From Glycomyces sp. YM15 (lineage in GTDB: Bacteria > Actinomycetota > Actinomycetes > Mycobacteriales > Micromonosporaceae), in the NCBI RefSeq assembly GCF_016918015.1, contig NZ_JAERMK010000007.1, forward strand, positions 147,839-211,838: 64,000 nucleotides of DNA. Direction: 5' to 3'. Under the pieces are notes generated by a model. It worked only from the letters and a program-made list of their open reading frames with translations, searched no databases and had not been told where the DNA came from. Positions 1-64,000 of this stretch are shown here, one piece after another. The first letter of the stretch is position 1; every line of letters begins with the position of its first letter. The position numbers and the translations under genes are program-made.

Positions 1-1195
1 CGACGTCCTCTGCAAGAAGCTCGGCGGCGACGTCGGCCAGGACCGCTGGCGCCGCGAGACCGGCCTCCCCCTCGCCGCCTACTTCGCCGGCCCCAAGATC
101 GCCTGGCTCCTGGACAACGTCCCGGGCCTGCGTGAACGCGCCGAAGCCGGCGAACTCCTCTTCGGCACCATGGACTCCTGGGTCATCTGGAACCTCACCG
201 GCGGCGTCAACGGCGGCGTGCACGTCACCGACGTCACCAACGCCTCGCGCACCCTCCTCATGAACCTCGACGACCTCAAGTGGAACGAGGAGATCGCGGC
301 CGAAATGGGCGTGCCCATGCAGGTGCTCCCCGAGATCCGCTCCTCCTCCGAGGTCTACGGCACCGTCACCGGCGGCCCGCTCGGCGGACTCCTCGCGGGG
401 GTGCCCGTCGCCTCCGCCCTCGGCGACCAGCAGGCCGCCCTCTTCGGACAGACCTGCTTCAGCACCGGCGAGGCCAAGTCCACCTACGGGACCGGCACGT
501 TCATGCTCATGAACACCGGCGAGAAGCTCATCCACTCCAAGTCCGGCCTGATCACCACCGTCGGCTACCGGATCGGCGACCAGGACCCGGTCTACGCCCT
601 CGAAGGCTCGATCGCCGTCACCGGCGCGCTCGTCCAGTGGATGCGCGACCAGATGGGCCTCATCAAGACCGCGGCCGAGATCGAGACGCTCGCGATGTCC
701 GTCGAGGACAACGGCGGCGCCTACTTCGTGCCGGCGTTCTCCGGGCTCTTCGCGCCCTACTGGCGCTCCGACGCCCGCGGCGTCATCGCGGGCCTCACCC
801 GGTACGTCACCAAGGCCCACATCGCCCGCGCCGTCCTGGAAGCCACCGCCTGGCAGACCCGCGAGATCAGCGACGCCATGGTCAAGGACTCCGGCGTCGA
901 ACTGGTCACGCTCAAGGTCGACGGCGGCATGACCTCCAACAACCTCCTCATGCAGTTCCTCGCCGACGTGCTCGACGCGCCCGTCGTGCGCCCCATGGTC
1001 GCCGAGACCACCTGCCTCGGCGCCGCCTACGCCGCGGGTCTCGCGGTCGGCTTCTGGGACGGCGTCGAGGACCTGCGCGTCAACTGGCGCCGCGCCGCCG
1101 AATGGACCCCCGACATGGACCCCGAGGTCCGCGACCGGGAATACAAGAACTGGCTCAAGGCCGTCGAGCGGACCATGGGCTGGCAGGACGAGTAG
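1..1195 (+). CDS. glpK: Glycerol kinase, 5' end outside window
   Basis: Phosphorylates glycerol to sn-glycerol 3-phosphate with ATP in the cytosol; FGGY carbohydrate kinase family. The reading frame is open from base 2, so the true start lies upstream; about 397 C-terminal residues are present of the usual ~500. Visible family signatures are [14 protein letters not shown], the STYGTGTF substrate/ATP region, and the C-terminal FGGY signature region [16 protein letters not shown]. The stop is 13 bases before the glpD start, so the two form an operon converting glycerol to dihydroxyacetone phosphate. Function is clear from the sequence. Confidence 0.96.
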
Positions 1196-1208
1196 AGGGA
1201 GCATCGCG

Positions 1209-2828
1209 ATGACCACCTTGCAGCACGTCTCCGGCCCGGAGGCGAACCCGACCGGTTCCATTCGCTTCACGGGGCGGATGGGCCGAGCCGAAGCGCGCGA
1301 GCAGCTGTCGAGCGCCACGTTCGACCTGCTCGTCATCGGCGGCGGCATCCTGGGCATCTCCACCGCCTGGCACGCCGCCCAGTCGGGGCTGCGGGTGGCC
1401 CTCGTGGACGCCGGCGACTTCGCCGGCGCCACCTCCTCCGCCTCCTCGAAGCTCCTCCACGGCGGCCTGCGCTACCTCCAGACCGGCGCGGTCAAACTCG
1501 TGGCGGAGAACCACTTCGAACGCCGCGCCGTCACCCGCCAGGTGGCGCCGCACCTGTCCCGCCCGCTCAAGTTCTACCTGCCCGTCTACAAAGGCGGCCC
1601 GCACGGTGCCGCGAAACTCGGCGCGGGCGTCTTCGCCTACTCCGCGCTCTCCGGCTTCGGCGACGGCGTCGGCCACCTGCTCAGCCCCGCCAAGGCCCGC
1701 GAGGCCGTGCCGGAACTGCGCGTCAAGAACCTCAAAGCCGTCGCCGTCTACGGCGACAGCCAGATGAACGACGCCCGCATGGCCCTCATGACCACCCGCG
1801 CGGCGGTCGAAGCGGGCGCCACGGCGCTGAACTACGCCGAAGTGACCGGCCTGCGGTTCACCGACGGCCGCGTGACCGGCGCCGACCTGCGCGACAAGGT
1901 CGACGGCACCGAGTTCGGCGTGAACGCCCACGTCGTCCTCAACGCCACCGGACCCTGGGTGGACCACCTGCGCCGCATGGAGAACCCTGTGGCCGACCCG
2001 TCGATCCGGCTCTCCAAGGGCGCGCACCTGGTGCTCAAGCGCACCGCCGACTGGGGCGCGGCGCTGGCGACGCCGGTCGACAAGTACCGCATCACGTTCG
2101 CGCTGCCGTGGGAGGACATGCTCCTGCTCGGCACCACGGACGAGATCTACGAAGGCGACCCGGGCCAGGTCGCGCCGACCAAGGCCGACTTCAAGCAGAT
2201 CCTCGACGAGGCGAGCCTCTCGGTGCGCTCGGAGCAGTTGCATCCCGAGCTCATCACATACGCGTTCGCGGGCCTGCGGGTCCTGCCGGGCGGTCCGGGC
2301 GCGACTTCGAAAGCAAAGCGGGAGACCGTGGTGACCGAGGGGCGCGGCGGGATGCTCTCGGTGGCGGGCGGCAAATGGACCACGTTCCGCCACATCGGAC
2401 GGACCGTGATGAAGAAGCTCGCGGCCCTGCCGGGCTACTCGCTCGGTGCCGAGATGGAGCCGATGGCGAACCTCCCGTACCGCCTGCCGCTGCCGGGCAT
2501 CGCGAATCCGCACGCGGTCGAGCACCGACTGCTCTCGGACGGCGGCTCGCCGCTGGCGAACCTCGGCGCGGACACCGCGAAGCACCTTGCGACGCACTAC
2601 GGCTCGCTCGCCTTCGACATCGCCCGCCTGGCGGGGGAGCACCCGGAGCTCGCTCAGCGCGTGCACCCGGACGCGCCGGAGATCATGGCGCAGGTCGTCT
2701 ACGCGCGCGACGTCGAATGGGCGGAGACGGCGGAGGACGTCCTGCGGCGCCGCACCACGCTGATGATCCGCGGCCTGGACACGCCCGAGGTCCGCGCCAA
2801 GGTCCAGGCGCTGCTCGACCGGAAGTGA
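1209..2828 (+). CDS. glpD: Aerobic glycerol-3-phosphate dehydrogenase
   Basis: FAD enzyme oxidising glycerol 3-phosphate to dihydroxyacetone phosphate, peripheral on the membrane and feeding electrons to quinone. 539 aa, normal for the family. The FAD dinucleotide fold GGGILG is at about residues 44-49, followed by the substrate region SSKLLHGGLRYLQ, and AGGKWTTFR is in the second half. The ATG at 1209 follows a GAGGGAGC ribosome site. It sits directly behind glpK and is closed by the hairpin terminator at 2900. No glycerol facilitator is visible, but it may lie upstream of the window. Confidence 0.96.
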   Translation: MTTLQHVSGPEANPTGSIRFTGRMGRAEAREQLSSATFDLLVIGGGILGISTAWHAAQSGLRVALVDAGDFAGATSSASSKLLHGGLRYLQTGAVKLVAENHFERRAVTRQVAPHLSRPLKFYLPVYKGGPHGAAKLGAGVFAYSALSGFGDGVGHLLSPAKAREAVPELRVKNLKAVAVYGDSQMNDARMALMTTRAAVEAGATALNYAEVTGLRFTDGRVTGADLRDKVDGTEFGVNAHVVLNATGPWVDHLRRMENPVADPSIRLSKGAHLVLKRTADWGAALATPVDKYRITFALPWEDMLLLGTTDEIYEGDPGQVAPTKADFKQILDEASLSVRSEQLHPELITYAFAGLRVLPGGPGATSKAKRETVVTEGRGGMLSVAGGKWTTFRHIGRTVMKKLAALPGYSLGAEMEPMANLPYRLPLPGIANPHAVEHRLLSDGGSPLANLGADTAKHLATHYGSLAFDIARLAGEHPELAQRVHPDAPEIMAQVVYARDVEWAETAEDVLRRRTTLMIRGLDTPEVRAKVQALLDRK

Positions 2829-2899
2829 CCGGCGACCGCAGCGTGTGGAGCGCGCAAGCGTCGAAGGGGCCGATACGCGGCTCGCAAGCTTCACTCAGC

Positions 2900-2940
2900 G
2901 GCCGGGAGCGAGATCTGAGGGGTTCTCGTTCCCGGCCTTT
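2900..2940 (+). terminator. Rho-independent terminator after glpD
   Basis: Inverted repeat 2900-2913 / 2924-2937 gives a 14-bp stem with one G-U wobble and a 10-nt loop, followed by TTT. It lies 70 bases after the glpD stop. The remaining bases to 3063 show no gene. Confidence 0.75.
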
Positions 2941-3063
2941 CGTACGCGTCTGCGCGGCGACGGCTGCCGTACCCGTGCGCCGGCATTGGATCGGGATCTC
3001 GGCGGCGCTTGCGAGCCGTGCACCGGCAGCGTCCGTTCTGAAGGCCGGAGCCTTGACCACGGC

Positions 3064-3612
3064 CTAGTCTCGTCCCGTGTCCGGGTGGATCGCCATGAAC
3101 ACCGAGTACGGCCGCGCCCCCGGCCCCGGTTCGATCGCCGCCAGCTCGTCGAAGAGCTCCTTGAAGCGGGCGCTCACTTCCTTGTACTGCTCCTCGTTGA
3201 GTCGCATGCCGAGCCGTCCCGCGTTCACCTGCTTCGGGTCGGGGACCTGTGCGACCTCGGTGCGGAAGGCCTCCAGCATCGCGGTGGAGAGGTCCGACTT
3301 GAACTCCTCGCCCAGGCGCAGCGCCCACGACTTCCGTGTCGCCAGGTAGGGGATCTCCCGCGATCCCCGGGCGCCGGTCCGCTCTTGCTGCGGAGTGAGG
3401 AATCCGGTGTCCACGAGCTTGCGCACGTGGTGCAGGACCGTCGCCGGGTTCGCGTCGAGGCGCTGGGCGATCTCCTTGTTGGTGAGCGCGCGGTCGAGGC
3501 ACAACCGCAGGATGCGCAGTCGCATCGCCGAGGCCACCGCTTTGGCCTCGGCCTCGGTGGCGAGCGGCCGGTCGTCCTCGGAGCCTGTTGATCCGCGCTG
3601 GTCTGACACCAC
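3064..3612 (-). CDS. ArsR-type winged-helix transcriptional regulator
   Basis: 182-aa DNA-binding protein. Residues about 22-85 form a winged helix (ALTNKEIAQRLDANPATVLHHVRKLVDTGFL), typical of ArsR/HTH_20 repressors; the C-terminal half is a less defined helical region probably used for dimerisation. The start is GTG at 3612 (or GTG at 3609), with AGGATGAG just upstream. It is divergent from the MFS exporter at 3671, and the 40-bp dyad at 3631-3670 lies between them. The likely job is therefore autoregulation and control of the exporter. The ligand is unknown. Confidence 0.8.
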   Translation of the reverse strand: MVSDQRGSTGSEDDRPLATEAEAKAVASAMRLRILRLCLDRALTNKEIAQRLDANPATVLHHVRKLVDTGFLTPQQERTGARGSREIPYLATRKSWALRLGEEFKSDLSTAMLEAFRTEVAQVPDPKQVNAGRLGMRLNEEQYKEVSARFKELFDELAAIEPGPGARPYSVFMAIHPDTGRD

Positions 3613-3630
3613 CTCATCCTAGCGGCAGCT

Positions 3631-3670
3631 GCGATTGACTTTTCCCAATTGATTGGGAATACTCAATCGC
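3631..3670. promoter_or_regulatory. 40-bp double-dyad operator with embedded promoter
   Basis: Two nested inverted repeats share one centre (3650.5). The inner pair TTCCCAAT/ATTGGGAA is at 3642-3649 and 3652-3659; the outer pair GCGATTGA/TCAATCGC is at 3631-3638 and 3663-3670. Inside it reads a rightward promoter: TTGACT (3635-3640), a 17-bp spacer and AATACT (3658-3663), placing the transcript start at about 3670, on the GTG start of the MFS gene. A protein bound to the dyad would cover this promoter. The neighbouring ArsR-type regulator is the obvious candidate; that link is inference. Confidence 0.8.
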
Positions 3671-4972
3671 GTGATCTCCCTCGGCGCCCCCGCCCCCGAC
3701 GCCCCCACGAAACGCGACCGCCTCGGCCTCCTACGCGAACCCGACTTCCGCGGTCTCTTCCTCTCCACCACCGTGGCCCAGATCGGCTACCAGATCACCA
3801 CGCTCGCGCTGCCGCTCGCCGCGGTCATCGCGCTCGACGTCGGTGAACTCGAAGTCGGCGTGCTCTCGTCGATGACGATGCTGGCGTTCCTCCTCATCGG
3901 CCTCCCCGCCGGCGCGTGGGTCGACCGGATGCGCCGTCGGCGGGTCCTCATCGTCAGCGACCTCGTGCGCGCCGCCGTGCTCGCCACCGTCCCGATCGCC
4001 TGGTGGGCAGGCGCGCTCACCATCTGGCAGCTCTACGCCGTCGCGTTCGTGATCGGCCTCTTCACCGTCTTCTTCGACGTCTCCTACCAGAGCTATCTGC
4101 CGCACCTCGTCGGCCGCGAGCACCTCGTCGAAGGCAACGCGAAGCTCGAAGTGGTCCGCTCGACCGCCCAACTCGGCGGTCCGGTCCTCGCCGGACAGCT
4201 CATCGGCTGGCTCACCGCGCCGGTGGCCCTCGCCTTCGACGCCGTCGCGATGGGCGCCTCCGCGCTGTTCCTCGTTCGCATCCGCCGCCGCGAGCCCAAA
4301 CCCCGAGTCGCCCGGGACGCCCGGATCCTCACCGACATCAAGGAAGGGCTCGCGTTCGTCTTCCGCAACCGCATCCTGGCGTCCATCGTGGCCGCGACCA
4401 GCTGGTGGAACCTCTGGATGGGCGCTTACATGGCAATGGCCGTGGTGTTCCTGCCGCGCGACCTGGGCCTGACGCCGGGGACGATCGGCCTGTTCTTCGG
4501 CGTGTTCGGCGTCGGCGGCCTCATCGGCGCATTCGTGACCGGACCCGTCACGGCCTGGCTGGGTGAAGGCCGCGCCATCTGGATCTCGACACTCATCTCC
4601 TCACCCGGACTGCTCCTGCTCCCCGCCGCCGAACCGGGCTGGCGCGTCTGGATCGCCGCGCTCGGCATGGGCACCGTGGGCATCGGCGCGGTCGTCTACA
4701 ACGTCAACCAGGTGAGCTTCCGGCAGCGCCTCACCCCCGACCGGCTGCTGGGCCGCATGAACGCCACGGTCCGCTTCCTGGCCTGGGGCCTCAGCGCGGT
4801 GGGCGCGCTCATGGGCGGCGTCCTCGGCGAGTTCGCCGGGGCGAGGGCGACGCTCTGGATCGGCGCGATCGGCGTCTGCCTGGCGTTCCTGCCGGTCTTC
4901 TTCTCGCCCTTGCGGAACCTGCGGGACCTCCCGCGGCCGGGACCCGAACCGGAACCGGCCCGGGCGGCCTGA
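3671..4972 (+). CDS. MFS transporter (drug exporter type)
   Basis: About 433 aa with twelve predicted membrane segments, MFS_3/enterobactin-exporter-like family. The first segment follows FRGLFLSTTVAQIGYQ and the loop-2 signature region contains WVDRMRRRR. I chose GTG 3671 because the promoter in the 40-bp dyad would start transcription there; an in-frame TTG at 3653 lies inside the operator and is less likely. It probably exports a toxic small molecule sensed by the divergent ArsR-type regulator. Its 3' end overlaps the convergent RDD gene by up to 277 bases. Confidence 0.85.
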   Translation: MISLGAPAPDAPTKRDRLGLLREPDFRGLFLSTTVAQIGYQITTLALPLAAVIALDVGELEVGVLSSMTMLAFLLIGLPAGAWVDRMRRRRVLIVSDLVRAAVLATVPIAWWAGALTIWQLYAVAFVIGLFTVFFDVSYQSYLPHLVGREHLVEGNAKLEVVRSTAQLGGPVLAGQLIGWLTAPVALAFDAVAMGASALFLVRIRRREPKPRVARDARILTDIKEGLAFVFRNRILASIVAATSWWNLWMGAYMAMAVVFLPRDLGLTPGTIGLFFGVFGVGGLIGAFVTGPVTAWLGEGRAIWISTLISSPGLLLLPAAEPGWRVWIAALGMGTVGIGAVVYNVNQVSFRQRLTPDRLLGRMNATVRFLAWGLSAVGALMGGVLGEFAGARATLWIGAIGVCLAFLPVFFSPLRNLRDLPRPGPEPEPARAA

Positions 4973-5472
4973 GCCCGGACTAAGGCCCTGCGGGGCGGCA
5001 GCCGGACGCCGCCGTTCGGGTCGACTTCGGCGAGCCGACGCGTCAGCGCGACATCGATGCTGACGCGCCGGAACGTCCCGTCCGCGGTGCCGCCGGTGAC
5101 CACCGCGAGGACCGCCAAAGGCAGCAGGATCGTGCGGATCAGCATCGCCCACGGACCTTTCGCGCCGATCCTCCCGCCGTCGCGCAGCCGCACCAGGCGC
5201 GTGCCGGTGAGCAGCGCGCCGAGCGCGCGGCCGTTGGTGTAGCACAGGCCGTACAGCAGGGGCATGCCCACGACCAGCGCGCCCACCACCAGCACGATCA
5301 CGCCGCCGCTGAGGCCCTGGGCATCGTCGATCAGCACCAGGACCACGACCCCGGTGACGAACCCGAGCATGACGACGACGGCATCGATGAGCCAGGCCCA
5401 GGCCCGTGCCCATTCGCCGGCCGGGACGTATCGCGTCCCATCGGCGAAGGCTTTGACTTCTCTTGCGGCCAT
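4696..5472 (-). CDS. RDD family membrane protein with long antisense tail
   Basis: The N-terminal ~155 residues match the RDD family: WARAWAWLIDAVVVM in the first membrane helix, a second helix, the conserved NGRALGALLTGTRLVRL loop and a third helix. Function is unknown, possibly ion transport. ATG 5472 follows GAGG; a GTG at 5478 is also in frame. The last ~95 residues are Arg/Pro-rich and antisense to the MFS gene, unlike any RDD tail. A one-base shift near 4985-5005 would reach a TAG at 4979-4981, so the real protein may end there. The N-terminal part is secure, the 3' boundary is not. Confidence 0.7.
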   Translation of the reverse strand: MAAREVKAFADGTRYVPAGEWARAWAWLIDAVVVMLGFVTGVVVLVLIDDAQGLSGGVIVLVVGALVVGMPLLYGLCYTNGRALGALLTGTRLVRLRDGGRIGAKGPWAMLIRTILLPLAVLAVVTGGTADGTFRRVSIDVALTRRLAEVDPNGGVRLPPRRALVRAQAARAGSGSGPGRGRSRRFRKGEKKTGRNARQTPIAPIQSVALAPANSPRTPPMSAPTALRPQARKRTVAFMRPSSRSGVRRCRKLTWLTL

Positions 5473-5616
5473 GGGCACCTCACGTTCAGCGGGAAGGGGG
5501 CGGGGGAGCAGGCGGACCCGAGCCTACTCGGGCCCGGCCGCTCGCCTTCCGGGCCATGCGGCGACGCAGCGCCGCCGCGATGTTCTGCAGCTGCCGCCGT
5601 CGACGGCGCCTCCCCA

Positions 5617-6135
5617 TCAGTTCTGCGCGCCGAACCCGGGGGAGTAGGTGTACCGGCCGCGCAGGTCGTCGCTCCAGCCGGCGAGCCTGCGGATCTGGAA
5701 CGCGCTCCCCCAGCTCGGGTCCTCAGGCTCGATCCCGAGTGGCGCGGCCGACTCGAATCCGAAGCGGCCGTAGTAGTCCGGGTTGCCGAGGAGGATGATC
5801 GCCGGTTCGTCCAGCGCGTCCGCGGCCGCTATGGCCGCGTGCATCAGGGCCGATCCGATCCCCTTGCCGTGCAGGGAGGGGTCCACGCCGATCGGTCCGA
5901 GGCCGAGGATTCGCCGCTCGCCCAGCCGCCCGTACGAGCAGACCACGTGCCCGGCGGGTCTCCCGTCGGCCTCGGCCACGAGCGAGAGCTGCGGTACCCA
6001 GTCCTCGCTGCCGCGCAGCGCATCGACGATCGCCGCCTCCGTCCCGGAGGCGTAAGCGACCGTGGCGAAGGCGGCGTCGTGGAGGGTATGGATGAGGGGC
6101 GCGTCGCCCTCGGTCTCGCGTCTGATGAAGGTCAC
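5617..6135 (-). CDS. GNAT family N-acetyltransferase (YhbS-like)
   Basis: 172 aa. Acetyl-CoA binding motif A is visible as PSLHGKGIGSALM (about residues 87-99), followed by NPDYYGRFGF, a signature of the YhbS/predicted N-acetyltransferase group. The substrate is not known. It stands alone: the upstream fragment on the same strand (6185-6382) is a degenerate membrane gene and the downstream neighbour is the RDD gene. ATG 6135 starts the family-typical MTFIRRET. Confidence 0.85.
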   Translation of the reverse strand: MTFIRRETEGDAPLIHTLHDAAFATVAYASGTEAAIVDALRGSEDWVPQLSLVAEADGRPAGHVVCSYGRLGERRILGLGPIGVDPSLHGKGIGSALMHAAIAAADALDEPAIILLGNPDYYGRFGFESAAPLGIEPEDPSWGSAFQIRRLAGWSDDLRGRYTYSPGFGAQN

Positions 6136-6184
6136 CGGCCGAGTATCACAGCCGATGCCAACGCCTGCAACGCATTTGCGCAGT

Positions 6185-6382
6185 TCAGGGGCGGCGCGCG
6201 ACCTGCAGTTGGAGGATGCCGGCGGCGACCACGAGCGCGGCGGTGGCGTAGTGGATGCCGAACGCGGCGGCGGCGCTGCCGCCGTGGACGAGGATCAGCG
6301 TGCCGTCCGCGAGCGGGATGAGGGCCTCGCACAGCAGCACCCGGCCGAGCGCCCGTCTGTGCTCGCGACCACTCCTCGTCAC
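6185..6382 (-). pseudogene. Truncated DUF4267-like membrane protein
   Basis: About 65 codons encode RRALGRVLLCEALIPLADG followed by a Gly-Ala-rich helix and a second hydrophobic segment, resembling the C-terminal half of DUF4267 small membrane proteins (usually ~120 aa). The N-terminal half is missing; upstream lies the sigma factor gene on the other strand, whose 5' end occupies the place. Read as a relic, although GTG 6382 could still start a short two-helix protein. Family assignment rests on recall of the RRALG..L..ALIP..D pattern. Confidence 0.45.
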
Positions 6383-6434
6383 GTCTTCGGGCCCCGGCGG
6401 GTCAGTACAGTGATGAGCCCGAGCGGAGGATGCG

Positions 6435-7328
6435 ATGAACGACGGCGTCGATTTCGATCACGATGCGGTGCTGCGCTTCGAGGAGCACCGAGCGCATTTG
6501 CGTGCCGTCGCGTTCCGGATGCTCGGCAGCACCGGCGAGGCGGACGACGCGGTGCAGGAGGCGTGGATGCGATTCGCCCGCACCGACACCGCTGCGGTGG
6601 AGAACCTGCGCGGCTGGCTCACCACCGTGGTCTCGCGGATCTGCTTGAACCTGCTGCGCTCCCGCCGCCACCGTCAGGAGGACGCCCTCGACGCCGACCT
6701 GCCGCTGGCCTCGGCTCCGGGCGCCGGCGGCGATCCGGAGTCCGACGCCGTCATGGCCGATTCGGTCGGCTTGGCGCTCCAGGTGGTCATCGACGCGCTC
6801 GGGCCCGCAGAACGGGTGGCGTTCGTGCTGCACGACATGTTCGGCGTGCCGTTCGACCGCATCGCGCCGGTCCTCGACCGCACGACGGAGGCGACGCGGC
6901 AGCTCGCGAGCCGCGCGCGCCGGCGCGTGCGCGAGGGGCGCGACCGCGCGGAAGCGGATCGCGATGCGCGGCAGCGGAGGTCGGTGGTCGAGGCGTTTCT
7001 GGCCGCCGCCCGCGAAGGGCGCTTCGAGGACCTCCTCGCCGTGCTGGATCCCGACATCGTCGTGGTCGCCGACGAGGCCGCCGTCGCGACCGGCTTCTCG
7101 GGGCGCGAGGTCATCGGCGCCGCCTCCGTGGCCGCGATCTTCAACGGCAAGGCCAAGGCCGCGGTCCCGGTCCTGGTCGACGGTCTCGCCGGCGCGATGT
7201 GGGCCCCGGGCGGGAAGCCGCGCTCGGTGCTGGCGTTCGCGGTGGTCGATGGCAAGGTGGCGAGCATCGAGGCCATGAACGCCCCCGACACGATCGCGTC
7301 GCTCGAGCTCGTCCCCTTCGACCGATGA
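6435..7328 (+). CDS. ECF sigma factor, SigJ/ECF41 type with SnoaL-like C-terminus
   Basis: 297-aa RNA polymerase sigma factor. Region 2 (about residues 12-75) carries FRMLGSTGEADDAVQEAWMR; region 4 (about 115-165) has GPAERVAFVLHDMFGVPFDRIA and the DNA-binding helix RTTEATRQLASRARRRV. Residues ~185-290 form a SnoaL/NTF2-like domain (FLAAAREGRFEDLLAVLDPD), the hallmark of ECF41/SigJ. In this group the C-terminal domain, rather than a separate anti-sigma factor, modulates activity (family knowledge). Monocistronic; closed by the hairpin at 7332. The target promoter is unknown. Confidence 0.92.
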   Translation: MNDGVDFDHDAVLRFEEHRAHLRAVAFRMLGSTGEADDAVQEAWMRFARTDTAAVENLRGWLTTVVSRICLNLLRSRRHRQEDALDADLPLASAPGAGGDPESDAVMADSVGLALQVVIDALGPAERVAFVLHDMFGVPFDRIAPVLDRTTEATRQLASRARRRVREGRDRAEADRDARQRRSVVEAFLAAAREGRFEDLLAVLDPDIVVVADEAAVATGFSGREVIGAASVAAIFNGKAKAAVPVLVDGLAGAMWAPGGKPRSVLAFAVVDGKVASIEAMNAPDTIASLELVPFDR

Positions 7329-7331
7329 CGC

Positions 7332-7370
7332 CGACGGGCGGCCGACGCGAAACGCGTCGACCGCCCGTCG
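7332..7370 (+). terminator. Terminator after the sigma factor gene
   Basis: Two stacked stems: CGACGGGCGG (7332-7341) pairs with CCGCCCGTCG (7361-7370), and inside it GACGCG/CGCGTC with an AAA loop. It lies 4 bases past the stop. The next 148 bases to 7518 show no gene. Confidence 0.75.
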
Positions 7371-7518
7371 TTCGCCGGGTCGTCTCCGGGCACGGGCAAC
7401 GCCATCGGCGCCCGGGAAGCGTCGCCCTTGTTCAACGGTCGCAGGTGGGTCCGACATGCGGCGTCCGACCCGCGAAGGTCGGTGGCCTTGCCCATTGAGC
7501 CCGGCCACCGTCCGTTCG

Positions 7519-9633
7519 TCACCGCTCGATGAGGACCTTCACGTCCCACGGGCCGAGGTGCAGCGCCGTGCCCGCCTCGTGATCGGCGTCGTCGATCGCG
7601 TCGGTCGCCGCCGCGGGCAGCGGGTAGTCGACCTCGTTCCAGGACCAGTTGTGCACGAACCGCACCGTCCGCCCCGCGCCGGTGACACCGCTGGTCACCG
7701 TGAGGCTCGGGTGCTCGGGCCGCCACGCGTTCCCGGGGACGGCCCACTCGAACAGCGACTTCCCGAAGGCCGAGTTGGGGATCGCGCCCACATAGGTGAT
7801 CCGGCCCGCGCCGTGCGGCTGCGTCGTCGCCGCGGCGAACCGGCCGTAATGCGGGTGTACGTACTCGGCGAGCGTCTGTGCACCCTCCACGTTCAGGCCG
7901 TCGGCCCACTTCACCGCCGCCGCACCGGATGCCAGCTCCAGCGGCGAACCCTCCGGGGCCCGAACGGCGATCTCGCCGGTGAGGTTCGCGAACTCCTCGT
8001 ACCAGACCCCGGCCGCCTCGCGGAGCCTGGCGGGCTGCACCTCCCGGCGCGCCCGCGCCTCCTCGTCGGCGTAGCCCGTGCGCGGACCGACCACGAGGTG
8101 CCCGCCGGCCGCCGCATAAGCGGTGAGCCAGTCGAGCATGGCGTCGTCCTCGGCGTACAGCCCCGCGGCCACCAGCACCGGGTACTCCGCCACCGCTTCC
8201 TCCGGCGTGCCCAACTGGCCGGTGTGGATGATCCGAGCCTGGAGTCCCGCGTCGAACGCGCCCCGGTAGAACGGGCCGTGGATGACCTCGAACGAACGGT
8301 GCTCGGGGTTCCCGTCGTCGGCCTGGATCTGCGGCTCGGCCGCCAGCGCCCATTCGCTGCGCTTCGAGTACAGCACCGCCACGTCAGCACCCGGCACCAG
8401 ACCGTCAAGGGCCCCACCGGTCTTGCGCAGTTCTCTGCCGATCCGCGCCAGCTCGCGGTAGGTCCTGCCGGGCCGCCCGCTGTGGGGGAGGACCCCGCCC
8501 CAGTACGTCTCGGCTCCGAAGTGGAGGGTCTGCCACTGCCAGTACTCGATCATGGCCGCGCCGCGCGAGACCAGCGCCCAGGCGGCCTGGCGCCACTGGC
8601 CGTCGTAGGCCGGCTCGTTCCACCACGACATGCCGATGGCCTGCGCGTTGGTCTCGGTGACCAGGTACGGCGCCTGCTTCGAGGAGTACATGCGGTCGGC
8701 CGAGTGGTAGAGCGCCCAGGCGCCCTTGGTGTTCCAGTCGATGGCGTCGCCGCCGCCCTTGGCGGGCATCTCGAGGCCGTCCTGCATCGCGTAGTACGGG
8801 TTCCCCGCGGTCACGTCGAGGCCGTCGGTGAGCGAGGGGTCGTCGATGCCGGGGCGCGAGTAGGAGATGCACGTGGTCACGAACTGGTCCTCGCGCGCGT
8901 ACTCGCGCGCGAGGTCGGCCTGCCAGGCGATGAACTCGGTGGTCAGGTCGGCCTGGAACTTGCGCCACGCGAGCGTGTACTGCGGCTGCGCGTTCCCGTC
9001 GGGGCGCCACAGGTCCGCCCAGGTCGAGAGGCGGTGGGACCAGTAGACCAGGCCCCATTCGCGGTTGAGGGTCTCCACGTCGCCGTACTGGTGCCGCAGG
9101 CGGTCGACGAACTGCTGGAAGACGCCCTCGTTGTGGAAGATCCGGAGGCCGGGCTCGTTGTCGACCTGGAAGCCGATCACGGCCGGGTGGTCGGCGTAGC
9201 GCGCCATGATCTTGCGGATGACCCGCTCGGCGTGGAACTTGAACGCGGCGTGGGTGTAGTCGACCTCCTGGCGCCCGCCCCAGCCGAAGCGCTCGCCGGT
9301 CCGGTGCTCGCCGGCGATCTCGGGGTAGAGGCGCACGAGCCACGGCGGGACGGCGTAGGTGGGGGTGCCGAGGATGACGGCGATGCCGCGCTCGCGGGCG
9401 CCGTCGAGGACCGGCTGGAGCCAGTCGAGTTCGAACCGGCCGTTCTCCGGTTCCCAAGTGCTCCATACGGACTCGCCGACGCGGATCACCGAGAACCCGG
9501 CTTCGACCATGAGGTCGAGATCGGTCTTGAGCCGCGTCCGGGCGGCCTTGGTGTCGAATCCTTCGGCGGTGTCGGGCTGGTATTCGAAGTAGTATGCGGC
9601 CCCGAACAGGATCGGGTTCGGCCAGTTGCTCAT
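7519..9633 (-). CDS. Beta-galactosidase, glycoside hydrolase family 42
   Basis: 704 aa, the standard GH42 length, no signal peptide, so cytosolic. Hydrolyses terminal beta-galactosides from imported oligosaccharides. The acid/base Glu is E160 in VDNEPGLR and the nucleophile Glu is E327 in VTETNAQ; the N-terminal TIM barrel begins GAAYYFEYQP. AAGGAG precedes ATG 9633. No sugar transporter lies beside it, so its substrate supply is encoded elsewhere. The two palindromes at 9647-9674 between promoter region and ribosome site suggest repression by a regulator not adjacent to the gene. Confidence 0.93.
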   Translation of the reverse strand: MSNWPNPILFGAAYYFEYQPDTAEGFDTKAARTRLKTDLDLMVEAGFSVIRVGESVWSTWEPENGRFELDWLQPVLDGARERGIAVILGTPTYAVPPWLVRLYPEIAGEHRTGERFGWGGRQEVDYTHAAFKFHAERVIRKIMARYADHPAVIGFQVDNEPGLRIFHNEGVFQQFVDRLRHQYGDVETLNREWGLVYWSHRLSTWADLWRPDGNAQPQYTLAWRKFQADLTTEFIAWQADLAREYAREDQFVTTCISYSRPGIDDPSLTDGLDVTAGNPYYAMQDGLEMPAKGGGDAIDWNTKGAWALYHSADRMYSSKQAPYLVTETNAQAIGMSWWNEPAYDGQWRQAAWALVSRGAAMIEYWQWQTLHFGAETYWGGVLPHSGRPGRTYRELARIGRELRKTGGALDGLVPGADVAVLYSKRSEWALAAEPQIQADDGNPEHRSFEVIHGPFYRGAFDAGLQARIIHTGQLGTPEEAVAEYPVLVAAGLYAEDDAMLDWLTAYAAAGGHLVVGPRTGYADEEARARREVQPARLREAAGVWYEEFANLTGEIAVRAPEGSPLELASGAAAVKWADGLNVEGAQTLAEYVHPHYGRFAAATTQPHGAGRITYVGAIPNSAFGKSLFEWAVPGNAWRPEHPSLTVTSGVTGAGRTVRFVHNWSWNEVDYPLPAAATDAIDDADHEAGTALHLGPWDVKVLIER

Positions 9634-9646
9634 CTGCGGCTCCTTG

Positions 9647-9674
9647 TGACTACGTAGTCAGGCGTACCGTACGC
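9647..9674. promoter_or_regulatory. Tandem palindromic operators upstream of beta-galactosidase
   Basis: A perfect 14-bp palindrome TGACTACGTAGTCA (9647-9660) is followed one base later by a second dyad, GCGTAC-C-GTACGC (9662-9674). Both sit just upstream of the ribosome site of the leftward beta-galactosidase gene, where a bound repressor would block transcription. The shape suits a GntR or LacI-type dimer; the actual regulator is not identified. Confidence 0.65.
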
Positions 9675-9760
9675 AATCCTGGGAGCGAATGTCAACCCGA
9701 GAACCCGGCATCGGCGTCACGCGGACGCCGCACCTGGTGCGCGCCGCCGAGGCGGCCTCG

Positions 9761-10591
9761 CTACACGCCGCCGAGTGCGCGCAGGGCCTTCTCGGAGGCC
9801 GATCCCGGTTCGGCGGCGAAGAGGTCCAAGCCGTAGCAGGAGGGCCGGTCGGGCAGCGCGATGCGCTCGGCGTGCAGGGTCAGCTCGCCCGCGACCGGAT
9901 GGTGCAGCACATGGGTCCGGGTCCGCGTCTGCGCCACCGGGTGCTCGGCCCACATCCGTGCGAACTCCGCACTCGACTCGAGCATGTCCTCGAGATGCGC
10001 GGCGATCTCGGCACTCCCGCTGAAGCGTCCGAACAGGAAGCGCAGGTGCGCCACGTGGTCGCGCGCGACCTGCTCCCAGCCGGCCCCGTGCAGCTCCCGC
10101 GCGCCCGGCTCGGTGAACAGCAGATGCGAGAGCGTGCGCCGGTCCTCGGGGATCGCGGCGAGATCGCCGAACACCGCGACCGCGAGGTCGTTCCAGCCGA
10201 CGAGCTCGGTCTGCGGCCCCACCAGCAGCGCGGGCGTCAGCGGCAGCGACTCCAGCAGGAACCGCAGGCCCTCGGGCACCGCCTCGGGGTGCTTGAACCC
10301 CGAGCACGGGCGCGGCCGCCGCGCGATCGCATGGAAATAGGCCAGCTCGTCGGCGTCCAACTGCAGCGCCGCCCCGATGGCGTCCAGCACCTCGTCCGAG
10401 ACGGACTCGCCGTTGCCCTGCTCCAGGCGCGTGTAGTGCGCGATGCTCACGCTCGCCAACCGGGCCAGCTCCTCACGCCGCAACCCCGCGACCCGACGCA
10501 CCCGACCGTAGTCGCGCAGCCCGACATCGACAGGGCGCAGTCGTGCCCGCCGAGATTTGAGGAACTCACGCAACTCGGTCCGGTTGTCCAT
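9761..10591 (-). CDS. XRE-family regulator with MmyB-like ligand domain
   Basis: 276 aa. The helix-turn-helix is at about residues 30-80 (GLRREELARLASVSIAHYTRLEQGN), followed by an MmyB-like PAS-type domain with VGPQTELVGWNDLAVAVFGD and the C-terminal TLHAERIALPD...CYGLDLFAAE pattern usual in this large actinobacterial family. It is divergent from the F420-reductase-like gene at 10718, with a 126-bp gap, and so may regulate that oxidoreductase and itself. No clear operator was found in the gap. A natural ligand is unknown; fatty acids have been seen in MmyB-type domains. Confidence 0.88.
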   Translation of the reverse strand: MDNRTELREFLKSRRARLRPVDVGLRDYGRVRRVAGLRREELARLASVSIAHYTRLEQGNGESVSDEVLDAIGAALQLDADELAYFHAIARRPRPCSGFKHPEAVPEGLRFLLESLPLTPALLVGPQTELVGWNDLAVAVFGDLAAIPEDRRTLSHLLFTEPGARELHGAGWEQVARDHVAHLRFLFGRFSGSAEIAAHLEDMLESSAEFARMWAEHPVAQTRTRTHVLHHPVAGELTLHAERIALPDRPSCYGLDLFAAEPGSASEKALRALGGV

Positions 10592-10717
10592 GGGCGCAAC
10601 CGTACCCGCCGAGGGTGATCACGCCGTGAGTACGCAAGCCGGAGTCCTGGCAGGCCCGCCGCGGACCCCTCAGGCTGTTCGACGGAAAGCCTCCATCCGC
10701 ACGAACGGAGTACAGCA

Positions 10718-11464
10718 GTGCAAGGAACCATCGGATTCATCGGCAGCGGCATGATCGGCGCCGCCATAGCGGGCCTGGCCGTCAAAGCCGGATACGCGGT
10801 CGTCCTCAGCAACTCGCGCGGCCCCGAGACCCTCGCCGGACTCGTCGCCGACCTCGGCCCCAACGCCCGCGCGGCCACACCGGCCGAAGCCGCCCGCGAC
10901 GCCGACCTCGTCGTGCTCGCCGTCCCGCTGACGGCCCTCGACCGGCTCCCCGTCGACGCGCTGGCGGGCAAGACCGTGATCGACACGGGGAACTACTACC
11001 CGCAGCGCGACGGGAACCTGCCCGAGCTCGACACCGACGAACTCACCTCCAGCGCACTGCTGCAGCAGCGCCTGCCCCGGTCCCGAGTGGTCAAGGCCTT
11101 CAACAACATCGCGTTCAGCCTCATCCCCGCACTCGCCCGGCCCACGGGCGCGCCCGACCGCAGCGCACTCCCCATCGCGGGCGACGACGCCGCCGCGAAG
11201 CACGAGGCCGCGCGGCTGCTGGACGTCCTCGGCTGGGACACCGTGGACACCGGTTCCCTCGCCGAGAGCTGGCGCAGCGCGCCGGACACGCCGGTGTACG
11301 TGGTGCCCTACCTGGGGGAGACGCCCGCCGAAGGCGTCCCCGACTTCCTCGCCTGGGTCGCGCGGATCCCCGGCACACCCGTTCCCGCGGACGCCGTCGC
11401 GAAGCTCATCGACGCCGCCGTCCGCCTCCCCGCAGCCGAGACGGAACTGCCCAACCGCGCCTGA
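10718..11464 (+). CDS. NADPH-dependent F420 reductase-like oxidoreductase
   Basis: 248 aa. The N-terminal Rossmann motif GFIGSGMIGAAIAG is at residues 5-18, then VVLSNSRGPETLAGL and VVLAVPL, as in the F420_oxidored family. Members transfer hydride between NADPH and F420 or act as small NAD(P)-binding dehydrogenases; which applies here cannot be told from sequence. The GTG start follows GGAGTACAGCA. Monocistronic; divergent from the XRE regulator. Confidence 0.75.
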   Translation: MQGTIGFIGSGMIGAAIAGLAVKAGYAVVLSNSRGPETLAGLVADLGPNARAATPAEAARDADLVVLAVPLTALDRLPVDALAGKTVIDTGNYYPQRDGNLPELDTDELTSSALLQQRLPRSRVVKAFNNIAFSLIPALARPTGAPDRSALPIAGDDAAAKHEAARLLDVLGWDTVDTGSLAESWRSAPDTPVYVVPYLGETPAEGVPDFLAWVARIPGTPVPADAVAKLIDAAVRLPAAETELPNRA

Positions 11465-11491
11465 CACGGCATCCGGTCGGGCACTGCATCG

Positions 11492-12865
11492 TCAGTACTC
11501 GACGCCCAGCGCCCGACCGGACTCCTCGGCGTCGACCGGCGTCTCCACGGGCTCCTCCTCGGCCAGCTCCGCCAACCGGATCGGCGACGCGATCGGCCGC
11601 TTCGCGAAACCGGTCCCGTCCACGCCCACCAGCTCGGCCACGTTCCGGCCGCACACCCGGCCCTGGCACAGGCCCAGTCCCGCACCGCTCACGAGCTTGA
11701 GCGAGCGCACCCCGCCCACGTCCCGCTCGTCCACGGCCCGGAACAGCGCGCGCTTCGTGACCTCCTCGCACCGGCACACGATCGTGTCGTCGCGCAGCCA
11801 GTCATGCCAGCCCGACCGCACCGGGTACGCCGCGTTCAACGCCGCCGCGAACCGACGGCCCGACCGCACCCGCGCCATCGCCCGAACGGGGGGCTCGACC
11901 GCCGCGCCGACGAACTTCGCCGCCGCGGCACCCGCGACCGTGCCCTCGGACGCCGCCAGATCCGCCCCGCCGATGCCCGTCAGCTCCCCGGCCGCGAACA
12001 CCCCCGGAGCCGAAGTCCCCTGCGCCGCATCGACGACCACGAACCCGTCCTCGACCCGGCACCGCGCCGCCAAAGCCAGCTCCAACTGCGGCGTGAACCC
12101 GAACCCGACCGTCACCGCGTCCGCCTCGAGCCGCCGCTCCGAACCCGGCACGGGATTCCACAGGGCATCGAGCCGCGCCACCGTCACCGACTCCACGCAC
12201 TCGCTGCCGTGCGCCTCGATCACCGCGGTCCGCGACCGGTACGGCACCCGGTGCCTGGCCAACGTCCCCGCGTGCCGCACCAGCTCACCGCTCTTCGACC
12301 AGCCCGCGAGCGCCCCGACAGGGTTCACCAACCACCCGGTCACCGCCGCGTTCGCCTCCGCGACCTCCACGACCCGCGCGCCCACGCCGATCAGCGACGC
12401 CGCCACCGGCAGCAGGAACGGGCCCGTCCCGCCGACCACGACCCGGTCGCCCACCGCCACACCCTGGCCCTTCGCGAGCGCCTGCGCCGCACCGGCGGTG
12501 TACACCCCCGGCAGGTCCCAGCCGGGGAACGGCAGCGCGCGGTCGTAAGCGCCCGTGGCGAGCACGAGCGCCCGCGCCTCGACCGCCCGGCCCCGCCGGG
12601 CCGGTCCGTCGGCCGGCCCGACCCGCAGATGCACGCGATGCCCCCCGTCGACCGGCTCGATCGCCCACACGGCCGCGTTCGCCACATGCTCCACATTCGA
12701 GGGCAGCTTGAACCGGTCGCCCGGCGCGAGCGCGTCCTGCCGGAAATACTGGCCGCCGAGCTTCGCGCCCGCGTCGACCAGGACCACCTCGACGCCGTGC
12801 AGCGCGGCCGCACTCGCCGCCGCCATCCCCGCCGGGCCCGCGCCGATCACCACGATGCGCCTCAT
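11492..12865 (-). CDS. Amino-acid dehydrogenase alpha subunit (HcnB/OoxA-type, FAD and BFD-like 2Fe-2S)
   Basis: 457 aa. The N-terminal FAD fold GAGPAGMAAA is at residues 8-17, with a second nucleotide fold in the middle. The C-terminal quarter carries a BFD-like [2Fe-2S] site: CRCEEV and later CQGRVC. This is the architecture of HcnB, opine oxidase subunit A and D-hydroxyproline dehydrogenase alpha subunits. Its ATG overlaps the stop of the gamma-like subunit gene by 4 bases (ATGA), so the three genes 14306 to 11492 are translationally coupled. It passes electrons from the beta subunit to the respiratory chain. The substrate amino acid is unknown. Confidence 0.88.
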   Translation of the reverse strand: MRRIVVIGAGPAGMAAASAAALHGVEVVLVDAGAKLGGQYFRQDALAPGDRFKLPSNVEHVANAAVWAIEPVDGGHRVHLRVGPADGPARRGRAVEARALVLATGAYDRALPFPGWDLPGVYTAGAAQALAKGQGVAVGDRVVVGGTGPFLLPVAASLIGVGARVVEVAEANAAVTGWLVNPVGALAGWSKSGELVRHAGTLARHRVPYRSRTAVIEAHGSECVESVTVARLDALWNPVPGSERRLEADAVTVGFGFTPQLELALAARCRVEDGFVVVDAAQGTSAPGVFAAGELTGIGGADLAASEGTVAGAAAAKFVGAAVEPPVRAMARVRSGRRFAAALNAAYPVRSGWHDWLRDDTIVCRCEEVTKRALFRAVDERDVGGVRSLKLVSGAGLGLCQGRVCGRNVAELVGVDGTGFAKRPIASPIRLAELAEEEPVETPVDAEESGRALGVEY

Positions 12866-13119
12866 GACGGCAGCTCCGCCCCGGCCTGCGTGCGGATCTC
12901 ATCGCCTTCGGCGACCACGCGCTGGCACGCCCGCACATCGGGCACGCCGTTCACGCTCACCAAGCAGTCGAAGCACACCCCGATGCCGCAGAACAGTCCC
13001 CGTGGACGGTCCCCGCCCCGCGTGGTCCGCCACGAGCGGATCCCCTTCGCCAGCAGCACCCCCGCGACGGTCTGGCCCTCCTCGGCCTCGACCTCCACGC
13101 CGTCGAACCGCACTCTCAC
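12862..13119 (-). CDS. Small [2Fe-2S] subunit (HcnA-like)
   Basis: 85 aa, starting with GTG at 13119, which overlaps the upstream stop as GTGA. A longer in-frame reading upstream is antisense-like low-complexity sequence and was not used. Plant-type ferredoxin ligands are clear: RGLFCGIGVCFDC, with a fourth Cys in RACQR. It shuttles electrons between the two FAD subunits of the heterotrimeric dehydrogenase encoded here. Length matches HcnA and the gamma subunits of opine and hydroxyproline dehydrogenases. Confidence 0.88.
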   Translation of the reverse strand: MRVRFDGVEVEAEEGQTVAGVLLAKGIRSWRTTRGGDRPRGLFCGIGVCFDCLVSVNGVPDVRACQRVVAEGDEIRTQAGAELPS

Positions 13120-14306
13120 GTCCGCACCTCCGCCATCACCGCAGGCCTGTCCACCCTGAACCGGGCCGGGTCCACTTCGGGCTCGCGCCCGCACATCAGA
13201 TCCGCCAGCAGCCGCCCCGTCGCCGGAGCCAGCCCGATGCCCGCGCCCTCGTGCCCGGACGCGTGCCACAGCCCCGCGAACCGCGGGTCCTCACCGATCA
13301 CCGGCAGGTGGTCGGGCGTGTACGGCCGGAAACCGCCGTACGTCCGCATGACCGGCACGCCCGCCAGGACCGGGAACAGCTTCACCGCGCTGCGCGCCAA
13401 CCGCCGCAGCACCTCGACCTGCAGCGCCTCGTCGAAACCGACGCGCTGGCGGCTCGAACCGATGAGCACCGTGCCCGTCGCGGTCGACTCGACCACCGCC
13501 GACACCTGCAGATCCACATGCGAACTCGCAACGGCCGCAACGTAATCGGCGGCATAGACCTTTCGGCCCACCACGTGGGGGAGCGGGGCCGTCACCAGGA
13601 CCATGCCCCGGCGCGGCAGCACCTCGATCGGCGCGCCCGCCGCGACGCTGAAATGCCCGGCCCACGGCCCGCACGCGTTCACGACCGCGCCGCACCCGAT
13701 CGTCTCGTCGCCGATGCGCACCCCCGCGACTCTCCCGGAACCGTCGAAGACCAGGCCGCGCGCCTCGGTCCAGCCGCGCACCTCGCCACCCCGGGCGCGC
13801 ACGGCCGCGAGCATCGCCGTGGCGGCGAGCACGGGCTGCAGCTGCGCGTCCCCGGGGTAGTGGACCGCGCCGGCGATGTCCTCGGTCAGGTACGGCTCCA
13901 TCGCGCGGGCCTCGCCGGGCGTCAGATCGACCGCTTCGACGCCGACTGCGCGCTGCGCCTCGGCGAGGATCGAGAGCGGCCCCATGGCGTCCCGGTCGGA
14001 GGCGACCACCAGGCCGCCCTTGGGCTCCCATTCGACCCGCGCGACCTCGTCGCCGAGCTCGGCCCGCAGCGACTCGATCAGCTCGGGCCACCGCCGCCGC
14101 GATGCGACGGCCAAATCCAGTTCCGGCCCGGGGGCCTTGTCCGACAGGAGCACATTGCCCTCGCCCCCGGCCGTGGTCCCTCCGGCGGGGGCGCCGCGGT
14201 CGACCACGAGCACGCGCATGCCGGCGGCGCTGAGCGCCTCGGCACACGCGGCACCGATGATCCCGGCCCCGATCACGACGACGTCAGCGGTCTCGATCCG
14301 ACTCAC
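13116..14306 (-). CDS. Amino-acid dehydrogenase beta subunit (HcnC/DAO family)
   Basis: 396-aa D-amino-acid-oxidase-fold flavoprotein. FAD motif [17 protein letters not shown] lies at about residues 10-26; the substrate-side region [18 protein letters not shown] and the C-terminal [17 protein letters not shown] are typical of HcnC, OoxB and related dehydrogenases. First gene of the operon. HcnABC makes cyanide from glycine, but the same subunit set oxidises opines, sarcosine or D-hydroxyproline. With no racemase or aldolase neighbour, I cannot choose between them. Confidence 0.9.
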
Positions 14307-14445
14307 CTACCCCTCCGAACTTGCACGATCAGAGAGTATGCCCGCGTTCCACCCCTTCTACACGGTGGTCCGCGGACCGGTCCGCCGCTCCCGCAGCATG
14401 AAACCCGCGCGACCGGGCCCGCTCCCGCCCCTACCCTTGACGTCC

Positions 14446-15081
14446 ATGGAACCGCTGCTCAAAGGCCCCGTTCTCCAAGGCGACCGCGTACGCCTCGAAC
14501 CCCTCGAACACCGCCACGCACCGGACCTCGCAGCCGCCGCCGAGGAGGACCGCGACCCGTACCGGTTCACATGGGTGCCGCGAGCCGGCGAAGTCCACGA
14601 CTACATCGACCAGCAGCTCGAACGCCACGCGCAGGGCAGACTCGCCCCCTACGCCCAGATCGACCTCGCCACCGGCCGCGCGGTCGGCGCGACCGCCTTC
14701 TGGGACCCGCGCTCGCTCCCCGACCGCGGCCTGTACGCGATCGAGGTCGGCTTCACCTGGCTCGCCGCCTCCGCCCAGGGCACCGGCCTCAACACCGAGG
14801 CGAAGCTCCTGCTCTTCCGCCACGCCTTCACCGCGTTCGGCGTCGAACGCGTCGACCTCAAGACCGATGCCCGCAACGCCCGCTCCCGCGCCGCCATCGA
14901 AGCGGTGGGCGCGACCTTCGAAGGCGTCCTGCGCAACTGGTCCCGCTCCTGGGCCCCCGGCGAAGACGGCCGCCTCCGTGACTCCGCCATCTTTTCGATC
15001 ACCCGACCGGAATGGCTCGAAGTCGAAGCGGCCCTTGAGGAACGCCTTGCCCGCATCAGCGAACGCGCCGATCGGACCTGA
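14446..15081 (+). CDS. RimJ/RimL-type GNAT acetyltransferase
   Basis: 211 aa. Begins [18 protein letters not shown], the usual entry of the RimJ/RimL group, with [20 protein letters not shown] as motif A and [20 protein letters not shown] as motif B. Acetylates a protein N-terminus or small amine; the substrate is unknown. ATG 14446 lies eight bases after TACCCT (14432-14437), so translation is probably leaderless or nearly so. A longer upstream reading runs through the antisense of the dehydrogenase gene and was rejected. Confidence 0.88.
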
Positions 15082-15122
15082 ACACCGGGAGACCGCTGTG
15101 GTGAGTCCCGGCGGGAGCCGGG

Positions 15123-15314
15123 TTGGCCGTCCTCTGGTGGACACCGGCCCTGACCGCCACCTCGGTGCAGGCGGACGGCTGGCTCAGCCTCGAACACGTC
15201 ATCGTCGGCGCGCTGGTCGCGGTGGCGACCGCCGCGTTCACGGCGGCCAGGCTGCGGCTCCCGCTGTCCGCGCTCTCCTGCGTGACCGGCACCCGCGTCA
15301 TGAGTGCCGGATGA
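15123..15314 (+). CDS. Possible short membrane protein or relic
   Basis: 63 codons from TTG 15123 with strong third-position G/C, containing one clear hydrophobic segment (EHVIVGALVAVATAAFTAA). No family recognised, no good ribosome site, and the end overlaps the convergent acetyltransferase by 17 bases. It may be a fragment of a larger lost membrane gene. Confidence 0.25.
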   Translation: MAVLWWTPALTATSVQADGWLSLEHVIVGALVAVATAAFTAARLRLPLSALSCVTGTRVMSAG

Positions 15315-15876
15315 ACTCGATCGTCCCGCCGCAGATCGTGCCTCCCGCCTTCTCCAGCAGCGCTCTCGAAGCCGGATTCGCCGCATCGCTCTCGGTGACC
15401 ACCTCGGCGTGACCGCGTTCCCGAAGCACCCGGTACGCTACGCCGAGCAGGGCCGCCGCGACACCACGACCTCGGTACGGCCGCGCTGCACCGACGAAGC
15501 CGAGGCGCGGACCGTCATCCATCATCCAGACCCGCACCATCCCGGCGAAGCGCCCGGCCGCGGGATCCCACGCGACCGGATAGACGGCCGGATCGTACGC
15601 GGACCCGCCATGCTCTTCCGCCCAGAACGCGGCGCTCGAACGCCAGCCGCGCAGCCCCGGAACGTCGCCGCGCATTTCGTCGTCGAAGCGTCGCACCGCA
15701 TCCATGCCGAAGCGTTCAGGCGGACCGATCGTGAACTCGGCCAGCGCCTCGTCGCTCCACTCGGCAGCCGTCGCGACCGGCAGCGTCCAGTCGTGCTCGT
15801 AGCGCTCGCCCACGAAACCGGCGGCCGCGAGCCGCCGGTGCATCCCCTTCTCATCAACGTCCGCCAGCGAGTACAC
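15298..15876 (-). CDS. GNAT acetyltransferase, C-terminal part of a disrupted gene
   Basis: 192 codons. Motif A is GAARPYRGRGVAAALLGVAY, followed by TESDAANPASRALLEKAGG. The first residues (YSLADVDEKGMHRRLAAAG) begin inside a domain, and the missing N-terminal part is found in another frame at 16014-16135, beyond the homopolymer tract. The complete gene was therefore probably 15298-16135 with a start at TTG 16135. GTG 15876 is used here only because it is the first start after the tract. The break is either a frameshift or a base-calling fault. Confidence 0.75.
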   Translation of the reverse strand: MYSLADVDEKGMHRRLAAAGFVGERYEHDWTLPVATAAEWSDEALAEFTIGPPERFGMDAVRRFDDEMRGDVPGLRGWRSSAAFWAEEHGGSAYDPAVYPVAWDPAAGRFAGMVRVWMMDDGPRLGFVGAARPYRGRGVAAALLGVAYRVLRERGHAEVVTESDAANPASRALLEKAGGTICGGTIEFIRHS

Positions 15877-15886
15877 CGGCCGGTCC

Positions 15887-16013
15887 GGGGGGGGGGGCGG
15901 GGGGGCCCCCCCCCCGCGGGCGCCCCCCCCGGGGGGGCGCCACCCCCCCCCCCGCCTGTTCGACCCCGGGCGGGGCCGGGCCGGTCGCGTCGCCCCCCCC
16001 CGCGCCCCCCCCC
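15887..16013. other. Abnormal poly-G/poly-C tract inside an acetyltransferase gene
   Basis: About 127 bases made almost only of G and C runs: 11 G, 7 G, 10 C, then several runs of 7-11. Nothing else in the window looks like it. It lies exactly between two halves of one GNAT protein that are in different frames, and the encoded residues are only Gly, Pro, Ala and Arg. This is best explained as unreliable consensus sequence in a hard-to-read region. Confidence 0.85.
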
Positions 16014-16135
16014 GACTCGATCGGATCGAACCACACGAACCGCTTCCCGTCCGGACGGTCCCACACGTGCGCGGTCCCGACCCGGCCCGACCCGTCGCGG
16101 GCTTCCCATCGGTCCTCGATCCGGACGACTTCCAA
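16014..16135 (-). pseudogene. N-terminal fragment of the disrupted GNAT gene
   Basis: Translating from TTG 16135, with an AGGGA ribosome site just upstream, gives a normal-looking N-terminus (EVVRIEDRWEARDGSGRVG, then HVWDRPDGKRFVWFDPIES). It then runs into the homopolymer tract. It begins 9 bases after the stop of the tet(M)-like gene, suggesting a two-gene operon. Together with 15298-15876 it would make a protein of about 280 residues. Confidence 0.65.
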
Positions 16136-16143
16136 GGCGATCC

Positions 16144-18048
16144 CTAACCTCTCCTCGGCGGCGTGCCGTACACCGCCCGGTACTCGGCGAACTCGGTCGT
16201 GAACAGCGCCAGGCCCTCGGTGATGCCCGGCAGGCGCCGCTCGACGCCGTGGACGGCCTCGGTCGGCATGAACCCCGAGACATAACCGGTGGTCTCGGTC
16301 GAGAACTGGCCCTTGATGTTCGACCGGGCCTCGCCGAGCGTCTTCAAGACCGCGTTGCCGGTTCCCGCAGGGAACTCGACGTGGAAGCTGTTGACCGGCT
16401 CGCAGACTACCGTGCCCGCCTCCTTGAGCATCCCGTCGAGGAGGAACGCGGTGACCGCCCGGAAGTCGTTCGCCGTGCTCGCCTTGCCGATGTAGCCGGT
16501 CGCCGTCAGCTCGACCCGGCAGTCGGTGACCACCCAGCCGTACAGGCCGCGCCGCAACACCTTGTGCACGGTCTCCTCGACCGCGTTGCGCAGCGCTCGC
16601 GTCAGTGAACCCCGCTCGACCTCGAGCGCATACCGCAGACCCGAGCCCGGCTCGCCGGGTTCGAGCCGCAGGCCCACCGTCGCGAGGTGCGGCGTCTGCT
16701 GCCAAGGCCCCATCTCGTGCAACGCTTCGACCGTCCGGACCGGACGCTCGATGTGGATCGCCCGCGTCTCCTCGAACTCGACGGCGATGCCGAACTCCTC
16801 GTCGAGGAGCGAGGCCACGACCTCCTTCTGCACCTCGCCGTAGAGCCGGACCGCCATCTCCTCCGACAGCTCGTCCAAATGCGGGTCGACGAGCGGATCG
16901 CGCTCGGCCAGGCTCAGCAGCGCCCGGTTCAGCGGGATGCGGTCGCCGGGATCGGCCGGTCGAACCACCGTCTCCAGCGTCGGCGGCGTGAAGAACCCGC
17001 CGCTCGCCAGCGCCTCCTTCGACCCGATCGCGTCACCGATACGGACTTCGGTGAGGCCCCTGACCTTCGCGATGCATCCCGGCTCCGCTACGGCCGTCAC
17101 CGTCTCCGTACCGGTCGCGAACACCTCGACCCCGGTCACCTTGCCCTCGAACGACTCGACGGTCCCGTCCACCCGGCGGAAGGTCGTGAGCTGCTCACGC
17201 GGCGCGATCCGCCCACTGTGCAACCGGAGGTACGCGACCTTCTGACCCGCATGGCCGTGCTCCACCTTGAACACCGTCCCGACCGGCTCGCCCTCCGGAT
17301 CCCGTTGCGGGACCGGCAGATAACGCCGAATCCCCTCAGTCAGGGCCGCCACCCCCGCGCCCGTCACGGCCGACCCGAAGAACACCGGGTGCGCCCGGCC
17401 CGCCCGCACCTGCGCCGCCAGCTCCGCCTCGCAGTCAAGCACCTCGGGATCGTCGAGGTACGCGGCCAGGAACTCGTCCGAGCCCGCGGTCAGCATTTCT
17501 ATCGCCTGATCGGTGAACACCGGGTCGCCGAACGCGAACGGCTCCACGGCGGCGTCCCCGCCACCGATATCGCGGACGGTGCCCATCGGCAGCAGCCGCG
17601 GGCTGAGCATCTCGACCAGGTCCCGCAGCAGGTCCGCCTCGCGCGCACCGCGCCGATCGACCTTGTTGACGAACAGGAGCGTCGGCACCCCGAGCCGCTC
17701 CAACGTTCGGAAGATGACGCGCGTCTGCGCCTGCACACCCTCCACGGCCGAGACCACCAGGACCGCGCCGTCGAGCACGCGCAGCGCCCGCTCCACCTCG
17801 GCGATGAAGTCGGTGTGACCGGGGGTGTCGATGAGATTGACGGTGAGATCGTCCAACCGGAACGCCACCACCGCCGACTGGATGGTGATCCCGCGGCGCC
17901 GCTCCAAATCCATGGAGTCGGTCTGCGTGCTTCCGGAGTCGACGCTGCCGACACGGTCGATGATGCCCGCGTTGAACAGCAGCCGCTCGGTCAGGCTGGT
18001 CTTACCGGCGTCGACGTGGGCGAGAATCCCCAGATTCAGATACGACAT
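16144..18048 (-). CDS. Tet(M)/Otr(A)-type ribosomal protection GTPase
   Basis: 634-aa EF-G-like translational GTPase of the tetracycline-resistance ribosomal protection group (usual length ~640-660). G1 is AHVDAGKTS (residues 10-18), G3 DTPGH (74-78), G4 NKVD (128-131). The C-terminal domains carry RGSLTRALRNAVEETVHKVL and the domain-IV end region before ATGYIGKAST. It binds the ribosome and dislodges tetracyclines. ATG 18048 follows GAGGA. A 35-codon leader ORF overlaps its start and a good promoter lies at 18163-18191. EF-G itself is much longer (~700 aa) and differs in the G-domain insertion, so it is excluded. Confidence 0.9.
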   Translation of the reverse strand: MSYLNLGILAHVDAGKTSLTERLLFNAGIIDRVGSVDSGSTQTDSMDLERRRGITIQSAVVAFRLDDLTVNLIDTPGHTDFIAEVERALRVLDGAVLVVSAVEGVQAQTRVIFRTLERLGVPTLLFVNKVDRRGAREADLLRDLVEMLSPRLLPMGTVRDIGGGDAAVEPFAFGDPVFTDQAIEMLTAGSDEFLAAYLDDPEVLDCEAELAAQVRAGRAHPVFFGSAVTGAGVAALTEGIRRYLPVPQRDPEGEPVGTVFKVEHGHAGQKVAYLRLHSGRIAPREQLTTFRRVDGTVESFEGKVTGVEVFATGTETVTAVAEPGCIAKVRGLTEVRIGDAIGSKEALASGGFFTPPTLETVVRPADPGDRIPLNRALLSLAERDPLVDPHLDELSEEMAVRLYGEVQKEVVASLLDEEFGIAVEFEETRAIHIERPVRTVEALHEMGPWQQTPHLATVGLRLEPGEPGSGLRYALEVERGSLTRALRNAVEETVHKVLRRGLYGWVVTDCRVELTATGYIGKASTANDFRAVTAFLLDGMLKEAGTVVCEPVNSFHVEFPAGTGNAVLKTLGEARSNIKGQFSTETTGYVSGFMPTEAVHGVERRLPGITEGLALFTTEFAEYRAVYGTPPRRG

Positions 18049-18109
18049 TGCAAGTCCTCGAGAGTGAGTTCGACTGGAATCGGCTGAAGCACTCCGAGGC
18101 TTGGCGCAT
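18002..18109 (-). CDS. Leader ORF overlapping the tet(M)-like gene
   Basis: 35 codons starting at ATG 18109 with an AAGGAG site five bases upstream, the best ribosome site in the vicinity. It reads MRQASECFSRFQSNSLSR, then a stretch ending in PRRRRR, and stops at TAA 18002-18004, 47 bases inside the resistance gene. The layout suggests translational coupling or drug-dependent attenuation, as known for leader peptides of tet and erm genes. No product is inferred beyond that. Confidence 0.5.
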   Translation of the reverse strand: MRQASECFSRFQSNSLSRTCNVVSESGDSRPRRRR

Positions 18110-18162
18110 TGCGATCTCCTTCTGCAACGAGGACTGACACGTCTGACCCGACGATGTGCCCG

Positions 18163-18191
18163 AGGGTAGAACCGCTGCCGGGGCCGCGCAA
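18163..18191 (-). promoter_or_regulatory. Promoter of the tet(M)-like gene
   Basis: Read leftward: -35 TTGCGC (18186-18191), a 17-bp spacer, -10 TACCCT (18163-18168), giving a start near 18156 and a ~108-nt leader before the resistance gene. Directly upstream of the -35 box is an AT-rich patch (TAATTC), the position where WhiB7-controlled promoters carry their AT-rich element. WhiB7 control is inference. Confidence 0.5.
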
Positions 18192-18228
18192 GCGAATTAG
18201 CGCGCATGCGGCCGCTAGCATCCGGGGC

Positions 18229-19419
18229 ATGGAGCAGACCACCCTGCAGGATGCCCTGACCGCCGACGAGGTCACGGCCGCCAACGAACTCACCCGGCGC
18301 TGGCTCACCGGCCGCAGCGAAGTGCCCGCCGTCGCCTCGGGCCTCGGCATCTGGCCGCTGCTCGCCGTCCTCGCCACCGGAGCCGTCGAAGCCACCCTCG
18401 ACGAGCTGCTGGAAGCCGCCGGGATCGACATCGGACAGGCCGCCGGCCTCCCCGCCGCACTCATCGACGCCGTCCGCTCGGCCCCCGCCCTCAACCTCGC
18501 GCTGGCGGCCTGGGCCGGTTCCCGTGTCACTCTCGACCCCGAGTGGGTCGCGGGCCTGCCCGCCGAGGCCATCGGCTCCCTCACCGGGAACCCCTCGATC
18601 GACCGGCCCGTCCTCGACGATTGGGCCGATCGCAACACGGGCGGCCTCATCAAGAAGATGCCGATCAGCCTTGATGAAGCGATCGAACTGCTCCTCGCCA
18701 GCGCCCTGTCGGTGCGCACCAAATGGCGGATCCCGTTCCTGGAATGGCACGGGCCCTTCCAAAGCGGCCCTTGGCAGGGCCGAGGCAAGCCCCTCTCGGC
18801 CACCTACTACGAGGAGGTACTGCGCGTCAGCGAGGACGCGGCGGTGCTGACGGTGCCGGGGAACGATGACATCGACGTGTTGCTGGCGCTCGGCCGCGAG
18901 GAGCTCTCGCCCCAGGCGGTCATCTCAACCCTCATCGACGCCATCGCCGATCCCGAGTGGGGCCGCCCCGCAGGCAAACTCGACACGGACGCGCCCTCGA
19001 TCGGGATCATCTTCCGCGACTATCAGGCGCCTCAGCCGCAGACGACCCCCGAGACCGACGCCGTCGTACCCGCGTTCAGCGTCGACAGCGACCTCGACCT
19101 CCTCGAAGACGCCGCCTCGCTCGGCCTGGAACTCGCTTCGGACGACGAGTTCGCCCAGTTCGACCGCCTTGCCGCCCAACGCCTTTATGTCAGTCAGGCC
19201 AAGCAGGCCTGTACCGCGGTCTTCAGCGCCACCGGTTTCGAGGCCGCGGCGATCACCGCATTCGGCATGGACTGGATGGGCTCGGCCCCTCCCGAGCTGA
19301 CCTATCGGCACCGGCGCGCGGTGATCACCTTCGACCGCCCCTTCGCCTACCTCGCCCGCCACCGCCCCTCAGGGCTCATCCTCATCGGCGGCTGGATCGA
19401 CAACCCTACGAACCTCTGA
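18229..19419 (+). CDS. Serpin-family protein, copy 1
   Basis: 396 aa, cytosolic (no signal peptide seen). Serpin landmarks in order: a helix A-like start (AANELTRRWL), LLLASALSVRTKWRIPF (strand/helix F region), the hinge-like QAKQACTAVFSATGFEAAA, a variable reactive loop (about residues 345-365), and the closing FDRPFAYLARHRPSGLIL, matching the serpin signature RPF-hhh-RH-x-TG. Such proteins trap serine or cysteine proteases. The start lies seven bases after a TAGCAT -10 box, so the mRNA is probably leaderless. A close paralogue is at 22987. The target protease is unknown. Confidence 0.82.
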   Translation: MEQTTLQDALTADEVTAANELTRRWLTGRSEVPAVASGLGIWPLLAVLATGAVEATLDELLEAAGIDIGQAAGLPAALIDAVRSAPALNLALAAWAGSRVTLDPEWVAGLPAEAIGSLTGNPSIDRPVLDDWADRNTGGLIKKMPISLDEAIELLLASALSVRTKWRIPFLEWHGPFQSGPWQGRGKPLSATYYEEVLRVSEDAAVLTVPGNDDIDVLLALGREELSPQAVISTLIDAIADPEWGRPAGKLDTDAPSIGIIFRDYQAPQPQTTPETDAVVPAFSVDSDLDLLEDAASLGLELASDDEFAQFDRLAAQRLYVSQAKQACTAVFSATGFEAAAITAFGMDWMGSAPPELTYRHRRAVITFDRPFAYLARHRPSGLILIGGWIDNPTNL

Positions 19420-19497
19420 CAGAGTTCCGAACAGTGGAGTCGGAGCGGCCCTCATCGCCTACGAGGCCGGACTCCGCCCCGACCGGTAACACGAGCG

Positions 19498-20442
19498 CTA
19501 ACGGTTGACCTGATGTTCCAACCATTTCAGCATCGCTCGGTTGGTCTCCTCCGGCTTCTCCTGCTGGATCCAATGACCGCAATCCAGATTGACCACTGCA
19601 ACGTCGGGCACGAACGCTGTCAGATTCTCAGACCTCGAGATCGGATCCCGGTCGCCGAAGATCATGAGGGTGGGCTGACGGACGATCGGGTCCACATCTG
19701 CCAGCAGCCGCCAGTTGCGGTCCAAGTTCCGGTACCAATTGATACTGCCCGTGAACCCCGATGATTCGAAGGCCGAGACGAAGACGGCCAGTTCGTCGTC
19801 GCTCATGACGGGCTCGCCGAGTGGTGTCGCGGCTCTGGCGAGATTGATCAACGCCATACCCGGCTGCGGCTCGGTGTGGGGTTCGTTCTTCCGGTACATG
19901 TTGCGAAGGAACTGGAGAGTGTTGCCCTCGAACACGGCGTCCGCGACGCCCGGCTGCCGATTGAAATGGACGAAATAGAAGTCGCCTCCGAACACGGCTT
20001 CCAAGAACTCGATCCAGGGCTGTTCTCCGCGCTCCTGATAAGGCAGGCTCAGGTTGATCACCTTGTTCACTCGGTCTGGATGCAACAAGGCCAGTCCCCA
20101 AACGACCATTGCTCCCCAGTCATGGCCCACGAACGTGGCGTCTTCGTATCCGTAGTGATCGAGCAGCGCGACGAGATCGCCCGTCAAGTGTTCAATGTCG
20201 TAGTCGGTTACTCCGTTCGGACGGGATGAGTTGCCGTAACCTCGCTGATTCGGGACGATGACATGGTAGCCGGCTGCGACCAGGGCAGGCACCTGATAGC
20301 GCCAGGAGAAGGCATGCTCCGGCCAGCCGTGGCACAGCACAATGGGTGTACCTGTGTTTCGACGGCCTGCTTCGAACACTTCGAGGTCCACCCCGTTGAC
20401 CGAAATGACGGTGGGCTCGGGAAAATCGGTGGGATTGAACAT
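19498..20442 (-). CDS. Alpha/beta hydrolase, epoxide hydrolase type
   Basis: 314 aa. HGWPE (residues 38-42) forms the oxyanion region; the nucleophile is D108 in GHDWG, as in epoxide hydrolases rather than Ser-type esterases; NQRGYGNSSRP and the C-terminal catalytic His in CGHWIQQEKP are present. Converts an epoxide to a vicinal diol, or is a related dehalogenase-like enzyme. ATG 20442 follows GGAGG; a longer in-frame reading upstream was rejected for lack of similarity. It is divergent from a WYL regulator, with paired half-sites between them. Confidence 0.9.
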   Translation of the reverse strand: MFNPTDFPEPTVISVNGVDLEVFEAGRRNTGTPIVLCHGWPEHAFSWRYQVPALVAAGYHVIVPNQRGYGNSSRPNGVTDYDIEHLTGDLVALLDHYGYEDATFVGHDWGAMVVWGLALLHPDRVNKVINLSLPYQERGEQPWIEFLEAVFGGDFYFVHFNRQPGVADAVFEGNTLQFLRNMYRKNEPHTEPQPGMALINLARAATPLGEPVMSDDELAVFVSAFESSGFTGSINWYRNLDRNWRLLADVDPIVRQPTLMIFGDRDPISRSENLTAFVPDVAVVNLDCGHWIQQEKPEETNRAMLKWLEHQVNR

Positions 20443-20484
20443 TGCATTTCCTCCATTGCTTTTCGAGGCGGTCGGGAGATCCGG

Positions 20485-20538
20485 CTGCCACCACCGTAAG
20501 ACGCATTGCGGACAAGATCGGTCCTCGGTAGGTGGCAG
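20485..20538. promoter_or_regulatory. Widely spaced inverted repeat between hydrolase and WYL regulator
   Basis: CTGCCACC (20485-20492) and GGTGGCAG (20531-20538) are exact reverse complements 38 bases apart, extended by CCG (20494-20496) and CGG (20526-20528). They bracket the space between the divergent genes at 20442 and 20548. A dimer, or two dimers, of the adjacent regulator could bind here. Confidence 0.5.
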
Positions 20539-20547
20539 ACTGAGAAA

Positions 20548-21510
20548 ATGCGGAAAGATCCCACCGGTCGGGCACTGCAACTGCTCTCGCTCCTCCAGAC
20601 CCATCGGTTGTGGCGCAGTGCCGAACTCGCCGAACGCCTCGAGATCACGGAGCGAACGGTGCGCCGTGACGTCGACCGACTGCGCGATCTCGGCTATCGG
20701 GTCGATGCCACGCCGGGGAAGCATGGGGGCTACCGGCTTGCAACGGGGGCGCACCTGCCGCCCCTGGTCCTCGACGACGGCGAGGCCGTCGCACTAGCCG
20801 TCGGGCTGCGCTACGCCGCGGAGGCCGCCATTGTCGGGATGGAAGAGACTTCGCTGCGCGCCCTGACGAAGATCGAGCAACTCCTGCCCCATCGACTGCG
20901 CCGACGGGTGTCGACGCTGCATTCGAACGTCGCTTCGATACGGCGGGAAGCCGACGACGACATCATCGATCCCGAAGCGCTCAGTGTGCTCGCCGCGGCG
21001 TGTCGAGACCGTGAGGAGGTTCGTTTCGACTACCGACGACACGATGGCGACAACAGCCGACGGCTCGTTGAACCGCACCAACTCGTCACCGCCGGCCGAC
21101 GCTGGTATCTCGTGGCATGGGACCAACAACGCCGCGACTGGCGCACGTTCCGTCTGGATCGGCTCCGAGAGCCCCAGCCGGCGGGCGGTCATTTCACGTC
21201 CCGCCAGATCCCAGGAGGCGATGCGGCGAGCTTTCTTGCAGGCTCACTCGGCTCGATACCGCGACTCTATGAAGCGGAGATCGCCGTCAACGCCGCGTTC
21301 GCCGAACTCGAGAGTGCGCTCCGATGGGTGGACCACACGCCGATCGAGATGGAGGCGGACGCTTGTCGCGTCCAGATCCGCAGCGAGGATCTCGGCCGAC
21401 TTGCCATGACCGTCGCCCGCATTGCGCTCACCGCCCCGGTGGCCGTCATCGAGCCAGCAGAACTCGCCGACACGGTCAGGCGGCTCGCCGCGCACCTCAC
21501 TGAGCCGTAA
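20548..21510 (+). CDS. YafY/DeoR-like regulator with WYL domain
   Basis: 320 aa. The N-terminal HTH_11 fold reads TGRALQLLSLLQTHRLW and ERLEITERTVRRDVDRLRD. The middle carries a WYL domain with FDYRRHDG, RWYLVAWDQQRRDWRTFRLDR and a WCX-type C-terminal domain. WYL regulators sense nucleic-acid fragments or small ligands. It probably controls the divergent epoxide hydrolase. The ATG at 20548 was preferred over in-frame upstream starts because the conserved KDPTGRALQLL begins there. Confidence 0.9.
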   Translation: MRKDPTGRALQLLSLLQTHRLWRSAELAERLEITERTVRRDVDRLRDLGYRVDATPGKHGGYRLATGAHLPPLVLDDGEAVALAVGLRYAAEAAIVGMEETSLRALTKIEQLLPHRLRRRVSTLHSNVASIRREADDDIIDPEALSVLAAACRDREEVRFDYRRHDGDNSRRLVEPHQLVTAGRRWYLVAWDQQRRDWRTFRLDRLREPQPAGGHFTSRQIPGGDAASFLAGSLGSIPRLYEAEIAVNAAFAELESALRWVDHTPIEMEADACRVQIRSEDLGRLAMTVARIALTAPVAVIEPAELADTVRRLAAHLTEP

Positions 21511-22659
21511 CGCGCAAGGAGTTGACTATGAAGTGCCGGTCAGTGTGCGGCCGTGGACTCGCCCCCGACCCTGTGTGGAAAGGCTCAGCGACGGCGAGGC
21601 CAGGGGCCGCATCGGTGTCGGGGGCCGGTGCGGTCAAAGATCGCAGCGCGGTCCGGACGAGCCGGTGTGATTGCTACGGTCGCCGTCGCGCGCTCGGCGA
21701 TATTTTCGATTCCGCCACAAGTGATCAGCGACGGGACGACAGGGCCGATCCGAAAGCCGACAGCCGGGATAGGGCGGGGGTTCGGCCCGGCTTCAATCCG
21801 TCAACAAGGAATGGCGGGGCGGGGTTCGGGGTTGCGTGCCCGAATTCGGGTAGGGATTGGGTTCGGGTGTAAACCGGCAGCGAGGGAAGGGTGGGCGAGG
21901 CTCCGGCGGTGTGTCGCCGGGGCCGGGCCGGTGGTCGCTTCCGGCAGGGCCGGGTGGGTCCGGCCTGATGCCGCAGCGGCGGGGCGGTCGGCGGCACGGG
22001 AGCGGTCAGCCGCCGAGTTCGGCTCGGTTGCGCTCTTGTCCATGTCCATGTCCATGTCCGTGTTCGTGTGCATGGTCGTGTCCTCATGCGCCTGGTCGCC
22101 TCCTTCCCGCTGCTCTACTTGCTTCCCTCGCTGGCCCTGCTGGCCCTGCTGGTCTTGCTGGTCTTGCTTCGGCTTCCGGTTCCGGCCCTTCGGCTTTCAC
22201 CTGGCCGCGCGCCGTCCCTGCCGGGGCGGATGTGGTTGCCTGCCGTCCCTGAGGGAGTGGTGCGGCCTCCCGGTGGATGCCGGTGGCTTGCCCGGTGGTT
22301 GCCGGTGGCGGGTTCGCCTCCCGAGGATCGCTTGCCGTTCTTCGGGGTCCGTCCTGCAGTCGCGCGGGCTTGCGGGCGCGGCGCTGCCGGGACGGGGTGG
22401 TGTTCGCCATGGACGTGCTTGCGGTGTCGCCGTACCGAGTCCTCTATTCGCTCGGTGTGGCCTCACCGCTGACGCTGGCGGGTCGTGCTCGGATCGCGTA
22501 TGCCGTCGTGTACGGCATCGCCTGCTGGTTGGGGTGATCCCAACTAGGATCGTCCACCCAGTCACGGCCCGTCGGGGGCGCGGACAGCTGCGGGCGATGG
22601 CACGGGGGTGAGATCGGACGCCTCCAGTGGAGGAGCACCCTGGCTTGCGGGGTCGTCGC
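21511..22659. other. 1.1-kb stretch without a recognisable gene
   Basis: Open frames exist on both strands but none shows a known domain or convincing third-position bias. The leftward pair 22410-22084 (108 codons; Pro/Ala-rich, with a short GPAGPA-type run) and 22087-21725 (120 codons) overlap as ATGA, and the second begins near a GGAAGGAGG site, so an expressed low-complexity pair cannot be excluded. A hexamer repeat TCCATG (three copies) is at 22040-22057. A rightward 115-codon frame from 21528 behind AAGGAG is also featureless. I read this as decayed accessory DNA. Confidence 0.4.
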
Positions 22660-22818
22660 CTCGAAACAAGTCGGTTTGTCGGATCGGCCAGAGGCTTGTC
22701 GTAGTCTGCTTACACCTACCCCGACACCTGTACAAGTTTCCTGTCCCTGTACGTGCCTCAAGTATCCCTCATGCAGCCCCCGACTGTCATCACCCACAGG
22801 TGGAGAACCTCCTCATGT
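22660..22818 (+). repeat. Dispersed ~160-bp repeat, copy 1
   Basis: Nearly the same sequence recurs at 49911-50075. Shared blocks include CGGCCAGAGGCTTG, GTAGTCTGCTT, ATCCCTC and CTGTCATCACCCACAGG. Within it CCTGTAC occurs twice with starts 19 bases apart (22727 and 22746), conserved in copy 2. It ends just before the small ORF at 22815, so it may be the 5' regulatory region of a small mobile or plasmid-derived unit. Confidence 0.75.
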
Positions 22819-22949
22819 TCCGCACCCCGAATCCGACCAGAGCTCCTGCGCCCCAACCCGAAACAGACCCGCTACCCGACCAACCCACCCCACCCATTCA
22901 CCACCTCGTCGCTGCCAGGTTTGACCTCGAACTCACGGCCCCACAGTGA
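22815..22949 (+). CDS. 44-codon Pro-rich ORF behind repeat copy 1
   Basis: ATG 22815 follows GGTGGAGAACCTCCTC. The product starts MFRTPNPTRAPAPQ, is Pro-rich and ends in ARFDLELTAPQ. No family recognised. In repeat copy 2 the corresponding position has lost the ATG (AAATTTCG in place of ATGTTCCG), so the ORF, if real, is intact only here. Confidence 0.3.
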   Translation: MFRTPNPTRAPAPQPETDPLPDQPTPPIHHLVAARFDLELTAPQ

Positions 22950-22986
22950 GACGCCCCTGGTACCGAGAGGCACTAGCATCCATGGC

Positions 22987-24183
22987 ATGGGCACCGAGAC
23001 GACGATTCAAGACGCGCTGACTGCGAGCGAGATCAAGGCCGCCAACGAACTCACTCGGCGGTGGTTCGCCTCCCGGGAATCGATCCCGGCCGTCGCCTCT
23101 GGTCTCGGCATCTGGCCGCTGCTCGCCGCGCTCGTGACCGGCGCGGTCCACGAGACCCGCAACGAGCTGTTGGCAGCCACCGGCCTCGATGCCGATCAGG
23201 CCGCCAAAATGCCCGCAGCCCTGCTCGAAGCGGTCCGCGCGACCCCCTCGATCCGCCTCGCTCTCGCGCTCTGGGCCGGAGCTCGGGTCACGCTCGATCC
23301 TGAATGGATCGCGGGTCTGCCCGTGGAGGCGGTCGGGTCGCTCACCGGCGACGCCGCCGCGGACAAGGCCGTCCTCGACGCATGGGCCTCCCGGAACACC
23401 GGCGGACTCATCGAGCGGATGCCGCTGGATTTCAGCCGGCCGATCGACCTCGTCCTCGCCAGCGCCCTGTCCATTCGAACCACCTGGCGCACACCCTTCG
23501 AAGACTCGAGCCGCGCCTTCAACCAAGGCCCATGGGCCGGTCTCGGGCGCTGTCGCGTCCTCACCGCGACGCTGAACGACGACGTCCTGCGTGTCGCCGA
23601 CAACGCCTCGGTGCTCACGGTCCCCGGCGACGGCGACATCGACGTGCTCCTGGCCCTGGGGCGCGACGGCCTTGCGCCGCAAGCGGTCATGAACGTTCTC
23701 ATCGATGCCGCGACCGATCCCGTCTGGGGCCGCTCGTCCAACGGACTGTCGCCGGGGGAGCGGGCCACGGGCGTGGAGGTCACCGAGTACCAGTCCATGC
23801 GACCGCAAGCCGGTCCGGAGGTCGAGGTCCAGACCGTCCGTTTCAAGCTCGACGCCGATCTCGACCTCAGCGACGACGCCGACGCGCTCGGCCTCGTCAC
23901 CGCCTCCGACGCGGACCGCGCCCGCTTCGACCGCCTTGCGGCCGAACCGGTCTACGTCACCCAGGCCAAGCAGACGGCGATGTCGGTCTTCAGCGCCACC
24001 GGTTTCGAGGCCGCCGCGGTCACTGCGATCGCCATGACGCGTGCCGCGGCCTTCGCGAAACCCAAGCACCGTCACATACGCGCCTCGATCCGCTTCGACC
24101 GACCCTTCGCCTACCTCGCCAGACACCGGCCGTCCGGCCTCATCCTCATCGCCGGATGGGTCGACGAGCCCGAGCTGGACTAG
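22987..24183 (+). CDS. Serpin-family protein, copy 2
   Basis: 398 aa, clearly paralogous to the protein at 18229 from end to end: AANELTRRW, VASGLGIWPLL, LASALSIRTTWRTPF, QAKQTAMSVFSATGFEAAA and FDRPFAYLARHRPSGLILI. The region after the hinge (about residues 345-365), which holds the reactive bond in serpins, differs most between the copies, implying different target proteases. It shares the TAGCAT box (22975-22980) and leaderless start with copy 1. No signal peptide, so the target would be intracellular or a protease released on lysis. Confidence 0.82.
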   Translation: MGTETTIQDALTASEIKAANELTRRWFASRESIPAVASGLGIWPLLAALVTGAVHETRNELLAATGLDADQAAKMPAALLEAVRATPSIRLALALWAGARVTLDPEWIAGLPVEAVGSLTGDAAADKAVLDAWASRNTGGLIERMPLDFSRPIDLVLASALSIRTTWRTPFEDSSRAFNQGPWAGLGRCRVLTATLNDDVLRVADNASVLTVPGDGDIDVLLALGRDGLAPQAVMNVLIDAATDPVWGRSSNGLSPGERATGVEVTEYQSMRPQAGPEVEVQTVRFKLDADLDLSDDADALGLVTASDADRARFDRLAAEPVYVTQAKQTAMSVFSATGFEAAAVTAIAMTRAAAFAKPKHRHIRASIRFDRPFAYLARHRPSGLILIAGWVDEPELD

Positions 24184-24258
24184 CGCATGTGCTGCGCATC
24201 AGATCGGTCGTTATCCCATCCGCCGGCCCGCACGCGTCCCAGCGGCGCCGAGATCGCC

Positions 24259-24894
24259 CTAATCCTCGTCCAGGGGCGCGCCGTGCCAGGTCCAGTCCGG
24301 GCCCCGCTTCGCGTGCCCCGCGAGCTCGCCGCGTCCCGTGGCCCACAACAGGGTCGGCCACGGATCGGTGTCCGCGGGAGCCTCGGGGAACAACCGCGCC
24401 AGCGCCGGGGCGACGAGGTCGGCCGGTGCCTCGAAGTCGACACCGAGCCCCTGGGTGAGGTCGAACGCGTGCGCGAGCGTCTCGACCACGCCCATGGCGG
24501 CGAAGCCTTCGGGGTCGGCGGTTCCCCAGATGTGCCAGGCCCGTGCCGACGCCGGTCGGGCGTCGACCACCGCCGCGACCAAGCCGCCCATCATCAGCAG
24601 GGCCTCGATCCCGGCTTCGGGGCCGGACTCGCGGTCGGTGATGATCGGCAGCGGCTGCTCTCCAGGCCGCTGCCACACGATCGTCGGACGACCCTGGAGG
24701 TACGGCACCTGCGGGGCGAGTCGCAGCGCATAGGAGAACAGGCCGTTGTTCAAGTGGTCCAATGCGTCCCAGCAAGAGCAGTCCATCGGCCCGGCCTGAT
24801 CGTCCCAGGCCTCGGCGGGGGCGTTGCGCAGCGCGCCAGCCGTGAGGTCAACGGCCCGTTCCACATCGGGGCCGGTCACAAGGGTTCTGGTCAT
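24259..24894 (-). CDS. DinB/maleylpyruvate-isomerase-like protein (mycothiol-dependent type)
   Basis: 211 aa. The four-helix MDMPI_N/DinB fold is suggested by CWDALDHLNNGLFSYALRL, the metal-ligand-like H in ALDHL, and GVVETLAHAFDLTQGLG with the second conserved His. Related enzymes use mycothiol and a divalent metal; the actual substrate is unknown. MshC, which makes mycothiol, is encoded at 54213, so the cofactor is available. Single gene; 41 bases separate its start from the stop of the ABC operon upstream. Confidence 0.75.
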   Translation of the reverse strand: MTRTLVTGPDVERAVDLTAGALRNAPAEAWDDQAGPMDCSCWDALDHLNNGLFSYALRLAPQVPYLQGRPTIVWQRPGEQPLPIITDRESGPEAGIEALLMMGGLVAAVVDARPASARAWHIWGTADPEGFAAMGVVETLAHAFDLTQGLGVDFEAPADLVAPALARLFPEAPADTDPWPTLLWATGRGELAGHAKRGPDWTWHGAPLDED

Positions 24895-24935
24895 CTTCGG
24901 ACCCTAACCGCCTGCCGCGAACCGGGCAACCCGAA

Positions 24936-26675
24936 TCAGTCGCCCTGCCACGCATGCCAGAGCGCCGCGTACACCCCGTCCGCCGCGAGGAGCGCGCCGT
25001 GCGGGCCCTCCTCGACGATCCGGCCGTCCTCCACGACCGCGATCCGGTCCGCTGAGGCGGCCGCCTGCAGCTGGTGCGCGATCGCGATGACCGTGCGGCC
25101 CGCGAGCGCCGCCGCCAGCGCAACCTCCACATTGCCCGCACTGGCTGGATCGATGCCGGCCGTGGCCTCGTCGAGGATCACGATCGGCGGGTCGGCGATG
25201 ACGACGCGCGCCAGCGCGATCTGCTGCGCCTCCGCCGTGGTGAGCCTGCGGTGCTCCGGGCCGAGCATCGTGTCGAGCCCGGCGGCGACGGCCCACCCGG
25301 CGTCGACCCGCCGCAGCGCCTCTGCCAGCCGCGCGTCGTCGGCGTCGGGCGCGGCGAGGATCAGGTTCTCGCGCAGGGTCGCGGTGAACACATAGTGCTC
25401 CTGGGTCACGAGCACGACGCGGCGCCGCAGTTCCTCGACCGCGATGTCGCCGACCGGGACGCCGCCGAGCGTCGCGTGCCCGGTCCGGGGTCGGTCGATC
25501 CCGGCGAGCAGTCGCGCGATCGTGGATTTCCCCGCCCCCGAAGGGCCGACGACGACGAGCCGTTCGCCCTGCTTCGGGCGGAGGCTGAGGCCGTGCAGCA
25601 CGTCAGGGCCGTCGCCGTACCCGAACGTCACCGTGTCGAGTATCAGTTCGTTCCCGTCCGGGACGGCCTCTCTCGGCGCCGCTTCGATCAGGCCGACTCC
25701 CGTGATCCGCGCGAGCGCCGCCGAACCCTGCTGGAATTCGCTGAGCTGGGTCATGACCCCGTTCGTGGGGTTGGCGATGCGCACGACCACGGTGATCGCC
25801 GCGATCGCCGTGCCGAGGCTCGGGCCGCCCTCGAGGTACCAGAGCCCGGCGGCGGCGATCGTCAGCACGAGCTGCAGCCGGTTGAGCCAGAGCAGGAGGA
25901 AGAAGAACTCGACCTGGAGCCGGATGAGCCGCTTGAACCGCTCGAACAGGGTCGCTGCCCGCGCGTAGCCGAGCACGCGCCGATCCTCTTGCATCGCCAG
26001 CGCTGCGACGGTTCGCGCGCCGCTCCCGGAAGCGGACAGCGTCTCGGCGGCCTCGCTCATTGCCGCGCGCTGCTCGGTGAACACCCGGCTCGCCTGCCGC
26101 AGGTACCGGCGCGCCGCCAGCAGCAGCGGCGGCAGCGTCACCAGTGAGACCAGGCCCAGGAGCGGGTCCACGACGAAGAGCGCGGCGTACAGCACCAGCA
26201 CCTCGATGAGGGAGGTCACGATCGCGGGCCCGTTGTCCCGCAGCAGGTCCGCCACCGTGTTGACGTCTGCGGCCGTGCGGGTCCCGAGGTCGCCGCGTCC
26301 GGCCTGCTCGACCCGGTCCAGCGGCAGTCCGAGCACGCGGGCCACGACGTCCTCCCGCAGCCGCGCCGCCGCCCGCTCCCCGAACCGGTAGCCTGCGCGC
26401 CGGCCCAGGCGGCTGAGCACGAACTGGACGGCCACGCAGGCGACGATCACACCGCACACGAGGTTGACGTCGCCCGCGCCCCAGCCCGCACCGATGCCGT
26501 CGACGACCCGGCCCAGCAGCACCGGGACGGCGACGCTGAAGGCGGCCGCGAGGGTGTACATGACCAGGACCTGCACGGCCGGGCCCTTGTCGGCGGCGAG
26601 CAGCCCCAAGAAGGCGCGGCGCACCTGCGACGGGCTCGCGATCGGCAGGCGCGCTCGAACGTCGGTGGCGCTCAT
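24936..26675 (-). CDS. ABC exporter half-transporter with degenerate signature motif
   Basis: 579 aa: six membrane segments (about residues 30-310), then an ATPase domain. Walker A GPSGAGKST is at 377-385 and Walker B VILDEATAGID is intact, but the ABC signature reads LTTAEAQQ instead of LSGGQ. It overlaps the preceding gene as ATGA. The partner (26672-28366) has the opposite pattern, so the pair forms a heterodimer with one normal ATP site. Likely exports a drug, lipid or peptide; the substrate is unknown. Confidence 0.9.
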   Translation of the reverse strand: MSATDVRARLPIASPSQVRRAFLGLLAADKGPAVQVLVMYTLAAAFSVAVPVLLGRVVDGIGAGWGAGDVNLVCGVIVACVAVQFVLSRLGRRAGYRFGERAAARLREDVVARVLGLPLDRVEQAGRGDLGTRTAADVNTVADLLRDNGPAIVTSLIEVLVLYAALFVVDPLLGLVSLVTLPPLLLAARRYLRQASRVFTEQRAAMSEAAETLSASGSGARTVAALAMQEDRRVLGYARAATLFERFKRLIRLQVEFFFLLLWLNRLQLVLTIAAAGLWYLEGGPSLGTAIAAITVVVRIANPTNGVMTQLSEFQQGSAALARITGVGLIEAAPREAVPDGNELILDTVTFGYGDGPDVLHGLSLRPKQGERLVVVGPSGAGKSTIARLLAGIDRPRTGHATLGGVPVGDIAVEELRRRVVLVTQEHYVFTATLRENLILAAPDADDARLAEALRRVDAGWAVAAGLDTMLGPEHRRLTTAEAQQIALARVVIADPPIVILDEATAGIDPASAGNVEVALAAALAGRTVIAIAHQLQAAASADRIAVVEDGRIVEEGPHGALLAADGVYAALWHAWQGD

Positions 26676-28366
26676 GCGGACTCCTCATGAGCGGTGAGGC
26701 GGCGGTACTCGGGGTCGGACAGCAGCTCGGCGTGCGATCCGGTGGCGTTCACTTTGCCTTCGACCATCCACACCACCCGGTCGGCGTGGACCAGCCACAG
26801 CGGCGACGCCGTCACCACCAGCGTCGACATCGACGCACGGGCGGCCGTCACGCGCGCGGCGATGAGCGACTCGGTGTGCGAGTCCACGGCCGAGGTCGGC
26901 TCCACGGCCAGCAGCGTCTGCGGCGCGGCCGCGAGCGCGCGGGCGAGCCGCAGCCGCTGGCGCTGGCCGCCCGAGAGGTTTCGGCCGCCTTCGGCGACAC
27001 GTCCGTCGAGTGCGGCGCCGAGTCCGCTGTACACGTCTGCGGCACAAGCGGTCTCGATCGCGGCGAGCGCCGCTTCCGGTTCGACCCGCAGGGTCTCGGC
27101 CAGTGTCGCCTCGAAGAGGTAGTCCTCGTCGGTGAGCAGCATGATCCGCTCCCGCACGTCAGCGAGCGCATACGCCTCCAAGGGCTTCGGGCCCCAGACC
27201 GCTTCGGAGTCGCGGTATCGGGCCAGCCGCTCGCAGGCCTCCGTAGCCGGTGCGGTCTCGGCGGTCACCAGCACCGTGAGTCCGTTGTCGGGGACCGCTA
27301 GGCCCGAAGCGGGGTCGCGCAGCTCCCCGCCCGCGCCCGGCAGCGTCCCCTGGTCGTCCACATCGGTCCCTACGGCGAGGAAGCGGGTGAGGCGGCCTGC
27401 GGCCACCCAGCTGGCGACCAGGTAGTTCGCGGAGATGATGAAGTTCCCCGAGACCGCGATGAAGATGGTCGCGAAACTGAACGCGGAGGCGAGACCTCCG
27501 ATGGTGAGCGCGCCGTCCAGGACGAGGAGCGCGCCGACCCAGGTGATGGCGGCGACGAACACGATCGGCATCGAGTGTCGCAGGGCGTGGATCCACGAGC
27601 TCGAGTTCGCCACCGCGTAGCCGCGTTCGCGCAGCGCCGTCGACTGCTCCCGGTACCGGTCGGTGAACAGCAGGTCCCCGCCGATCCCGCGGAGCACCCG
27701 CAGGCCGCCGACGATGTCGGCCGCTTGGGCGGTGAGGCCGCCGATCATGTCCCGATAGTCGGCCTGGCGGCGCTGGAGCCGTTTGAGGAGCGGCCCGGCG
27801 ATGAGCGCGGTGACGACGCTCCCGGCGATGACGATGCCGCCCAGCAGCGGGTGGATCGACCACACCAGGGCGGAGCCGATGGTGAACATGGCGAAGTTGT
27901 TGGTGAGGAACCCGATCTCGGTGACCGTGTGGGCGGCCTTGCGCATGTCCTCACTGGGCAGGTTCACCAGCTCCCCGGCCGAGACGCGCCCGCGCACGCC
28001 CGTACCGGCGGTGTTGAGGTGGTCGGTGAGCCGCCGCACGATGACGCGCTGGCTCGCGGCGTCGGCGGTGTTGAACCGCCGGAATCCGAGCACCCAGAAC
28101 GTCGGCTGCGCGGTGACGGCGATGCCCATGAGCGTCAACCAGAATGCGAGCGCACCGCCGTCGCGGGCGATGAGGCCATCGTCGACGACCCGGCCGAGCA
28201 TCCACAGTTGCGACATCGAAGCGCCGCCCGCGAGCAGGAACAGCAGCGAGCCCAGCGCGATGCCGCCGGCATGCGGCCGTGCAAGACCCGTGAGGAAGCG
28301 CAGCGGCCTCGGCGACGCCTGCGAGTCGTGAACGTGCGGGGTCGGCGGCCGTGGTCTGGAGGGCAT
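26672..28366 (-). CDS. ABC exporter half-transporter lacking Walker A and B
   Basis: 564 aa from ATG 28366. Six membrane segments fill roughly residues 20-310. In the ATPase domain the Walker A position reads VLVTAETAPATEACERL, with no GKS/T. The Walker B strand LLAVEPTSAVD lacks the Asp, yet the signature LSGGQRQRLRLARAL is perfect. This complements its operon partner and resembles asymmetric exporters such as TM287/288 and BmrCD. The 16-bp palindrome at 28379 just upstream may be its operator. Confidence 0.88.
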   Translation of the reverse strand: MPSRPRPPTPHVHDSQASPRPLRFLTGLARPHAGGIALGSLLFLLAGGASMSQLWMLGRVVDDGLIARDGGALAFWLTLMGIAVTAQPTFWVLGFRRFNTADAASQRVIVRRLTDHLNTAGTGVRGRVSAGELVNLPSEDMRKAAHTVTEIGFLTNNFAMFTIGSALVWSIHPLLGGIVIAGSVVTALIAGPLLKRLQRRQADYRDMIGGLTAQAADIVGGLRVLRGIGGDLLFTDRYREQSTALRERGYAVANSSSWIHALRHSMPIVFVAAITWVGALLVLDGALTIGGLASAFSFATIFIAVSGNFIISANYLVASWVAAGRLTRFLAVGTDVDDQGTLPGAGGELRDPASGLAVPDNGLTVLVTAETAPATEACERLARYRDSEAVWGPKPLEAYALADVRERIMLLTDEDYLFEATLAETLRVEPEAALAAIETACAADVYSGLGAALDGRVAEGGRNLSGGQRQRLRLARALAAAPQTLLAVEPTSAVDSHTESLIAARVTAARASMSTLVVTASPLWLVHADRVVWMVEGKVNATGSHAELLSDPEYRRLTAHEESA

Positions 28367-28378
28367 GGGACCCAAGCT

Positions 28379-28394
28379 TACCGGCCGACCGGTA
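28379..28394. promoter_or_regulatory. Palindrome upstream of the ABC exporter operon
   Basis: TACCGG-CCGA-CCGGTA, 13 bases before the start codon of the leftward ABC operon. Perfect 6-bp arms, a size and shape typical for TetR-type repressors. No regulator gene is adjacent, so the binding protein is unknown. Confidence 0.5.
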
Positions 28395-28519
28395 TCGCGG
28401 AAACCGCTTAAACCGTCGCATTCCCGGTTGTGCCAGGTTGGGGAGGCCCCGTTTGCGCCGCTCCGGGAAGGGAACCCGGGTGTCCAAGAACGACAGACAC
28501 CTGAAGGAATGGAACCGTC

Positions 28520-28822
28520 ATGGCACACGTCGTCACCCGCTACAACCCCGTCATCGTGCACGTCCTCACCGCGATCTTCGGTGCGATCGCGCTGATCATC
28601 CTGCTGCACTTGGGCTTCGTCCTCCTGGAGGCCAATCCGCACAACCCGTTGGTGAACTTCATGGCCGATCTCGCCAACTGGTTCTCCTGGCTCTTCCGGG
28701 ACATGTTCACCGGCATCGATGACCCGAAGGTCCGCGCGGTCGTGAACTACGGGATCGCAGCCCTGGTCTACCTGGCGATCGGCGGGTTCCTCTCCGGCTT
28801 CGGCCGCCGCTGGAACCACTGA
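28520..28822 (+). CDS. Small two-helix membrane protein
   Basis: 100 aa with two hydrophobic segments: about residues 11-34 (IVHVLTAIFGAIALIILLHL) and 74-92 (YGIAALVYLAIGGFLSGFG). Between them lies a Trp/Phe-rich amphipathic stretch (NWFSWLFRDMF). Similar small proteins are common in actinomycetes but have no assigned role. The start is preceded by GAAGGAA. Divergent from the ABC operon with a 153-bp gap. Confidence 0.65.
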   Translation: MAHVVTRYNPVIVHVLTAIFGAIALIILLHLGFVLLEANPHNPLVNFMADLANWFSWLFRDMFTGIDDPKVRAVVNYGIAALVYLAIGGFLSGFGRRWNH

Positions 28823-29077
28823 CCGACATCGCGAACCCGACCGGAGTCGAACTCCCCAGCGCCGCATAGCACTGTCCGCGCAGTACGGCGAGGCCCACGT
28901 CGACCTGTGCCGGAAGGCGGCCGGGCGCTAGCACTTCATCCGCCACCCGGCAGGGATATGAGGACATCCCGGAAACCCTGACAGGGGTTGCGGTCCACGG
29001 TGCAATGAGGGTGCCGACCGGTGCGTGGACTGCCCGACGCGCAGTCCGCCGGTCCGGTGACAAGGAGGAGGAGTGCC

Positions 29078-29377
29078 ATGCGAGTCTGCCTGAAAGTGCA
29101 GATACCGGTTGAATCGGGTAACAAGGCGATCATGGGCGGGGACATGCAGCAGAACCTCAAGAAGCTCATGGATCAGCTGAATCCGGAGGCCGCCTACTTC
29201 TTCCCCCAGGACGGGATGCGGGGCATGATGCTGTTCTTCGACTTGGAGGACACCTCGATGATTCCGACGATCTCCGAGCCGCTGTTCGAGCAACTCAACG
29301 CCAAAGTGGACATGACACCCGTCATGAACATCGATGACCTGACGGCAGGTCTCAAGAAGCTCCAGAACAACCGCTGA
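29078..29377 (+). CDS. Conserved hypothetical protein, dimeric alpha/beta-barrel-like
   Basis: 99 aa with a strong AAGGAGGAG site before ATG 29078. Contains VQIPVESGNKAI near the N-terminus, PEAAYFFPQDGMRGMMLFFD and a closing MNIDDLTAGLKKL. This resembles short proteins often labelled DUF3303-like or 'panthothenate synthetase' in databases; the label is not evidence of that activity. Monocistronic and closed by the terminator at 29401. The 255-bp gap before it holds no gene that I can see. Confidence 0.65.
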   Translation: MRVCLKVQIPVESGNKAIMGGDMQQNLKKLMDQLNPEAAYFFPQDGMRGMMLFFDLEDTSMIPTISEPLFEQLNAKVDMTPVMNIDDLTAGLKKLQNNR

Positions 29378-29400
29378 GCGCGCTCGCAGGACACCGAAAG

Positions 29401-29427
29401 GGCCCGGCCGCTGTGCGGCCGGGCCTT
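29401..29427. terminator. Bidirectional terminator
   Basis: Perfect 11-bp stem GGCCCGGCCGC/GCGGCCGGGCC (29401-29411, 29415-29425) with a TGT loop, between two convergent genes ending at 29377 and 29438. Confidence 0.8.
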
Positions 29428-29437
29428 GATGCTCGGT

Positions 29438-29959
29438 TCAGGAACTCGCCCGCCAATGCAGTTCGGCCGAACCGACGACCGCTCCGAAGCGGGGGAGGTT
29501 CAGGTTCACCGACGCCTCATGTTCGGCAGCCGTCAAGGCGCTCATGGCATCTTCGACGAACATGAGTTCATAGCCGTGGTCCGAGGCCGCCCTCGCAGTC
29601 GACTCGACGCCGAGGTTCGTCATGATCCCCGCCATCACCAGTGCTGCCGCTCCGAACCCCTGCAGCACTTCATTGAGCTCCGTGCCGTAGAAGCCGCCGA
29701 TCGAGCGCTTCACGACGACGGCGTCAGCCACCTTCGCAAGCGCGGCCGTCAGTTCGCTTCCCGGCGGCTGCTGGTCCACGTTCGGGCGTTCGACACGAAT
29801 CGCCACGACCGGCGCGCCCGCTTTTCGAGCGCCATCGGCAAGGGCGAGCGCGGCTTCGAGAACTGCAGCGCCTGGGCGCGGCTGCAAGTCCGTACTCAGC
29901 AGGCGCGGCATGAGGTCGACGATGACGACTGCGGTTCGTCGGGGGTCAAGGAATGTCAC
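29438..29959 (-). CDS. Isochorismatase-like hydrolase, YecD type
   Basis: 173 aa. The catalytic Asp is in AVVIVDLMPRLL; the Lys is in VVVKRSIGGFYGT. The usual nucleophile Cys position reads GIMTNLGVESTARAA, with Gly where cysteine hydrolases have Cys. That replacement is typical of the YecD branch and of PhzD-like isochorismatases, which hydrolyse without Cys. Substrate unknown. The start MTFLDPRRTAVVIVD is as in homologues. Confidence 0.85.
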   Translation of the reverse strand: MTFLDPRRTAVVIVDLMPRLLSTDLQPRPGAAVLEAALALADGARKAGAPVVAIRVERPNVDQQPPGSELTAALAKVADAVVVKRSIGGFYGTELNEVLQGFGAAALVMAGIMTNLGVESTARAASDHGYELMFVEDAMSALTAAEHEASVNLNLPRFGAVVGSAELHWRASS

Positions 29960-30014
29960 GCCTCCACGGTAATCGGAGGGCGGATCGACCCGGCGGGTCG
30001 AGTTCCCAGGCGCC

Positions 30015-31100
30015 TCAGGAGTTCCTGAACGATTCGAGGACCCGGCGGATGAACACCACTTCCTCGTGGTCGGTGCCGAGCTCGGCCTCGAGCGCGGGCA
30101 GGATGGCCTCGAACGTCTCGATCGCCGCCGCCGAGTCGCCGCTCTTCATCAGCTGGAATCCGTAATCCATCCAGGCGAGGACCGTGATCCGTTGCTCGCT
30201 GCCGAATACCCGTGCGAAGCTCGGCAGCGATTTCTCGTATTCGCGGACCGACTCGGCGTACTGATCCGATCTGCCCAGGATATAGGCGTAGTTCCGGTGC
30301 GCGTGGATCGTCGTCTCATGGTCCGTCCCGAGCGTCGCGACCATGTCGTCCAGGATCACCTTCATCATGCGAGCCGCCGCCGTCGGACGCGAATCGACGA
30401 GGTCCATCACCTCGTTGTGCCTGTGGACGAGCGCGTCGGCGACGCTCGATGCCTGCTGCCGCTCGTCGTTCACCTGAGGGGGGCTCGGGGTGGAGGCCGG
30501 TACGTACGGCGGAGAGTCGAGGTGCACCTCCTCGAAAACGGCGTAGGGGTCGCCCTGGCCGTCGGAGTACGTCGTATACGGGGCCACCGCGTACCCGTCA
30601 TCGAAAGTGGACGGTGCACCGGTCGGATGACCGGTGTTGTGCACCGGGCCGTAGCCGGGCGATCCCGGGTAGGGGGCCACCGGGTATCCCGGGGCCTCGA
30701 TGGCCGGAGGCTCATACGACGCGACGCCGGATTCGATCGGCTGGGCCTGGATGGCCTTCAGCAGCACGTCCATCAGGTTCTGGTCGGACGGCGCGGGTCC
30801 ACGCTGGACGCCGAACTGCAGGCCGTCTGCGGTCTGGCCGATGCGCATGTCGGACCATTGGTCCGCCTTGAGCACGGTGATCACGACGGCGCCGATCAAT
30901 GCGGTCTCGATCAGGGGACGCCGCGGAGCGGGCGTATTCGCGAAGGCGGGAGTGCGCTGCAGTTCCTCCTGCCCCGAACGTCGCACGGTCTGTTCGATCT
31001 CACTCTGGGAGACGCTTTTCCCTCGGAACGATTCGATGACCGTTCCGAGGACCTTCGCCCCTGGTCCCAGGAAGGGCAGAATGACGGCGAGATCGAGCAT
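30015..31100 (-). CDS. TPR-repeat protein with Pro/Tyr-rich linker
   Basis: 361 aa from ATG 31100 (GGGAG six bases upstream). Short N-terminal hydrophobic stretch (LDLAVILPFLGPGAKVLG), a middle about residues 110-225 rich in Pro, Tyr and Gly, and C-terminal TPR units of the FxxAL/tetratricopeptide_10 type (TTIHAHRNYAYILGRSD; EYEKSLPSFARVFG; AIETFEAILPALEAELG). TPRs of this kind mediate protein contacts. No enzymatic motif; function unknown. Confidence 0.65.
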   Translation of the reverse strand: MLDLAVILPFLGPGAKVLGTVIESFRGKSVSQSEIEQTVRRSGQEELQRTPAFANTPAPRRPLIETALIGAVVITVLKADQWSDMRIGQTADGLQFGVQRGPAPSDQNLMDVLLKAIQAQPIESGVASYEPPAIEAPGYPVAPYPGSPGYGPVHNTGHPTGAPSTFDDGYAVAPYTTYSDGQGDPYAVFEEVHLDSPPYVPASTPSPPQVNDERQQASSVADALVHRHNEVMDLVDSRPTAAARMMKVILDDMVATLGTDHETTIHAHRNYAYILGRSDQYAESVREYEKSLPSFARVFGSEQRITVLAWMDYGFQLMKSGDSAAAIETFEAILPALEAELGTDHEEVVFIRRVLESFRNS

Positions 31101-31277
31101 CGGACGCTCCCTTCGAGACGGCATCGGTCCTGCCTCGACGGTCGCAGGAGCCTGCACATCAAGGGAAACACACATGTCCCCGATACGCATTCCCCGATTC
31201 GGCCGACCTTCCGAGCGATCGCGACTATCGAAGCCGTCGGCCACCTCGGCTCACCGTGACCGACACCGCGGCATGGC

Positions 31278-31308
31278 GAGAGCCCGACCGTTCTGCGGTC
31301 GGGCTCTC
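31278..31308 (-). terminator. Terminator of the kamA-kce operon
   Basis: Perfect 13-bp stem GAGAGCCCGACCG / CGGTCGGGCTCTC with a 5-nt loop, eleven bases beyond the kce stop. Confidence 0.75.
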
Positions 31309-31318
31309 CTTCGCACCG

Positions 31319-32158
31319 CTAGTCCGCGTCGCGCATCCGCAGGAGCTTCCTGGCCTCCACCGTCGTGATCGCCGGGCGTTGCGCCAGCGCCGCGGCCCTC
31401 GCGGCCCGCTCGACCAGTTGATCGTTGCCCGTGACCGGTTGCCGCCTCGCGTACGAGACCGTGTCCTCCATGCCGACCCGCAGGTGCCCGCCGTGGGCCA
31501 GCGAAGCCAGCATCACCGGGAGCGTCGTGCGACCGATGCCGGTGGCGGAGAACGTGGTCCCTTCCGGCAGGTACCGGCGCACGCCTTCCGCGAAGGCCGC
31601 CACCGTGGACGCGTCCCCGGCCGCGCCCCCGGGCACACCGAGCACGAAGTCCACATGCACGTGCCCGCCGAACGGCAGGCCCTCCTTGTCCAGCAACCGC
31701 TCCAGCGCCGCCAGATGTCCCAGATCGAACAGTTCGTACTCGGGCACGACCGCCTTGTCCCGCATCCGCCGATGCAGTTCGACGACGAACGCCCAGCGGT
31801 TCAGGAACACGTCGTCGCCGAAGTTCACCGTGCCCATCGTGCAGGAGGCCATGTCCGGCTCCGCGTCGAGCACCGCGAGCCGGGCCTCCTCGCCGTCGCG
31901 GACCGAGCCGCCCGTCGAGAGCTGCACGATGAGATTCGTCGTGTCACGCAGGGCCGCGACGGCATCGCGCAGCCGCACCGGGTCGAGGGTCGGCCGGGTG
32001 TCGTCGTCGCGCAGGTGCACGTGGATGATCGACGCTCCGGCCTGCTCGCACCGCTTCGCGGTGTCGACCAGCTCGTCCAGCGTCACCGGCAGCGCCGGGA
32101 CCTCGGCCTTGTCGACCTCGGCCCCGGTGGGCGCCACCGTGATGAGGGTGCCGGTCAT
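31319..32158 (-). CDS. kce: 3-keto-5-aminohexanoate cleavage enzyme (BKACE family)
   Basis: 279 aa. Zn-dependent beta-keto acid cleavage enzyme: condenses 5-amino-3-oxohexanoate with acetyl-CoA to give 3-aminobutyryl-CoA and acetoacetate. The zinc ligands are in ASIIHVHLRDDD (HxH) with the second site around GGHVHVDF; VQLSTGG and GMEDTV are family landmarks. The start overlaps the kamA stop by 4 bases. The surrounding Kam/Kdd/Kal genes fix the substrate among the many BKACE options. Confidence 0.93.
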   Translation of the reverse strand: MTGTLITVAPTGAEVDKAEVPALPVTLDELVDTAKRCEQAGASIIHVHLRDDDTRPTLDPVRLRDAVAALRDTTNLIVQLSTGGSVRDGEEARLAVLDAEPDMASCTMGTVNFGDDVFLNRWAFVVELHRRMRDKAVVPEYELFDLGHLAALERLLDKEGLPFGGHVHVDFVLGVPGGAAGDASTVAAFAEGVRRYLPEGTTFSATGIGRTTLPVMLASLAHGGHLRVGMEDTVSYARRQPVTGNDQLVERAARAAALAQRPAITTVEARKLLRMRDAD

Positions 32159-33663
32159 GCGATCTCCGCGGCCTCGTCATGGCGGGCCACGGCCAGCCGG
32201 GACTTGGCGGCCGCCGCGTCGCCGTCCTCTTTGGCGCGCACCGGCGGGTGCATGTTCGCCCACCACTGCTGGCCGGCTTTGGGAAGCGTGTCGATCGGGT
32301 CGTAGAACGGGTACCGGCGGGTGAGCGCGTCGGGGTCGTCGGCCTCGATCGAGGTCCGGTAGTTCTTGGTCCAGTAGGAGATGCCCAGCTCGCGGTCGTA
32401 TTCGGAGAGCTGGTGGACCCACCGCTTGCCGACCATCGGCACGTCGCAGATGATGCGCGGCGTCGCGTACCCGGGCAGGTAGCCCATGATCGCGGTCTGC
32501 AGCTCCTGCGCCTGCGAGACCGAGGTGCGCCAGTGCTCGGCGTTGGGGATCATGTCGCACATGTAGAAGTAGTACGGCAGGATGTTCGCCTCGCCCTGCA
32601 GCGCGAAGCACAGGTCGAGCAGGTCGGCCTGGGTGTCGTTGACGCCGCGCATGAGCACGCCCTGGTTGCGCACGTCGCGCACGCCCGCGTCGAGCATCGC
32701 CGCGGCCGCCCGCGCGACGGCCGGGGTCACCGAGTTGGCGTGGTTGATGTGGGTGTGGATCGCGAGGTTGACGCCCTGCCCGGCCGCGCGCTTGGCGACG
32801 CGGGCCATGCCGTCGACGATCTCGTCCTGCAGCCAGTGCTGCGGCAGCCCCATGAGCGCCTTGGTGGCCAAGCGGATGTCGCGGATGGTCTCCACGTCGA
32901 GGAGCCGGTCGAGGAACCGTTCGAGCTGCTTCCACGGCAGGTTCGCGACGTCGCCGCCGGAGACGACCACGTCCCGCACGCCCGGGTGCGCCTTCAGGTA
33001 GTCGAGGATCGCGGTCTGCCGGTCGACCGGTTTCAGCGCGAGCCTCCGCTTGTCCACTGTGGGCGTCGAGTTGCCGACGAGGTCCATGCGGGTGCAGTGC
33101 CCGCAGTACTGGGGGCACGTCGAGAGCAGCTCGGCGAGGACCTTCGTCGGGTACCGGTGGGTGAGGCCTTCGACGGCCCACATGTCGTGCTCGTGGAGGG
33201 AGTCCCGAGTGGCGAACGGGTGCGAGGGCCAGTCGGGGTGCCGGTCGGAGGCGACGGGCAGCATGTAGCGACGCACCGGGTCGGCTACGAGCGCATCGGT
33301 CCACGATCCCGGGGCGGTCTCCTCGATCGCGGGGGCCATCGTGTTGAGCATCTGCGGTGGCAGCAGCATCGACATGGTCGCCGAATGCGCCATGTCCTGC
33401 GCGAGGTCCTCGTAGAACGACTCGTGGAGCCGGTCGCCCACCACCTCCCGGAGCTGCTTGACGTTCTTGACGCAGTGCACGCGCTGCCACTGCGCCGACG
33501 CCCAGTCCGCCTCGGTCACGTCCGCCCAGCCGGGGAACCGGGTCCAGTCCGGTTCCTCCAGCCTGCGGCGCCGGTACTGGTACGGCTGCTCGATCACGGG
33601 CGGCCTCGACGACGCTTGTGAGTCGTAGATGTGCGCGGTGTCTCCCGCTGGTCGATCCGACAC
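32155..33663 (-). CDS. kamA: L-lysine 2,3-aminomutase (radical SAM)
   Basis: 502 aa, longer than clostridial KamA (~416). Converts L-lysine to L-beta-lysine using PLP, S-adenosylmethionine and a [4Fe-4S] cluster. The cluster motif CPQYCGHC is at residues 183-190 (CX3CX2C); VVVSGGDVANLPW is the SAM-binding GGE-like region; a candidate PLP Lys lies in PMVGKRW. The GTG start is preceded by GGAGGTGAGAAG. It heads the kamA-kce operon, divergent from kdd-kamDE. The extended N-terminus occurs in EF-P-unrelated actinobacterial relatives; EF-P lysylation (EpmB) is excluded by length and context. Confidence 0.93.
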   Translation of the reverse strand: MSDRPAGDTAHIYDSQASSRPPVIEQPYQYRRRRLEEPDWTRFPGWADVTEADWASAQWQRVHCVKNVKQLREVVGDRLHESFYEDLAQDMAHSATMSMLLPPQMLNTMAPAIEETAPGSWTDALVADPVRRYMLPVASDRHPDWPSHPFATRDSLHEHDMWAVEGLTHRYPTKVLAELLSTCPQYCGHCTRMDLVGNSTPTVDKRRLALKPVDRQTAILDYLKAHPGVRDVVVSGGDVANLPWKQLERFLDRLLDVETIRDIRLATKALMGLPQHWLQDEIVDGMARVAKRAAGQGVNLAIHTHINHANSVTPAVARAAAAMLDAGVRDVRNQGVLMRGVNDTQADLLDLCFALQGEANILPYYFYMCDMIPNAEHWRTSVSQAQELQTAIMGYLPGYATPRIICDVPMVGKRWVHQLSEYDRELGISYWTKNYRTSIEADDPDALTRRYPFYDPIDTLPKAGQQWWANMHPPVRAKEDGDAAAAKSRLAVARHDEAAEIA

Positions 33664-33816
33664 CTTCTCACCTCCATGTCCGGGCTGTTGGCCCGGGAAA
33701 CCTCGCAGACGGGGATGACCGTCCTTGTGACGAGGATAACCTTCCGTTACTGTAGTGCGCTAGGTCCCGCATATTGAGACTCCATAAAATTCCCTGCTAC
33801 AAGAAGGGCGGCAACG
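33664..33816. promoter_or_regulatory. Divergent control region of the lysine-degradation operons
   Basis: Contains a rightward promoter candidate TTACTG-17-CATATT ahead of kdd, an AT-rich patch (CATAAAATTCC) and a small hairpin CCGGGC-5-GCCCGG (33680-33697 region) just before the kamA ribosome site. No cobalamin or lysine riboswitch fold was recognised; the space is too short for one. The regulator is unknown. Confidence 0.4.
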
Positions 33817-34902
33817 ATGTCGACAGGCTCACCGGTCGGATCGCACCGAGTCGTCAGCCCCGCCGGAGCGCTGCCACAAGCAGCCGACCGGCTCGACCCC
33901 GACCCCGACATCGCCGACGACGAGGTCCGTATCAGCGTCGAACGCCTCAATCTCGACGCGGCCTCCTACCGGCAGCTCCGCACCGCCCACGGCGGCGACG
34001 GCGAAGCCGTCCGGGCCGAAGTGCGCGCCATCATCGAACGCCGCGGCAAAATGCACAACCCCGTCACCGGCTCCGGCGGCATGCTCATCGGCACCGTCGA
34101 CGAGGTCGGCCCCCGCTCCCCGCTCGGCCTCAAAGCCGGCCAGAAGGTCGCCACCCTCGTCTCGCTCACCCTCACCCCGCTGCACATAGATGACGATTTG
34201 GCACGCTGGGACGGCAACTCCGAGCAGATTCCGACCAGCGGCCACGCGATCCTCTTCGGCCGCTCCATCGCCGCCGCACTCCCATCGGACCTGCCCGAAC
34301 ACCTCGCGCTCGCCGTCCTCGACGTGTGCGGCGCGCCCGCGCTCGTCCACCGCGTCGTCTCCCGCCGCGCACCCGCCGAGACCACCGTCGCCGTCCTCGG
34401 CGCCGCCGGAAAATCCGGGTCGCTCTCGCTCGCCGCAGCGCGGGACGCCGGCGCGGCGACAGTGGTCGCCGTCGTCCGCGACGAGATCGAAGACGCCTGC
34501 CTGCGCGGCTCCGGACTCGCCGACGAGATCGTCATCGCCGACGCCACCGACCCGCTCCACCTCGCCGAGAAGGTGGAGCACGCGCTCGACGGCCGCGGCG
34601 CCGACGTCACCGTCGTCTGCGTCGACGTCCCCGGCTGCGAACACGGCGCGATCCTCTCGACCGCCGCCGGCGGCACCGTCGTCTTCTTCTCCATGGCCAC
34701 CTCCTTCACGGCCGCCGCCCTCGGCGCCGAAGGCCTCGCCGCCGACGTCGAGATGCTGATCGGCAACGGCTACGTCCCCGGCCACGCCGACTACGCGCTC
34801 GACCTGCTGCGAGCGAACCCGCACCTGAAGGACCTGTTCATCGACCGGGTGGGCAGCGCCGATGCTCGGCCCGCAGGCTTCGCCGAGGGAGAGAGCGAAT
34901 GA
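33817..34902 (+). CDS. kdd: L-erythro-3,5-diaminohexanoate dehydrogenase
   Basis: 361 aa. Oxidises 3,5-diaminohexanoate to 5-amino-3-oxohexanoate with NAD(P)+, releasing ammonia. Zinc-alcohol-dehydrogenase-like fold: VAVLGAAGKSGSLSLAAARDAGA is the Rossmann region and VERLNLDAASYRQL the Kdd-typical N-terminal part. ATG 33817 follows AAGAAGG. It overlaps kamD by ATGA, the first of four consecutive overlaps in this operon. Confidence 0.92.
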   Translation: MSTGSPVGSHRVVSPAGALPQAADRLDPDPDIADDEVRISVERLNLDAASYRQLRTAHGGDGEAVRAEVRAIIERRGKMHNPVTGSGGMLIGTVDEVGPRSPLGLKAGQKVATLVSLTLTPLHIDDDLARWDGNSEQIPTSGHAILFGRSIAAALPSDLPEHLALAVLDVCGAPALVHRVVSRRAPAETTVAVLGAAGKSGSLSLAAARDAGAATVVAVVRDEIEDACLRGSGLADEIVIADATDPLHLAEKVEHALDGRGADVTVVCVDVPGCEHGAILSTAAGGTVVFFSMATSFTAAALGAEGLAADVEMLIGNGYVPGHADYALDLLRANPHLKDLFIDRVGSADARPAGFAEGESE

Positions 34903-36488
34903 CCGCCGAACTCCCGCTCGACCCCGCCGTCGTCGCCCGGGCCCGCCGCCTCGCCGCGAAAGCCGCCCAACCCGTCGTCGACCTCGCCCGCAGCCACACC
35001 ACGGTCTCCGTCGAGCGCGCCACGCTCCGCCTCGCCGGCCTCACCGGAGCCGATCCCGACGGCATCCCGTGGGTCAACCGCCTCGCCGACGCCGTCCAGG
35101 AACAGGTCGGCATCGAGCACGGCATCGCCCTCCCGGTCTTCCACGCGCTCAAGGACTTCCCCGACCTCGACCGCCTCGCCCACGCCGCAGCGGCCGACGG
35201 CGTCCGCTTCAGCCTCCCGAGCGGCCCCGACGCCGAGACCGCCCGCGGCCACGCGCGAGCCGCCGTCCAGCACGGGTTCGACCGCATCGACCGGTCGCGA
35301 AGCAGGAGAGACGAACTCGTCGCCGAGATCGGCGACCCGCCCCAGCGGCCCTGGATCTACCTCATCGTCGCCACCGGCGACATCTACGAGGACATCCCGC
35401 AGGCCCAGGCCGCCGCCAGGGCCGGAGCCGACGTCATCGCCGTCATCCGCTCCACCGGGCAGTCCCTTCTCGACTACGTACCGGAAGGCGCCACCCGCGA
35501 GGGCTTCGCCGGCACCTACGCCACCGGCGAGAACTTCCGGCTCATGCGCGCCGCCCTCGACGAGACCTCCCGCGAGGTCGGCCGCTACATCCGCCTCACC
35601 AACTACGCGTCGGGGCTCTGCATGCCCGAGATCGCCGCGCTGGCGGGCATGCACCGGCTCGACATGATGCTCAACGACTCGATGTACGGCATCCTGTTCC
35701 GCGACATCAACCCGATCCGCACCTTTGTGGACCAGCGCTTCAGCCGCCAGGTCCACGCCCGCGCCGGGATCATCATCAACACCGGCGAGGACAACTACCT
35801 GACCACGGCCGACGCCGTCGAGGCCGCCCACACGGTCACCGTCTCGCAGCTGCTCAACGAGCGCTTCGCGCATGAGGCCGGGCTCCCGGACCCGCTGCTC
35901 GGCCTCGGGCACGCCTTCGAGATCAACCCCGAAGTGCCCGAGTCGTTCCGGCTCGAACTCGCGCACGCGCTGCTGGCCCGCCAGCTGTTCCCGGACGCAC
36001 CGCTGAAGTGGATGCCGCCGACGAAGCACATGACCGGCGACGTGTTCCGCGGCAACCTCCTCGACGGGTTCTTCAACCTCGCCGGCGTCATGACCGGCCA
36101 GTCGATCCTGCTGGTGGGCATGATGACCGAAGCGGTCGTCACCCCCTGGCTCTCCGACCGGGACATCGCCCTCCAGAACGTGCGGTACGTGCTCAACGCG
36201 TGCGCCGGGCTCGCCGAGGACTTCCATCCGCCGAGGGACGGCTTCATCGCCGGCCGCGCCAATCAAGTCCTCGGAGAGGCCGTGGACCTGCTCGCGAAGA
36301 TCGTGGACGACGGCCTGCTCAACGCCATCGCCGACGGCACGTTCGGCATCATGAAGCGCCCCGCCGACGGCGGCCGCGGCCTCGACGGCGTCGCGAAGCG
36401 CGCCGACGACTACTGGAACCCGGCCGCGGCGGAACTCGACAGGACGAGCCCCGACCAGGACGCCGCCCAGAAGGAGGCCGTCCGATGA
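34899..36488 (+). CDS. kamD: Beta-lysine (D-lysine) 5,6-aminomutase alpha subunit
   Basis: 529 aa. Large subunit of the adenosylcobalamin- and PLP-dependent enzyme that moves the terminal amino group of beta-lysine to carbon 5. Conserved blocks include WVNRLADAVQEQ, RSTGQSLLDYVPEG, NDSMYGILFRDINP and the long C-terminal VLGEAVDLLAKIVDDGLLNA. Starts on the kdd stop (ATGA) and ends on the kamE start (ATGA), ensuring equal subunit synthesis. Confidence 0.95.
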   Translation: MTAELPLDPAVVARARRLAAKAAQPVVDLARSHTTVSVERATLRLAGLTGADPDGIPWVNRLADAVQEQVGIEHGIALPVFHALKDFPDLDRLAHAAAADGVRFSLPSGPDAETARGHARAAVQHGFDRIDRSRSRRDELVAEIGDPPQRPWIYLIVATGDIYEDIPQAQAAARAGADVIAVIRSTGQSLLDYVPEGATREGFAGTYATGENFRLMRAALDETSREVGRYIRLTNYASGLCMPEIAALAGMHRLDMMLNDSMYGILFRDINPIRTFVDQRFSRQVHARAGIIINTGEDNYLTTADAVEAAHTVTVSQLLNERFAHEAGLPDPLLGLGHAFEINPEVPESFRLELAHALLARQLFPDAPLKWMPPTKHMTGDVFRGNLLDGFFNLAGVMTGQSILLVGMMTEAVVTPWLSDRDIALQNVRYVLNACAGLAEDFHPPRDGFIAGRANQVLGEAVDLLAKIVDDGLLNAIADGTFGIMKRPADGGRGLDGVAKRADDYWNPAAAELDRTSPDQDAAQKEAVR

Positions 36489-37231
36489 GCCGCATCATCA
36501 GGCCCTACGGGGACACCACCGGCGACGGCATGGTGCAGCTCTCCTTCACCCTGCCCGTCCCGCACGACAAACGCGCCGAGGGCGCGGCCCTCCAGCTCGC
36601 CGCCAAGATGGGACTCGACGGTGCGATGCTCGTGCACGCCAAGGCCATCGGCGAGGGCTACACCTTCTTCGTCGTCTACGGCGCGTCCACGCATCTCGTC
36701 AACCTCGACGAGGTCAAAGTGGTCGAGAAGGACTACCCGCACCTCAGCCCGAAGGAGGTCAACGACGCCATCCGCGAGCGGCTCGGCCGCAAGCTCTGCG
36801 TCGTGGGCGCCTGCATCGGCACCGACGCGCACACCGTCGGCATCGACGCGATCCTCAACATCAAGGGCGTCGCGGGGGAGAAGGGCCTGGAGTACTACCG
36901 CGAACTCCGCGTCGTCAACCTCGGCGCGCAGGTCGCCGTGCCCGACCTCGTGAACCGCGCGGTCGACGAGGAAGCGGACGCGGTGCTCGTGAGCCAGGTC
37001 GTCACCCAGAAGGACGCCCACCTGCACAACACCCGGGAGATGGCCGCCGCCTTCCGCGAGGCCCTGCCGCCGGGCCGCCGCCCGCTGCTCGTCGTCGGCG
37101 GGCCCCGCTTCGACGAGGGCGCCGCGACCGAGCTCGGCGTCGACCGCATCTTCACCCGCGGCACCACACCGTCCGACGTGGCCTCGTATCTCGTCCACCG
37201 GCTCGTGACCAGCAGAGAGGCAGCAGCATGA
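36485..37231 (+). CDS. kamE: Beta-lysine 5,6-aminomutase beta subunit (B12-binding)
   Basis: 248 aa. Carries the base-off/His-on cobalamin motif DAHTVG (DxHxxG, residues 114-119) and a Rossmann-like B12 domain to the C-terminus (LVSQVVTQKDAHLHN, VVGGPRFDEG). The N-terminal dimerisation segment begins IIRPYGDTTGDGMVQLSFTLP, which is highly conserved in KamE. It supplies the adenosyl radical to the alpha-subunit substrate. Confidence 0.95.
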   Translation: MSRIIRPYGDTTGDGMVQLSFTLPVPHDKRAEGAALQLAAKMGLDGAMLVHAKAIGEGYTFFVVYGASTHLVNLDEVKVVEKDYPHLSPKEVNDAIRERLGRKLCVVGACIGTDAHTVGIDAILNIKGVAGEKGLEYYRELRVVNLGAQVAVPDLVNRAVDEEADAVLVSQVVTQKDAHLHNTREMAAAFREALPPGRRPLLVVGGPRFDEGAATELGVDRIFTRGTTPSDVASYLVHRLVTSREAAA

Positions 37232-37608
37232 CCGACCACAACGGCACCACGGTCACCCACCGCCGCTACATCCCCCACGGCCACGCGCACTACGGCGGGA
37301 ACCTCGTGGACGGCGCCTACGGGCTCGGACTGTTCGGCGACGTCGCCACCGAGCTGTGCATCCTCACCGACGGCGACGAAGGGCTGTTCGCGTCCTATGC
37401 GGACGTCCAGTTCAAAGCGCCCGTGAAAGCCGGGGACGTCGTGGAGGCCACCGCCACCGTGGTCCGCACCGGCCGCCGCAGCCGCACCGTCGAGTTCACG
37501 CTCATGGTGGTCTGCCGTGCCGACCCCGAGCGCGGTGACTCGTCGGCGGTCGTCCTCGACGTGCCGATCATCGCCACCACCGCCACGGGCACTGTGGTCG
37601 TCCCGTGA
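37228..37608 (+). CDS. kal: 3-aminobutyryl-CoA ammonia-lyase
   Basis: 126-aa hotdog-fold enzyme; eliminates ammonia from 3-aminobutyryl-CoA to give crotonyl-CoA. RRYIPHGHAHYGGNLVDGAY near the start and GDVVEATATVVRTGRRSR are as in Kal. Starts on the kamE stop and is followed by an overlapping GTGA. Crotonyl-CoA can enter fatty-acid oxidation or be reduced to butyryl-CoA. Confidence 0.92.
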   Translation: MTDHNGTTVTHRRYIPHGHAHYGGNLVDGAYGLGLFGDVATELCILTDGDEGLFASYADVQFKAPVKAGDVVEATATVVRTGRRSRTVEFTLMVVCRADPERGDSSAVVLDVPIIATTATGTVVVP

Positions 37609-38933
37609 GCGCAGCCGTCGTCTGCGTCGACGTCGGATCGACCTACACCAAGGCCGCCGCCGTCGACGCGGACACCGGCGAGCTCCTCGGCGCGGCCTCG
37701 CGCCCCACCACGATCGGCACCGACGTCATGGACGGTCTCCGTGCCGCCGCCGACGAGGCGACCCCGAAGGGCGTCAAGGTCGTCGACACGCTCGTCTGCT
37801 CCTCGGCGGGCGGCGGGCTCCGGCTCGCGGTGATCGGCAACGAGCCGCTGGTCACCGCCCGCGCCGCCTACCGGGCCGGACTCAGCGCCGGAGCCCGGGT
37901 CGTGGACGTGCGCGCCGGCGACCTCGAGACGGGCGACTTCACGGAGCTCGCCGGGGCCCGACCCGACGTGATCCTCCTGGCCGGAGGCACCGACGGCGGC
38001 GACGAGACCGCACTGCGCGCCCACGCGGCGGCACTCGCCGAGTCCGGATCCCGAACGCCGGTCGTCGTGGCGGGCAACGCGAACGCCGCCGCCGACATCG
38101 CCGCGCTCCTCACCGGAGCCGGGATCGGCACGACCCGCGTCGCGAACGTCCTGCCGCGCATCGGCGTCCTCAACCCCGTCCCCGCCCGCACCGCGCTCCG
38201 CGAGGTCTTCCTCCGCCACGTGATCGCCGGGAAGCACCTCTCCGCCAGCGCCGACTTCACCCGCATGGTCAAGGCCGCCACACCCGACGCCGTGCTCACC
38301 GGGGTCGAACTGCTCGCCGACACCACCGGCGCTGACCTGCTCGTGGTGGACGTCGGCGGCGCGACCACCGACGTCTACTCGGTGCTCACCCCCGACGCCG
38401 AACGCGAGGGCCCGCGCGCCGAAGTGGCCGGGACCGCTTGGCGCTCAAGGACCGTCGAAGGCGACCTCGGCGTGCGGCATACGGCGATCGGCATCACCGA
38501 GGCCGCGGACGAGGAGGACCTCCCCACCAGTCGGGGCCTGCCGGAGGCCGCTCGACTGCGCGCGGCGAACCCCGCGCTCAGGTCCGCGGATCCCGCCGAC
38601 GACGCCGAGTTGAGCGCCCTCGCGGCCCGGATCGCGGTGCGCCGCCACGCGCGCGGGGAGCGCATCGGCGGCCCGACCGAGCCGCTTCGCGGCGGCAAGG
38701 ACCTCGCGGCCGTCAGCCTCGTCGTCGGCTCCGGCGGCATCCTGCGCCGCGATCCCGAAGCCGCAGTGTGGCTGCGGGAGGCGGTCGGCGCGGACACCTC
38801 CGGCGGCGTCCGGCCGCCCAAGGACGCCCGCTTCGTGATCGACGCGGACTACCGTCTCGCTCCAGCCGGGCTCCTCGCCTCGAACGGCCACCGGGACGCC
38901 GCAATCGGACTCCTCGCGTCCACTTCGTTCTGA
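37605..38933 (+). CDS. MutL/GlmL-family reactivating factor for the B12 aminomutase
   Basis: 442-aa ASKHA-fold ATPase: phosphate-1 VCVDVGSTYTKAAAV at residues 6-20, phosphate-2 LLVVDVGGATTDVYSVL in the middle, adenosine motif VVGSGGILRRDPEAA near the end. Usually annotated glutamate mutase L, but no glutamate mutase is present. As last gene of the kdd-kamDE-kal operon it most likely exchanges damaged cobalamin on KamDE, as proposed for the MutL-like Kam protein in anaerobes. GTG 37605 overlaps the kal stop. Confidence 0.88.
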   Translation: MSAAVVCVDVGSTYTKAAAVDADTGELLGAASRPTTIGTDVMDGLRAAADEATPKGVKVVDTLVCSSAGGGLRLAVIGNEPLVTARAAYRAGLSAGARVVDVRAGDLETGDFTELAGARPDVILLAGGTDGGDETALRAHAAALAESGSRTPVVVAGNANAAADIAALLTGAGIGTTRVANVLPRIGVLNPVPARTALREVFLRHVIAGKHLSASADFTRMVKAATPDAVLTGVELLADTTGADLLVVDVGGATTDVYSVLTPDAEREGPRAEVAGTAWRSRTVEGDLGVRHTAIGITEAADEEDLPTSRGLPEAARLRAANPALRSADPADDAELSALAARIAVRRHARGERIGGPTEPLRGGKDLAAVSLVVGSGGILRRDPEAAVWLREAVGADTSGGVRPPKDARFVIDADYRLAPAGLLASNGHRDAAIGLLASTSF

Positions 38934-39013
38934 TTCGAGGCAACCGCTGGCGCGCGCTGCGGCGTACCAATGGCGGACCTCCTCAACACCTTGCAAGCCA
39001 ACGAAAGGCGACC

Positions 39014-40021
39014 ATGGAACGACGCGATGTAATCAAGCTCGGTGCCGCGGTGACCGCCGGCGGCGCCGTTCTCGGCTCCGCCTCCGCCGCGCACGCGGAG
39101 CAGTCCACCGCTCAGGCCGCCGTCACGACGGCCTCGCAGATCAAAGCGGTCTGGGACACCGAGACCGCCAAGGCGGGCGGCACCTGGCAGGGTTACGTGA
39201 CCCTCCTCAACGGCACTGGCGCGCCCGTCGTGGCCGTGAACCAGAGCTCCACGAGCATCCAGACCGCCGCGAGCATCAACAAGCTCGGCATCGCGCTCGG
39301 CGTGCTCGACAAGATCGACCGGGGTGAACTCTCGCTGGACGACCGCATCACCCTCACCTCGGACATCATCCTCACCGGCTCCGGGTTCTACTTCCACCAG
39401 ACCGCGTACGGCGACGAGATCACCGTCGCGAACGTCCTGGTCGCCATGCTCCTGACCTCGGACAACACCTCGGTGCGGCTGTGCGGCCTGGTCTGTCCTC
39501 CCGCCGAGATCAACGAGACCCTGGCGGCCAAGGGCTTCAACGACACCCGCGTGATCCCCAATCCGGCCAACCCGAGCCGCATGTGGCTCGGCGACACCAC
39601 CACGTTCGAAACGAACGACCTGCTCACCCGCCTCGCCAAGGGCGAGCTCCTCTCCGCGAAGAGCACCAGCTTCTTCCTCAACATCCTGAAGGGACTCAGC
39701 GGTTACCACGACGGCTTCCGCCGCAACATGTCCTCGGTCGAGCGCTCGCGCATCGCCATGAAGTACGGCGCGGACGACGCCACCCGCAGCGAGTCCGGCG
39801 TGGTCTACAGCGCCGCGGGCGCCCCGGCCCTCGTCTACTCGTTCATGGCGCAGTTCACCAACCACTGGGGCAACTACGGCGCGACCCACCCGGCCGTGCA
39901 GGCGCACGCCGCCATGGGCCGCAAGATGTTCGACATCGTCAACGCCGCGGGCGTGTCCGCGTCCGACGCGGTGACGCTCGAAGTGGAGCAGGAAGCCCCC
40001 AACGGCGGTCTGACCCGGTAA
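39014..40021 (+). CDS. Tat-exported class A beta-lactamase-like serine hydrolase
   Basis: 335 aa. Twin-arginine signal ERRDVIKLGAAVTAGGAVLG then an AHA cleavage region. Active-site SxxK is in TAASINKLG, the SDN loop is LLTSDNTS, and the KTG-box equivalent reads MKYGADD. I see no E166xxN omega-loop pattern, so efficient beta-lactam hydrolysis is doubtful; it may be a penicillin-interactive hydrolase or peptidase. ATG 39014 sits behind GAAAGGCG, 80 bases after mutL, and the gene ends at the terminator 40029. Confidence 0.85.
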   Translation: MERRDVIKLGAAVTAGGAVLGSASAAHAEQSTAQAAVTTASQIKAVWDTETAKAGGTWQGYVTLLNGTGAPVVAVNQSSTSIQTAASINKLGIALGVLDKIDRGELSLDDRITLTSDIILTGSGFYFHQTAYGDEITVANVLVAMLLTSDNTSVRLCGLVCPPAEINETLAAKGFNDTRVIPNPANPSRMWLGDTTTFETNDLLTRLAKGELLSAKSTSFFLNILKGLSGYHDGFRRNMSSVERSRIAMKYGADDATRSESGVVYSAAGAPALVYSFMAQFTNHWGNYGATHPAVQAHAAMGRKMFDIVNAAGVSASDAVTLEVEQEAPNGGLTR

Positions 40022-40028
40022 CCCGACG

Positions 40029-40061
40029 CGGAGTCCCGGTCGCACCGCGGCCGGGACTCCG
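40029..40061 (+). terminator. Terminator after the serine hydrolase
   Basis: CGGAGTCCCGG / CCGGGACTCCG, a perfect 11-bp stem with an 11-nt loop, starting eight bases after the stop. Confidence 0.75.
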
Positions 40062-40223
40062 CCGTCTCCGTTGACCGTGCAACCGTTAGCCACCGTGCAG
40101 ACCCTGCTCACCGTCTCGCTACGATCCGTTCACCGCACGCCGCGAGAGTGTTGCTCGCAACCACTTCCGCGGCGCCGCCCCGAGGCCGCGAGGCTTGGCC
40201 CACCGCACCGAAACGAGCACAAC

Positions 40224-42173
40224 ATGCCAGGACGACAGCACACGATCGGCCGCCGCGCCCTCCTCGCCGGCTCCGCCGGCATCGCAGCGGCGGCCATCGT
40301 CGCGGAATCCGCCGCCGCGAGCGAAGCGACTAGCGCGCTCCAGTCCACAGTAGCGTCGATCGCGTCCGAAACCCCCGTCACCCGATGGGCCCAGCACACC
40401 GGCCCCGCCTTCGTCGACACTTACAGCACCAACGCGATCGAGAACCTCACTCCCGAGACCAACGCCGCCGTCCGCATCCTCAGCGGGTTCCAAGACCTGT
40501 GGCAGACCGGCCCGGACTGGAACAACGGCACCGTGCTCGCCGAGGACGTCCTCGAGGCGAACATCGAGTACAGCGAGCAGGTCACCGCCGCCCGCACGGA
40601 CGCCGAATCCAAACAGGCCTATCTCTTCGACCGCCAGCACCAGAGCTACAGCGCCATCGGCGGCCTCGGCCCCCTCGAAGCCCTCTACAAGGCCGGCGCG
40701 AAGGCCGTCACCGCCATCACCGGCGCCCCCGACGGCATCCCGGCCGACAAGATCAGCGACGCGCTCCCGCCCGACGCCCCCGCCGGTTCGGCGATCGGCC
40801 CCGGCGCGACCGACTCCGACCTCGGCAAAGTCGCGCTCCTGGTGAACACGGTCCGAGGGAACAACACCTCCTCGAACCCGAGCAAACTCGCCTACCAGTA
40901 CCCGCGTCCCTGGCGGCTGAACCGCGCCAGCGAAGTCGTCGAGACCGGCGGCATCCCCGTCCTCGGCGTCCCCGCCTACGACTCGGCGGTCGCGGCCGCC
41001 CCCGAGCTGCTCCGCCAGCGCTCCACCACCCCCGCCGAGGACGGCGGATTCCCCTCGGGTCACACCAACGCCGCCTGGCTCGCCGGCCTCGCGCTCGCCT
41101 ACGCGGTGCCCGAGCGGTTCCAGGAACTGCTGCTGCGCGCCTCCGACACCTCGCACTCGCGCATCATGGCCGGCATGCACAGCGCGGTCGACGTGGTGGG
41201 CGGCCGCATCCTCGGCACCGCCCTCGCCGCCGCCGTGCTCCACAATCCGGCGACCGCCCAGATCAAGGCGGAGGCCCGCGCGCAGGCGCTCGCGTACTTC
41301 ACCGAGCAGACCGGCGTCTCCGCCGATGAGCTGTACGCCTACGCGCACCGCGAGGCCGCCGACACCGACGAGTACGCCGACCGCGAGGTCAACCGGGCGC
41401 GCCTCGCCGAACGCCTCACCTACGTCCTCGAACGCTCGGGCCCCGACACCGCGTTCACCGTCCCCAAGGGAGCCGAAGTCCTCCTGGAGACCCGCCTGCC
41501 CTACCTCAGCGCCGACCAGCGCCGCGAGGTCCTGCGCACCACCGCCCTCAAAGGCGGGTACCCGATCCTCGACGGACCGGAGCAATGGGGCCGTTTGGAC
41601 TACTTCACCGCCGCCGACGGCTACGGCCGCTTCGACGCGAACCTCACCGTCACCATGGACGCCGCTGCCGGCGGCTTCAACACCGCCGACACCTGGCGAA
41701 ACGACATCGGCGGCACGGGGAAGCTCACGAAGGCCGGCACCGGCACGCTCACCCTCGCCGGCGACAACTCCTTCTCCGGCGGCGTGGCACTCCAGGACGG
41801 CACCCTGCGGGCCGCCTCGGCGAACGCGCTCGGCAAGGGCGGTGTCACCGTCACCGGCGGCCGGCTCATCGTCGACACCGCGCAGCTCGAACTGCGGGCC
41901 CTCGCCCAGTCGAACGCGACCCTCCAGGTGGTGCTGAACGACGGCGGCGAGCCCGCACTGGAGGTCGACAAGAAGGTCACCCTCGACGCGGGCTCGATCC
42001 TGAAGGTCACCCTCGACCCGCAGCGGCCGCCCGCCGCGGGCGTGGACCTGCCGGTCGTCAAGGCCAAGGAGGTCAGGGGCGAGTTCGCCGAGGTCCAGAT
42101 CGACCTCCCCGGCTACACCGCCACGGCCGAGTACGAGAAGAAGCGTGTCCACGTCCGCATCGACGCCGCCTGA
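40224..42173 (+). CDS. Exported PAP2 phosphatase with autotransporter-type beta repeat
   Basis: 649 aa from ATG 40224. Tat-like signal GRRALLAGSAGIAAAAIV. Acid-phosphatase/vanadium-haloperoxidase motifs appear in order: KLAYQYPRPWR (KX6RP), PSGHTNAAW (PSGH) and SRIMAGMHSAVDVVGG (SRX5HX3D). After about residue 480 there is a passenger-type unit LTKAGTGTLTLAGDNSFSGG and GALQ-like turns, the PATR repeat seen mostly in Gram-negative autotransporters. Probably hydrolyses phosphomonoesters outside the cell; the repeat may anchor it or act as a stalk. Confidence 0.82.
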   Translation: MPGRQHTIGRRALLAGSAGIAAAAIVAESAAASEATSALQSTVASIASETPVTRWAQHTGPAFVDTYSTNAIENLTPETNAAVRILSGFQDLWQTGPDWNNGTVLAEDVLEANIEYSEQVTAARTDAESKQAYLFDRQHQSYSAIGGLGPLEALYKAGAKAVTAITGAPDGIPADKISDALPPDAPAGSAIGPGATDSDLGKVALLVNTVRGNNTSSNPSKLAYQYPRPWRLNRASEVVETGGIPVLGVPAYDSAVAAAPELLRQRSTTPAEDGGFPSGHTNAAWLAGLALAYAVPERFQELLLRASDTSHSRIMAGMHSAVDVVGGRILGTALAAAVLHNPATAQIKAEARAQALAYFTEQTGVSADELYAYAHREAADTDEYADREVNRARLAERLTYVLERSGPDTAFTVPKGAEVLLETRLPYLSADQRREVLRTTALKGGYPILDGPEQWGRLDYFTAADGYGRFDANLTVTMDAAAGGFNTADTWRNDIGGTGKLTKAGTGTLTLAGDNSFSGGVALQDGTLRAASANALGKGGVTVTGGRLIVDTAQLELRALAQSNATLQVVLNDGGEPALEVDKKVTLDAGSILKVTLDPQRPPAAGVDLPVVKAKEVRGEFAEVQIDLPGYTATAEYEKKRVHVRIDAA

Positions 42174-42193
42174 TCCGACCCGCCTGAGTGGAC

Positions 42194-42224
42194 CGGGTCC
42201 CGGCCGCGCCGCGGCCGGGACCCG
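42194..42224 (+). terminator. Terminator after the PAP2 gene
   Basis: CGGGTCCCGGCCGC / GCGGCCGGGACCCG, a perfect 14-bp stem with a GCC loop, 20 bases past the stop. Confidence 0.8.
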
Positions 42225-42499
42225 TTGCGCCCGCTGGTCTCCCGTTCGCCGCCCGTTCCCCGACCGACCGGCTCTAAATTGATGTACGTCGATGTTTTGG
42301 TGCGCGGAGCCCTTGTCTTCCAGCGAATCGGCACCGGATAATTGCATTCGTTCCTGAACGTTCACGGGACATCGATCCATCGTCACCCCCTCATGACGAC
42401 TAGGGCCCCTCACCCCTGGGAGTTCGTCGACGCCGACTGATGCGCCGTATCCCGGGACGCCGCCGCGCGTCTCCGGGCGACACCCCAAGGAGGCCGATC
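42225..42499. other. Promoter-bearing gap before the polysaccharide deacetylase
   Basis: No gene seen. Locally AT-richer (TCTAAATTGATGTACG around 42270-42290), with a small dyad CGTTC-CT-GAACG at 42349-42360. It ends with AAGGAGG before ATG 42500. This long leader-plus-promoter zone suggests regulated expression. Confidence 0.4.
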
Positions 42500-43585
42500 A
42501 TGCGAAGTCGCATGAGGACGCTCATCGCCACCCTGTCCGCCATCGTCGTCACCCTCGGCGCCGCCGCCGTGGTGCTCGGCGTCGCCGCCGCACCCGCGCA
42601 GGCGCAGACCTGCAACGGCTACGTCGCACTCACCTTCGACGACGGGCCCAACCCCGGCACCACCACCAACCTGCTGAACGCCCTGACCTCCAACGGTCTG
42701 CGCGCCACCATGTTCAACCTCGGACGGCAGGTCGCCGCCAACCCCTCGCTCGCCCGCGCGCAGGTCAGCGCCGGCATGTGGGTCGCCAACCACACGCAGA
42801 CCCACGCCGACCTGACCAAGCTGTCCGCCTCGCAGGCGACCCAGGAGATCTCCAGCGCCCAGCAGGCGATCCAGCAGGCCACCGGGGTCGCCCCGACACT
42901 GTTCCGCCCGCCCTACGGGGCCACGAACGCCACGGTCAAGTCCATCGCGGCCCAGCAGGGCCTCACCGAGATCCTCTGGACCGTCGACTCGCAGGACTGG
43001 AACTCCGCCAGCACCGCGCAGATCGTGCAGAGCGCCCGCAACCTCCAGGACGGCGGCGTCATCCTGATGCACGACGCCTACCAGAACACCATCAACGCGA
43101 TCCCGCAGATCGCCGCCGACCTGCGCTCGCGCGGGCTCTGCGCGGGCATGATCTCGCCGTCCACCGGCCGCGCCGTCGCCCCTGACGGCGGCGGCGGTGG
43201 CGGTGGAACCGGCACCGACCTGCTCCGCAGCAATTCGGCCGGGAAGTGCATCGACGTGCCCGGCGGCAACACCGCAGGCGGCACGAAGGTCCAGCTCTAC
43301 AGCTGCTACGAGGGCGCGAACCAGCAGTTCACCTACACTGCCGCGCAGGAGCTGCGGGTCCTCGGCAGGTGCCTCGAAGCGCCCTCGGGCGGCAACGGCG
43401 CGGAACTGCAGATCAACGCTTGCAGCAACGCCGCGAGCCAGCAGTGGACGTTCGGCTCCGACGGCACGATCCGCAGCGTCGGCTACGCGAACCTGTGCCT
43501 GGACGTCTACAGCTCCGACAACGGCGCCCCCGTCCAGCTCTACAGCTGCTGGGGCGGCGACAACCAGAAGTGGACCCGCGTCTGA
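42500..43585 (+). CDS. Secreted polysaccharide deacetylase with ricin-type lectin domain
   Basis: 361 aa. Signal peptide residues 1-36 (TLIATLSAIVVTLG... ending AQAQ). CE4 NodB domain: TFDDGP (45-50), HTQTH zinc ligands (98-102), RPPYGATN, WTVDSQDW and LMHDAY. A Gly-rich linker leads to a CBM13/ricin B trefoil from about residue 245 with repeated LYSCYEGANQQF and LYSCWGGDNQKW. It removes acetyl groups from chitin, xylan or peptidoglycan, tethered to the polymer by the lectin. ATG 42500 was chosen for its AAGGAGG site. Confidence 0.92.
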   Translation: MRSRMRTLIATLSAIVVTLGAAAVVLGVAAAPAQAQTCNGYVALTFDDGPNPGTTTNLLNALTSNGLRATMFNLGRQVAANPSLARAQVSAGMWVANHTQTHADLTKLSASQATQEISSAQQAIQQATGVAPTLFRPPYGATNATVKSIAAQQGLTEILWTVDSQDWNSASTAQIVQSARNLQDGGVILMHDAYQNTINAIPQIAADLRSRGLCAGMISPSTGRAVAPDGGGGGGGTGTDLLRSNSAGKCIDVPGGNTAGGTKVQLYSCYEGANQQFTYTAAQELRVLGRCLEAPSGGNGAELQINACSNAASQQWTFGSDGTIRSVGYANLCLDVYSSDNGAPVQLYSCWGGDNQKWTRV

Positions 43586-43604
43586 CGGGCGCCGCCGATT
43601 GACG

Positions 43605-43640
43605 ACCTCCGGCCGGCCCTCGGGCCGACCGGAGGTTTCG
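43605..43640 (+). terminator. Terminator after the deacetylase
   Basis: Outer stem ACCTCCGG/CCGGAGGT (43605-43612, 43629-43636) with an inner GGCCC/GGGCC stem, then TTTCG. Confidence 0.65.
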
Positions 43641-43653
43641 CGCAAAATCCCCA

Positions 43654-43689
43654 CAAATTCAAGACCGTACATTTGTACGATTGAATTTG
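43654..43689. promoter_or_regulatory. AT-rich double inverted repeat before the transglutaminase-like gene
   Basis: CGTACA-TT-TGTACG (43666-43679) is flanked by CAAATTCAA (43654-43662) and TTGAATTTG (43681-43689), a second exact inverted pair displaced by one base from the inner centre. Very AT-rich for this genome. It lies ~60 bases ahead of ATG 43746, so it is probably an operator over the promoter. Confidence 0.6.
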
Positions 43690-43745
43690 GATACCAGGGC
43701 GCAAATCTCCATAGACTTCAGGGCACCTCGTTCGAAAGGAACACC

Positions 43746-44633
43746 ATGAGCGCCGACGAAGTCCTCGCCTACTACACCCAGCCCGGCCCGCTCTCCGACG
43801 CCGGAGACCACCGCGAAGCGCTGCGCGCCGTCCCCGGCGACATCTCCTCGATCCTCACTGCCGTGCAAGGCATACTCGTCCACCAGGACCTCGCCGCCGC
43901 CTACGGATTCGAAATGCCCGAAGGGCGCCGGACCACCGCGCACTTCCGCGCGACCGAACCGATCCTCGGTCGCATCCTCGAAGAAGACGCCCGCCCGCTC
44001 ACCGAGCCCCGCGCCCCTGAACGGCGGATCGCCTGCACCTGCCGCACCTTCAGCCTCGTCACCGTCGCCGCGATGCGCGTCCACGGCATCCCTGCCCGCG
44101 CCCGCTGCGGCTTCGGCAACTACTTCGAGCCCGACTGGCACATCGACCACTGGGTGGCCGAGTACTGGAACGGAAGCCAATGGATCCTCTCCGACGCCCA
44201 GATGGACCCCGTGCTCACCGAAGCGATCGGCTTCGAGTTCGATCCGGCCGACGTCCCCCGCGACCGCTTCGTCGTCGGCGGCCGAGCCTGGACCGAGTAC
44301 CGCGAGGGCCGGCTCGACCCCGACAAGTGCGGCCTGACGATCCCGGGGGAGCAGGGTGCCTGGTGGATCGCGGGCAACCTCATCCGTGACGTGGCCTCCC
44401 TGTCCAACATGGAACTGCTGCCGTGGGACGTCTGGGGCGCCATGCCCGAGCCCGAGGACGAGATCGGCCCCGACCTGACCGCGCTCCTCGACGAGCTCGC
44501 CGCCGTCACCGCAGACCCCGGCACCGCCGCGAACGTCCGGCCGCGCTACGAATCCGACGACCGCATCCGCGTTCCCGACCAGGTCCGAAACCACCTGCGT
44601 CAGGCCCTCGAACCGGTCATCGCAGCCGACTGA
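43746..44633 (+). CDS. Transglutaminase-like protein
   Basis: 295 aa, no signal peptide. The papain-fold core shows the Cys in CTCRTFSLVTVAAMRVHGIPARARCGF, the His in HIDHWVAEYWNGSQW and a following Asp (LSDAQMD). Bacterial members are proteases, amidases or inactive scaffolds; the role here is unknown. AAAGGAA precedes ATG 43746. The inverted repeat upstream suggests its own regulation. Confidence 0.78.
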   Translation: MSADEVLAYYTQPGPLSDAGDHREALRAVPGDISSILTAVQGILVHQDLAAAYGFEMPEGRRTTAHFRATEPILGRILEEDARPLTEPRAPERRIACTCRTFSLVTVAAMRVHGIPARARCGFGNYFEPDWHIDHWVAEYWNGSQWILSDAQMDPVLTEAIGFEFDPADVPRDRFVVGGRAWTEYREGRLDPDKCGLTIPGEQGAWWIAGNLIRDVASLSNMELLPWDVWGAMPEPEDEIGPDLTALLDELAAVTADPGTAANVRPRYESDDRIRVPDQVRNHLRQALEPVIAAD

Positions 44634-44687
44634 CCCTCCGGTGCTGTACGGTTCGGTGCGTATCCCACACAAAAGGAGTGACCAACA

Positions 44688-45173
44688 GTGGACGTGGAGC
44701 GCACCGAGCTGCCCGGAATCGGAGTGCGGTTCGAATTCGAGACCAAACGCCATGTGCGCCTAGGCATCGTCGCCCACCGCGAGGGCCGCCGCGACTTCAT
44801 CATCTACGACCCCGACGATCCCGACTCGATGCTCGACTGCATCGTCTTCTCCGCCGACGAATCCGCCGCGATCGGCGAACTCCTCGGCGGTGCCCGCATC
44901 GTCGAGAAGCTCAACCGCCTCCACCACGAGATCGACAACCTCGTCTCGCGACAGCTGCACGTGGACGCCACCAGTCCCTACGCCGATCGCCCGCTCGGCG
45001 ACACCCGCGCCCGCACCCGCACCGGCGCCTCCGTCGTCGCCATCGTCCGCGCGGACGGCGTCGAGACTGGACCCGCGCCTTCCGCGATCCTCCATGTCGG
45101 GGACCGCCTCGTCACCATCGGGACGCAAGAGGCCGTCGACGCCGTCGACCGGATCTTGCGCGGGCTCGAATAA
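44688..45173 (+). CDS. khtT: Regulatory subunit of K+/H+ antiporter (TrkA-C domain, KhtT-like)
   Basis: 161 aa. The N-terminal half begins VERTELPGIGVRFEFET, typical of KhtT-like proteins; the C-terminal half (about 85-161) is a TrkA_C/RCK-C domain with GASVVAIVR and HVGDRLVTIGTQEAVD. It gates the partner antiporter in response to nucleotides or pH. GTG 44688 follows AAAAGGAG. Its stop overlaps the antiporter start as TAATG. Confidence 0.85.
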   Translation: MDVERTELPGIGVRFEFETKRHVRLGIVAHREGRRDFIIYDPDDPDSMLDCIVFSADESAAIGELLGGARIVEKLNRLHHEIDNLVSRQLHVDATSPYADRPLGDTRARTRTGASVVAIVRADGVETGPAPSAILHVGDRLVTIGTQEAVDAVDRILRGLE

Positions 45174-46363
45174 TGCACGAGACCGTCGAGCTCCTTCTTG
45201 AACTCGGCCTCCTCATCGGAGCCCTCGGTCTGCTCGGAGCCCTCGCCGGACGATTCGGCATCTCCGCCATCCCCCTCTACCTCCTCGCGGGCCTCGCCTT
45301 CGGCCACGGCGGCATCTATGAGATGCACGCGATCACCGGCTTTCTCGCCGTCGGCGCCCAAGTCGGAGTCGTCCTCCTCCTCTTCACCCTCGGCCTCGAG
45401 TACACGCCGCGCGAACTGCTCGGCACCATGAGGACCTCATGGCTCGGCGCCGTGGTCGACCTGGTCCTCAACGCCACGCCCGGCGTGGTCTGCGCGCTGC
45501 TGCTCGGCTGGGGACCGGCCGCCGCCGTCGTCTTCGGCGGCGTCACCTACATCTCCTCGTCGGGCATCATCGCGAAGGTCCTCACCGACCTCGGTTGGCT
45601 CGGCAACCGCGAAACGCCCACGGTCCTCGCACTCCTGGTCGCCGAAGACCTGGTCATGGCCCTCTACCTGCCGATCGTGACCACGATCCTGGCCGGACTC
45701 GCGTTCGCGCAGGCCGCCGTCGGCCTCGGCATCGCGCTGCTCGCCGTGGCCGCCGCCTTCGTGGTCGCGTCCCGGTTCGGCGGACTCCTGTCGAGGTTCC
45801 TCTCCTCCCCGAACGACGAGATCCTCATGCTCAAGGTCATGGGCATCGTCCTCGTCGTGGCAGGTCTCGCCGAACAGGTGCACGTCTCGGCCGCGGTCGG
45901 CGCGTTCATCGTCGGCATGGCCCTCTCCGGCGAGGTCTCCCGCCAAGCCGAGGAGACGTTGGAACCACTGAAGAACCTGTTCGCGGCGATCTTCTTCGTC
46001 AACTTCGGCCTCGAGACCGACCCGACCGCGCTCCCGCCGGTGCTCCCCGTCGCGGTCGCGCTGGCGGTCGTCACGATCGCGACGAAGTTCGCCACGGGCT
46101 GGTGGGCGGCCGGGCGGGGCGGTTCGGCATTCACCGGCAAGCTCCGCGCCGGGCTCGTGCTCCTGCCGCGCGGCGAGTTCTCGATCGTCATCGCCGGACT
46201 CGGCGTCACCGCCGGGCTCGACCCCGCGCTCGGGTCCGTCGCCGCAGCGTACGTGCTGATCCTGGCCGCCATCGGCCCGCTCGCGCCGCGCTTGGTGGGT
46301 CCGATCGTGGCCAAGCGCCGCAAGAAGAGCCGCGCGAGACGCGTCGCGGAGGCCGCCACATGA
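45173..46363 (+). CDS. khtU: CPA2-type cation/H+ antiporter (KhtU-like)
   Basis: 396 aa, about twelve membrane segments, monovalent cation:proton antiporter-2 family. Characteristic stretches are LYLLAGLAFGHGG, LFTLGLEYTPREL, LLVAEDLVMA and LLPRGEFSIVIAGLG. The translational coupling with khtT supports a KhtTU-type K+ efflux system in the plasma membrane, helping with alkaline or electrophile stress. Closed by a strong terminator at 46367. Confidence 0.9.
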   Translation: MHETVELLLELGLLIGALGLLGALAGRFGISAIPLYLLAGLAFGHGGIYEMHAITGFLAVGAQVGVVLLLFTLGLEYTPRELLGTMRTSWLGAVVDLVLNATPGVVCALLLGWGPAAAVVFGGVTYISSSGIIAKVLTDLGWLGNRETPTVLALLVAEDLVMALYLPIVTTILAGLAFAQAAVGLGIALLAVAAAFVVASRFGGLLSRFLSSPNDEILMLKVMGIVLVVAGLAEQVHVSAAVGAFIVGMALSGEVSRQAEETLEPLKNLFAAIFFVNFGLETDPTALPPVLPVAVALAVVTIATKFATGWWAAGRGGSAFTGKLRAGLVLLPRGEFSIVIAGLGVTAGLDPALGSVAAAYVLILAAIGPLAPRLVGPIVAKRRKKSRARRVAEAAT

Positions 46364-46366
46364 CGC

Positions 46367-46406
46367 TGCGGTGGCGGGAGTCGCACCTTTCACTCCCGCC
46401 ACCGCA
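46367..46406 (+). terminator. Terminator after the antiporter operon
   Basis: 15-bp perfect stem (46367-46381 with 46392-46406) and 10-nt loop, immediately after the stop. Confidence 0.8.
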
Positions 46407-46444
46407 CAGCGCGGTCCGTTGTCTCGGCTTGATAGAACTCATGG

Positions 46445-47767
46445 ATGGCTGAAACCGCGAACCCGCCCCGCCCGCAAGACGAGGTCGTCGACATCGCGCG
46501 CGACCTCATCCGCATCGACACCACCAACACCGGCGACAACGCGACCGCCACGGGCGAACGCGCCGCCGCCGAGTACGTCGCGGAGAAGCTCGCCGAAGTC
46601 GGCCTCGAGCCGAAGATCTACGAATCGGCCCCCGGCCGCGCCTCGGTCGCCTGCCGCTACCCCGGCGCCGACGCCACCCGCGGTGCCCTGCTGCTCCACG
46701 GCCACCTCGACGTCGTCCCCGCGGAACCCGACGAGTGGACCGTCCACCCCTTCTCCGGCGAGATCAAGGACGGCTACCTCTTCGGCCGCGGTGCCGTCGA
46801 CATGAAGGACTTCGACGCGATGCTCCTCGCCCTCGTGCGCGACTGGAAGCGCCGCGGCAAGGTTCCCCCGCGCGACCTCGTCCTCCTCTTCACCGCCGAC
46901 GAAGAGGCCGGCTCCGACTACGGCGCCCGCTTCATGGTCGAACAGCACCCTGAAGTCTTCGAAGGCGTCACCGAAGCGGTCGGCGAAGTCGGCGGCTTCT
47001 CCGTGACCCTCCCGAACGACCTGCGCGTCTACGTGGTCCAGACCGCCGAGAAGGGCCTCGACTGGCTCCGCCTGCGCGCCACCGGCCGCCCCGGGCACGG
47101 CTCCATGCTCCACGACGACAACGCCGTCACCCGCCTCACCCGCGCCGTCGCCAACATCGGCCAGCACGAGTTCCCGGTCGAGATGACCCCCACGGTCCGC
47201 CAGTTCCTCGAATCCGTCTCGGAGCTGACGGGCATCGCATTCGACCCGGACAACCCCGACGAGACGGTCGCCAAACTGGGCCCGGTCGCCCGACTCATCG
47301 GCGCGACCCTCCGCAACACCGCCAACCCCACCCGCCTCAACGCGGGCTACAAGACGAACGTCATCCCCTCGACCGCCGACGCCGTCATCGACTGCCGCTC
47401 GCTCCCGGGCCGCAACGACGAACTCGAAGCCGTCCTCCGCGAACTCGCCGGCGACGGCATCGACTTCGAGTACGAGATCCGCCAACCCGGCTACGAGACC
47501 TCCTTCGACGGCGTCCTCGTCGACGCGATGGCCGAGGCGATCCGCCAAGCCGACCCCGGCGCCCGCACCGTCCCGTACATGCTCTCGGGAGGCACCGACG
47601 CGAAGGCCTTCGCGACCCTCGGCATCCGCTGCTTCGGCTTCGCGCCCCTCAAGCTGCCCGCCGACCTCGACTTCACCGCCCTGTTCCACGGCATCGACGA
47701 GCGCGTCCCGCTCGACGGCCTCAAGTTCGGCGTCGACGTCATGGACCGCTTCGTCAGCCGGTCCTAG
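46445..47767 (+). CDS. M20-family metallopeptidase
   Basis: 440 aa. Zinc-binding and catalytic residues are clear: HGHLDVVP (His, Asp), GRGAVDMKDF (bridging Asp), TADEEAGSDYG (catalytic Glu pair), and FHGIDERVPLDGLKFG near the end. The insertion RLRATGRPGHGSMLHDDNAV marks the dimerisation lid. Likely a dipeptidase or aminoacylase-type amidohydrolase, cytosolic; the substrate is not decidable. ATG 46445 lies just behind TAGAAC, so the leader is very short. Ends at the terminator 47781. Confidence 0.9.
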   Translation: MAETANPPRPQDEVVDIARDLIRIDTTNTGDNATATGERAAAEYVAEKLAEVGLEPKIYESAPGRASVACRYPGADATRGALLLHGHLDVVPAEPDEWTVHPFSGEIKDGYLFGRGAVDMKDFDAMLLALVRDWKRRGKVPPRDLVLLFTADEEAGSDYGARFMVEQHPEVFEGVTEAVGEVGGFSVTLPNDLRVYVVQTAEKGLDWLRLRATGRPGHGSMLHDDNAVTRLTRAVANIGQHEFPVEMTPTVRQFLESVSELTGIAFDPDNPDETVAKLGPVARLIGATLRNTANPTRLNAGYKTNVIPSTADAVIDCRSLPGRNDELEAVLRELAGDGIDFEYEIRQPGYETSFDGVLVDAMAEAIRQADPGARTVPYMLSGGTDAKAFATLGIRCFGFAPLKLPADLDFTALFHGIDERVPLDGLKFGVDVMDRFVSRS

Positions 47768-47780
47768 CCTCGAGAACCCA

Positions 47781-47824
47781 ACGGGCCCCGCACCAGTGAG
47801 CGCACTCACCGGCGCGGGGCCCGT
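47781..47824 (+). terminator. Terminator after the M20 peptidase
   Basis: Outer stem ACGGGCCCCGC/GCGGGGCCCGT (47781-47791, 47814-47824) with a second internal hairpin GTGAG-CGCA-CTCAC (47796-47809). Confidence 0.7.
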
Positions 47825-47831
47825 CGTTCTC

Positions 47832-47861
47832 TGGACACCGCTCAGCAACCGCGACTACAAT
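47832..47861 (+). promoter_or_regulatory. Promoter of the ABC-F gene
   Basis: TGGACA (47832-47837), an 18-bp spacer, TACAAT (47856-47861), a near-consensus -10 box. The predicted start (about 47868-47869) is at the edge of the leader peptide ATG at 47870, leaving ~158 nt of transcript before the ABC-F start codon. Confidence 0.6.
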
Positions 47862-47869
47862 CGGACGCG

Positions 47870-47890
47870 ATGTTGATTTTCTTCTTCTAG
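47870..47890 (+). CDS. Six-codon leader peptide MLIFFF
   Basis: ATG TTG ATT TTC TTC TTC TAG lies at the predicted 5' end of the ABC-F transcript. The run of Phe codons in so short an ORF, in a leader that can fold GGCACGC with GCGTGCC further on, resembles ribosome-stalling leaders that control ABC-F and other ribosome-targeting resistance genes. Expression itself is not shown. Confidence 0.55.
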   Translation: MLIFFF

Positions 47891-48027
47891 AAGCAGCCAG
47901 GTCACCGCGTAGAGCCACGCTCCGCGACGACCGTCCGGGCACGCATCGCAATCCTTGAAGCCGAGCGCTCATCCGCGTGCCGTCCAACCGCAATCCCGAC
48001 GCGTACGACTGCATTCTGGAGGCGCCC

Positions 48028-49659
48028 ATGTTCCCCCATGCTCAACTAGCCCTTGTAGACGTCACCAAGCGCTACGGTGACAACCTCGTCCTCGACCGCG
48101 TCACCTTCACCGTCAGACCGGGGGAGAAGCTCGGCGTCATCGGCGACAACGGCTCCGGCAAGTCCACCCTGCTCAGGATCATCGCCGAAGTCGAAACGCC
48201 CGACAACGGCGAGCTGACGATCGCCTCCCCGGGAGGCATCGGCTACCTGCCGCAGCAACTCGACCTTCCCGAGCACGACACGGTCGCCGACGCGATCGAC
48301 CTCGCACTCGCGGACCTGCGCGAAATCGAACAGGCCATGCGCGACACCGAAAAGACGCTCACCGACGGCGACCAAGCCGCCGCCGAGCACTACGCCGACC
48401 TCATGGCCCGCTTCGAAGCCCGCGAAGGCTGGGGCGCCGACCTCCGCGTCGATCAGGCCCTGGCGGCTCTCGGCCTGCCCGACCTCGACCACGACCGTCC
48501 CCTGGGGATGCTCTCAGGCGGCGAGCGATCAAGACTCATGCTCGCCGCCACCCTAACGGCCCGCCCCGCCCTCCTCCTGCTCGACGAACCCTCGAACGAC
48601 CTGGACGACGACGCCGTCACCTGGCTCGAAGCGCAACTGCGCGAATGGAAGGGCACCGTCGTCGCGGTCACCCACGACCGCGCTTTCCTGGAGGCCGTCA
48701 CCACCACCATGCTCGAAATCGGGGACCGCAAGGCCCGCCGCTACGGCAACGGATACAGCGGCTACCTCATCGCCAAAGCGACGGAACGCCAACAGGCCCA
48801 GGAGGCCTACGACCGCTGGAACGCCGAAGTCGCCCGCCAGGAAGGCATCGTCGACCACAACGCCGACCGCATGGCCGCGATCCCGAGAAAGCTCCCGATG
48901 GCCAACATGTCCACGGGGGCCTTCCGGGCCCGCAACCGCGATCACGGTGCGGGCAGCCGTATCCGGGTCGCGAAACAGCAGCTGGAACGGTTGAAGGCCA
49001 ACCCGGCCCCGCGGCCACCCGAGCCGCTGCGTTTCAGCCCCGACCTCGCCGTCACCGGCTTTACAGCCGACGCCCCGGCCTTGCGGCTGAACGGCATCCG
49101 AGTGGGCGACCGCCTCAACGTCGAGGCCCTCTCGATCGCAAGAGGCGAACGCATCCTCATCACCGGCCCGAACGGAGCGGGAAAGACCACCCTTATGCGC
49201 GTCCTCGCAGGAGAACTCGAACCCGAAGCAGGCCGGACCGAACGCAACGGAGCCATCGGCCACCTACGTCAACTCGCAGGCCCGGGATCGGCTCGGGAAT
49301 CGGTACTCCGGGCCTTCGCCGCGGGCGGGATCGGCACCCTGGAAGAGCACGCCGAAAACCTCGACCGCCTGGGTCTGTTCACCCACGATGAATTCGGAAA
49401 GCCGGTCGCGACCCTCTCGGTGGGCCAACGCCGCCGCCTCGAACTGGCCAGACTGGTGAGCCGCCCAGTCGATGTCCTCCTCCTTGACGAACCGACCAAC
49501 CATCTGTCCCCGCTGCTCGCAGAGCAACTCCAAGAAGCCCTGGTCGACTACAAGGGAGCGGTGGTCCTGGTAAGCCACGACCGCCGCCTCCGCGAGTCCT
49601 TCCAAGGCCGCCGCCTGCGAATGGAGGCAGGAGTCATCGAAACGATCATGGCCTCTTGA
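48028..49659 (+). CDS. ABC-F ribosome protection/translation factor
   Basis: 543 aa with two ATPase domains and no membrane segments. First Walker A GDNGSGKST, signature MLSGGERSRL, Walker B LLLLDEPSNDLD; second Walker A GPNGAGKTT, signature TLSVGQRRRLEL, Walker B LLLDEPTNHLS. The linker between them (about residues 230-320) is charged and helical, the region that reaches the drug site in antibiotic-resistance ABC-Fs. ATG 48028 follows GGAGG. The leader peptide and promoter upstream suggest induction by a ribosome inhibitor. Related to macrolide/lincosamide-type actinobacterial ABC-Fs; the drug is not known. Confidence 0.9.
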   Translation: MFPHAQLALVDVTKRYGDNLVLDRVTFTVRPGEKLGVIGDNGSGKSTLLRIIAEVETPDNGELTIASPGGIGYLPQQLDLPEHDTVADAIDLALADLREIEQAMRDTEKTLTDGDQAAAEHYADLMARFEAREGWGADLRVDQALAALGLPDLDHDRPLGMLSGGERSRLMLAATLTARPALLLLDEPSNDLDDDAVTWLEAQLREWKGTVVAVTHDRAFLEAVTTTMLEIGDRKARRYGNGYSGYLIAKATERQQAQEAYDRWNAEVARQEGIVDHNADRMAAIPRKLPMANMSTGAFRARNRDHGAGSRIRVAKQQLERLKANPAPRPPEPLRFSPDLAVTGFTADAPALRLNGIRVGDRLNVEALSIARGERILITGPNGAGKTTLMRVLAGELEPEAGRTERNGAIGHLRQLAGPGSARESVLRAFAAGGIGTLEEHAENLDRLGLFTHDEFGKPVATLSVGQRRRLELARLVSRPVDVLLLDEPTNHLSPLLAEQLQEALVDYKGAVVLVSHDRRLRESFQGRRLRMEAGVIETIMAS

Positions 49660-49910
49660 ACGACGACGTGGTGAGCCGCGTTTCCGCCGGCTCGTGGCAT
49701 TGCCGGGCCGGGTCCTCTGATGCCCGACCTGGCATTGCTGTTCGCGCTGGCGGTCTTACCGGTGTGTGCCTCGTTCTGGACACTGCCTCCGGTCGAGGTG
49801 ATCCCGACCGGCAATCTCCCACCCAGCACGTCCCAAGGAAGGGCCGTGGTCCGCTGTGGATCCCGATAGCACGCGGGGACTGAGCGCGATGCCCTTGTTC
49901 AGGAGCAGTT
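49660..49910. other. Gap with no gene seen between ABC-F and repeat copy 2
   Basis: Open frames here lack recognisable domains and good ribosome sites. No terminator for the ABC-F gene was obvious. Confidence 0.35.
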
Positions 49911-50075
49911 GGCTCGGAATCGGTCCGGTTTGGGTTTCGGCCAGAGGCTTGGCGTAGTCTGCTTGCACCTACTCGCCACCTGTACGTTTTCCGTATCCCT
50001 GTGCGTACCTCAATCATCCCTCGCGTGACCCCTGACTGTCATCACCCACAGGGATAGAGGGCCCTCAAATTTCGT
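49911..50075 (+). repeat. Dispersed ~160-bp repeat, copy 2
   Basis: Matches 22660-22818 over its whole length with scattered substitutions. Conserved: CGGCCAGAGGCTTG, CGTAGTCTGCTT, the CCTGTAC / CCTGTGC pair with starts 19 bases apart (49979, 49998), and CTGTCATCACCCACAGG. The downstream ATG of copy 1 is missing here, so this copy looks inactive. Confidence 0.75.
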
Positions 50076-50109
50076 CCCGACCATCTCCGGTGCGAATCGC
50101 ACTGCGAGG

Positions 50110-50340
50110 AAGTCATCGGGGTGGACGGTCCGGGTGACATCTCAGTTGCGAGCTTCGACGGTCACCCGCTCGCCGAACTCTGGTCCCCGCCGCTCACCAC
50201 GGTCAAGCAGGACTTCGTCGGCCTGGGCCGCCGCGGCTTCCAGCTCCTGCAGAAGCGATGGACGAAGAACCTCCCGCTGCTACTCCTCGGAACGCCCCAA
50301 GATCGTCTTCCGCGACAGCACTGCCCCGCCCCTCGCCCGG
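50110..50340 (+). pseudogene. LacI-family regulator relic (C-terminal part, frameshifted)
   Basis: One frame gives GPGDISVASFDGHPLAELWS then PPLTTVKQDF and GRRGFQLLQ, the C-terminal ligand-domain pattern of LacI/GalR repressors; the expected ending PKIVFRDSTAPPLAR continues in a different frame. No helix-turn-helix or start codon precedes it; instead the repeat copy lies there. A decayed sugar regulator. Confidence 0.65.
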
Positions 50341-50685
50341 TTAGTGCATCGCGATGCCGAGGCAGGCGATGTGCTCAACCCCGGTGACCTCGAAGAAGGT
50401 GTAATGCTTCACCGGGCCGTCGAGCTGCTTCTCGCAGTAGGGCCGCTCCCAGTCCTCAGTGCTCTTCATAGAGTCGCGAACCGGAGACGACACTGCAAAG
50501 TAGTCGGCCCACATCGAATCGCAGGAGTCCACTACCAGGTACTTATCGCCCAGGTACTTGTTCACGCAGTGGCCGGAGGCCGAGGCGATCTGGTTGGGCG
50601 CGAACAAGAACACCGACGCGATGAGGGCCGCGAGGCCCACTCCGAGGGAGAGGATCGCCGCTCGGCGGCGCTGAGGGGACTGCAT
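50341..50685 (-). CDS. Small secreted or membrane-anchored Cys protein
   Basis: 114 aa. Basic N-terminus (SPQRRRAAIL), one hydrophobic segment (LSLGVGLAALIASVFLF, about residues 11-28), then an extracytoplasmic part of ~85 residues with four Cys that could form two disulfides. No family recognised. ATG 50685 lies seven bases after a TAGAGT -10 box (50693-50698), indicating a leaderless mRNA. Confidence 0.55.
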   Translation of the reverse strand: MQSPQRRRAAILSLGVGLAALIASVFLFAPNQIASASGHCVNKYLGDKYLVVDSCDSMWADYFAVSSPVRDSMKSTEDWERPYCEKQLDGPVKHYTFFEVTGVEHIACLGIAMH

Positions 50686-50699
50686 GCCCTTCACTCTAG

Positions 50700-51046
50700 C
50701 CTCAGCCAGTTCACCTGCGAAAATGTGTGCTTAGCACGGCGTCGAAAGTTCATTGCGCGACTGTCGGTGACGGCCGTGGGGGCGTGTCCGACTGGTTGGG
50801 ACGCAAGGAGTTCGAGTGAACGGGGACGCGACCGCCATCGCCCACCACAAGGCCGCAGCCTCGGCAGCCGCCTGACCGGCCTCGCCCGCCTCTACGGCGA
50901 GATCACCCGGACCGTCCACCCCGATGACTTCCATAACCCACTGGTCAGAGTGGATATGCGACCACAACGAGCAAGCACGCCGATCCCACTACCGGCGACG
51001 AAACGACCACCAGCCGTCATGGCATCACAAACTTCCGCCGCCGTAC
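50700..51046. other. Gap of ~350 bases without a clear gene
   Basis: Short frames only; one reads LTGLARLYGEITRTVHPDD but has no start or family match. Probably the remains of accessory genes, continuous with the decayed segment to its left. Confidence 0.35.
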
Positions 51047-51059
51047 TAGGGTCGGATCG

Positions 51060-51110
51060 ATGAGATCCTTGAAGCTTTGCGCGATCGTGAGGCCCAGCGA
51101 TGTCCATTGA
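51060..51110 (+). CDS. Possible 16-codon upstream ORF before the phosphatase
   Basis: ATG 51060 lies seven bases after TAGGGT (51047-51052), so it would be leaderless; it reads MRSLKLCAIVRPSDVH and stops inside the phosphatase gene, 8 bases past that ATG. It could couple translation of the two. Speculative. Confidence 0.3.
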   Translation: MRSLKLCAIVRPSDVH

Positions 51111-51636
51111 GGTCGTATACGAGACGCACTCGATCACTGAGGACAATGAGCGCGGCCTCGCGACCGGTTGGCTGCCGGGGCGCCTGTCGCAGCGCGGCCG
51201 CGAGCTCGCCGTGGACCTCGGTCGCCGTCACCGGAAGTCCCCTCCCTCGGTCGTGCTCACCTCTGATCTCGCGCGCGCCGTGGAAACCGCTCGAATCGCA
51301 TTCTGCGACACCGGTATCCCGATTCTCCAGGACACGCGCCTGCGTGAATGCGATTACGGCGACCTCAACGGCCGTCCGGTGGCCGAACTCGCTGCGGTCC
51401 GCTCAGCGCACATCGATCGTCCCTTCCCCGGCGGCCAGAGCTACCGCGAGGTCATCGACGCCACCCGTGAGCTGCTTCGCGAACTCGCCGCTGAACGTGA
51501 CGGCCAGAGCGTGCTCATCATCGCCCACTCGGCCAACCGCTGGGCGCTGCAGGTCATCCTCGGCGGCGAGCGGATCGAAGACCTTGTTGACGCGCCGTTC
51601 CATTGGCAACCCGGCTGGCGCTACCGGCTCGACTGA
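51100..51636 (+). CDS. Histidine phosphatase superfamily protein
   Basis: 178 aa. The catalytic His lies in VYETHSITEDNE (THS in place of the usual RHG), followed by LSQRGRELAVDLG, SDLARAVETARIAF, LRECDYGDLNG and the second His in LIIAHSANRWAL. These are phosphoglycerate-mutase-like family landmarks. The RHG-to-THS change removes the first conserved Arg, so phosphatase activity is uncertain. Confidence 0.82.
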   Translation: MSIEVVYETHSITEDNERGLATGWLPGRLSQRGRELAVDLGRRHRKSPPSVVLTSDLARAVETARIAFCDTGIPILQDTRLRECDYGDLNGRPVAELAAVRSAHIDRPFPGGQSYREVIDATRELLRELAAERDGQSVLIIAHSANRWALQVILGGERIEDLVDAPFHWQPGWRYRLD

Positions 51637-51660
51637 GATGCCCGCGGGCATGCCGGCGGC

Positions 51661-52497
51661 TCAGCGAAGAGCGAGGACGAGTTCCCTTCCCTCCGTGGCA
51701 CATTGAGCCGCGTACTCCGATGGCGGGAAACCGATGAGGTCTTTGAAGTCGTGAGTGAAATGGGCATGGTCGGACCAGCCGAGCTCTGCCGCGAGGCGGG
51801 CCAGGTCCGTCTGCGGGTCCTCGGCGAGTCTGTCGGCCGCGTCGTGGAGCCGGTACCGCTGGATCAGCGTCTTCGGGCCGAGACCCAGATACTCCTGGAA
51901 GAGGCGCTGCAAGGTCTTGGGGGACATGGCGAATCGGGCCGCCAACTGGTCCACCCGCGTGATCGACCGGTCCTCCAGCATCGCCCGCACCACCGCCAGG
52001 ACCCGCCCGTACCGGGGGTCGGGCCGCTCGGGCACCCGGTCCGCCAAGTAGCGCGAGACCACCTGGATGGCGTCGATATCGTTGCCGCTCATCACGATCG
52101 CGCTGAGCTCGTCGACCTCGGGGCCGAACACCGTGGCCGCGCCCGCCGACCAGTCCGCCAGCGCGGCGCCCTCGACCCCGCTGTACGCCGTGAATCCGCC
52201 CGGCCGGAACTTCACCCCGAAGACGCGCCCGCGCCCCGTGAGCGGATGCCGGGAGACCGCGATGCCGGGGCCGTGCAGCTCCGCGCCGATCCCCGGCATG
52301 AAGCTCAGGTTCACGCAAGGGTGGGGGATCACCACCGACTCGTAGGAAGTGCCGTCCGGCAGGTCCCAGTGGACCGACCAGTACCGCTCGACGTACTGCC
52401 CGAGCAGTCCCGTCTCGCGGTATCGCCGCAGGTCGATGTACTGCACGGCCTCCTGCGGTCGCAGCAGGCCCTTGTCGCTCGCGGTAGCTCCGTTCAC
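51661..52497 (-). CDS. AraC-family transcriptional regulator
   Basis: 278 aa from GTG 52497. The N-terminal DUF6597-type domain (YVERYWSVHWDLPDG; VFGVKFRPGGF) is followed by an AraC DNA-binding domain (about residues 175-270): VDQLAARFAMSPKTLQRLFQEYLGLGPK and LAAELGWSDHAHFTHDFKDLIG. A TAGCAT -10 box at 52505-52510 lies seven bases before the GTG, so leaderless. Divergent from the VOC protein at 52571, its probable target. Confidence 0.88.
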   Translation of the reverse strand: MNGATASDKGLLRPQEAVQYIDLRRYRETGLLGQYVERYWSVHWDLPDGTSYESVVIPHPCVNLSFMPGIGAELHGPGIAVSRHPLTGRGRVFGVKFRPGGFTAYSGVEGAALADWSAGAATVFGPEVDELSAIVMSGNDIDAIQVVSRYLADRVPERPDPRYGRVLAVVRAMLEDRSITRVDQLAARFAMSPKTLQRLFQEYLGLGPKTLIQRYRLHDAADRLAEDPQTDLARLAAELGWSDHAHFTHDFKDLIGFPPSEYAAQCATEGRELVLALR

Positions 52498-52570
52498 GGC
52501 TCCGATGCTAAGCCGGAGGTGTGACGCTTTTTTACAAGCGCGCGCCGGACCGGGAGGCGAGACTGAACCC

Positions 52571-53068
52571 ATGATCAACGAAACCAGCAAAGACGCCAAG
52601 GTGAACCCGATCCCGGAGGGCTACCACTCGATCGTGCCGTTCATCGTCGTCAACGACGCCGCCAAGGCCATCGAGTTCTACAAGGAGGTCTTCGGCGCGA
52701 AGGTCCTCATGCGCAACGACGCGCCGGACGGCTCGGTCATGCACTGCGACCTGCAGATCGGCGACTCGGTCCTCCAACTGGGGGACGCGAACCCGCAGTG
52801 GGGCCTCGAATCGCCGAACGCCGAGCAGATCACCGGGTCGCTCGCCCTCTACGTCGAGGACTGCGACGCGGTCTACGCCAAGGCCGTCGAGGCCGGCGCC
52901 ACCGTGCGCGAGGAGCCGAGCGTGTTCCTCACCGGCGACCGGTACGCGTCGATCGCCGACCCGTTCGGGCGCCGCTGGTCGATCATGACCCGCGTCGAGG
53001 ACGTCTCGCACGCGGAGGCCGAGCGCCGGATCAACGAGTGGATCGCCTCCATGGGTGAAGGCCGGTAG
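52571..53068 (+). CDS. VOC-family (PhnB/glyoxalase-like) protein
   Basis: 165 aa. Tandem beta-alpha-beta modules: IVPFIVVNDAAKAIEFYKEV, MHCDLQIGDSVLQLGD, YVEDCDAVYAKAVEAGA and IADPFGRRWSIMTRVEDV, as in PhnB-like VOC proteins. These bind metals, small ligands or drugs (bleomycin-binding relatives); function unassigned. The start sits 74 bases from the divergent AraC-type regulator. Confidence 0.85.
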   Translation: MINETSKDAKVNPIPEGYHSIVPFIVVNDAAKAIEFYKEVFGAKVLMRNDAPDGSVMHCDLQIGDSVLQLGDANPQWGLESPNAEQITGSLALYVEDCDAVYAKAVEAGATVREEPSVFLTGDRYASIADPFGRRWSIMTRVEDVSHAEAERRINEWIASMGEGR

Positions 53069-53107
53069 CGGCTTCGAGGCCGGGGCGGGCCGCAAGGCCC
53101 GCCCCGC

Positions 53108-54082
53108 TCAATAGCTCTCCGGATAGCCCACCGTCGGCGCGGACACGTCGTCCAGCGCCAACCGGATCTCCGGCGGCAGGAACAGCTGCTCGGCCGCGAG
53201 CGAGGCCCGCAGCTGCGTCGCATTGCGCGCCCCCACGATCGCCGAGGCCACGCCCGGCTGGTCGCGCACCCAGGCCAGCGCCACTTCGAGGGGGCTCACC
53301 CCGAGCCCCTCGGCCGCCGTGGCGCAGGCCTCGACGATCCCGGCCGAGCGTTCGTCGAGGTACACCCCGGCGAACCGCGACCACTGCGCCGAGACCGCCC
53401 GCGAATCGGCGGGCCGCCCGAAACGGTACTTGCCCGTCAGCACGCCGCGCCCGAGCGGTGACCACGCGAGCACGCCCATCTCCAGGGCCAGGCACGCCGG
53501 AAGCACCTCCCGCTCGACCCCGCGCTGCAGCAGCGAGTACTCGACCTGGTTGGCCACGATCGGCGCCCGTCCCGGCCACGCCGACTGCCACGCGAACGCG
53601 CGCGCCGTCTGCCAGCCCGTGTGGTTCGAGAGGCCCACGTACCGCACCTTCCCGCTCGACACCGCCGCGTCGAGGACCGACATGGTCTCCTCGAGCGGCG
53701 TGTCCGGGTCGTACACGTGCAGGATCCACAAGTCGATGTAGTCGGTGCCGAGCCGCCGCAGCGACCCCTCGAGCGACCGCATGAGCCACCCGCGCGAGGT
53801 GTCCCGCTTGCGCGGCGCTCCGTCCGTGCGGACCCCCGCCTTCGTCGCGATGTGCAGCTCCGAGCGGGCCACGATCTTCCCGATGAGCTGCCCGATCACC
53901 GCCTCGGCCGCGCCCTGCCCGAACACGTCGGCGGTGTCCACGAGCGTGCCGCCGGCCTCCACGAACGTCTGCAGCTGCGCCGCGGCATCCTCGAGGCCGG
54001 CCTCGTCGGTGGTCCACGTCATCGTCCCCAGGCCGAGCGAGGAGACTTCGATGCCGCTGCGTCCAAGTGGTCGGCGTTCCAT
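53108..54082 (-). CDS. Aldo/keto reductase
   Basis: 324 aa. N-terminal [19 protein letters not shown], catalytic Asp-Tyr-Lys-His set spread over [21 protein letters not shown] and LWILHVYDP, and the NADPH-binding end region [14 protein letters not shown]. The expected Tyr position in DTADVFG is Phe, a common variation in some AKR branches but worth noting. A TAACTT box (54091-54096) eight bases before ATG 54082 suggests a near-leaderless start. Substrate unknown. Confidence 0.87.
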
Positions 54083-54212
54083 GAGCACACAAGTTACATC
54101 GAGTGATCTTCGCATGAAAGCCTCAGGTGCGCTTGGAAGGACAACGAGTGCGCATCGGACCTGGATTTCCGGCACTGGCCGGTCGGCCGGGATTCGAAAT
54201 ATGATCGCGGGC

Positions 54213-55454
54213 ATGGATTCCTGGACCGCCCCGCACCTGCCCGCCCTCCCCGGCCACGGCCCCGCCCTGCGCCTGCACGACACCGCATCGGCGGGCCTGC
54301 GCGAGACGGTCAAGCCGGGAGCCGAGCGCGCCTCGATGTACGTCTGCGGCATCACCCCCTACGACGCCACCCACCTCGGCCACGCCGCCACCATGATCGC
54401 CTTCGACCTCGTGCACCGCTACTGGCTCGACCAGGGCCTCGACGTCCACTACGCCCAGAACGTCACCGACGTCGACGAGCCGCTCTTCGAACGCGCCGAA
54501 CGCGACGGCACCGACTGGCAGGTCCTCGGCCTGCGCGAGACCGCCCTCTACCGCGAGGACATGGAGGCCCTCCAGGTCCTCCCGCCCCGCCACTTCATCG
54601 GCGCCGTCGAATCCATCCCGTCCGTCGGACGCGCCGTCGCCCGCCTCCTCGAGACCGGCGCCGCCTACCGCCACGAATCCGGTGACATCTATTACGCCGT
54701 CGAAGCGCACCCCGCCTTCGGCGGCGAATCGAACTACGACCGCGAGACCATGCTCCGCTACGCCCGCGAACGCGGCGGCGACCCCGAACGCGAAGGCAAG
54801 CGCGACCCCCTCGACGCGATCCTGTGGAACGCCCCCCGCGAAGGCGAACCCTCCTGGGACTCGCCCGTCGGCCCCGGCCGCCCCGGCTGGCACATCGAAT
54901 GCGCCTGCATCGCCCTCGACCACCTCGGCGAGACCATCGACGTGCAGGGCGGCGGCAACGACCTCATCTACCCCCACCACGAGTTCTCCGCCGCCCACGC
55001 CGAATCCCTCACGGGCACCAGCCCGTTCGCCCGCACCTACGTCCACACCGGCATGATCGGCCTCGACGGCGAGAAGATGTCGAAGTCACTCGGCAACCTC
55101 GTGTTCGTCTCCAAGCTCCGCGCCGAAGGCGTCGACCCCGCCGCCGTCCGCCTCGCCCTCCTCGCCGACCACTACCGCTCCGACCGGCAGTGGAGCGCCG
55201 CCGCGCTGGCCGAAGCCGAACTGCGCCTGGGCCGCTGGCGCGAGGCCGTCGCCCGCGAGCTCGCCGCCCCGGCCGGCGCGATGCTGAAAGCCGTGCGCGA
55301 GCGCCTGGCCGACGACCTGGACACCGCCGGGGCGCTCGCCGCGGTCGACGCCTGGGCGAACGAGACCCTCACGGACGGCGGCGAGGACCCCTCCGCGCCG
55401 GACCTTGCCCGCGACACTGTCCGAGGACTGCTCGGAATAGACTGCACGCGCTGA
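54213..55454 (+). CDS. mshC: Mycothiol ligase: Cys:GlcN-Ins ligase
   Basis: 413 aa. ATP-dependent ligation of cysteine to 1-D-myo-inosityl 2-amino-2-deoxy-alpha-D-glucopyranoside, the third committed step of mycothiol synthesis. A CysRS-derived enzyme: zinc Cys in [17 protein letters not shown] (HIGH box as HLGH), second zinc site [23 protein letters not shown] as KMSKS. It lacks the CysRS anticodon domain (CysRS is ~460 aa), supporting MshC. ATG 54213 follows TATGAT (54200-54205) by seven bases: leaderless. Confidence 0.93.
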
Positions 55455-55525
55455 TTGTGCGAATTGCCGAGTATCGGTACGCTCACAGGTGAGCGTGGCC
55501 GACTCCCCGTCCCTCTGGAGTCGAA

Positions 55526-57181
55526 TTGAAGATCCTGCTGCTGGCGTCCGCATTCAATGGACTCACCCAGCGCGTCTGGTGCACCCTGCGCGAGCAGGGG
55601 CACGAAGTCGGCGTGGAACTCGCCCCGGCCCACAGCGACCCCGGGACGCTGATCCGCGCGGTCGAGCGCATCGACCCCGACCTCATCCTGTGCCCCTTCC
55701 TCAAGCACCGCGTGCCCGAGGACGTGTGGCGGCGCTGGACCACCGTGATCGTCCACCCCGGACCGGTCGGCGACCGCGGACCCTCCTCACTCGACCACAC
55801 CCTGCTCGGCCAAGGCCCCCGCTGGGGCGTCACCGCGCTCTCGGCGGTCGAGGAGATGGACGCCGGACCCGTCTGGGCCTGCTCCACATTCGACGTCCCC
55901 GAGGGCATCACCAAGTCCGCGCTGTACAACAGCCGCGTGGCCGACGCCGCCATGGAATGCGTCGCCACCGTCATCCGCAAGGTCACGAACGGCGAGCGCC
56001 CCGTCCCCGCCGAGGAGCTTCCGCTGCCCGTCCCGGGCACGGGCGAACTCCCGCTCCTGCGCCGCAGCGCCTTCGCGCTCGACTGGCGCGCTTCGGCGGC
56101 CGAACTCGCCCGCCGCATCGCCGCCGCCGACGGCGCCCCCGGCGCTCCCGCCGTCCTCGACGACCGCACCTACTGCCTCTTCGACGCCACGGCCACCGGC
56201 GAACACACCGGTGCCGAACCCGGCACCATCGTCGGCCGCGACTGCGAATCCATCGCCTTCGCCACCGGCCGCGGCACCCTCTGGGTCGGCTACGCCGCCC
56301 TCCTCGAGAAGAAGCGCGGACCCAAGCTCCCCGCCGCGATGGTCATCGACGCCGCCGGCGCCCCCTTCAAACCCGCGCCCGAGGCCATCGCCGAGACCGT
56401 CTACCGCCGCGAAGGCGACATCGGCTACCTCACCATCCGCTCCTACAACGGCGCCATGCACACCGAGCAGTGCCGGCGCCTCACCGGTGCCGTGGAGAAG
56501 GCCCTCACCGAGGACACCCGCATCCTCGTCCTCACCGGCACCGAGCACGCCTTCTCCAACGGCATCCACCTCGGCGTCATCGACGCCGCGGCCGACCCCG
56601 CCGCCGAGGCCTGGGACAACATCAACGCCATCGATGAACTGTGTCTCGCCATCGCCGGGGCCGAGCAGCTCACCGTCGCCGCCTTCTCCGCGAACGCGGG
56701 CGCGGGCGGCGTCATGGCCGCCCTCTGCGCCGACGTCACCGTCGCCCGCGACGGCACCGTCCTCAACCCCTACTACGACATGGGCATCTTCGGCTCCGAG
56801 CTGCACACCTGGTCGGTCGCCAACCGGGTCGGCGAGCGGATCGCCGCCCGCCTCCTGGGGGAGAAGCTGCCGATCTCGGCCGCCGAGGCCCAGCAGGTCG
56901 GCCTCATCGGCGCGGTCGGCCCCCGGGACTGGGACGAGTTCCAGCGTTGGCTGCGCGCCGTCGCGATCGGCTACAACGAGCCGGTCACGCGGGGACGCAT
57001 GTTCGCCGCGAAGGCCCGCCGGCGAGCCGAGTCGAAGCCGTTGTCGTACTACCAGACCATCGAGCTGGCCGAGATGGCTCGCGACATGTTCGACGACCGG
57101 CACGGCTTCGACGCCAAACGCCGCGCGTTCCTCGGCAAGTCGGCCCCGACCGAGACCCCCGAGAAGCTGCGTTTCCGCTAG
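55526..57181 (+). CDS. hypX: HypX-like hydrogenase maturation protein
   Basis: 551 aa from TTG 55526 (GGAG seven bases upstream). Two domains: an N-terminal formyltransferase-like part (VHPGPVGDRGPSSLDHTLLG; WGVTALSAVEEMDAG) and a C-terminal enoyl-CoA hydratase-like part (about 290-500; VLTGTEHAFSNGIHLG, SANAGAGGVMAALCADVTVA). HypX makes CO from formyl groups for oxygen-tolerant NiFe hydrogenases. No hydrogenase genes are in the window, so either they are elsewhere or the protein serves another CO- or formyl-dependent process. Confidence 0.88.
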   Translation: MKILLLASAFNGLTQRVWCTLREQGHEVGVELAPAHSDPGTLIRAVERIDPDLILCPFLKHRVPEDVWRRWTTVIVHPGPVGDRGPSSLDHTLLGQGPRWGVTALSAVEEMDAGPVWACSTFDVPEGITKSALYNSRVADAAMECVATVIRKVTNGERPVPAEELPLPVPGTGELPLLRRSAFALDWRASAAELARRIAAADGAPGAPAVLDDRTYCLFDATATGEHTGAEPGTIVGRDCESIAFATGRGTLWVGYAALLEKKRGPKLPAAMVIDAAGAPFKPAPEAIAETVYRREGDIGYLTIRSYNGAMHTEQCRRLTGAVEKALTEDTRILVLTGTEHAFSNGIHLGVIDAAADPAAEAWDNINAIDELCLAIAGAEQLTVAAFSANAGAGGVMAALCADVTVARDGTVLNPYYDMGIFGSELHTWSVANRVGERIAARLLGEKLPISAAEAQQVGLIGAVGPRDWDEFQRWLRAVAIGYNEPVTRGRMFAAKARRRAESKPLSYYQTIELAEMARDMFDDRHGFDAKRRAFLGKSAPTETPEKLRFR

Positions 57182-57230
57182 TCCGAGAGGCCGCGCCGTC
57201 CGGAGAGGGTTTGCCAGTCTCGCCAGCGCG

Positions 57231-57259
57231 TTGACAGGCGCCGTCCCACCTGATGGACT
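57231..57259 (+). promoter_or_regulatory. Promoter of the aromatic amino acid hydroxylase
   Basis: Consensus -35 TTGACA (57231-57236), 17-bp spacer, -10 TGGACT (57254-57259). The start six to seven bases later coincides with ATG 57266. Confidence 0.6.
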
Positions 57260-57265
57260 GTGCTT

Positions 57266-58153
57266 ATGTTCGAAGAAGGACAGTACTTCGCGCCGGTCAA
57301 CACCGACGCCGACGGCGCGGTCGTCGTGGAACTGGGTGAGAACCACCCGGGCTTCGCCGACCCCGAGTACCGCGAACGGCGCAACGCCATCGCGGCCCTC
57401 GCATTGGACTGGAGGCCGGGCCTACCCATGCCCACGGTCTCCTATACCGACACCGAGCACGAGATATGGCGGCTGGTCAGCGCCGAACTCGCCATCAAAC
57501 ATCAAGCCCTGGCCAACCACGAGTACCTGGAGGGCGCCGAGCGCCTCAAACTCCCCGCCGACCACATTCCGCAGCTCCACGAGGTGTCCGAGTCACTGGA
57601 GCCGCTCACGGGCTTCAGTTACCTGCCCGCGGCGGGGCTGGTGCCACTGCGCGAGTTCTACGGGGTGCTCTCCGAAGGGAAGTTCCACGCGACCCAGTAC
57701 ATCCGCCACCACTCGGTGCCGCTCTACACGCCCGAGCCGGACGTCATCCACGAGGTCATCGGCCACGCGAACGCCCTCGCTTCGCCGCGTTTCGCCGCCC
57801 TGTACCGGGCCGCGGGCGAGGCGGCCCGGCGCGTCCATTCCGAAGAGGCGCTCGAGTTCGTCTCCCGCGTCTTCTGGTTCACCCTCGAGTTCGGGGTCAT
57901 GAGCGAGAAGGACGGCCTCAAGGCCTACGGCGCGGGCATCCTCTCCTCGTACGGGGAGATCGACGAGTTCCGCGGCATGGAGATCCTGCCGCTCGACCTG
58001 GTCACGATGGGCACCATCGACTACGACATCACGAAGTACCAGGACCATCTCTTCGACGCCGGCTCGATGGAGCAGCTGGAGGACGTGGTGGGGGAGTTCT
58101 GGGAGACCTGCGACGACGAGTCGATCGAACGCCTCAAGGCCGGCGCCCGCTAG
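57266..58153 (+). CDS. phhA: Pterin-dependent aromatic amino acid hydroxylase (phenylalanine 4-monooxygenase type)
   Basis: 295 aa. Hydroxylates phenylalanine to tyrosine (or a related aromatic residue) with tetrahydropterin, O2 and non-haem iron. Iron ligands: two His in DVIHEVIGHANAL and Glu in FWFTLEFGVM. Lacks the regulatory ACT domain, as in other bacterial enzymes; ATG 57266 gives the usual length. No pterin carbinolamine dehydratase lies beside it. A GTG at 57260 is also in frame but would precede the predicted transcript start. Confidence 0.9.
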   Translation: MFEEGQYFAPVNTDADGAVVVELGENHPGFADPEYRERRNAIAALALDWRPGLPMPTVSYTDTEHEIWRLVSAELAIKHQALANHEYLEGAERLKLPADHIPQLHEVSESLEPLTGFSYLPAAGLVPLREFYGVLSEGKFHATQYIRHHSVPLYTPEPDVIHEVIGHANALASPRFAALYRAAGEAARRVHSEEALEFVSRVFWFTLEFGVMSEKDGLKAYGAGILSSYGEIDEFRGMEILPLDLVTMGTIDYDITKYQDHLFDAGSMEQLEDVVGEFWETCDDESIERLKAGAR

Positions 58154-58165
58154 CCGCACGGCGAA

Positions 58166-58190
58166 GCGGCCGGGTGAAGGGCCCGGCCGC
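58166..58190. terminator. Shared terminator of convergent genes
   Basis: GCGGCCGGG / CCCGGCCGC, perfect 9-bp stem with 7-nt loop, between phhA (ends 58153) and pspA (ends 58213). Confidence 0.75.
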
Positions 58191-58212
58191 AAGAGGTCGG
58201 TGAACCCGGTGA

Positions 58213-58929
58213 TCAGCCGCCGCTCTTGAGCGCGGCCATGCGGGCCTCGATCTCGGCGTCGTCGGCGAGTCCGGCGAGGCTCTCGAACTGCTCGTCGAGG
58301 GAGGACATCGAGAGTTCGGCCTGGCCGCGGACCTTGGCCTCCTCGCGGCGGACCTTCGCTTCGAAGCGGTTGACCTCGCTGAGCGGGTCCATGATGTCGA
58401 CGCTGCCGATGGCCTCGTTCACCTGCTGCTGCGCCTGCGCGGTCTTGGCGCGCGCGGCCAGGCTGCTCCGCTTCGACTGCAGCTCGCTGAGCTTGGTCTT
58501 CATCTGATTGAGCGCGGTCTTGAGCTTGTCGACGATCTCCTGCTGACTCTGGATGGTCGGCTCGGCGGTCTTGATCTCCTTCTCCAGTTCGAGCTGCTTG
58601 CCGAGGGCCACCTTGACGAGGTTGTCGAACTTGTCGGCCTCGGCGGTGTTCCCGGCGGCGCGCAGCTCGTCGGCCTTGCGGCTGGCGTTGCGGGCCTTGT
58701 TCTCCCACGCCTGCGCGGCCTCCCTGTCGGCGGCGGCGTCCTCCTCCATCAGCCGCAGGTTGCCGATGGTCTCGGCGATGGAGCTCTCGGCGTCGGCGAT
58801 GCTGTTCCTGTAGTCGCGCTCCATCTGGGCGAGCATCTTCTCCGGGTCCTCCGCGGCGTCGATGGCGTCGTTGATGTTCGCCTTGAGCAACTGGCCGATG
58901 CGGCCGAAGATCGACTGCTTCTTGGTCAT
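58213..58929 (-). CDS. pspA: PspA/IM30 family protein
   Basis: 238 aa, almost entirely alpha-helical coiled coil. N-terminal SIFGRIGQLLKANINDAIDA is the amphipathic membrane-binding helix, then AEDPEKMLAQMERDYRNSIADAESS, the family's most conserved part. It assembles into ESCRT-III-like rings that repair or protect the plasma membrane. Second gene of an operon behind the TPM protein (51-bp gap). Confidence 0.93.
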   Translation of the reverse strand: MTKKQSIFGRIGQLLKANINDAIDAAEDPEKMLAQMERDYRNSIADAESSIAETIGNLRLMEEDAAADREAAQAWENKARNASRKADELRAAGNTAEADKFDNLVKVALGKQLELEKEIKTAEPTIQSQQEIVDKLKTALNQMKTKLSELQSKRSSLAARAKTAQAQQQVNEAIGSVDIMDPLSEVNRFEAKVRREEAKVRGQAELSMSSLDEQFESLAGLADDAEIEARMAALKSGG

Positions 58930-58980
58930 TGGTCCTGCACCTTTCGGTTCGGTTTCAGTGGTCGCTGGTCGTCGGGGTCG

Positions 58981-60966
58981 TCAGAATCGGCCACCACCGC
59001 CCCTGCGGGTGCCCGCGCCGCCGAAGGAACCGGGCGAGGGACCGCGCCGACGCGACGAGCCCGGCGCGCCGAACCCGCCGCCGCGTCCGCCGCGGGAGCC
59101 GCCCAGCATTCCGCCGAGGAGGATGCCGCCGAGCATCGCTCCGGCGTTGCCGCCGGCGAAGCCGCCGCCCATGCCGCCACCGGGCCAGGCCTGGCCGCGG
59201 TAGGCGTTCACGTCCTGCTGCGCGAGCCGCGAGGCGGCCGCCGCGAGCTGGTCGGCGCGCTGCGCTTTCGCGAGGGCCTGGACGGGATCGGAGGGGGCGA
59301 TCGCGCGGGCGGCGTCGAGCTGCTGGTTCGCCTCGTTGAGGCGGGTGCGCGCTTCGGTGCCGACGCCGCCGCGGTTGGTGTTGATGTAGTCCTCCACTGC
59401 TGCGGCGGTCGCGGAGGCGTTCGCGATCGTCTGCGCCAGTTGGGCTCTGGCGCTCTCGCGCTGCTCCTGCTCGTCCCGGACGGCCTGCAGTTCGCCGCTG
59501 ACGGCGGCGTGGGCCTGCTCGAGGCGGCGTGTGCACTCGAGCGGGTCGATGGGCCCGGCGGCCTTGGCTGCGTCGATCGCGGTGATGACCGCGCGCGCGT
59601 CGGCGGCGGCCCTGCGGAGCCGTTCCCCGGCGGGTGAGCCGTCGGCCTTGCGCTCGGCTTCGCCGATGTCCTGGCGCAGGGTGGCGAGCAGGCCGGGCAG
59701 GCCCCGGGCGGCCGCGGCGAGTTCGGTCTGCCGCCCGATCACGGCGTCGAGCAGCTGCTTCGCCTGGGCGAGACCGCCCTCGGCGGCGCGCACACCGATC
59801 GCGGCACGGCCGCTCTCGCCGCTCACTAGCGCGCCGCGGGCCTCGGTGAGACTCCGGCCGGCGAACGCGAGCCGGTCCTCGGCGTCCCCGGCGTTCGAGG
59901 CCACGGTGTCGTACGCCGAGGCGGGATAGGCGGCCGCGAGCGACGCGAGCGCCTCCCTGGCGGCTCCGGTGCGCCCGGTGAGGGCCGTGGCGTCGGCGGT
60001 GAGCTTCTCGATCGCCTCGGGCGCGCGGCGGCCGAGGTCGCGCAGGTCCTCGAATTCGGCGGCGGCTCCGTCGAGCTCCGCGTCGGCCTTGGTGAGCCGG
60101 TCGATGATCTCGGTGAGCAGGGCGCGACGCTGCTCCTCGGTCTCGGGCACGTCGTCGTCGAGGGTCTGGCGCAGCCGGAACGCCTCCGTGAGCTCGCTCT
60201 TGGCGGTGCCGAGTGCCGCCGAGAACTTCGCGGTGTTCTCCTGCCCGAACTCGGCGATGGCGAAGCCGAGGTCCTGTTCGCTGGTGCGGATGGCGTCGTC
60301 GCCCTCCACCAGGAGCCGACTGGCTTCGTGGTCGAGGTCCTCGGTCGCCATCCGCCGGATCTGCTTGCCGCTCGGGGAGCCGGGCGTGCCGCGCCGCTTG
60401 CGCCAGATCAGGAAGGCGATGAGCGCGATGACGGCGAGGGGGAGCAGCGGGACCAGCCAGCCGACGCCCCCGCCAATGCCGGATTCGCCTCCAGCCTGCT
60501 CCCGGTAGCCGTCGGCGGCGGCGATCGCCGCCCCGGCCCAGTCGTCACGGGAGAGCGCGGGCTCGATCCGCGTCGCCGCGACCTCGTTCAGCTGCGCGTC
60601 GGTGAGGGGGAACCCGGCCTCGACCGACCACGAGTAGCGGCGGTCGCCGGTGGCGACGGCCAGCAGGATGTCGTTGGCGCCCAAGCCGCTGCGCATGGCC
60701 GTGCCGTTCGCCCAGTCCTGCGGTTCGGACCCGGAGAAGGAGTCCACATAGGCGACGTACAGGCCGATGGCGGCTTCGGAGCGGAGCTGGTCGATCGCGG
60801 CGTCGACCTCCGCGCCCCGGTCGCCGATCGCACCGACCTGGTCGGTGACCGGACCGGAGTCCAGGTCGATGGGGGCGACAGCGGCGGCGCCTCCCGCGAA
60901 CACGGCGGAGCAGGCGAGCACGAAGGCGGCCAGTACGGCCGCCGCGTACTTCACTGTTGCCGACAT
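58981..60966 (-). CDS. TPM-domain membrane protein with Gly-rich tail
   Basis: 661 aa. Signal peptide (VLAAFVLACSAVFAGGAAAVA), extracytoplasmic TPM domain (about 30-150: GPVTDQVGAIGDRGAEVDAA; GANDILLAVATGDRRYSW), one membrane helix near residue 175 (WLVPLLPLAVIALIAFLIW), a long cytosolic coiled-coil region (200-560) and a C-terminal Gly/Arg/Ser-rich tail. Its position directly upstream of pspA suggests it is the membrane partner of the PspA stress system in this organism, perhaps sensing from outside. TPM proteins have been linked to photosystem II repair in plants. Confidence 0.85.
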   Translation of the reverse strand: MSATVKYAAAVLAAFVLACSAVFAGGAAAVAPIDLDSGPVTDQVGAIGDRGAEVDAAIDQLRSEAAIGLYVAYVDSFSGSEPQDWANGTAMRSGLGANDILLAVATGDRRYSWSVEAGFPLTDAQLNEVAATRIEPALSRDDWAGAAIAAADGYREQAGGESGIGGGVGWLVPLLPLAVIALIAFLIWRKRRGTPGSPSGKQIRRMATEDLDHEASRLLVEGDDAIRTSEQDLGFAIAEFGQENTAKFSAALGTAKSELTEAFRLRQTLDDDVPETEEQRRALLTEIIDRLTKADAELDGAAAEFEDLRDLGRRAPEAIEKLTADATALTGRTGAAREALASLAAAYPASAYDTVASNAGDAEDRLAFAGRSLTEARGALVSGESGRAAIGVRAAEGGLAQAKQLLDAVIGRQTELAAAARGLPGLLATLRQDIGEAERKADGSPAGERLRRAAADARAVITAIDAAKAAGPIDPLECTRRLEQAHAAVSGELQAVRDEQEQRESARAQLAQTIANASATAAAVEDYINTNRGGVGTEARTRLNEANQQLDAARAIAPSDPVQALAKAQRADQLAAAASRLAQQDVNAYRGQAWPGGGMGGGFAGGNAGAMLGGILLGGMLGGSRGGRGGGFGAPGSSRRRGPSPGSFGGAGTRRGGGGRF

Positions 60967-61098
60967 CGGCGCCCCTGTGCCTTCCCGGGTCCTGAGCTGC
61001 GATTACTGCGATCTCAGGGTAAAGAAGAAACGACCAGGGTTGCCCGATTCGGCGAAAGTGCCCGCCGTGTCCGGATCGGCGGGTAAGAGCGCTCGCTC

Positions 61099-61737
61099 CT
61101 AGTACAGCCCGGCCTCGTACTTCGGGCCGTACTTCTCGACGAGCTCCTCCAGGGTCGCCTCGACGACCTGCGTCTCCTTGACCAGTTGCGCGTGCCGGGG
61201 CAGCGTGTCCGACGTCCAGGTCTCGGGCTTCCAGATCCCGGACCGCATCGAGGCCTTGCCGCAGTGGAAGTAGATCGTGTCGATCTCGACCACCAGTGCC
61301 AGGACCGGCTTGTGGCCCTTGACGACCATGTCCTCGAAGAAGGGCGCGTCAGAGACGACGCGGGCGCGCCCGTTGATGCGGAGGGTCTCGCGGCGGCCCG
61401 GGATGAGCGAGAGCAGGCCGACATGCGGGTTCGCGAGCACGTTGTGGTAGCCGTCGACGCGGTGGTTGCCCTTGCGCTCGGGGATGGCGAGGGTCGAGTC
61501 GTCGAGCACGTGGACGAGTTTCCCGGCCGGGTCGCCCTTGGGGGAGGCGTCGCAGTTGCCGTCGGCGTCGGCGGTCGCGACGACGCAGTACGGGGAGGCG
61601 GCGAGCCATTCGCGGTCGCGTCGATGGAGCGTCGCGCGCTCCTTGGTGGCCGCCTGGGACATGACCTCGCCCACGATCTCGCGGAGCTCGCCGGGGTCGG
61701 TGACTTCGGTCCACAGGTGACTGTCGAGCGCGTTCAT
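61099..61737 (-). CDS. PPOX-class FMN-binding protein
   Basis: 212 aa, pyridoxamine 5'-phosphate oxidase-like split barrel. Landmarks: RDREWLAASPYCVVATADADGNCDASPKGDP, IPERKGNHRVDGYHNVLANPHVGLL, RETLRINGRARV and the C-terminal HCGKASMRSGIWKPETW. These fit the MSMEG_1061 group of FMN-dependent PPOX-type flavoproteins. Substrate unknown; F420-binding relatives exist. Confidence 0.88.
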   Translation of the reverse strand: MNALDSHLWTEVTDPGELREIVGEVMSQAATKERATLHRRDREWLAASPYCVVATADADGNCDASPKGDPAGKLVHVLDDSTLAIPERKGNHRVDGYHNVLANPHVGLLSLIPGRRETLRINGRARVVSDAPFFEDMVVKGHKPVLALVVEIDTIYFHCGKASMRSGIWKPETWTSDTLPRHAQLVKETQVVEATLEELVEKYGPKYEAGLY

Positions 61738-61763
61738 CTGGGTCCCTTCGGAAGAGACGGCCG

Positions 61764-61910
61764 TTACGACCCGATGCTACGCCCGTCGCCACCGGAGCGC
61801 GAGCGCCGCTTCTCGGCGTCGAGGATGCCGTCGCGGACCGCAGAGCGGACGATCCGGTAGAAGACGTAGACGCCGATGAGATACAGCACAGGGATGAGGA
61901 GTGCTTCCAT
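61764..61910 (-). CDS. 48-aa single-helix membrane protein
   Basis: EALLIPVLYLIGVYVFYRIV forms one membrane helix, followed by a charged tail (RDGILDAEKRRSRSGG). ATG 61910 lies seven bases after TAGGCT (61918-61923), so leaderless. It is 26 bases upstream of the PPOX-type gene on the same strand and probably cotranscribed. Function unknown. Confidence 0.5.
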   Translation of the reverse strand: MEALLIPVLYLIGVYVFYRIVRSAVRDGILDAEKRRSRSGGDGRSIGS

Positions 61911-62011
61911 ACGCCCCAGCCTATTCGACCTCGTGTGATCTTCGCCCGACACGAAGCCCATCCTGTGAAACCGAGTTCCCACTTGTCGGCACCCGCAAGT
62001 ACCCTTGACCC

Positions 62012-64000
62012 GTGTCTGCGAAGAGTCTTTTCCTTGATGTCCTCAGTCGCCGCGTCGTGATCGCCGACGGCGGTATGGGCACCATGCTGCAGGCCTACGA
62101 CCCGACCCTCGAAGACTACGACGGCTTCGAAGGCCTCTCGGACATCCTGTGCGTGACCCGCCCCGACATCGTGCTCGGCATCCACGACGCCTACCTGGCC
62201 GCCGGGGCCGACTGCATCGAGACCAACAGCTTCAACGCGAACTACGGCGGCCTCGTCGAATACGACATCGTCGAGCGCGCCCGCGAACTCGCCCGCGCCG
62301 CCGCCACCCTCGCCCGGCAGAAGGCCGACGAGTACGCCACCCCAGAGTGGCCGCGCTTCGTCCTCGGCTCCATGGGCGGCGGCACCCGCCTGCCCACCCT
62401 CGGCCACGCCCCCATGGCGCTCCTGCGCGACCACTACCAGGAATGCGTCCTCGGCCTCATCGAAGGCGGCGCCGACGCCATCCTCGTCGAGACCGCCCAA
62501 GACCTCCTGCAGGCCAAAGCCGCCGTCATCGGCGCCAAGCGCGCCAACGCCGAACTCGGCACGAACATCCCGATCATCGCCCAGGTCACCGTCGAGACCA
62601 CCGGCACCATGCTCGTCGGCGGCGAGATCGGCGCGGCCCTCACCAGCCTCGCCTCCCTCGGCATCGACCTCATCGGCCTCAACTGCGCCACCGGGCCGGA
62701 GGAGATGAGCGAGCACCTCCGCTACCTCTCCCGCCACTCCCCGGTCCCGATCTCGGTCATGCCCAACGCCGGCCTGCCGACCCTCGGCCCCAACGGCGCT
62801 GTCTACCCGCTCACCCCCGAAGAGCTCGCCGACGCCCACGAGGACTTCGTCAAGAACTTCGGCGTCAGCCTCGTCGGCGGCTGCTGCGGCACCACCCCCG
62901 ACCACATCCGCGCCGTCCGCGCCCGCCTCGGCGGCGCTCCCGAGAACCTCGTCCAGCCCAAGGAGCGCACGCCCGTCATCGAGCCGGGCGTCTCCTCCTC
63001 GTACCACCACGTCCCGTACCTGCAGGACGCCTCGATCCTCAACGTCGGCGAGCGCACGAACGCCAACGGCTCCAAGGCCTTCCGCGACGCCATGCTCGCC
63101 GCCGACTACGACCGCTGCGTCGAGATCGCCCGCGAGCAGGCCGGCGGCGGCTCGCACCTGCTCGACCTCTGCGTCGACTACGTCGGCCGCGACGGCGCCG
63201 AGGACATGCGCGTCCTCGCCTCCCGCTTCGCCACCGCCTCGACGCTCCCGATCATGCTCGACTCGACCGAGCCGAACGTCGTCGAAGCCGGGCTCGAAGC
63301 CCTCGGCGGCAAATGCATCGTCAACTCCGTCAACTTCGAGGACGGCGACGGCCCGAACTCGCGCTACCAGCGCATGATGCCGCTCGTCGCCGAGCACGGC
63401 GCGGGCGTCGTCGCCCTCTGCATCGACGAGGAGGGCCAAGCCCGCGACCGCGACTGGAAGGTCCGCGTCGCCGCCCGGCTCATCGACGACCTCACCGGCA
63501 CGTGGGGCATGAAGATCCAGGACATCTTCGTCGACGCGCTCACCTTCCCCATCTCCACCGGCCAGGAGGAGACCCGCAAGGACGGCATCGAGACCATCGC
63601 CGCCATCCGCGAGATCGCCCGCCTCTACCCGGGCATCAACTTCACGCTCGGCGTCTCCAACATCTCCTTCGGCCTCAACCCGGCCGCCCGGCAGGTCCTC
63701 AACTCCGTGTTCCTCAACGAATGCGTCGAAGCGGGCCTCTCGAGCGCGATCGTCCACTCCTCCAAGATCCTGCCGATGGCCTCGATCCCCGAGGAGCAGA
63801 AGCAGGTCGCCCTCGACATGGTCTACGACCGCCGCACCGAGGGCTACGACCCGCTGCAGAAGCTCATCGAGATCTTCGACGGCGTCAGCCTCGCCGGCAC
63901 CAAAGAGGCGCGCGCCGAAGCCCTCGCCGCCCTCCCCCTGGACGAGCGCCTCGCCCAGCGGATCGTCGACGGCGACAAGAACGGCCTCGACACCGACCTC
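62012..64000 (+). CDS. metH: Cobalamin-dependent methionine synthase, 3' end outside window
   Basis: 663 residues visible of ~1200. Transfers methyl from methyltetrahydrofolate via cobalamin to homocysteine. Homocysteine-binding domain about residues 1-315 (VVIADGGMGTMLQ; ETNSFNANYGG; zinc Cys in VGGCCGTTPDHI), then the folate domain (ILNVGERTNANGSKAF; VNSVNFEDGDGPNSRY; TLGVSNISFGLNP). The B12 and reactivation domains lie beyond 64000. The GTG start at 62012 follows TACCCT (62000-62005) by six bases: leaderless, leaving no room for a cobalamin riboswitch. Confidence 0.96.
   Translation, partial: MSAKSLFLDVLSRRVVIADGGMGTMLQAYDPTLEDYDGFEGLSDILCVTRPDIVLGIHDAYLAAGADCIETNSFNANYGGLVEYDIVERARELARAAATLARQKADEYATPEWPRFVLGSMGGGTRLPTLGHAPMALLRDHYQECVLGLIEGGADAILVETAQDLLQAKAAVIGAKRANAELGTNIPIIAQVTVETTGTMLVGGEIGAALTSLASLGIDLIGLNCATGPEEMSEHLRYLSRHSPVPISVMPNAGLPTLGPNGAVYPLTPEELADAHEDFVKNFGVSLVGGCCGTTPDHIRAVRARLGGAPENLVQPKERTPVIEPGVSSSYHHVPYLQDASILNVGERTNANGSKAFRDAMLAADYDRCVEIAREQAGGGSHLLDLCVDYVGRDGAEDMRVLASRFATASTLPIMLDSTEPNVVEAGLEALGGKCIVNSVNFEDGDGPNSRYQRMMPLVAEHGAGVVALCIDEEGQARDRDWKVRVAARLIDDLTGTWGMKIQDIFVDALTFPISTGQEETRKDGIETIAAIREIARLYPGINFTLGVSNISFGLNPAARQVLNSVFLNECVEAGLSSAIVHSSKILPMASIPEEQKQVALDMVYDRRTEGYDPLQKLIEIFDGVSLAGTKEARAEALAALPLDERLAQRIVDGDKNGLDTDL

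Follow-up and report, generated by a model that had tools for sequence, protein, structure and literature searches.

A conserved short uORF of leaderless type, with a predicted anti-Shine-Dalgarno tail, upstream of an ABC-F gene in Glycomyces

Introduction

An ABC-F gene of Glycomyces sp. YM15 is preceded by a six-codon upstream open reading frame (uORF), MLIFFF, and two features of its leader are new: the end of the uORF pairs with the Shine-Dalgarno (SD) sequence of the ABC-F gene through a helix that covaries, and the uORF stop codon is followed by a hairpin that is near-invariant in Glycomyces. Judged from sequence comparison, the leader is probably a leaderless ribosome-sensing attenuator that controls the ABC-F gene, with ribosome stalling and induction as presumed steps. 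The window, that is, the whole stretch of 64,000 nucleotides that was analyzed, carries the following features around this leader (positions of the window).

46445–47767, upstream of the ABC-F gene: peptidase M20 gene (Pfam)
47781–47824, between the M20 peptidase gene and the −35 element: imperfect palindrome of 44 nt (86% self-match)
47832–47837, + strand: −35 element TGGACA (promoter scan; conserved in Glycomyces)
47856–47861, + strand: −10 element TACAAT, after an 18-nt spacer and 8 nt before the uORF ATG
47870–47890, + strand: uORF MLIFFF of leaderless type, ATG TTG ATT TTC TTC TTC TAG (ORF and comparison)
47884–47896, + strand: 5' strand of helix P1, anti-SD (minimum-energy fold; covariation; duplex energies with own and swapped SDs)
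47900–47903 with 47929–47932, + strand: helix GGUC/GACC enclosing P2 (minimum-energy fold; two of four pairs changed on both sides)
47906–47926, + strand: bulged hairpin P2, CGCGUAGAGC-CAC-GCUCCGCG, after the uORF stop; nearly invariant in Glycomyces
47938–47944 with 47975–47981, + strand: helix P3, GGCACGC/GCGUGCC (minimum-energy fold; covariation)
48009–48022, + strand: 3' strand of helix P1; the ABC-F SD GGAGG lies within it at 48018–48022 (minimum-energy fold; covariation)
48028–49659, + strand: ABC-F ribosomal protection-like gene, 543 aa, nearest to the TlrC/CarA/OleB/SrmB type (NCBIfam profiles)

In the proposed mechanism, RNA polymerase would start at or near the uORF ATG, and a ribosome would load on the 5' end of the transcript without an SD and make MLIFFF. 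When the drug is absent, this ribosome would terminate and leave, and the tail of the uORF would pair with the SD region. The ABC-F SD would then be hidden at the foot of a leader with several branches, P2 and P3 among them. If a drug occupied the peptidyl-transferase centre or the exit tunnel, the ribosome would stall on the hydrophobic and aromatic peptide, cover the anti-SD, and make the ABC-F start easier to open. The ABC-F protein would then relieve the ribosomes and damp its own signal. Translation of the uORF, stalling, this feedback, and an output at the level of translation rather than transcription are all presumed steps.

Results

The ABC-F gene and its promoter

The best profile match of the ABC-F protein was NF000171 (TlrC/CarA/OleB/SrmB) at 731.9 bits, which is below the curated cut-off of 800, and the protein reached the cut-off of NF000355 (ribosomal protection-like ABC-F) with 399.6 bits against 380. 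Orthologues (E up to 1e-100) were present in 19 of the 21 other Glycomyces genomes searched; among the named matches, the best was that of G. lechevalierae, at 87%. One Glycomyces genome carries a second ABC-F copy (L046, G014:C27; 68% identical), at which neither the uORF nor the hairpin was detected. The 44-nt palindrome is perhaps the terminator of the M20 peptidase gene. An Rfam search of positions 47000–50000 gave nothing at the gathering score; the sole match, to a plastid 3'UTR family, was sub-threshold (27.1 vs 55.2 bits) and fell on this palindrome.

The first-pass annotation had proposed a promoter that starts a transcript almost on the ATG of a tiny ORF ending in three Phe codons, about 140 nt before the ABC-F gene. 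The promoter sequence and the ORF were both confirmed: TGGACA-18-TACAAT, 8 nt ahead of the ATG, is the only promoter-like site found in 47400–48200 (shuffle mean 0.0), and the ORF reads MLIFFF, its stop lying 137 nt ahead of the ABC-F ATG (48028). From the spacing between the −10 element and the ATG, we infer that the transcript starts at the uORF ATG or a few bases from it. Among 318 window tiles (400 nt, both strands; positions 60–340 of each tested), the uORF site was the only one of its type. The 5.67-Mb genome contains two sites with the pattern TGGACA-N16-18-TANNNT-N6-9-ATG, one of which is the MLIFFF locus.

Conservation of the uORF in Glycomyces and other actinobacteria

A counterpart of the promoter and uORF, with five or six codons, was found at 19 of 20 Glycomyces ABC-F loci. 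In all 19, a TANNNT −10 element lies 7–8 nt before the start; the −35 element is exactly TGGACA in 14, and the spacer between the two is 18 nt in 18. The peptides are MLIFFF, MLIFL, MLIYFL, MLIFFL, MLIFFS, MLIYFS, MMIFL, MLLYFL, MWLYLR, MWLYFI, and MWLYFR; the run of three Phe is not constant, and relatives carry F, Y, L, I, S, or R at those positions. The one orthologue without a uORF (L014, G019:C104) lacks the stretch between a −35-like TGGACA and the ABC-F SD, a gap that could be a true deletion or an assembly collapse in this 330-contig draft. A strong GC hairpin stands in place of the missing stretch, between the end of the M20 peptidase gene and the start of the ABC-F match.

The comparison covered 148 regions upstream of ABC-F genes: 20 from Glycomyces, 69 from relatives and order searches (one being the second Glycomyces copy), and 59 from a class search. 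The set omits the seven weakest matches of one search (G030 twice, G031, G051, G116, the third of G052, and the second of G075), and the class search scored three candidates per genome, so that its ABC-F list is to be read as "at least". The strict detector looked for TANNNT, 5–9 nt, ATG or GTG, and 3–9 codons after the start, located 60–340 nt upstream, with a peptide of which at least half is FYWLIMV and which holds one aromatic residue. It found uORFs in 60 of the 148 regions, which are mutually related and do not count as independent events: 19 of 20 in Glycomyces, 18 of 69 among relatives and the order, and 23 of 59 from the class search. The remaining 88, L014 among them, had none by this detector. 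Markov shuffles of the 148 regions averaged 0.15 loci, with at most 1, and the detector found nothing in the 148 reverse complements or in 536 tiles of 400 nt outside leaders. Peptides from beyond Glycomyces include MGIFFTL, MGFFFYM, MLYFL, VAIFFL, MRLYFFL, MRFFFFL, MGSYYFFL, and MGYLFL; the detector excludes uORFs that start 10 nt or further from the −10 element, such as MGTLLFFL in L026, L047, and L048, and these are absent from the 60. In four homologues without a detected uORF (L027, L029, L049, and L084), operator-like inverted repeats AGACG-N-CGTCT were seen upstream by eye, which suggests repressor control instead of attenuation.

The distance from the −10 element to the uORF start was tabulated for ORFs with at least two aromatic residues over spacings of 0–25 nt. 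It peaked at 7 nt (25 loci), with 8 loci at 6 nt, 9 at 8, 1 at 9, 5 at 10, a single one at 21, and none elsewhere in the range. An SD-like tetramer was suitably placed before 2 of the 60 uORFs, compared with 42 of the 60 downstream ABC-F genes. This spacing peak and the scarcity of SDs are as expected of leaderless translation. The uORF stop is UAG or UGA in 57 of the 60.

Fold of the leader

In the minimum-energy fold of the window leader, the 5' strand of P1, which consists of the last base of codon 5, codon 6, the stop codon, and the six bases after it, pairs with CUGC-A-UUCUGGAGG in the SD region of the ABC-F gene. The whole leader fold is no more stable than its shuffles (z −0.50; 56 of 200 shuffles fold equally well), so the evidence for the fold is comparative. 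In the 19-sequence Glycomyces alignment, 94.2% of the cells in the four helices are paired, and changes on both sides of a pair were found in 8 pairs and 26 cells, compared with 3.6 and 7.9 in shuffles (reached in 1 and 0 of 500, respectively). When the partners were slid as a control, such changes appeared in no more than 2 pairs and 4 cells. The covarying helices are P1, GGUC/GACC, and P3, in which one pair is A-U in 9 and G-C in 8 of the 19 leaders. The pairing of GGCACGC with GCGTGCC, to which the first-pass annotation had drawn attention, is present in the minimum-energy fold as P3, but it looks like a scaffold, and P1, which joins the uORF tail to the SD, appears to be the pairing of most weight.

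Hairpin P2 behaves differently from the covarying helices. All of its cells in the Glycomyces alignment are paired and six of its seven pairs never vary, which implies a constraint on the sequence and is not covariation support for the pairing. The pattern GUNGAGC-N-GCUCCG, which was written after viewing the sequences, occurs in 44 of 67 uORF-bearing leaders, namely the 60 from the detector and seven with long spacing added by hand. In six leaders (L113, L118, L120, L107, L109, and L176), the uORF is merely MGSL or MGTL and the full P2 hairpin is kept, which suggests that the hairpin counts as much as the peptide. An Rfam search of 10 loci gave no match at E up to 0.5.

The first-pass annotation had envisaged premature termination in the leader. 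No terminator-like site was found in 47400–48200, and an intrinsic terminator was dropped as a candidate. The string TTTT between the uORF stop and the SD occurs in none of the 19 Glycomyces leaders and in 5 of 21 others, and a conserved fold alternative to the uORF-SD helix was not seen across the folded leaders. Since P1 reaches the SD and no terminator-like site was found, translational attenuation is favored over premature termination. It is unlikely, although compatible with the preferred reading, that uORF stalling acts by preventing a premature terminator, either an intrinsic one without a U-tract or a Rho-dependent one, and that the SD pairing is secondary. Attenuation of this transcriptional kind has been reported for LmrC and MsrD, are5sc transcription is described as drug-induced (PMC8546547, PMC10314930, PMC12421871), and P3 would supply a GC-rich conserved hairpin. 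The covarying long-range helix, however, extends into the SD, which argues against it together with the terminator and TTTT results.

Pairing of the uORF tail with the SD

Pairing tests were performed on 47 loci; in the other 13 of the 60 no SD-like site was found near the match start, and their true start codon may be elsewhere. Across the 47 loci, the duplex of the uORF tail with its own SD had −18.9 kcal/mol vs −14.6 kcal/mol with swapped SDs, a difference reached in 0 of 10,000 permutations. The 28 non-Glycomyces loci gave −17.5 vs −15.3 kcal/mol (1 of 10,000), and the difference within Glycomyces was modest (−20.5 vs −19.0 kcal/mol; permutation p 0.003). Mono-shuffled tails often paired as well in L020, L021, and L022 (45, 11, and 46 of 300). 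The probability of uORF-SD pairing was at least 0.6 in 17 of the 19 Glycomyces leaders, the exceptions being L019 (0.22) and L022 (0.18), and in 17 of the 28 non-Glycomyces loci, with 11 below 0.6. It was zero in L111, L117, L121, L124, and L126, which are five of the eight MRL-type leaders, and in L139 and L143.

Covering of the uORF by a ribosome was modeled by masking its bases. In the 19 Glycomyces leaders, the cost of opening the SD decreased from 8.70 to 6.32 kcal/mol with the uORF masked, compared with 8.54 kcal/mol for other masks of equal length; the values for 21 other leaders were 7.66 unmasked, 6.02 with the uORF masked, and 7.31 with other masks. The uORF mask outdid the best control mask in 13 of the 19 and 11 of the 21, and the decrease was at least 2 kcal/mol in 11 and 7, respectively. 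Under the uORF mask, the cost increased in L022, L052, L056, L086, and L121. For the window's own leader it went only from 7.2 to 5.6, and one control mask did better (4.9).

Equilibrium folding with the uORF masked raised the mean unpaired fraction of the SD from 0.05 to 0.12 in the 19 Glycomyces leaders, none of which gained 0.3, and from 0.09 to 0.16 in the 21 others, of which 2 gained 0.3. The SD stays mostly paired in these calculations, and full release of the SD upon stalling, which they do not support, was dropped. The partners of the SD in the masked state differ between species in the 11 leaders inspected.

Composition of the uORF peptides

To avoid circularity, the scan was repeated without the peptide criterion at spacings of 6–8 nt. 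This filter-free scan found a uORF in 71 of the 148 regions, compared with a shuffle mean of 0.875 (maximum 3). Its residues were L 25%, F 22%, Y 12% (11.6%), and I 10% (9.8%), compared with 7.8%, 1.8%, 0, and 2.3% in the shuffle uORFs. Trp was not enriched (1.0% vs 1.8%), and Pro (0.8% vs 10.5%) and Ser (5.4% vs 11%) were depleted.

These values bear on the possibility that the peptide is unread, so that any inhibitor holding the ribosome at the first codons would cover the anti-SD and the uORF tail would be pyrimidine-rich merely as an anti-SD; sequestration of the SD is common to this explanation and the preferred one. In its favor, masking bases 1–18, as for a ribosome at the AUG, left somewhat more of the SD unpaired than the whole-uORF mask (means 0.20 vs 0.12 in Glycomyces and 0.25 vs 0.16 in the other leaders). 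Lincosamide-type drugs are described as stalling ribosomes at the start codons of tiaAL and are5scL1 (PMC12421871). The residue bias, in contrast, points to a function for the peptide itself: the enriched residues include Tyr and Ile, which pyrimidine tracts do not encode, and the depleted ones are Pro and Ser, which such tracts would be expected to encode. Hydrophobic peptides also persist where tail-SD pairing is absent. An unread peptide is held to be improbable.

Specificity of the element

A covariance model, R1, comprising the −10 element, uORF, and P2, was trained on 42 sequences. It gave one strong match in its own genome (E 1.6e-15), with the next at 0.018; a second leader copy in the genome was dropped from consideration, as none was seen. 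Searched against 393 class genomes, R1 gave 16 matches at E <5e-6, and every one precedes an ABC-F gene; 7 lie outside the training set. R1 also led to an ABC-F gene that had not previously been listed (G748, L176). The 11 weaker matches (E 3e-5 to 1e-3) were judged by position relative to the partial ABC-F list and by inspection of ORFs by eye; 3 precede an ABC-F gene and 8 do not. One weaker match is followed, about 200 nt downstream, by a DnaK-like ORF.

The three consecutive Phe codons of the window uORF would suit amino-acid attenuation that senses charged tRNA-Phe. This is very improbable, given that relatives contain one Phe codon (MLIFL) or none (MWLYLR) and that the 16 strong R1 matches precede ABC-F genes, not genes of Phe metabolism; a phenylalanine attenuator was dropped, as the Phe count varies from none upward. 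There is next to no likelihood that the uORF is a chance ORF without function: it has six codons only and the window fold does not exceed the stability of shuffles, but conservation at 19 Glycomyces loci and in further genera, the shuffle and tile controls, covariation, and the residue bias all speak against it.

Discussion

The first-pass annotation had read the locus as ribosome-mediated attenuation with a leaderless stall peptide. The uORF, the promoter spacing, and the helices are conserved and the helices covary, which supports the core of that proposal. Two parts change: the key pairing appears to be P1, with translational output favored, and the three Phe codons are not a constant feature. 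The inducer is most likely of macrolide type, by analogy, because of the ABC-F type and the LIF run that MLIFFF has in common with MsrDL.

Erythromycin is described as stalling the ribosome at the stop codon of the MsrDL leader peptide, MYLIFM, and sensing of the drug requires L3 and I4 (PMC10314930). Both leaders place a short hydrophobic peptide before an ABC-F gene and share the LIF run, but this run lies one position nearer the N-terminus in MLIFFF, and many relatives (MWLYFR, MRFFFFL) are without it. The same source describes a transcriptional output with an intrinsic terminator for msrDL and a prevalence of UAA stops, in contrast to the Glycomyces leader, in which no terminator-like site was found, and to the UAG or UGA stops of the actinobacterial uORFs. 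Unlike msrDL, 58 of the 60 actinobacterial uORFs are without an SD, and a conserved RNA fold pairs with the SD of the gene.

The lmrC, are5sc, and tiaA genes of Streptomyces are likewise actinobacterial ABC-F genes with short uORFs in their leaders and ribosome-mediated attenuation (PMC8546547, PMC12421871). They belong to another ABC-F subfamily, ARE5, and are described with a terminator/antiterminator arrangement and the peptides MLV and MVGDDDISG. The are5sc and tiaA uORFs possess ribosome binding sites (PMC12421871), unlike the Glycomyces uORF, and the word "leaderless" has no occurrence in the main texts of these two papers. Among the matches listed from the open-licence literature, no title concerned leaderless uORFs before ABC-F genes, and six uORF peptide strings had no match in open-licence papers.

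The ermC leader ORF has its own SD. In ermC-type regulation, a ribosome that a drug has stalled on the leader ORF makes the SD of the resistance gene accessible (PMC10219788), as proposed here with another peptide and another RNA fold. Leaderless short ORFs also act as attenuators in mycobacteria, where cysteine-responsive poly-Cys uORFs have been described (PMC13236596, citing Canestrari 2020); these differ in preceding operons with cysteine genes and in responding to cysteine, not ribosome drugs.

As a tentative extension that we would not yet favor, the element may represent a class of drug sensors that is widespread among actinobacteria and has no name so far. Its arrest peptides, leaderless and rich in Phe, Tyr, Leu, and Ile, would have codons that double as the anti-SD of the ABC-F gene, and a GUNGAGC/GCUCCG hairpin bordering the stalled ribosome would tune arrest or RNA-polymerase pausing.

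The uORF4u tool includes an SD search step for prokaryotes (PMC10219788), which may be why such uORFs are absent from lists, and searches for uORFs based on SDs may overlook a class if the preferred reading is true. MLIFFF and its relatives would then be a second family of short hydrophobic arrest peptides beside MsrDL, and the leader would offer a compact natural system for the drug response of ribosomes on leaderless messages. Many actinobacterial ribosome-protection genes would be switched by leader peptides without an SD, translated from the first base of the mRNA.
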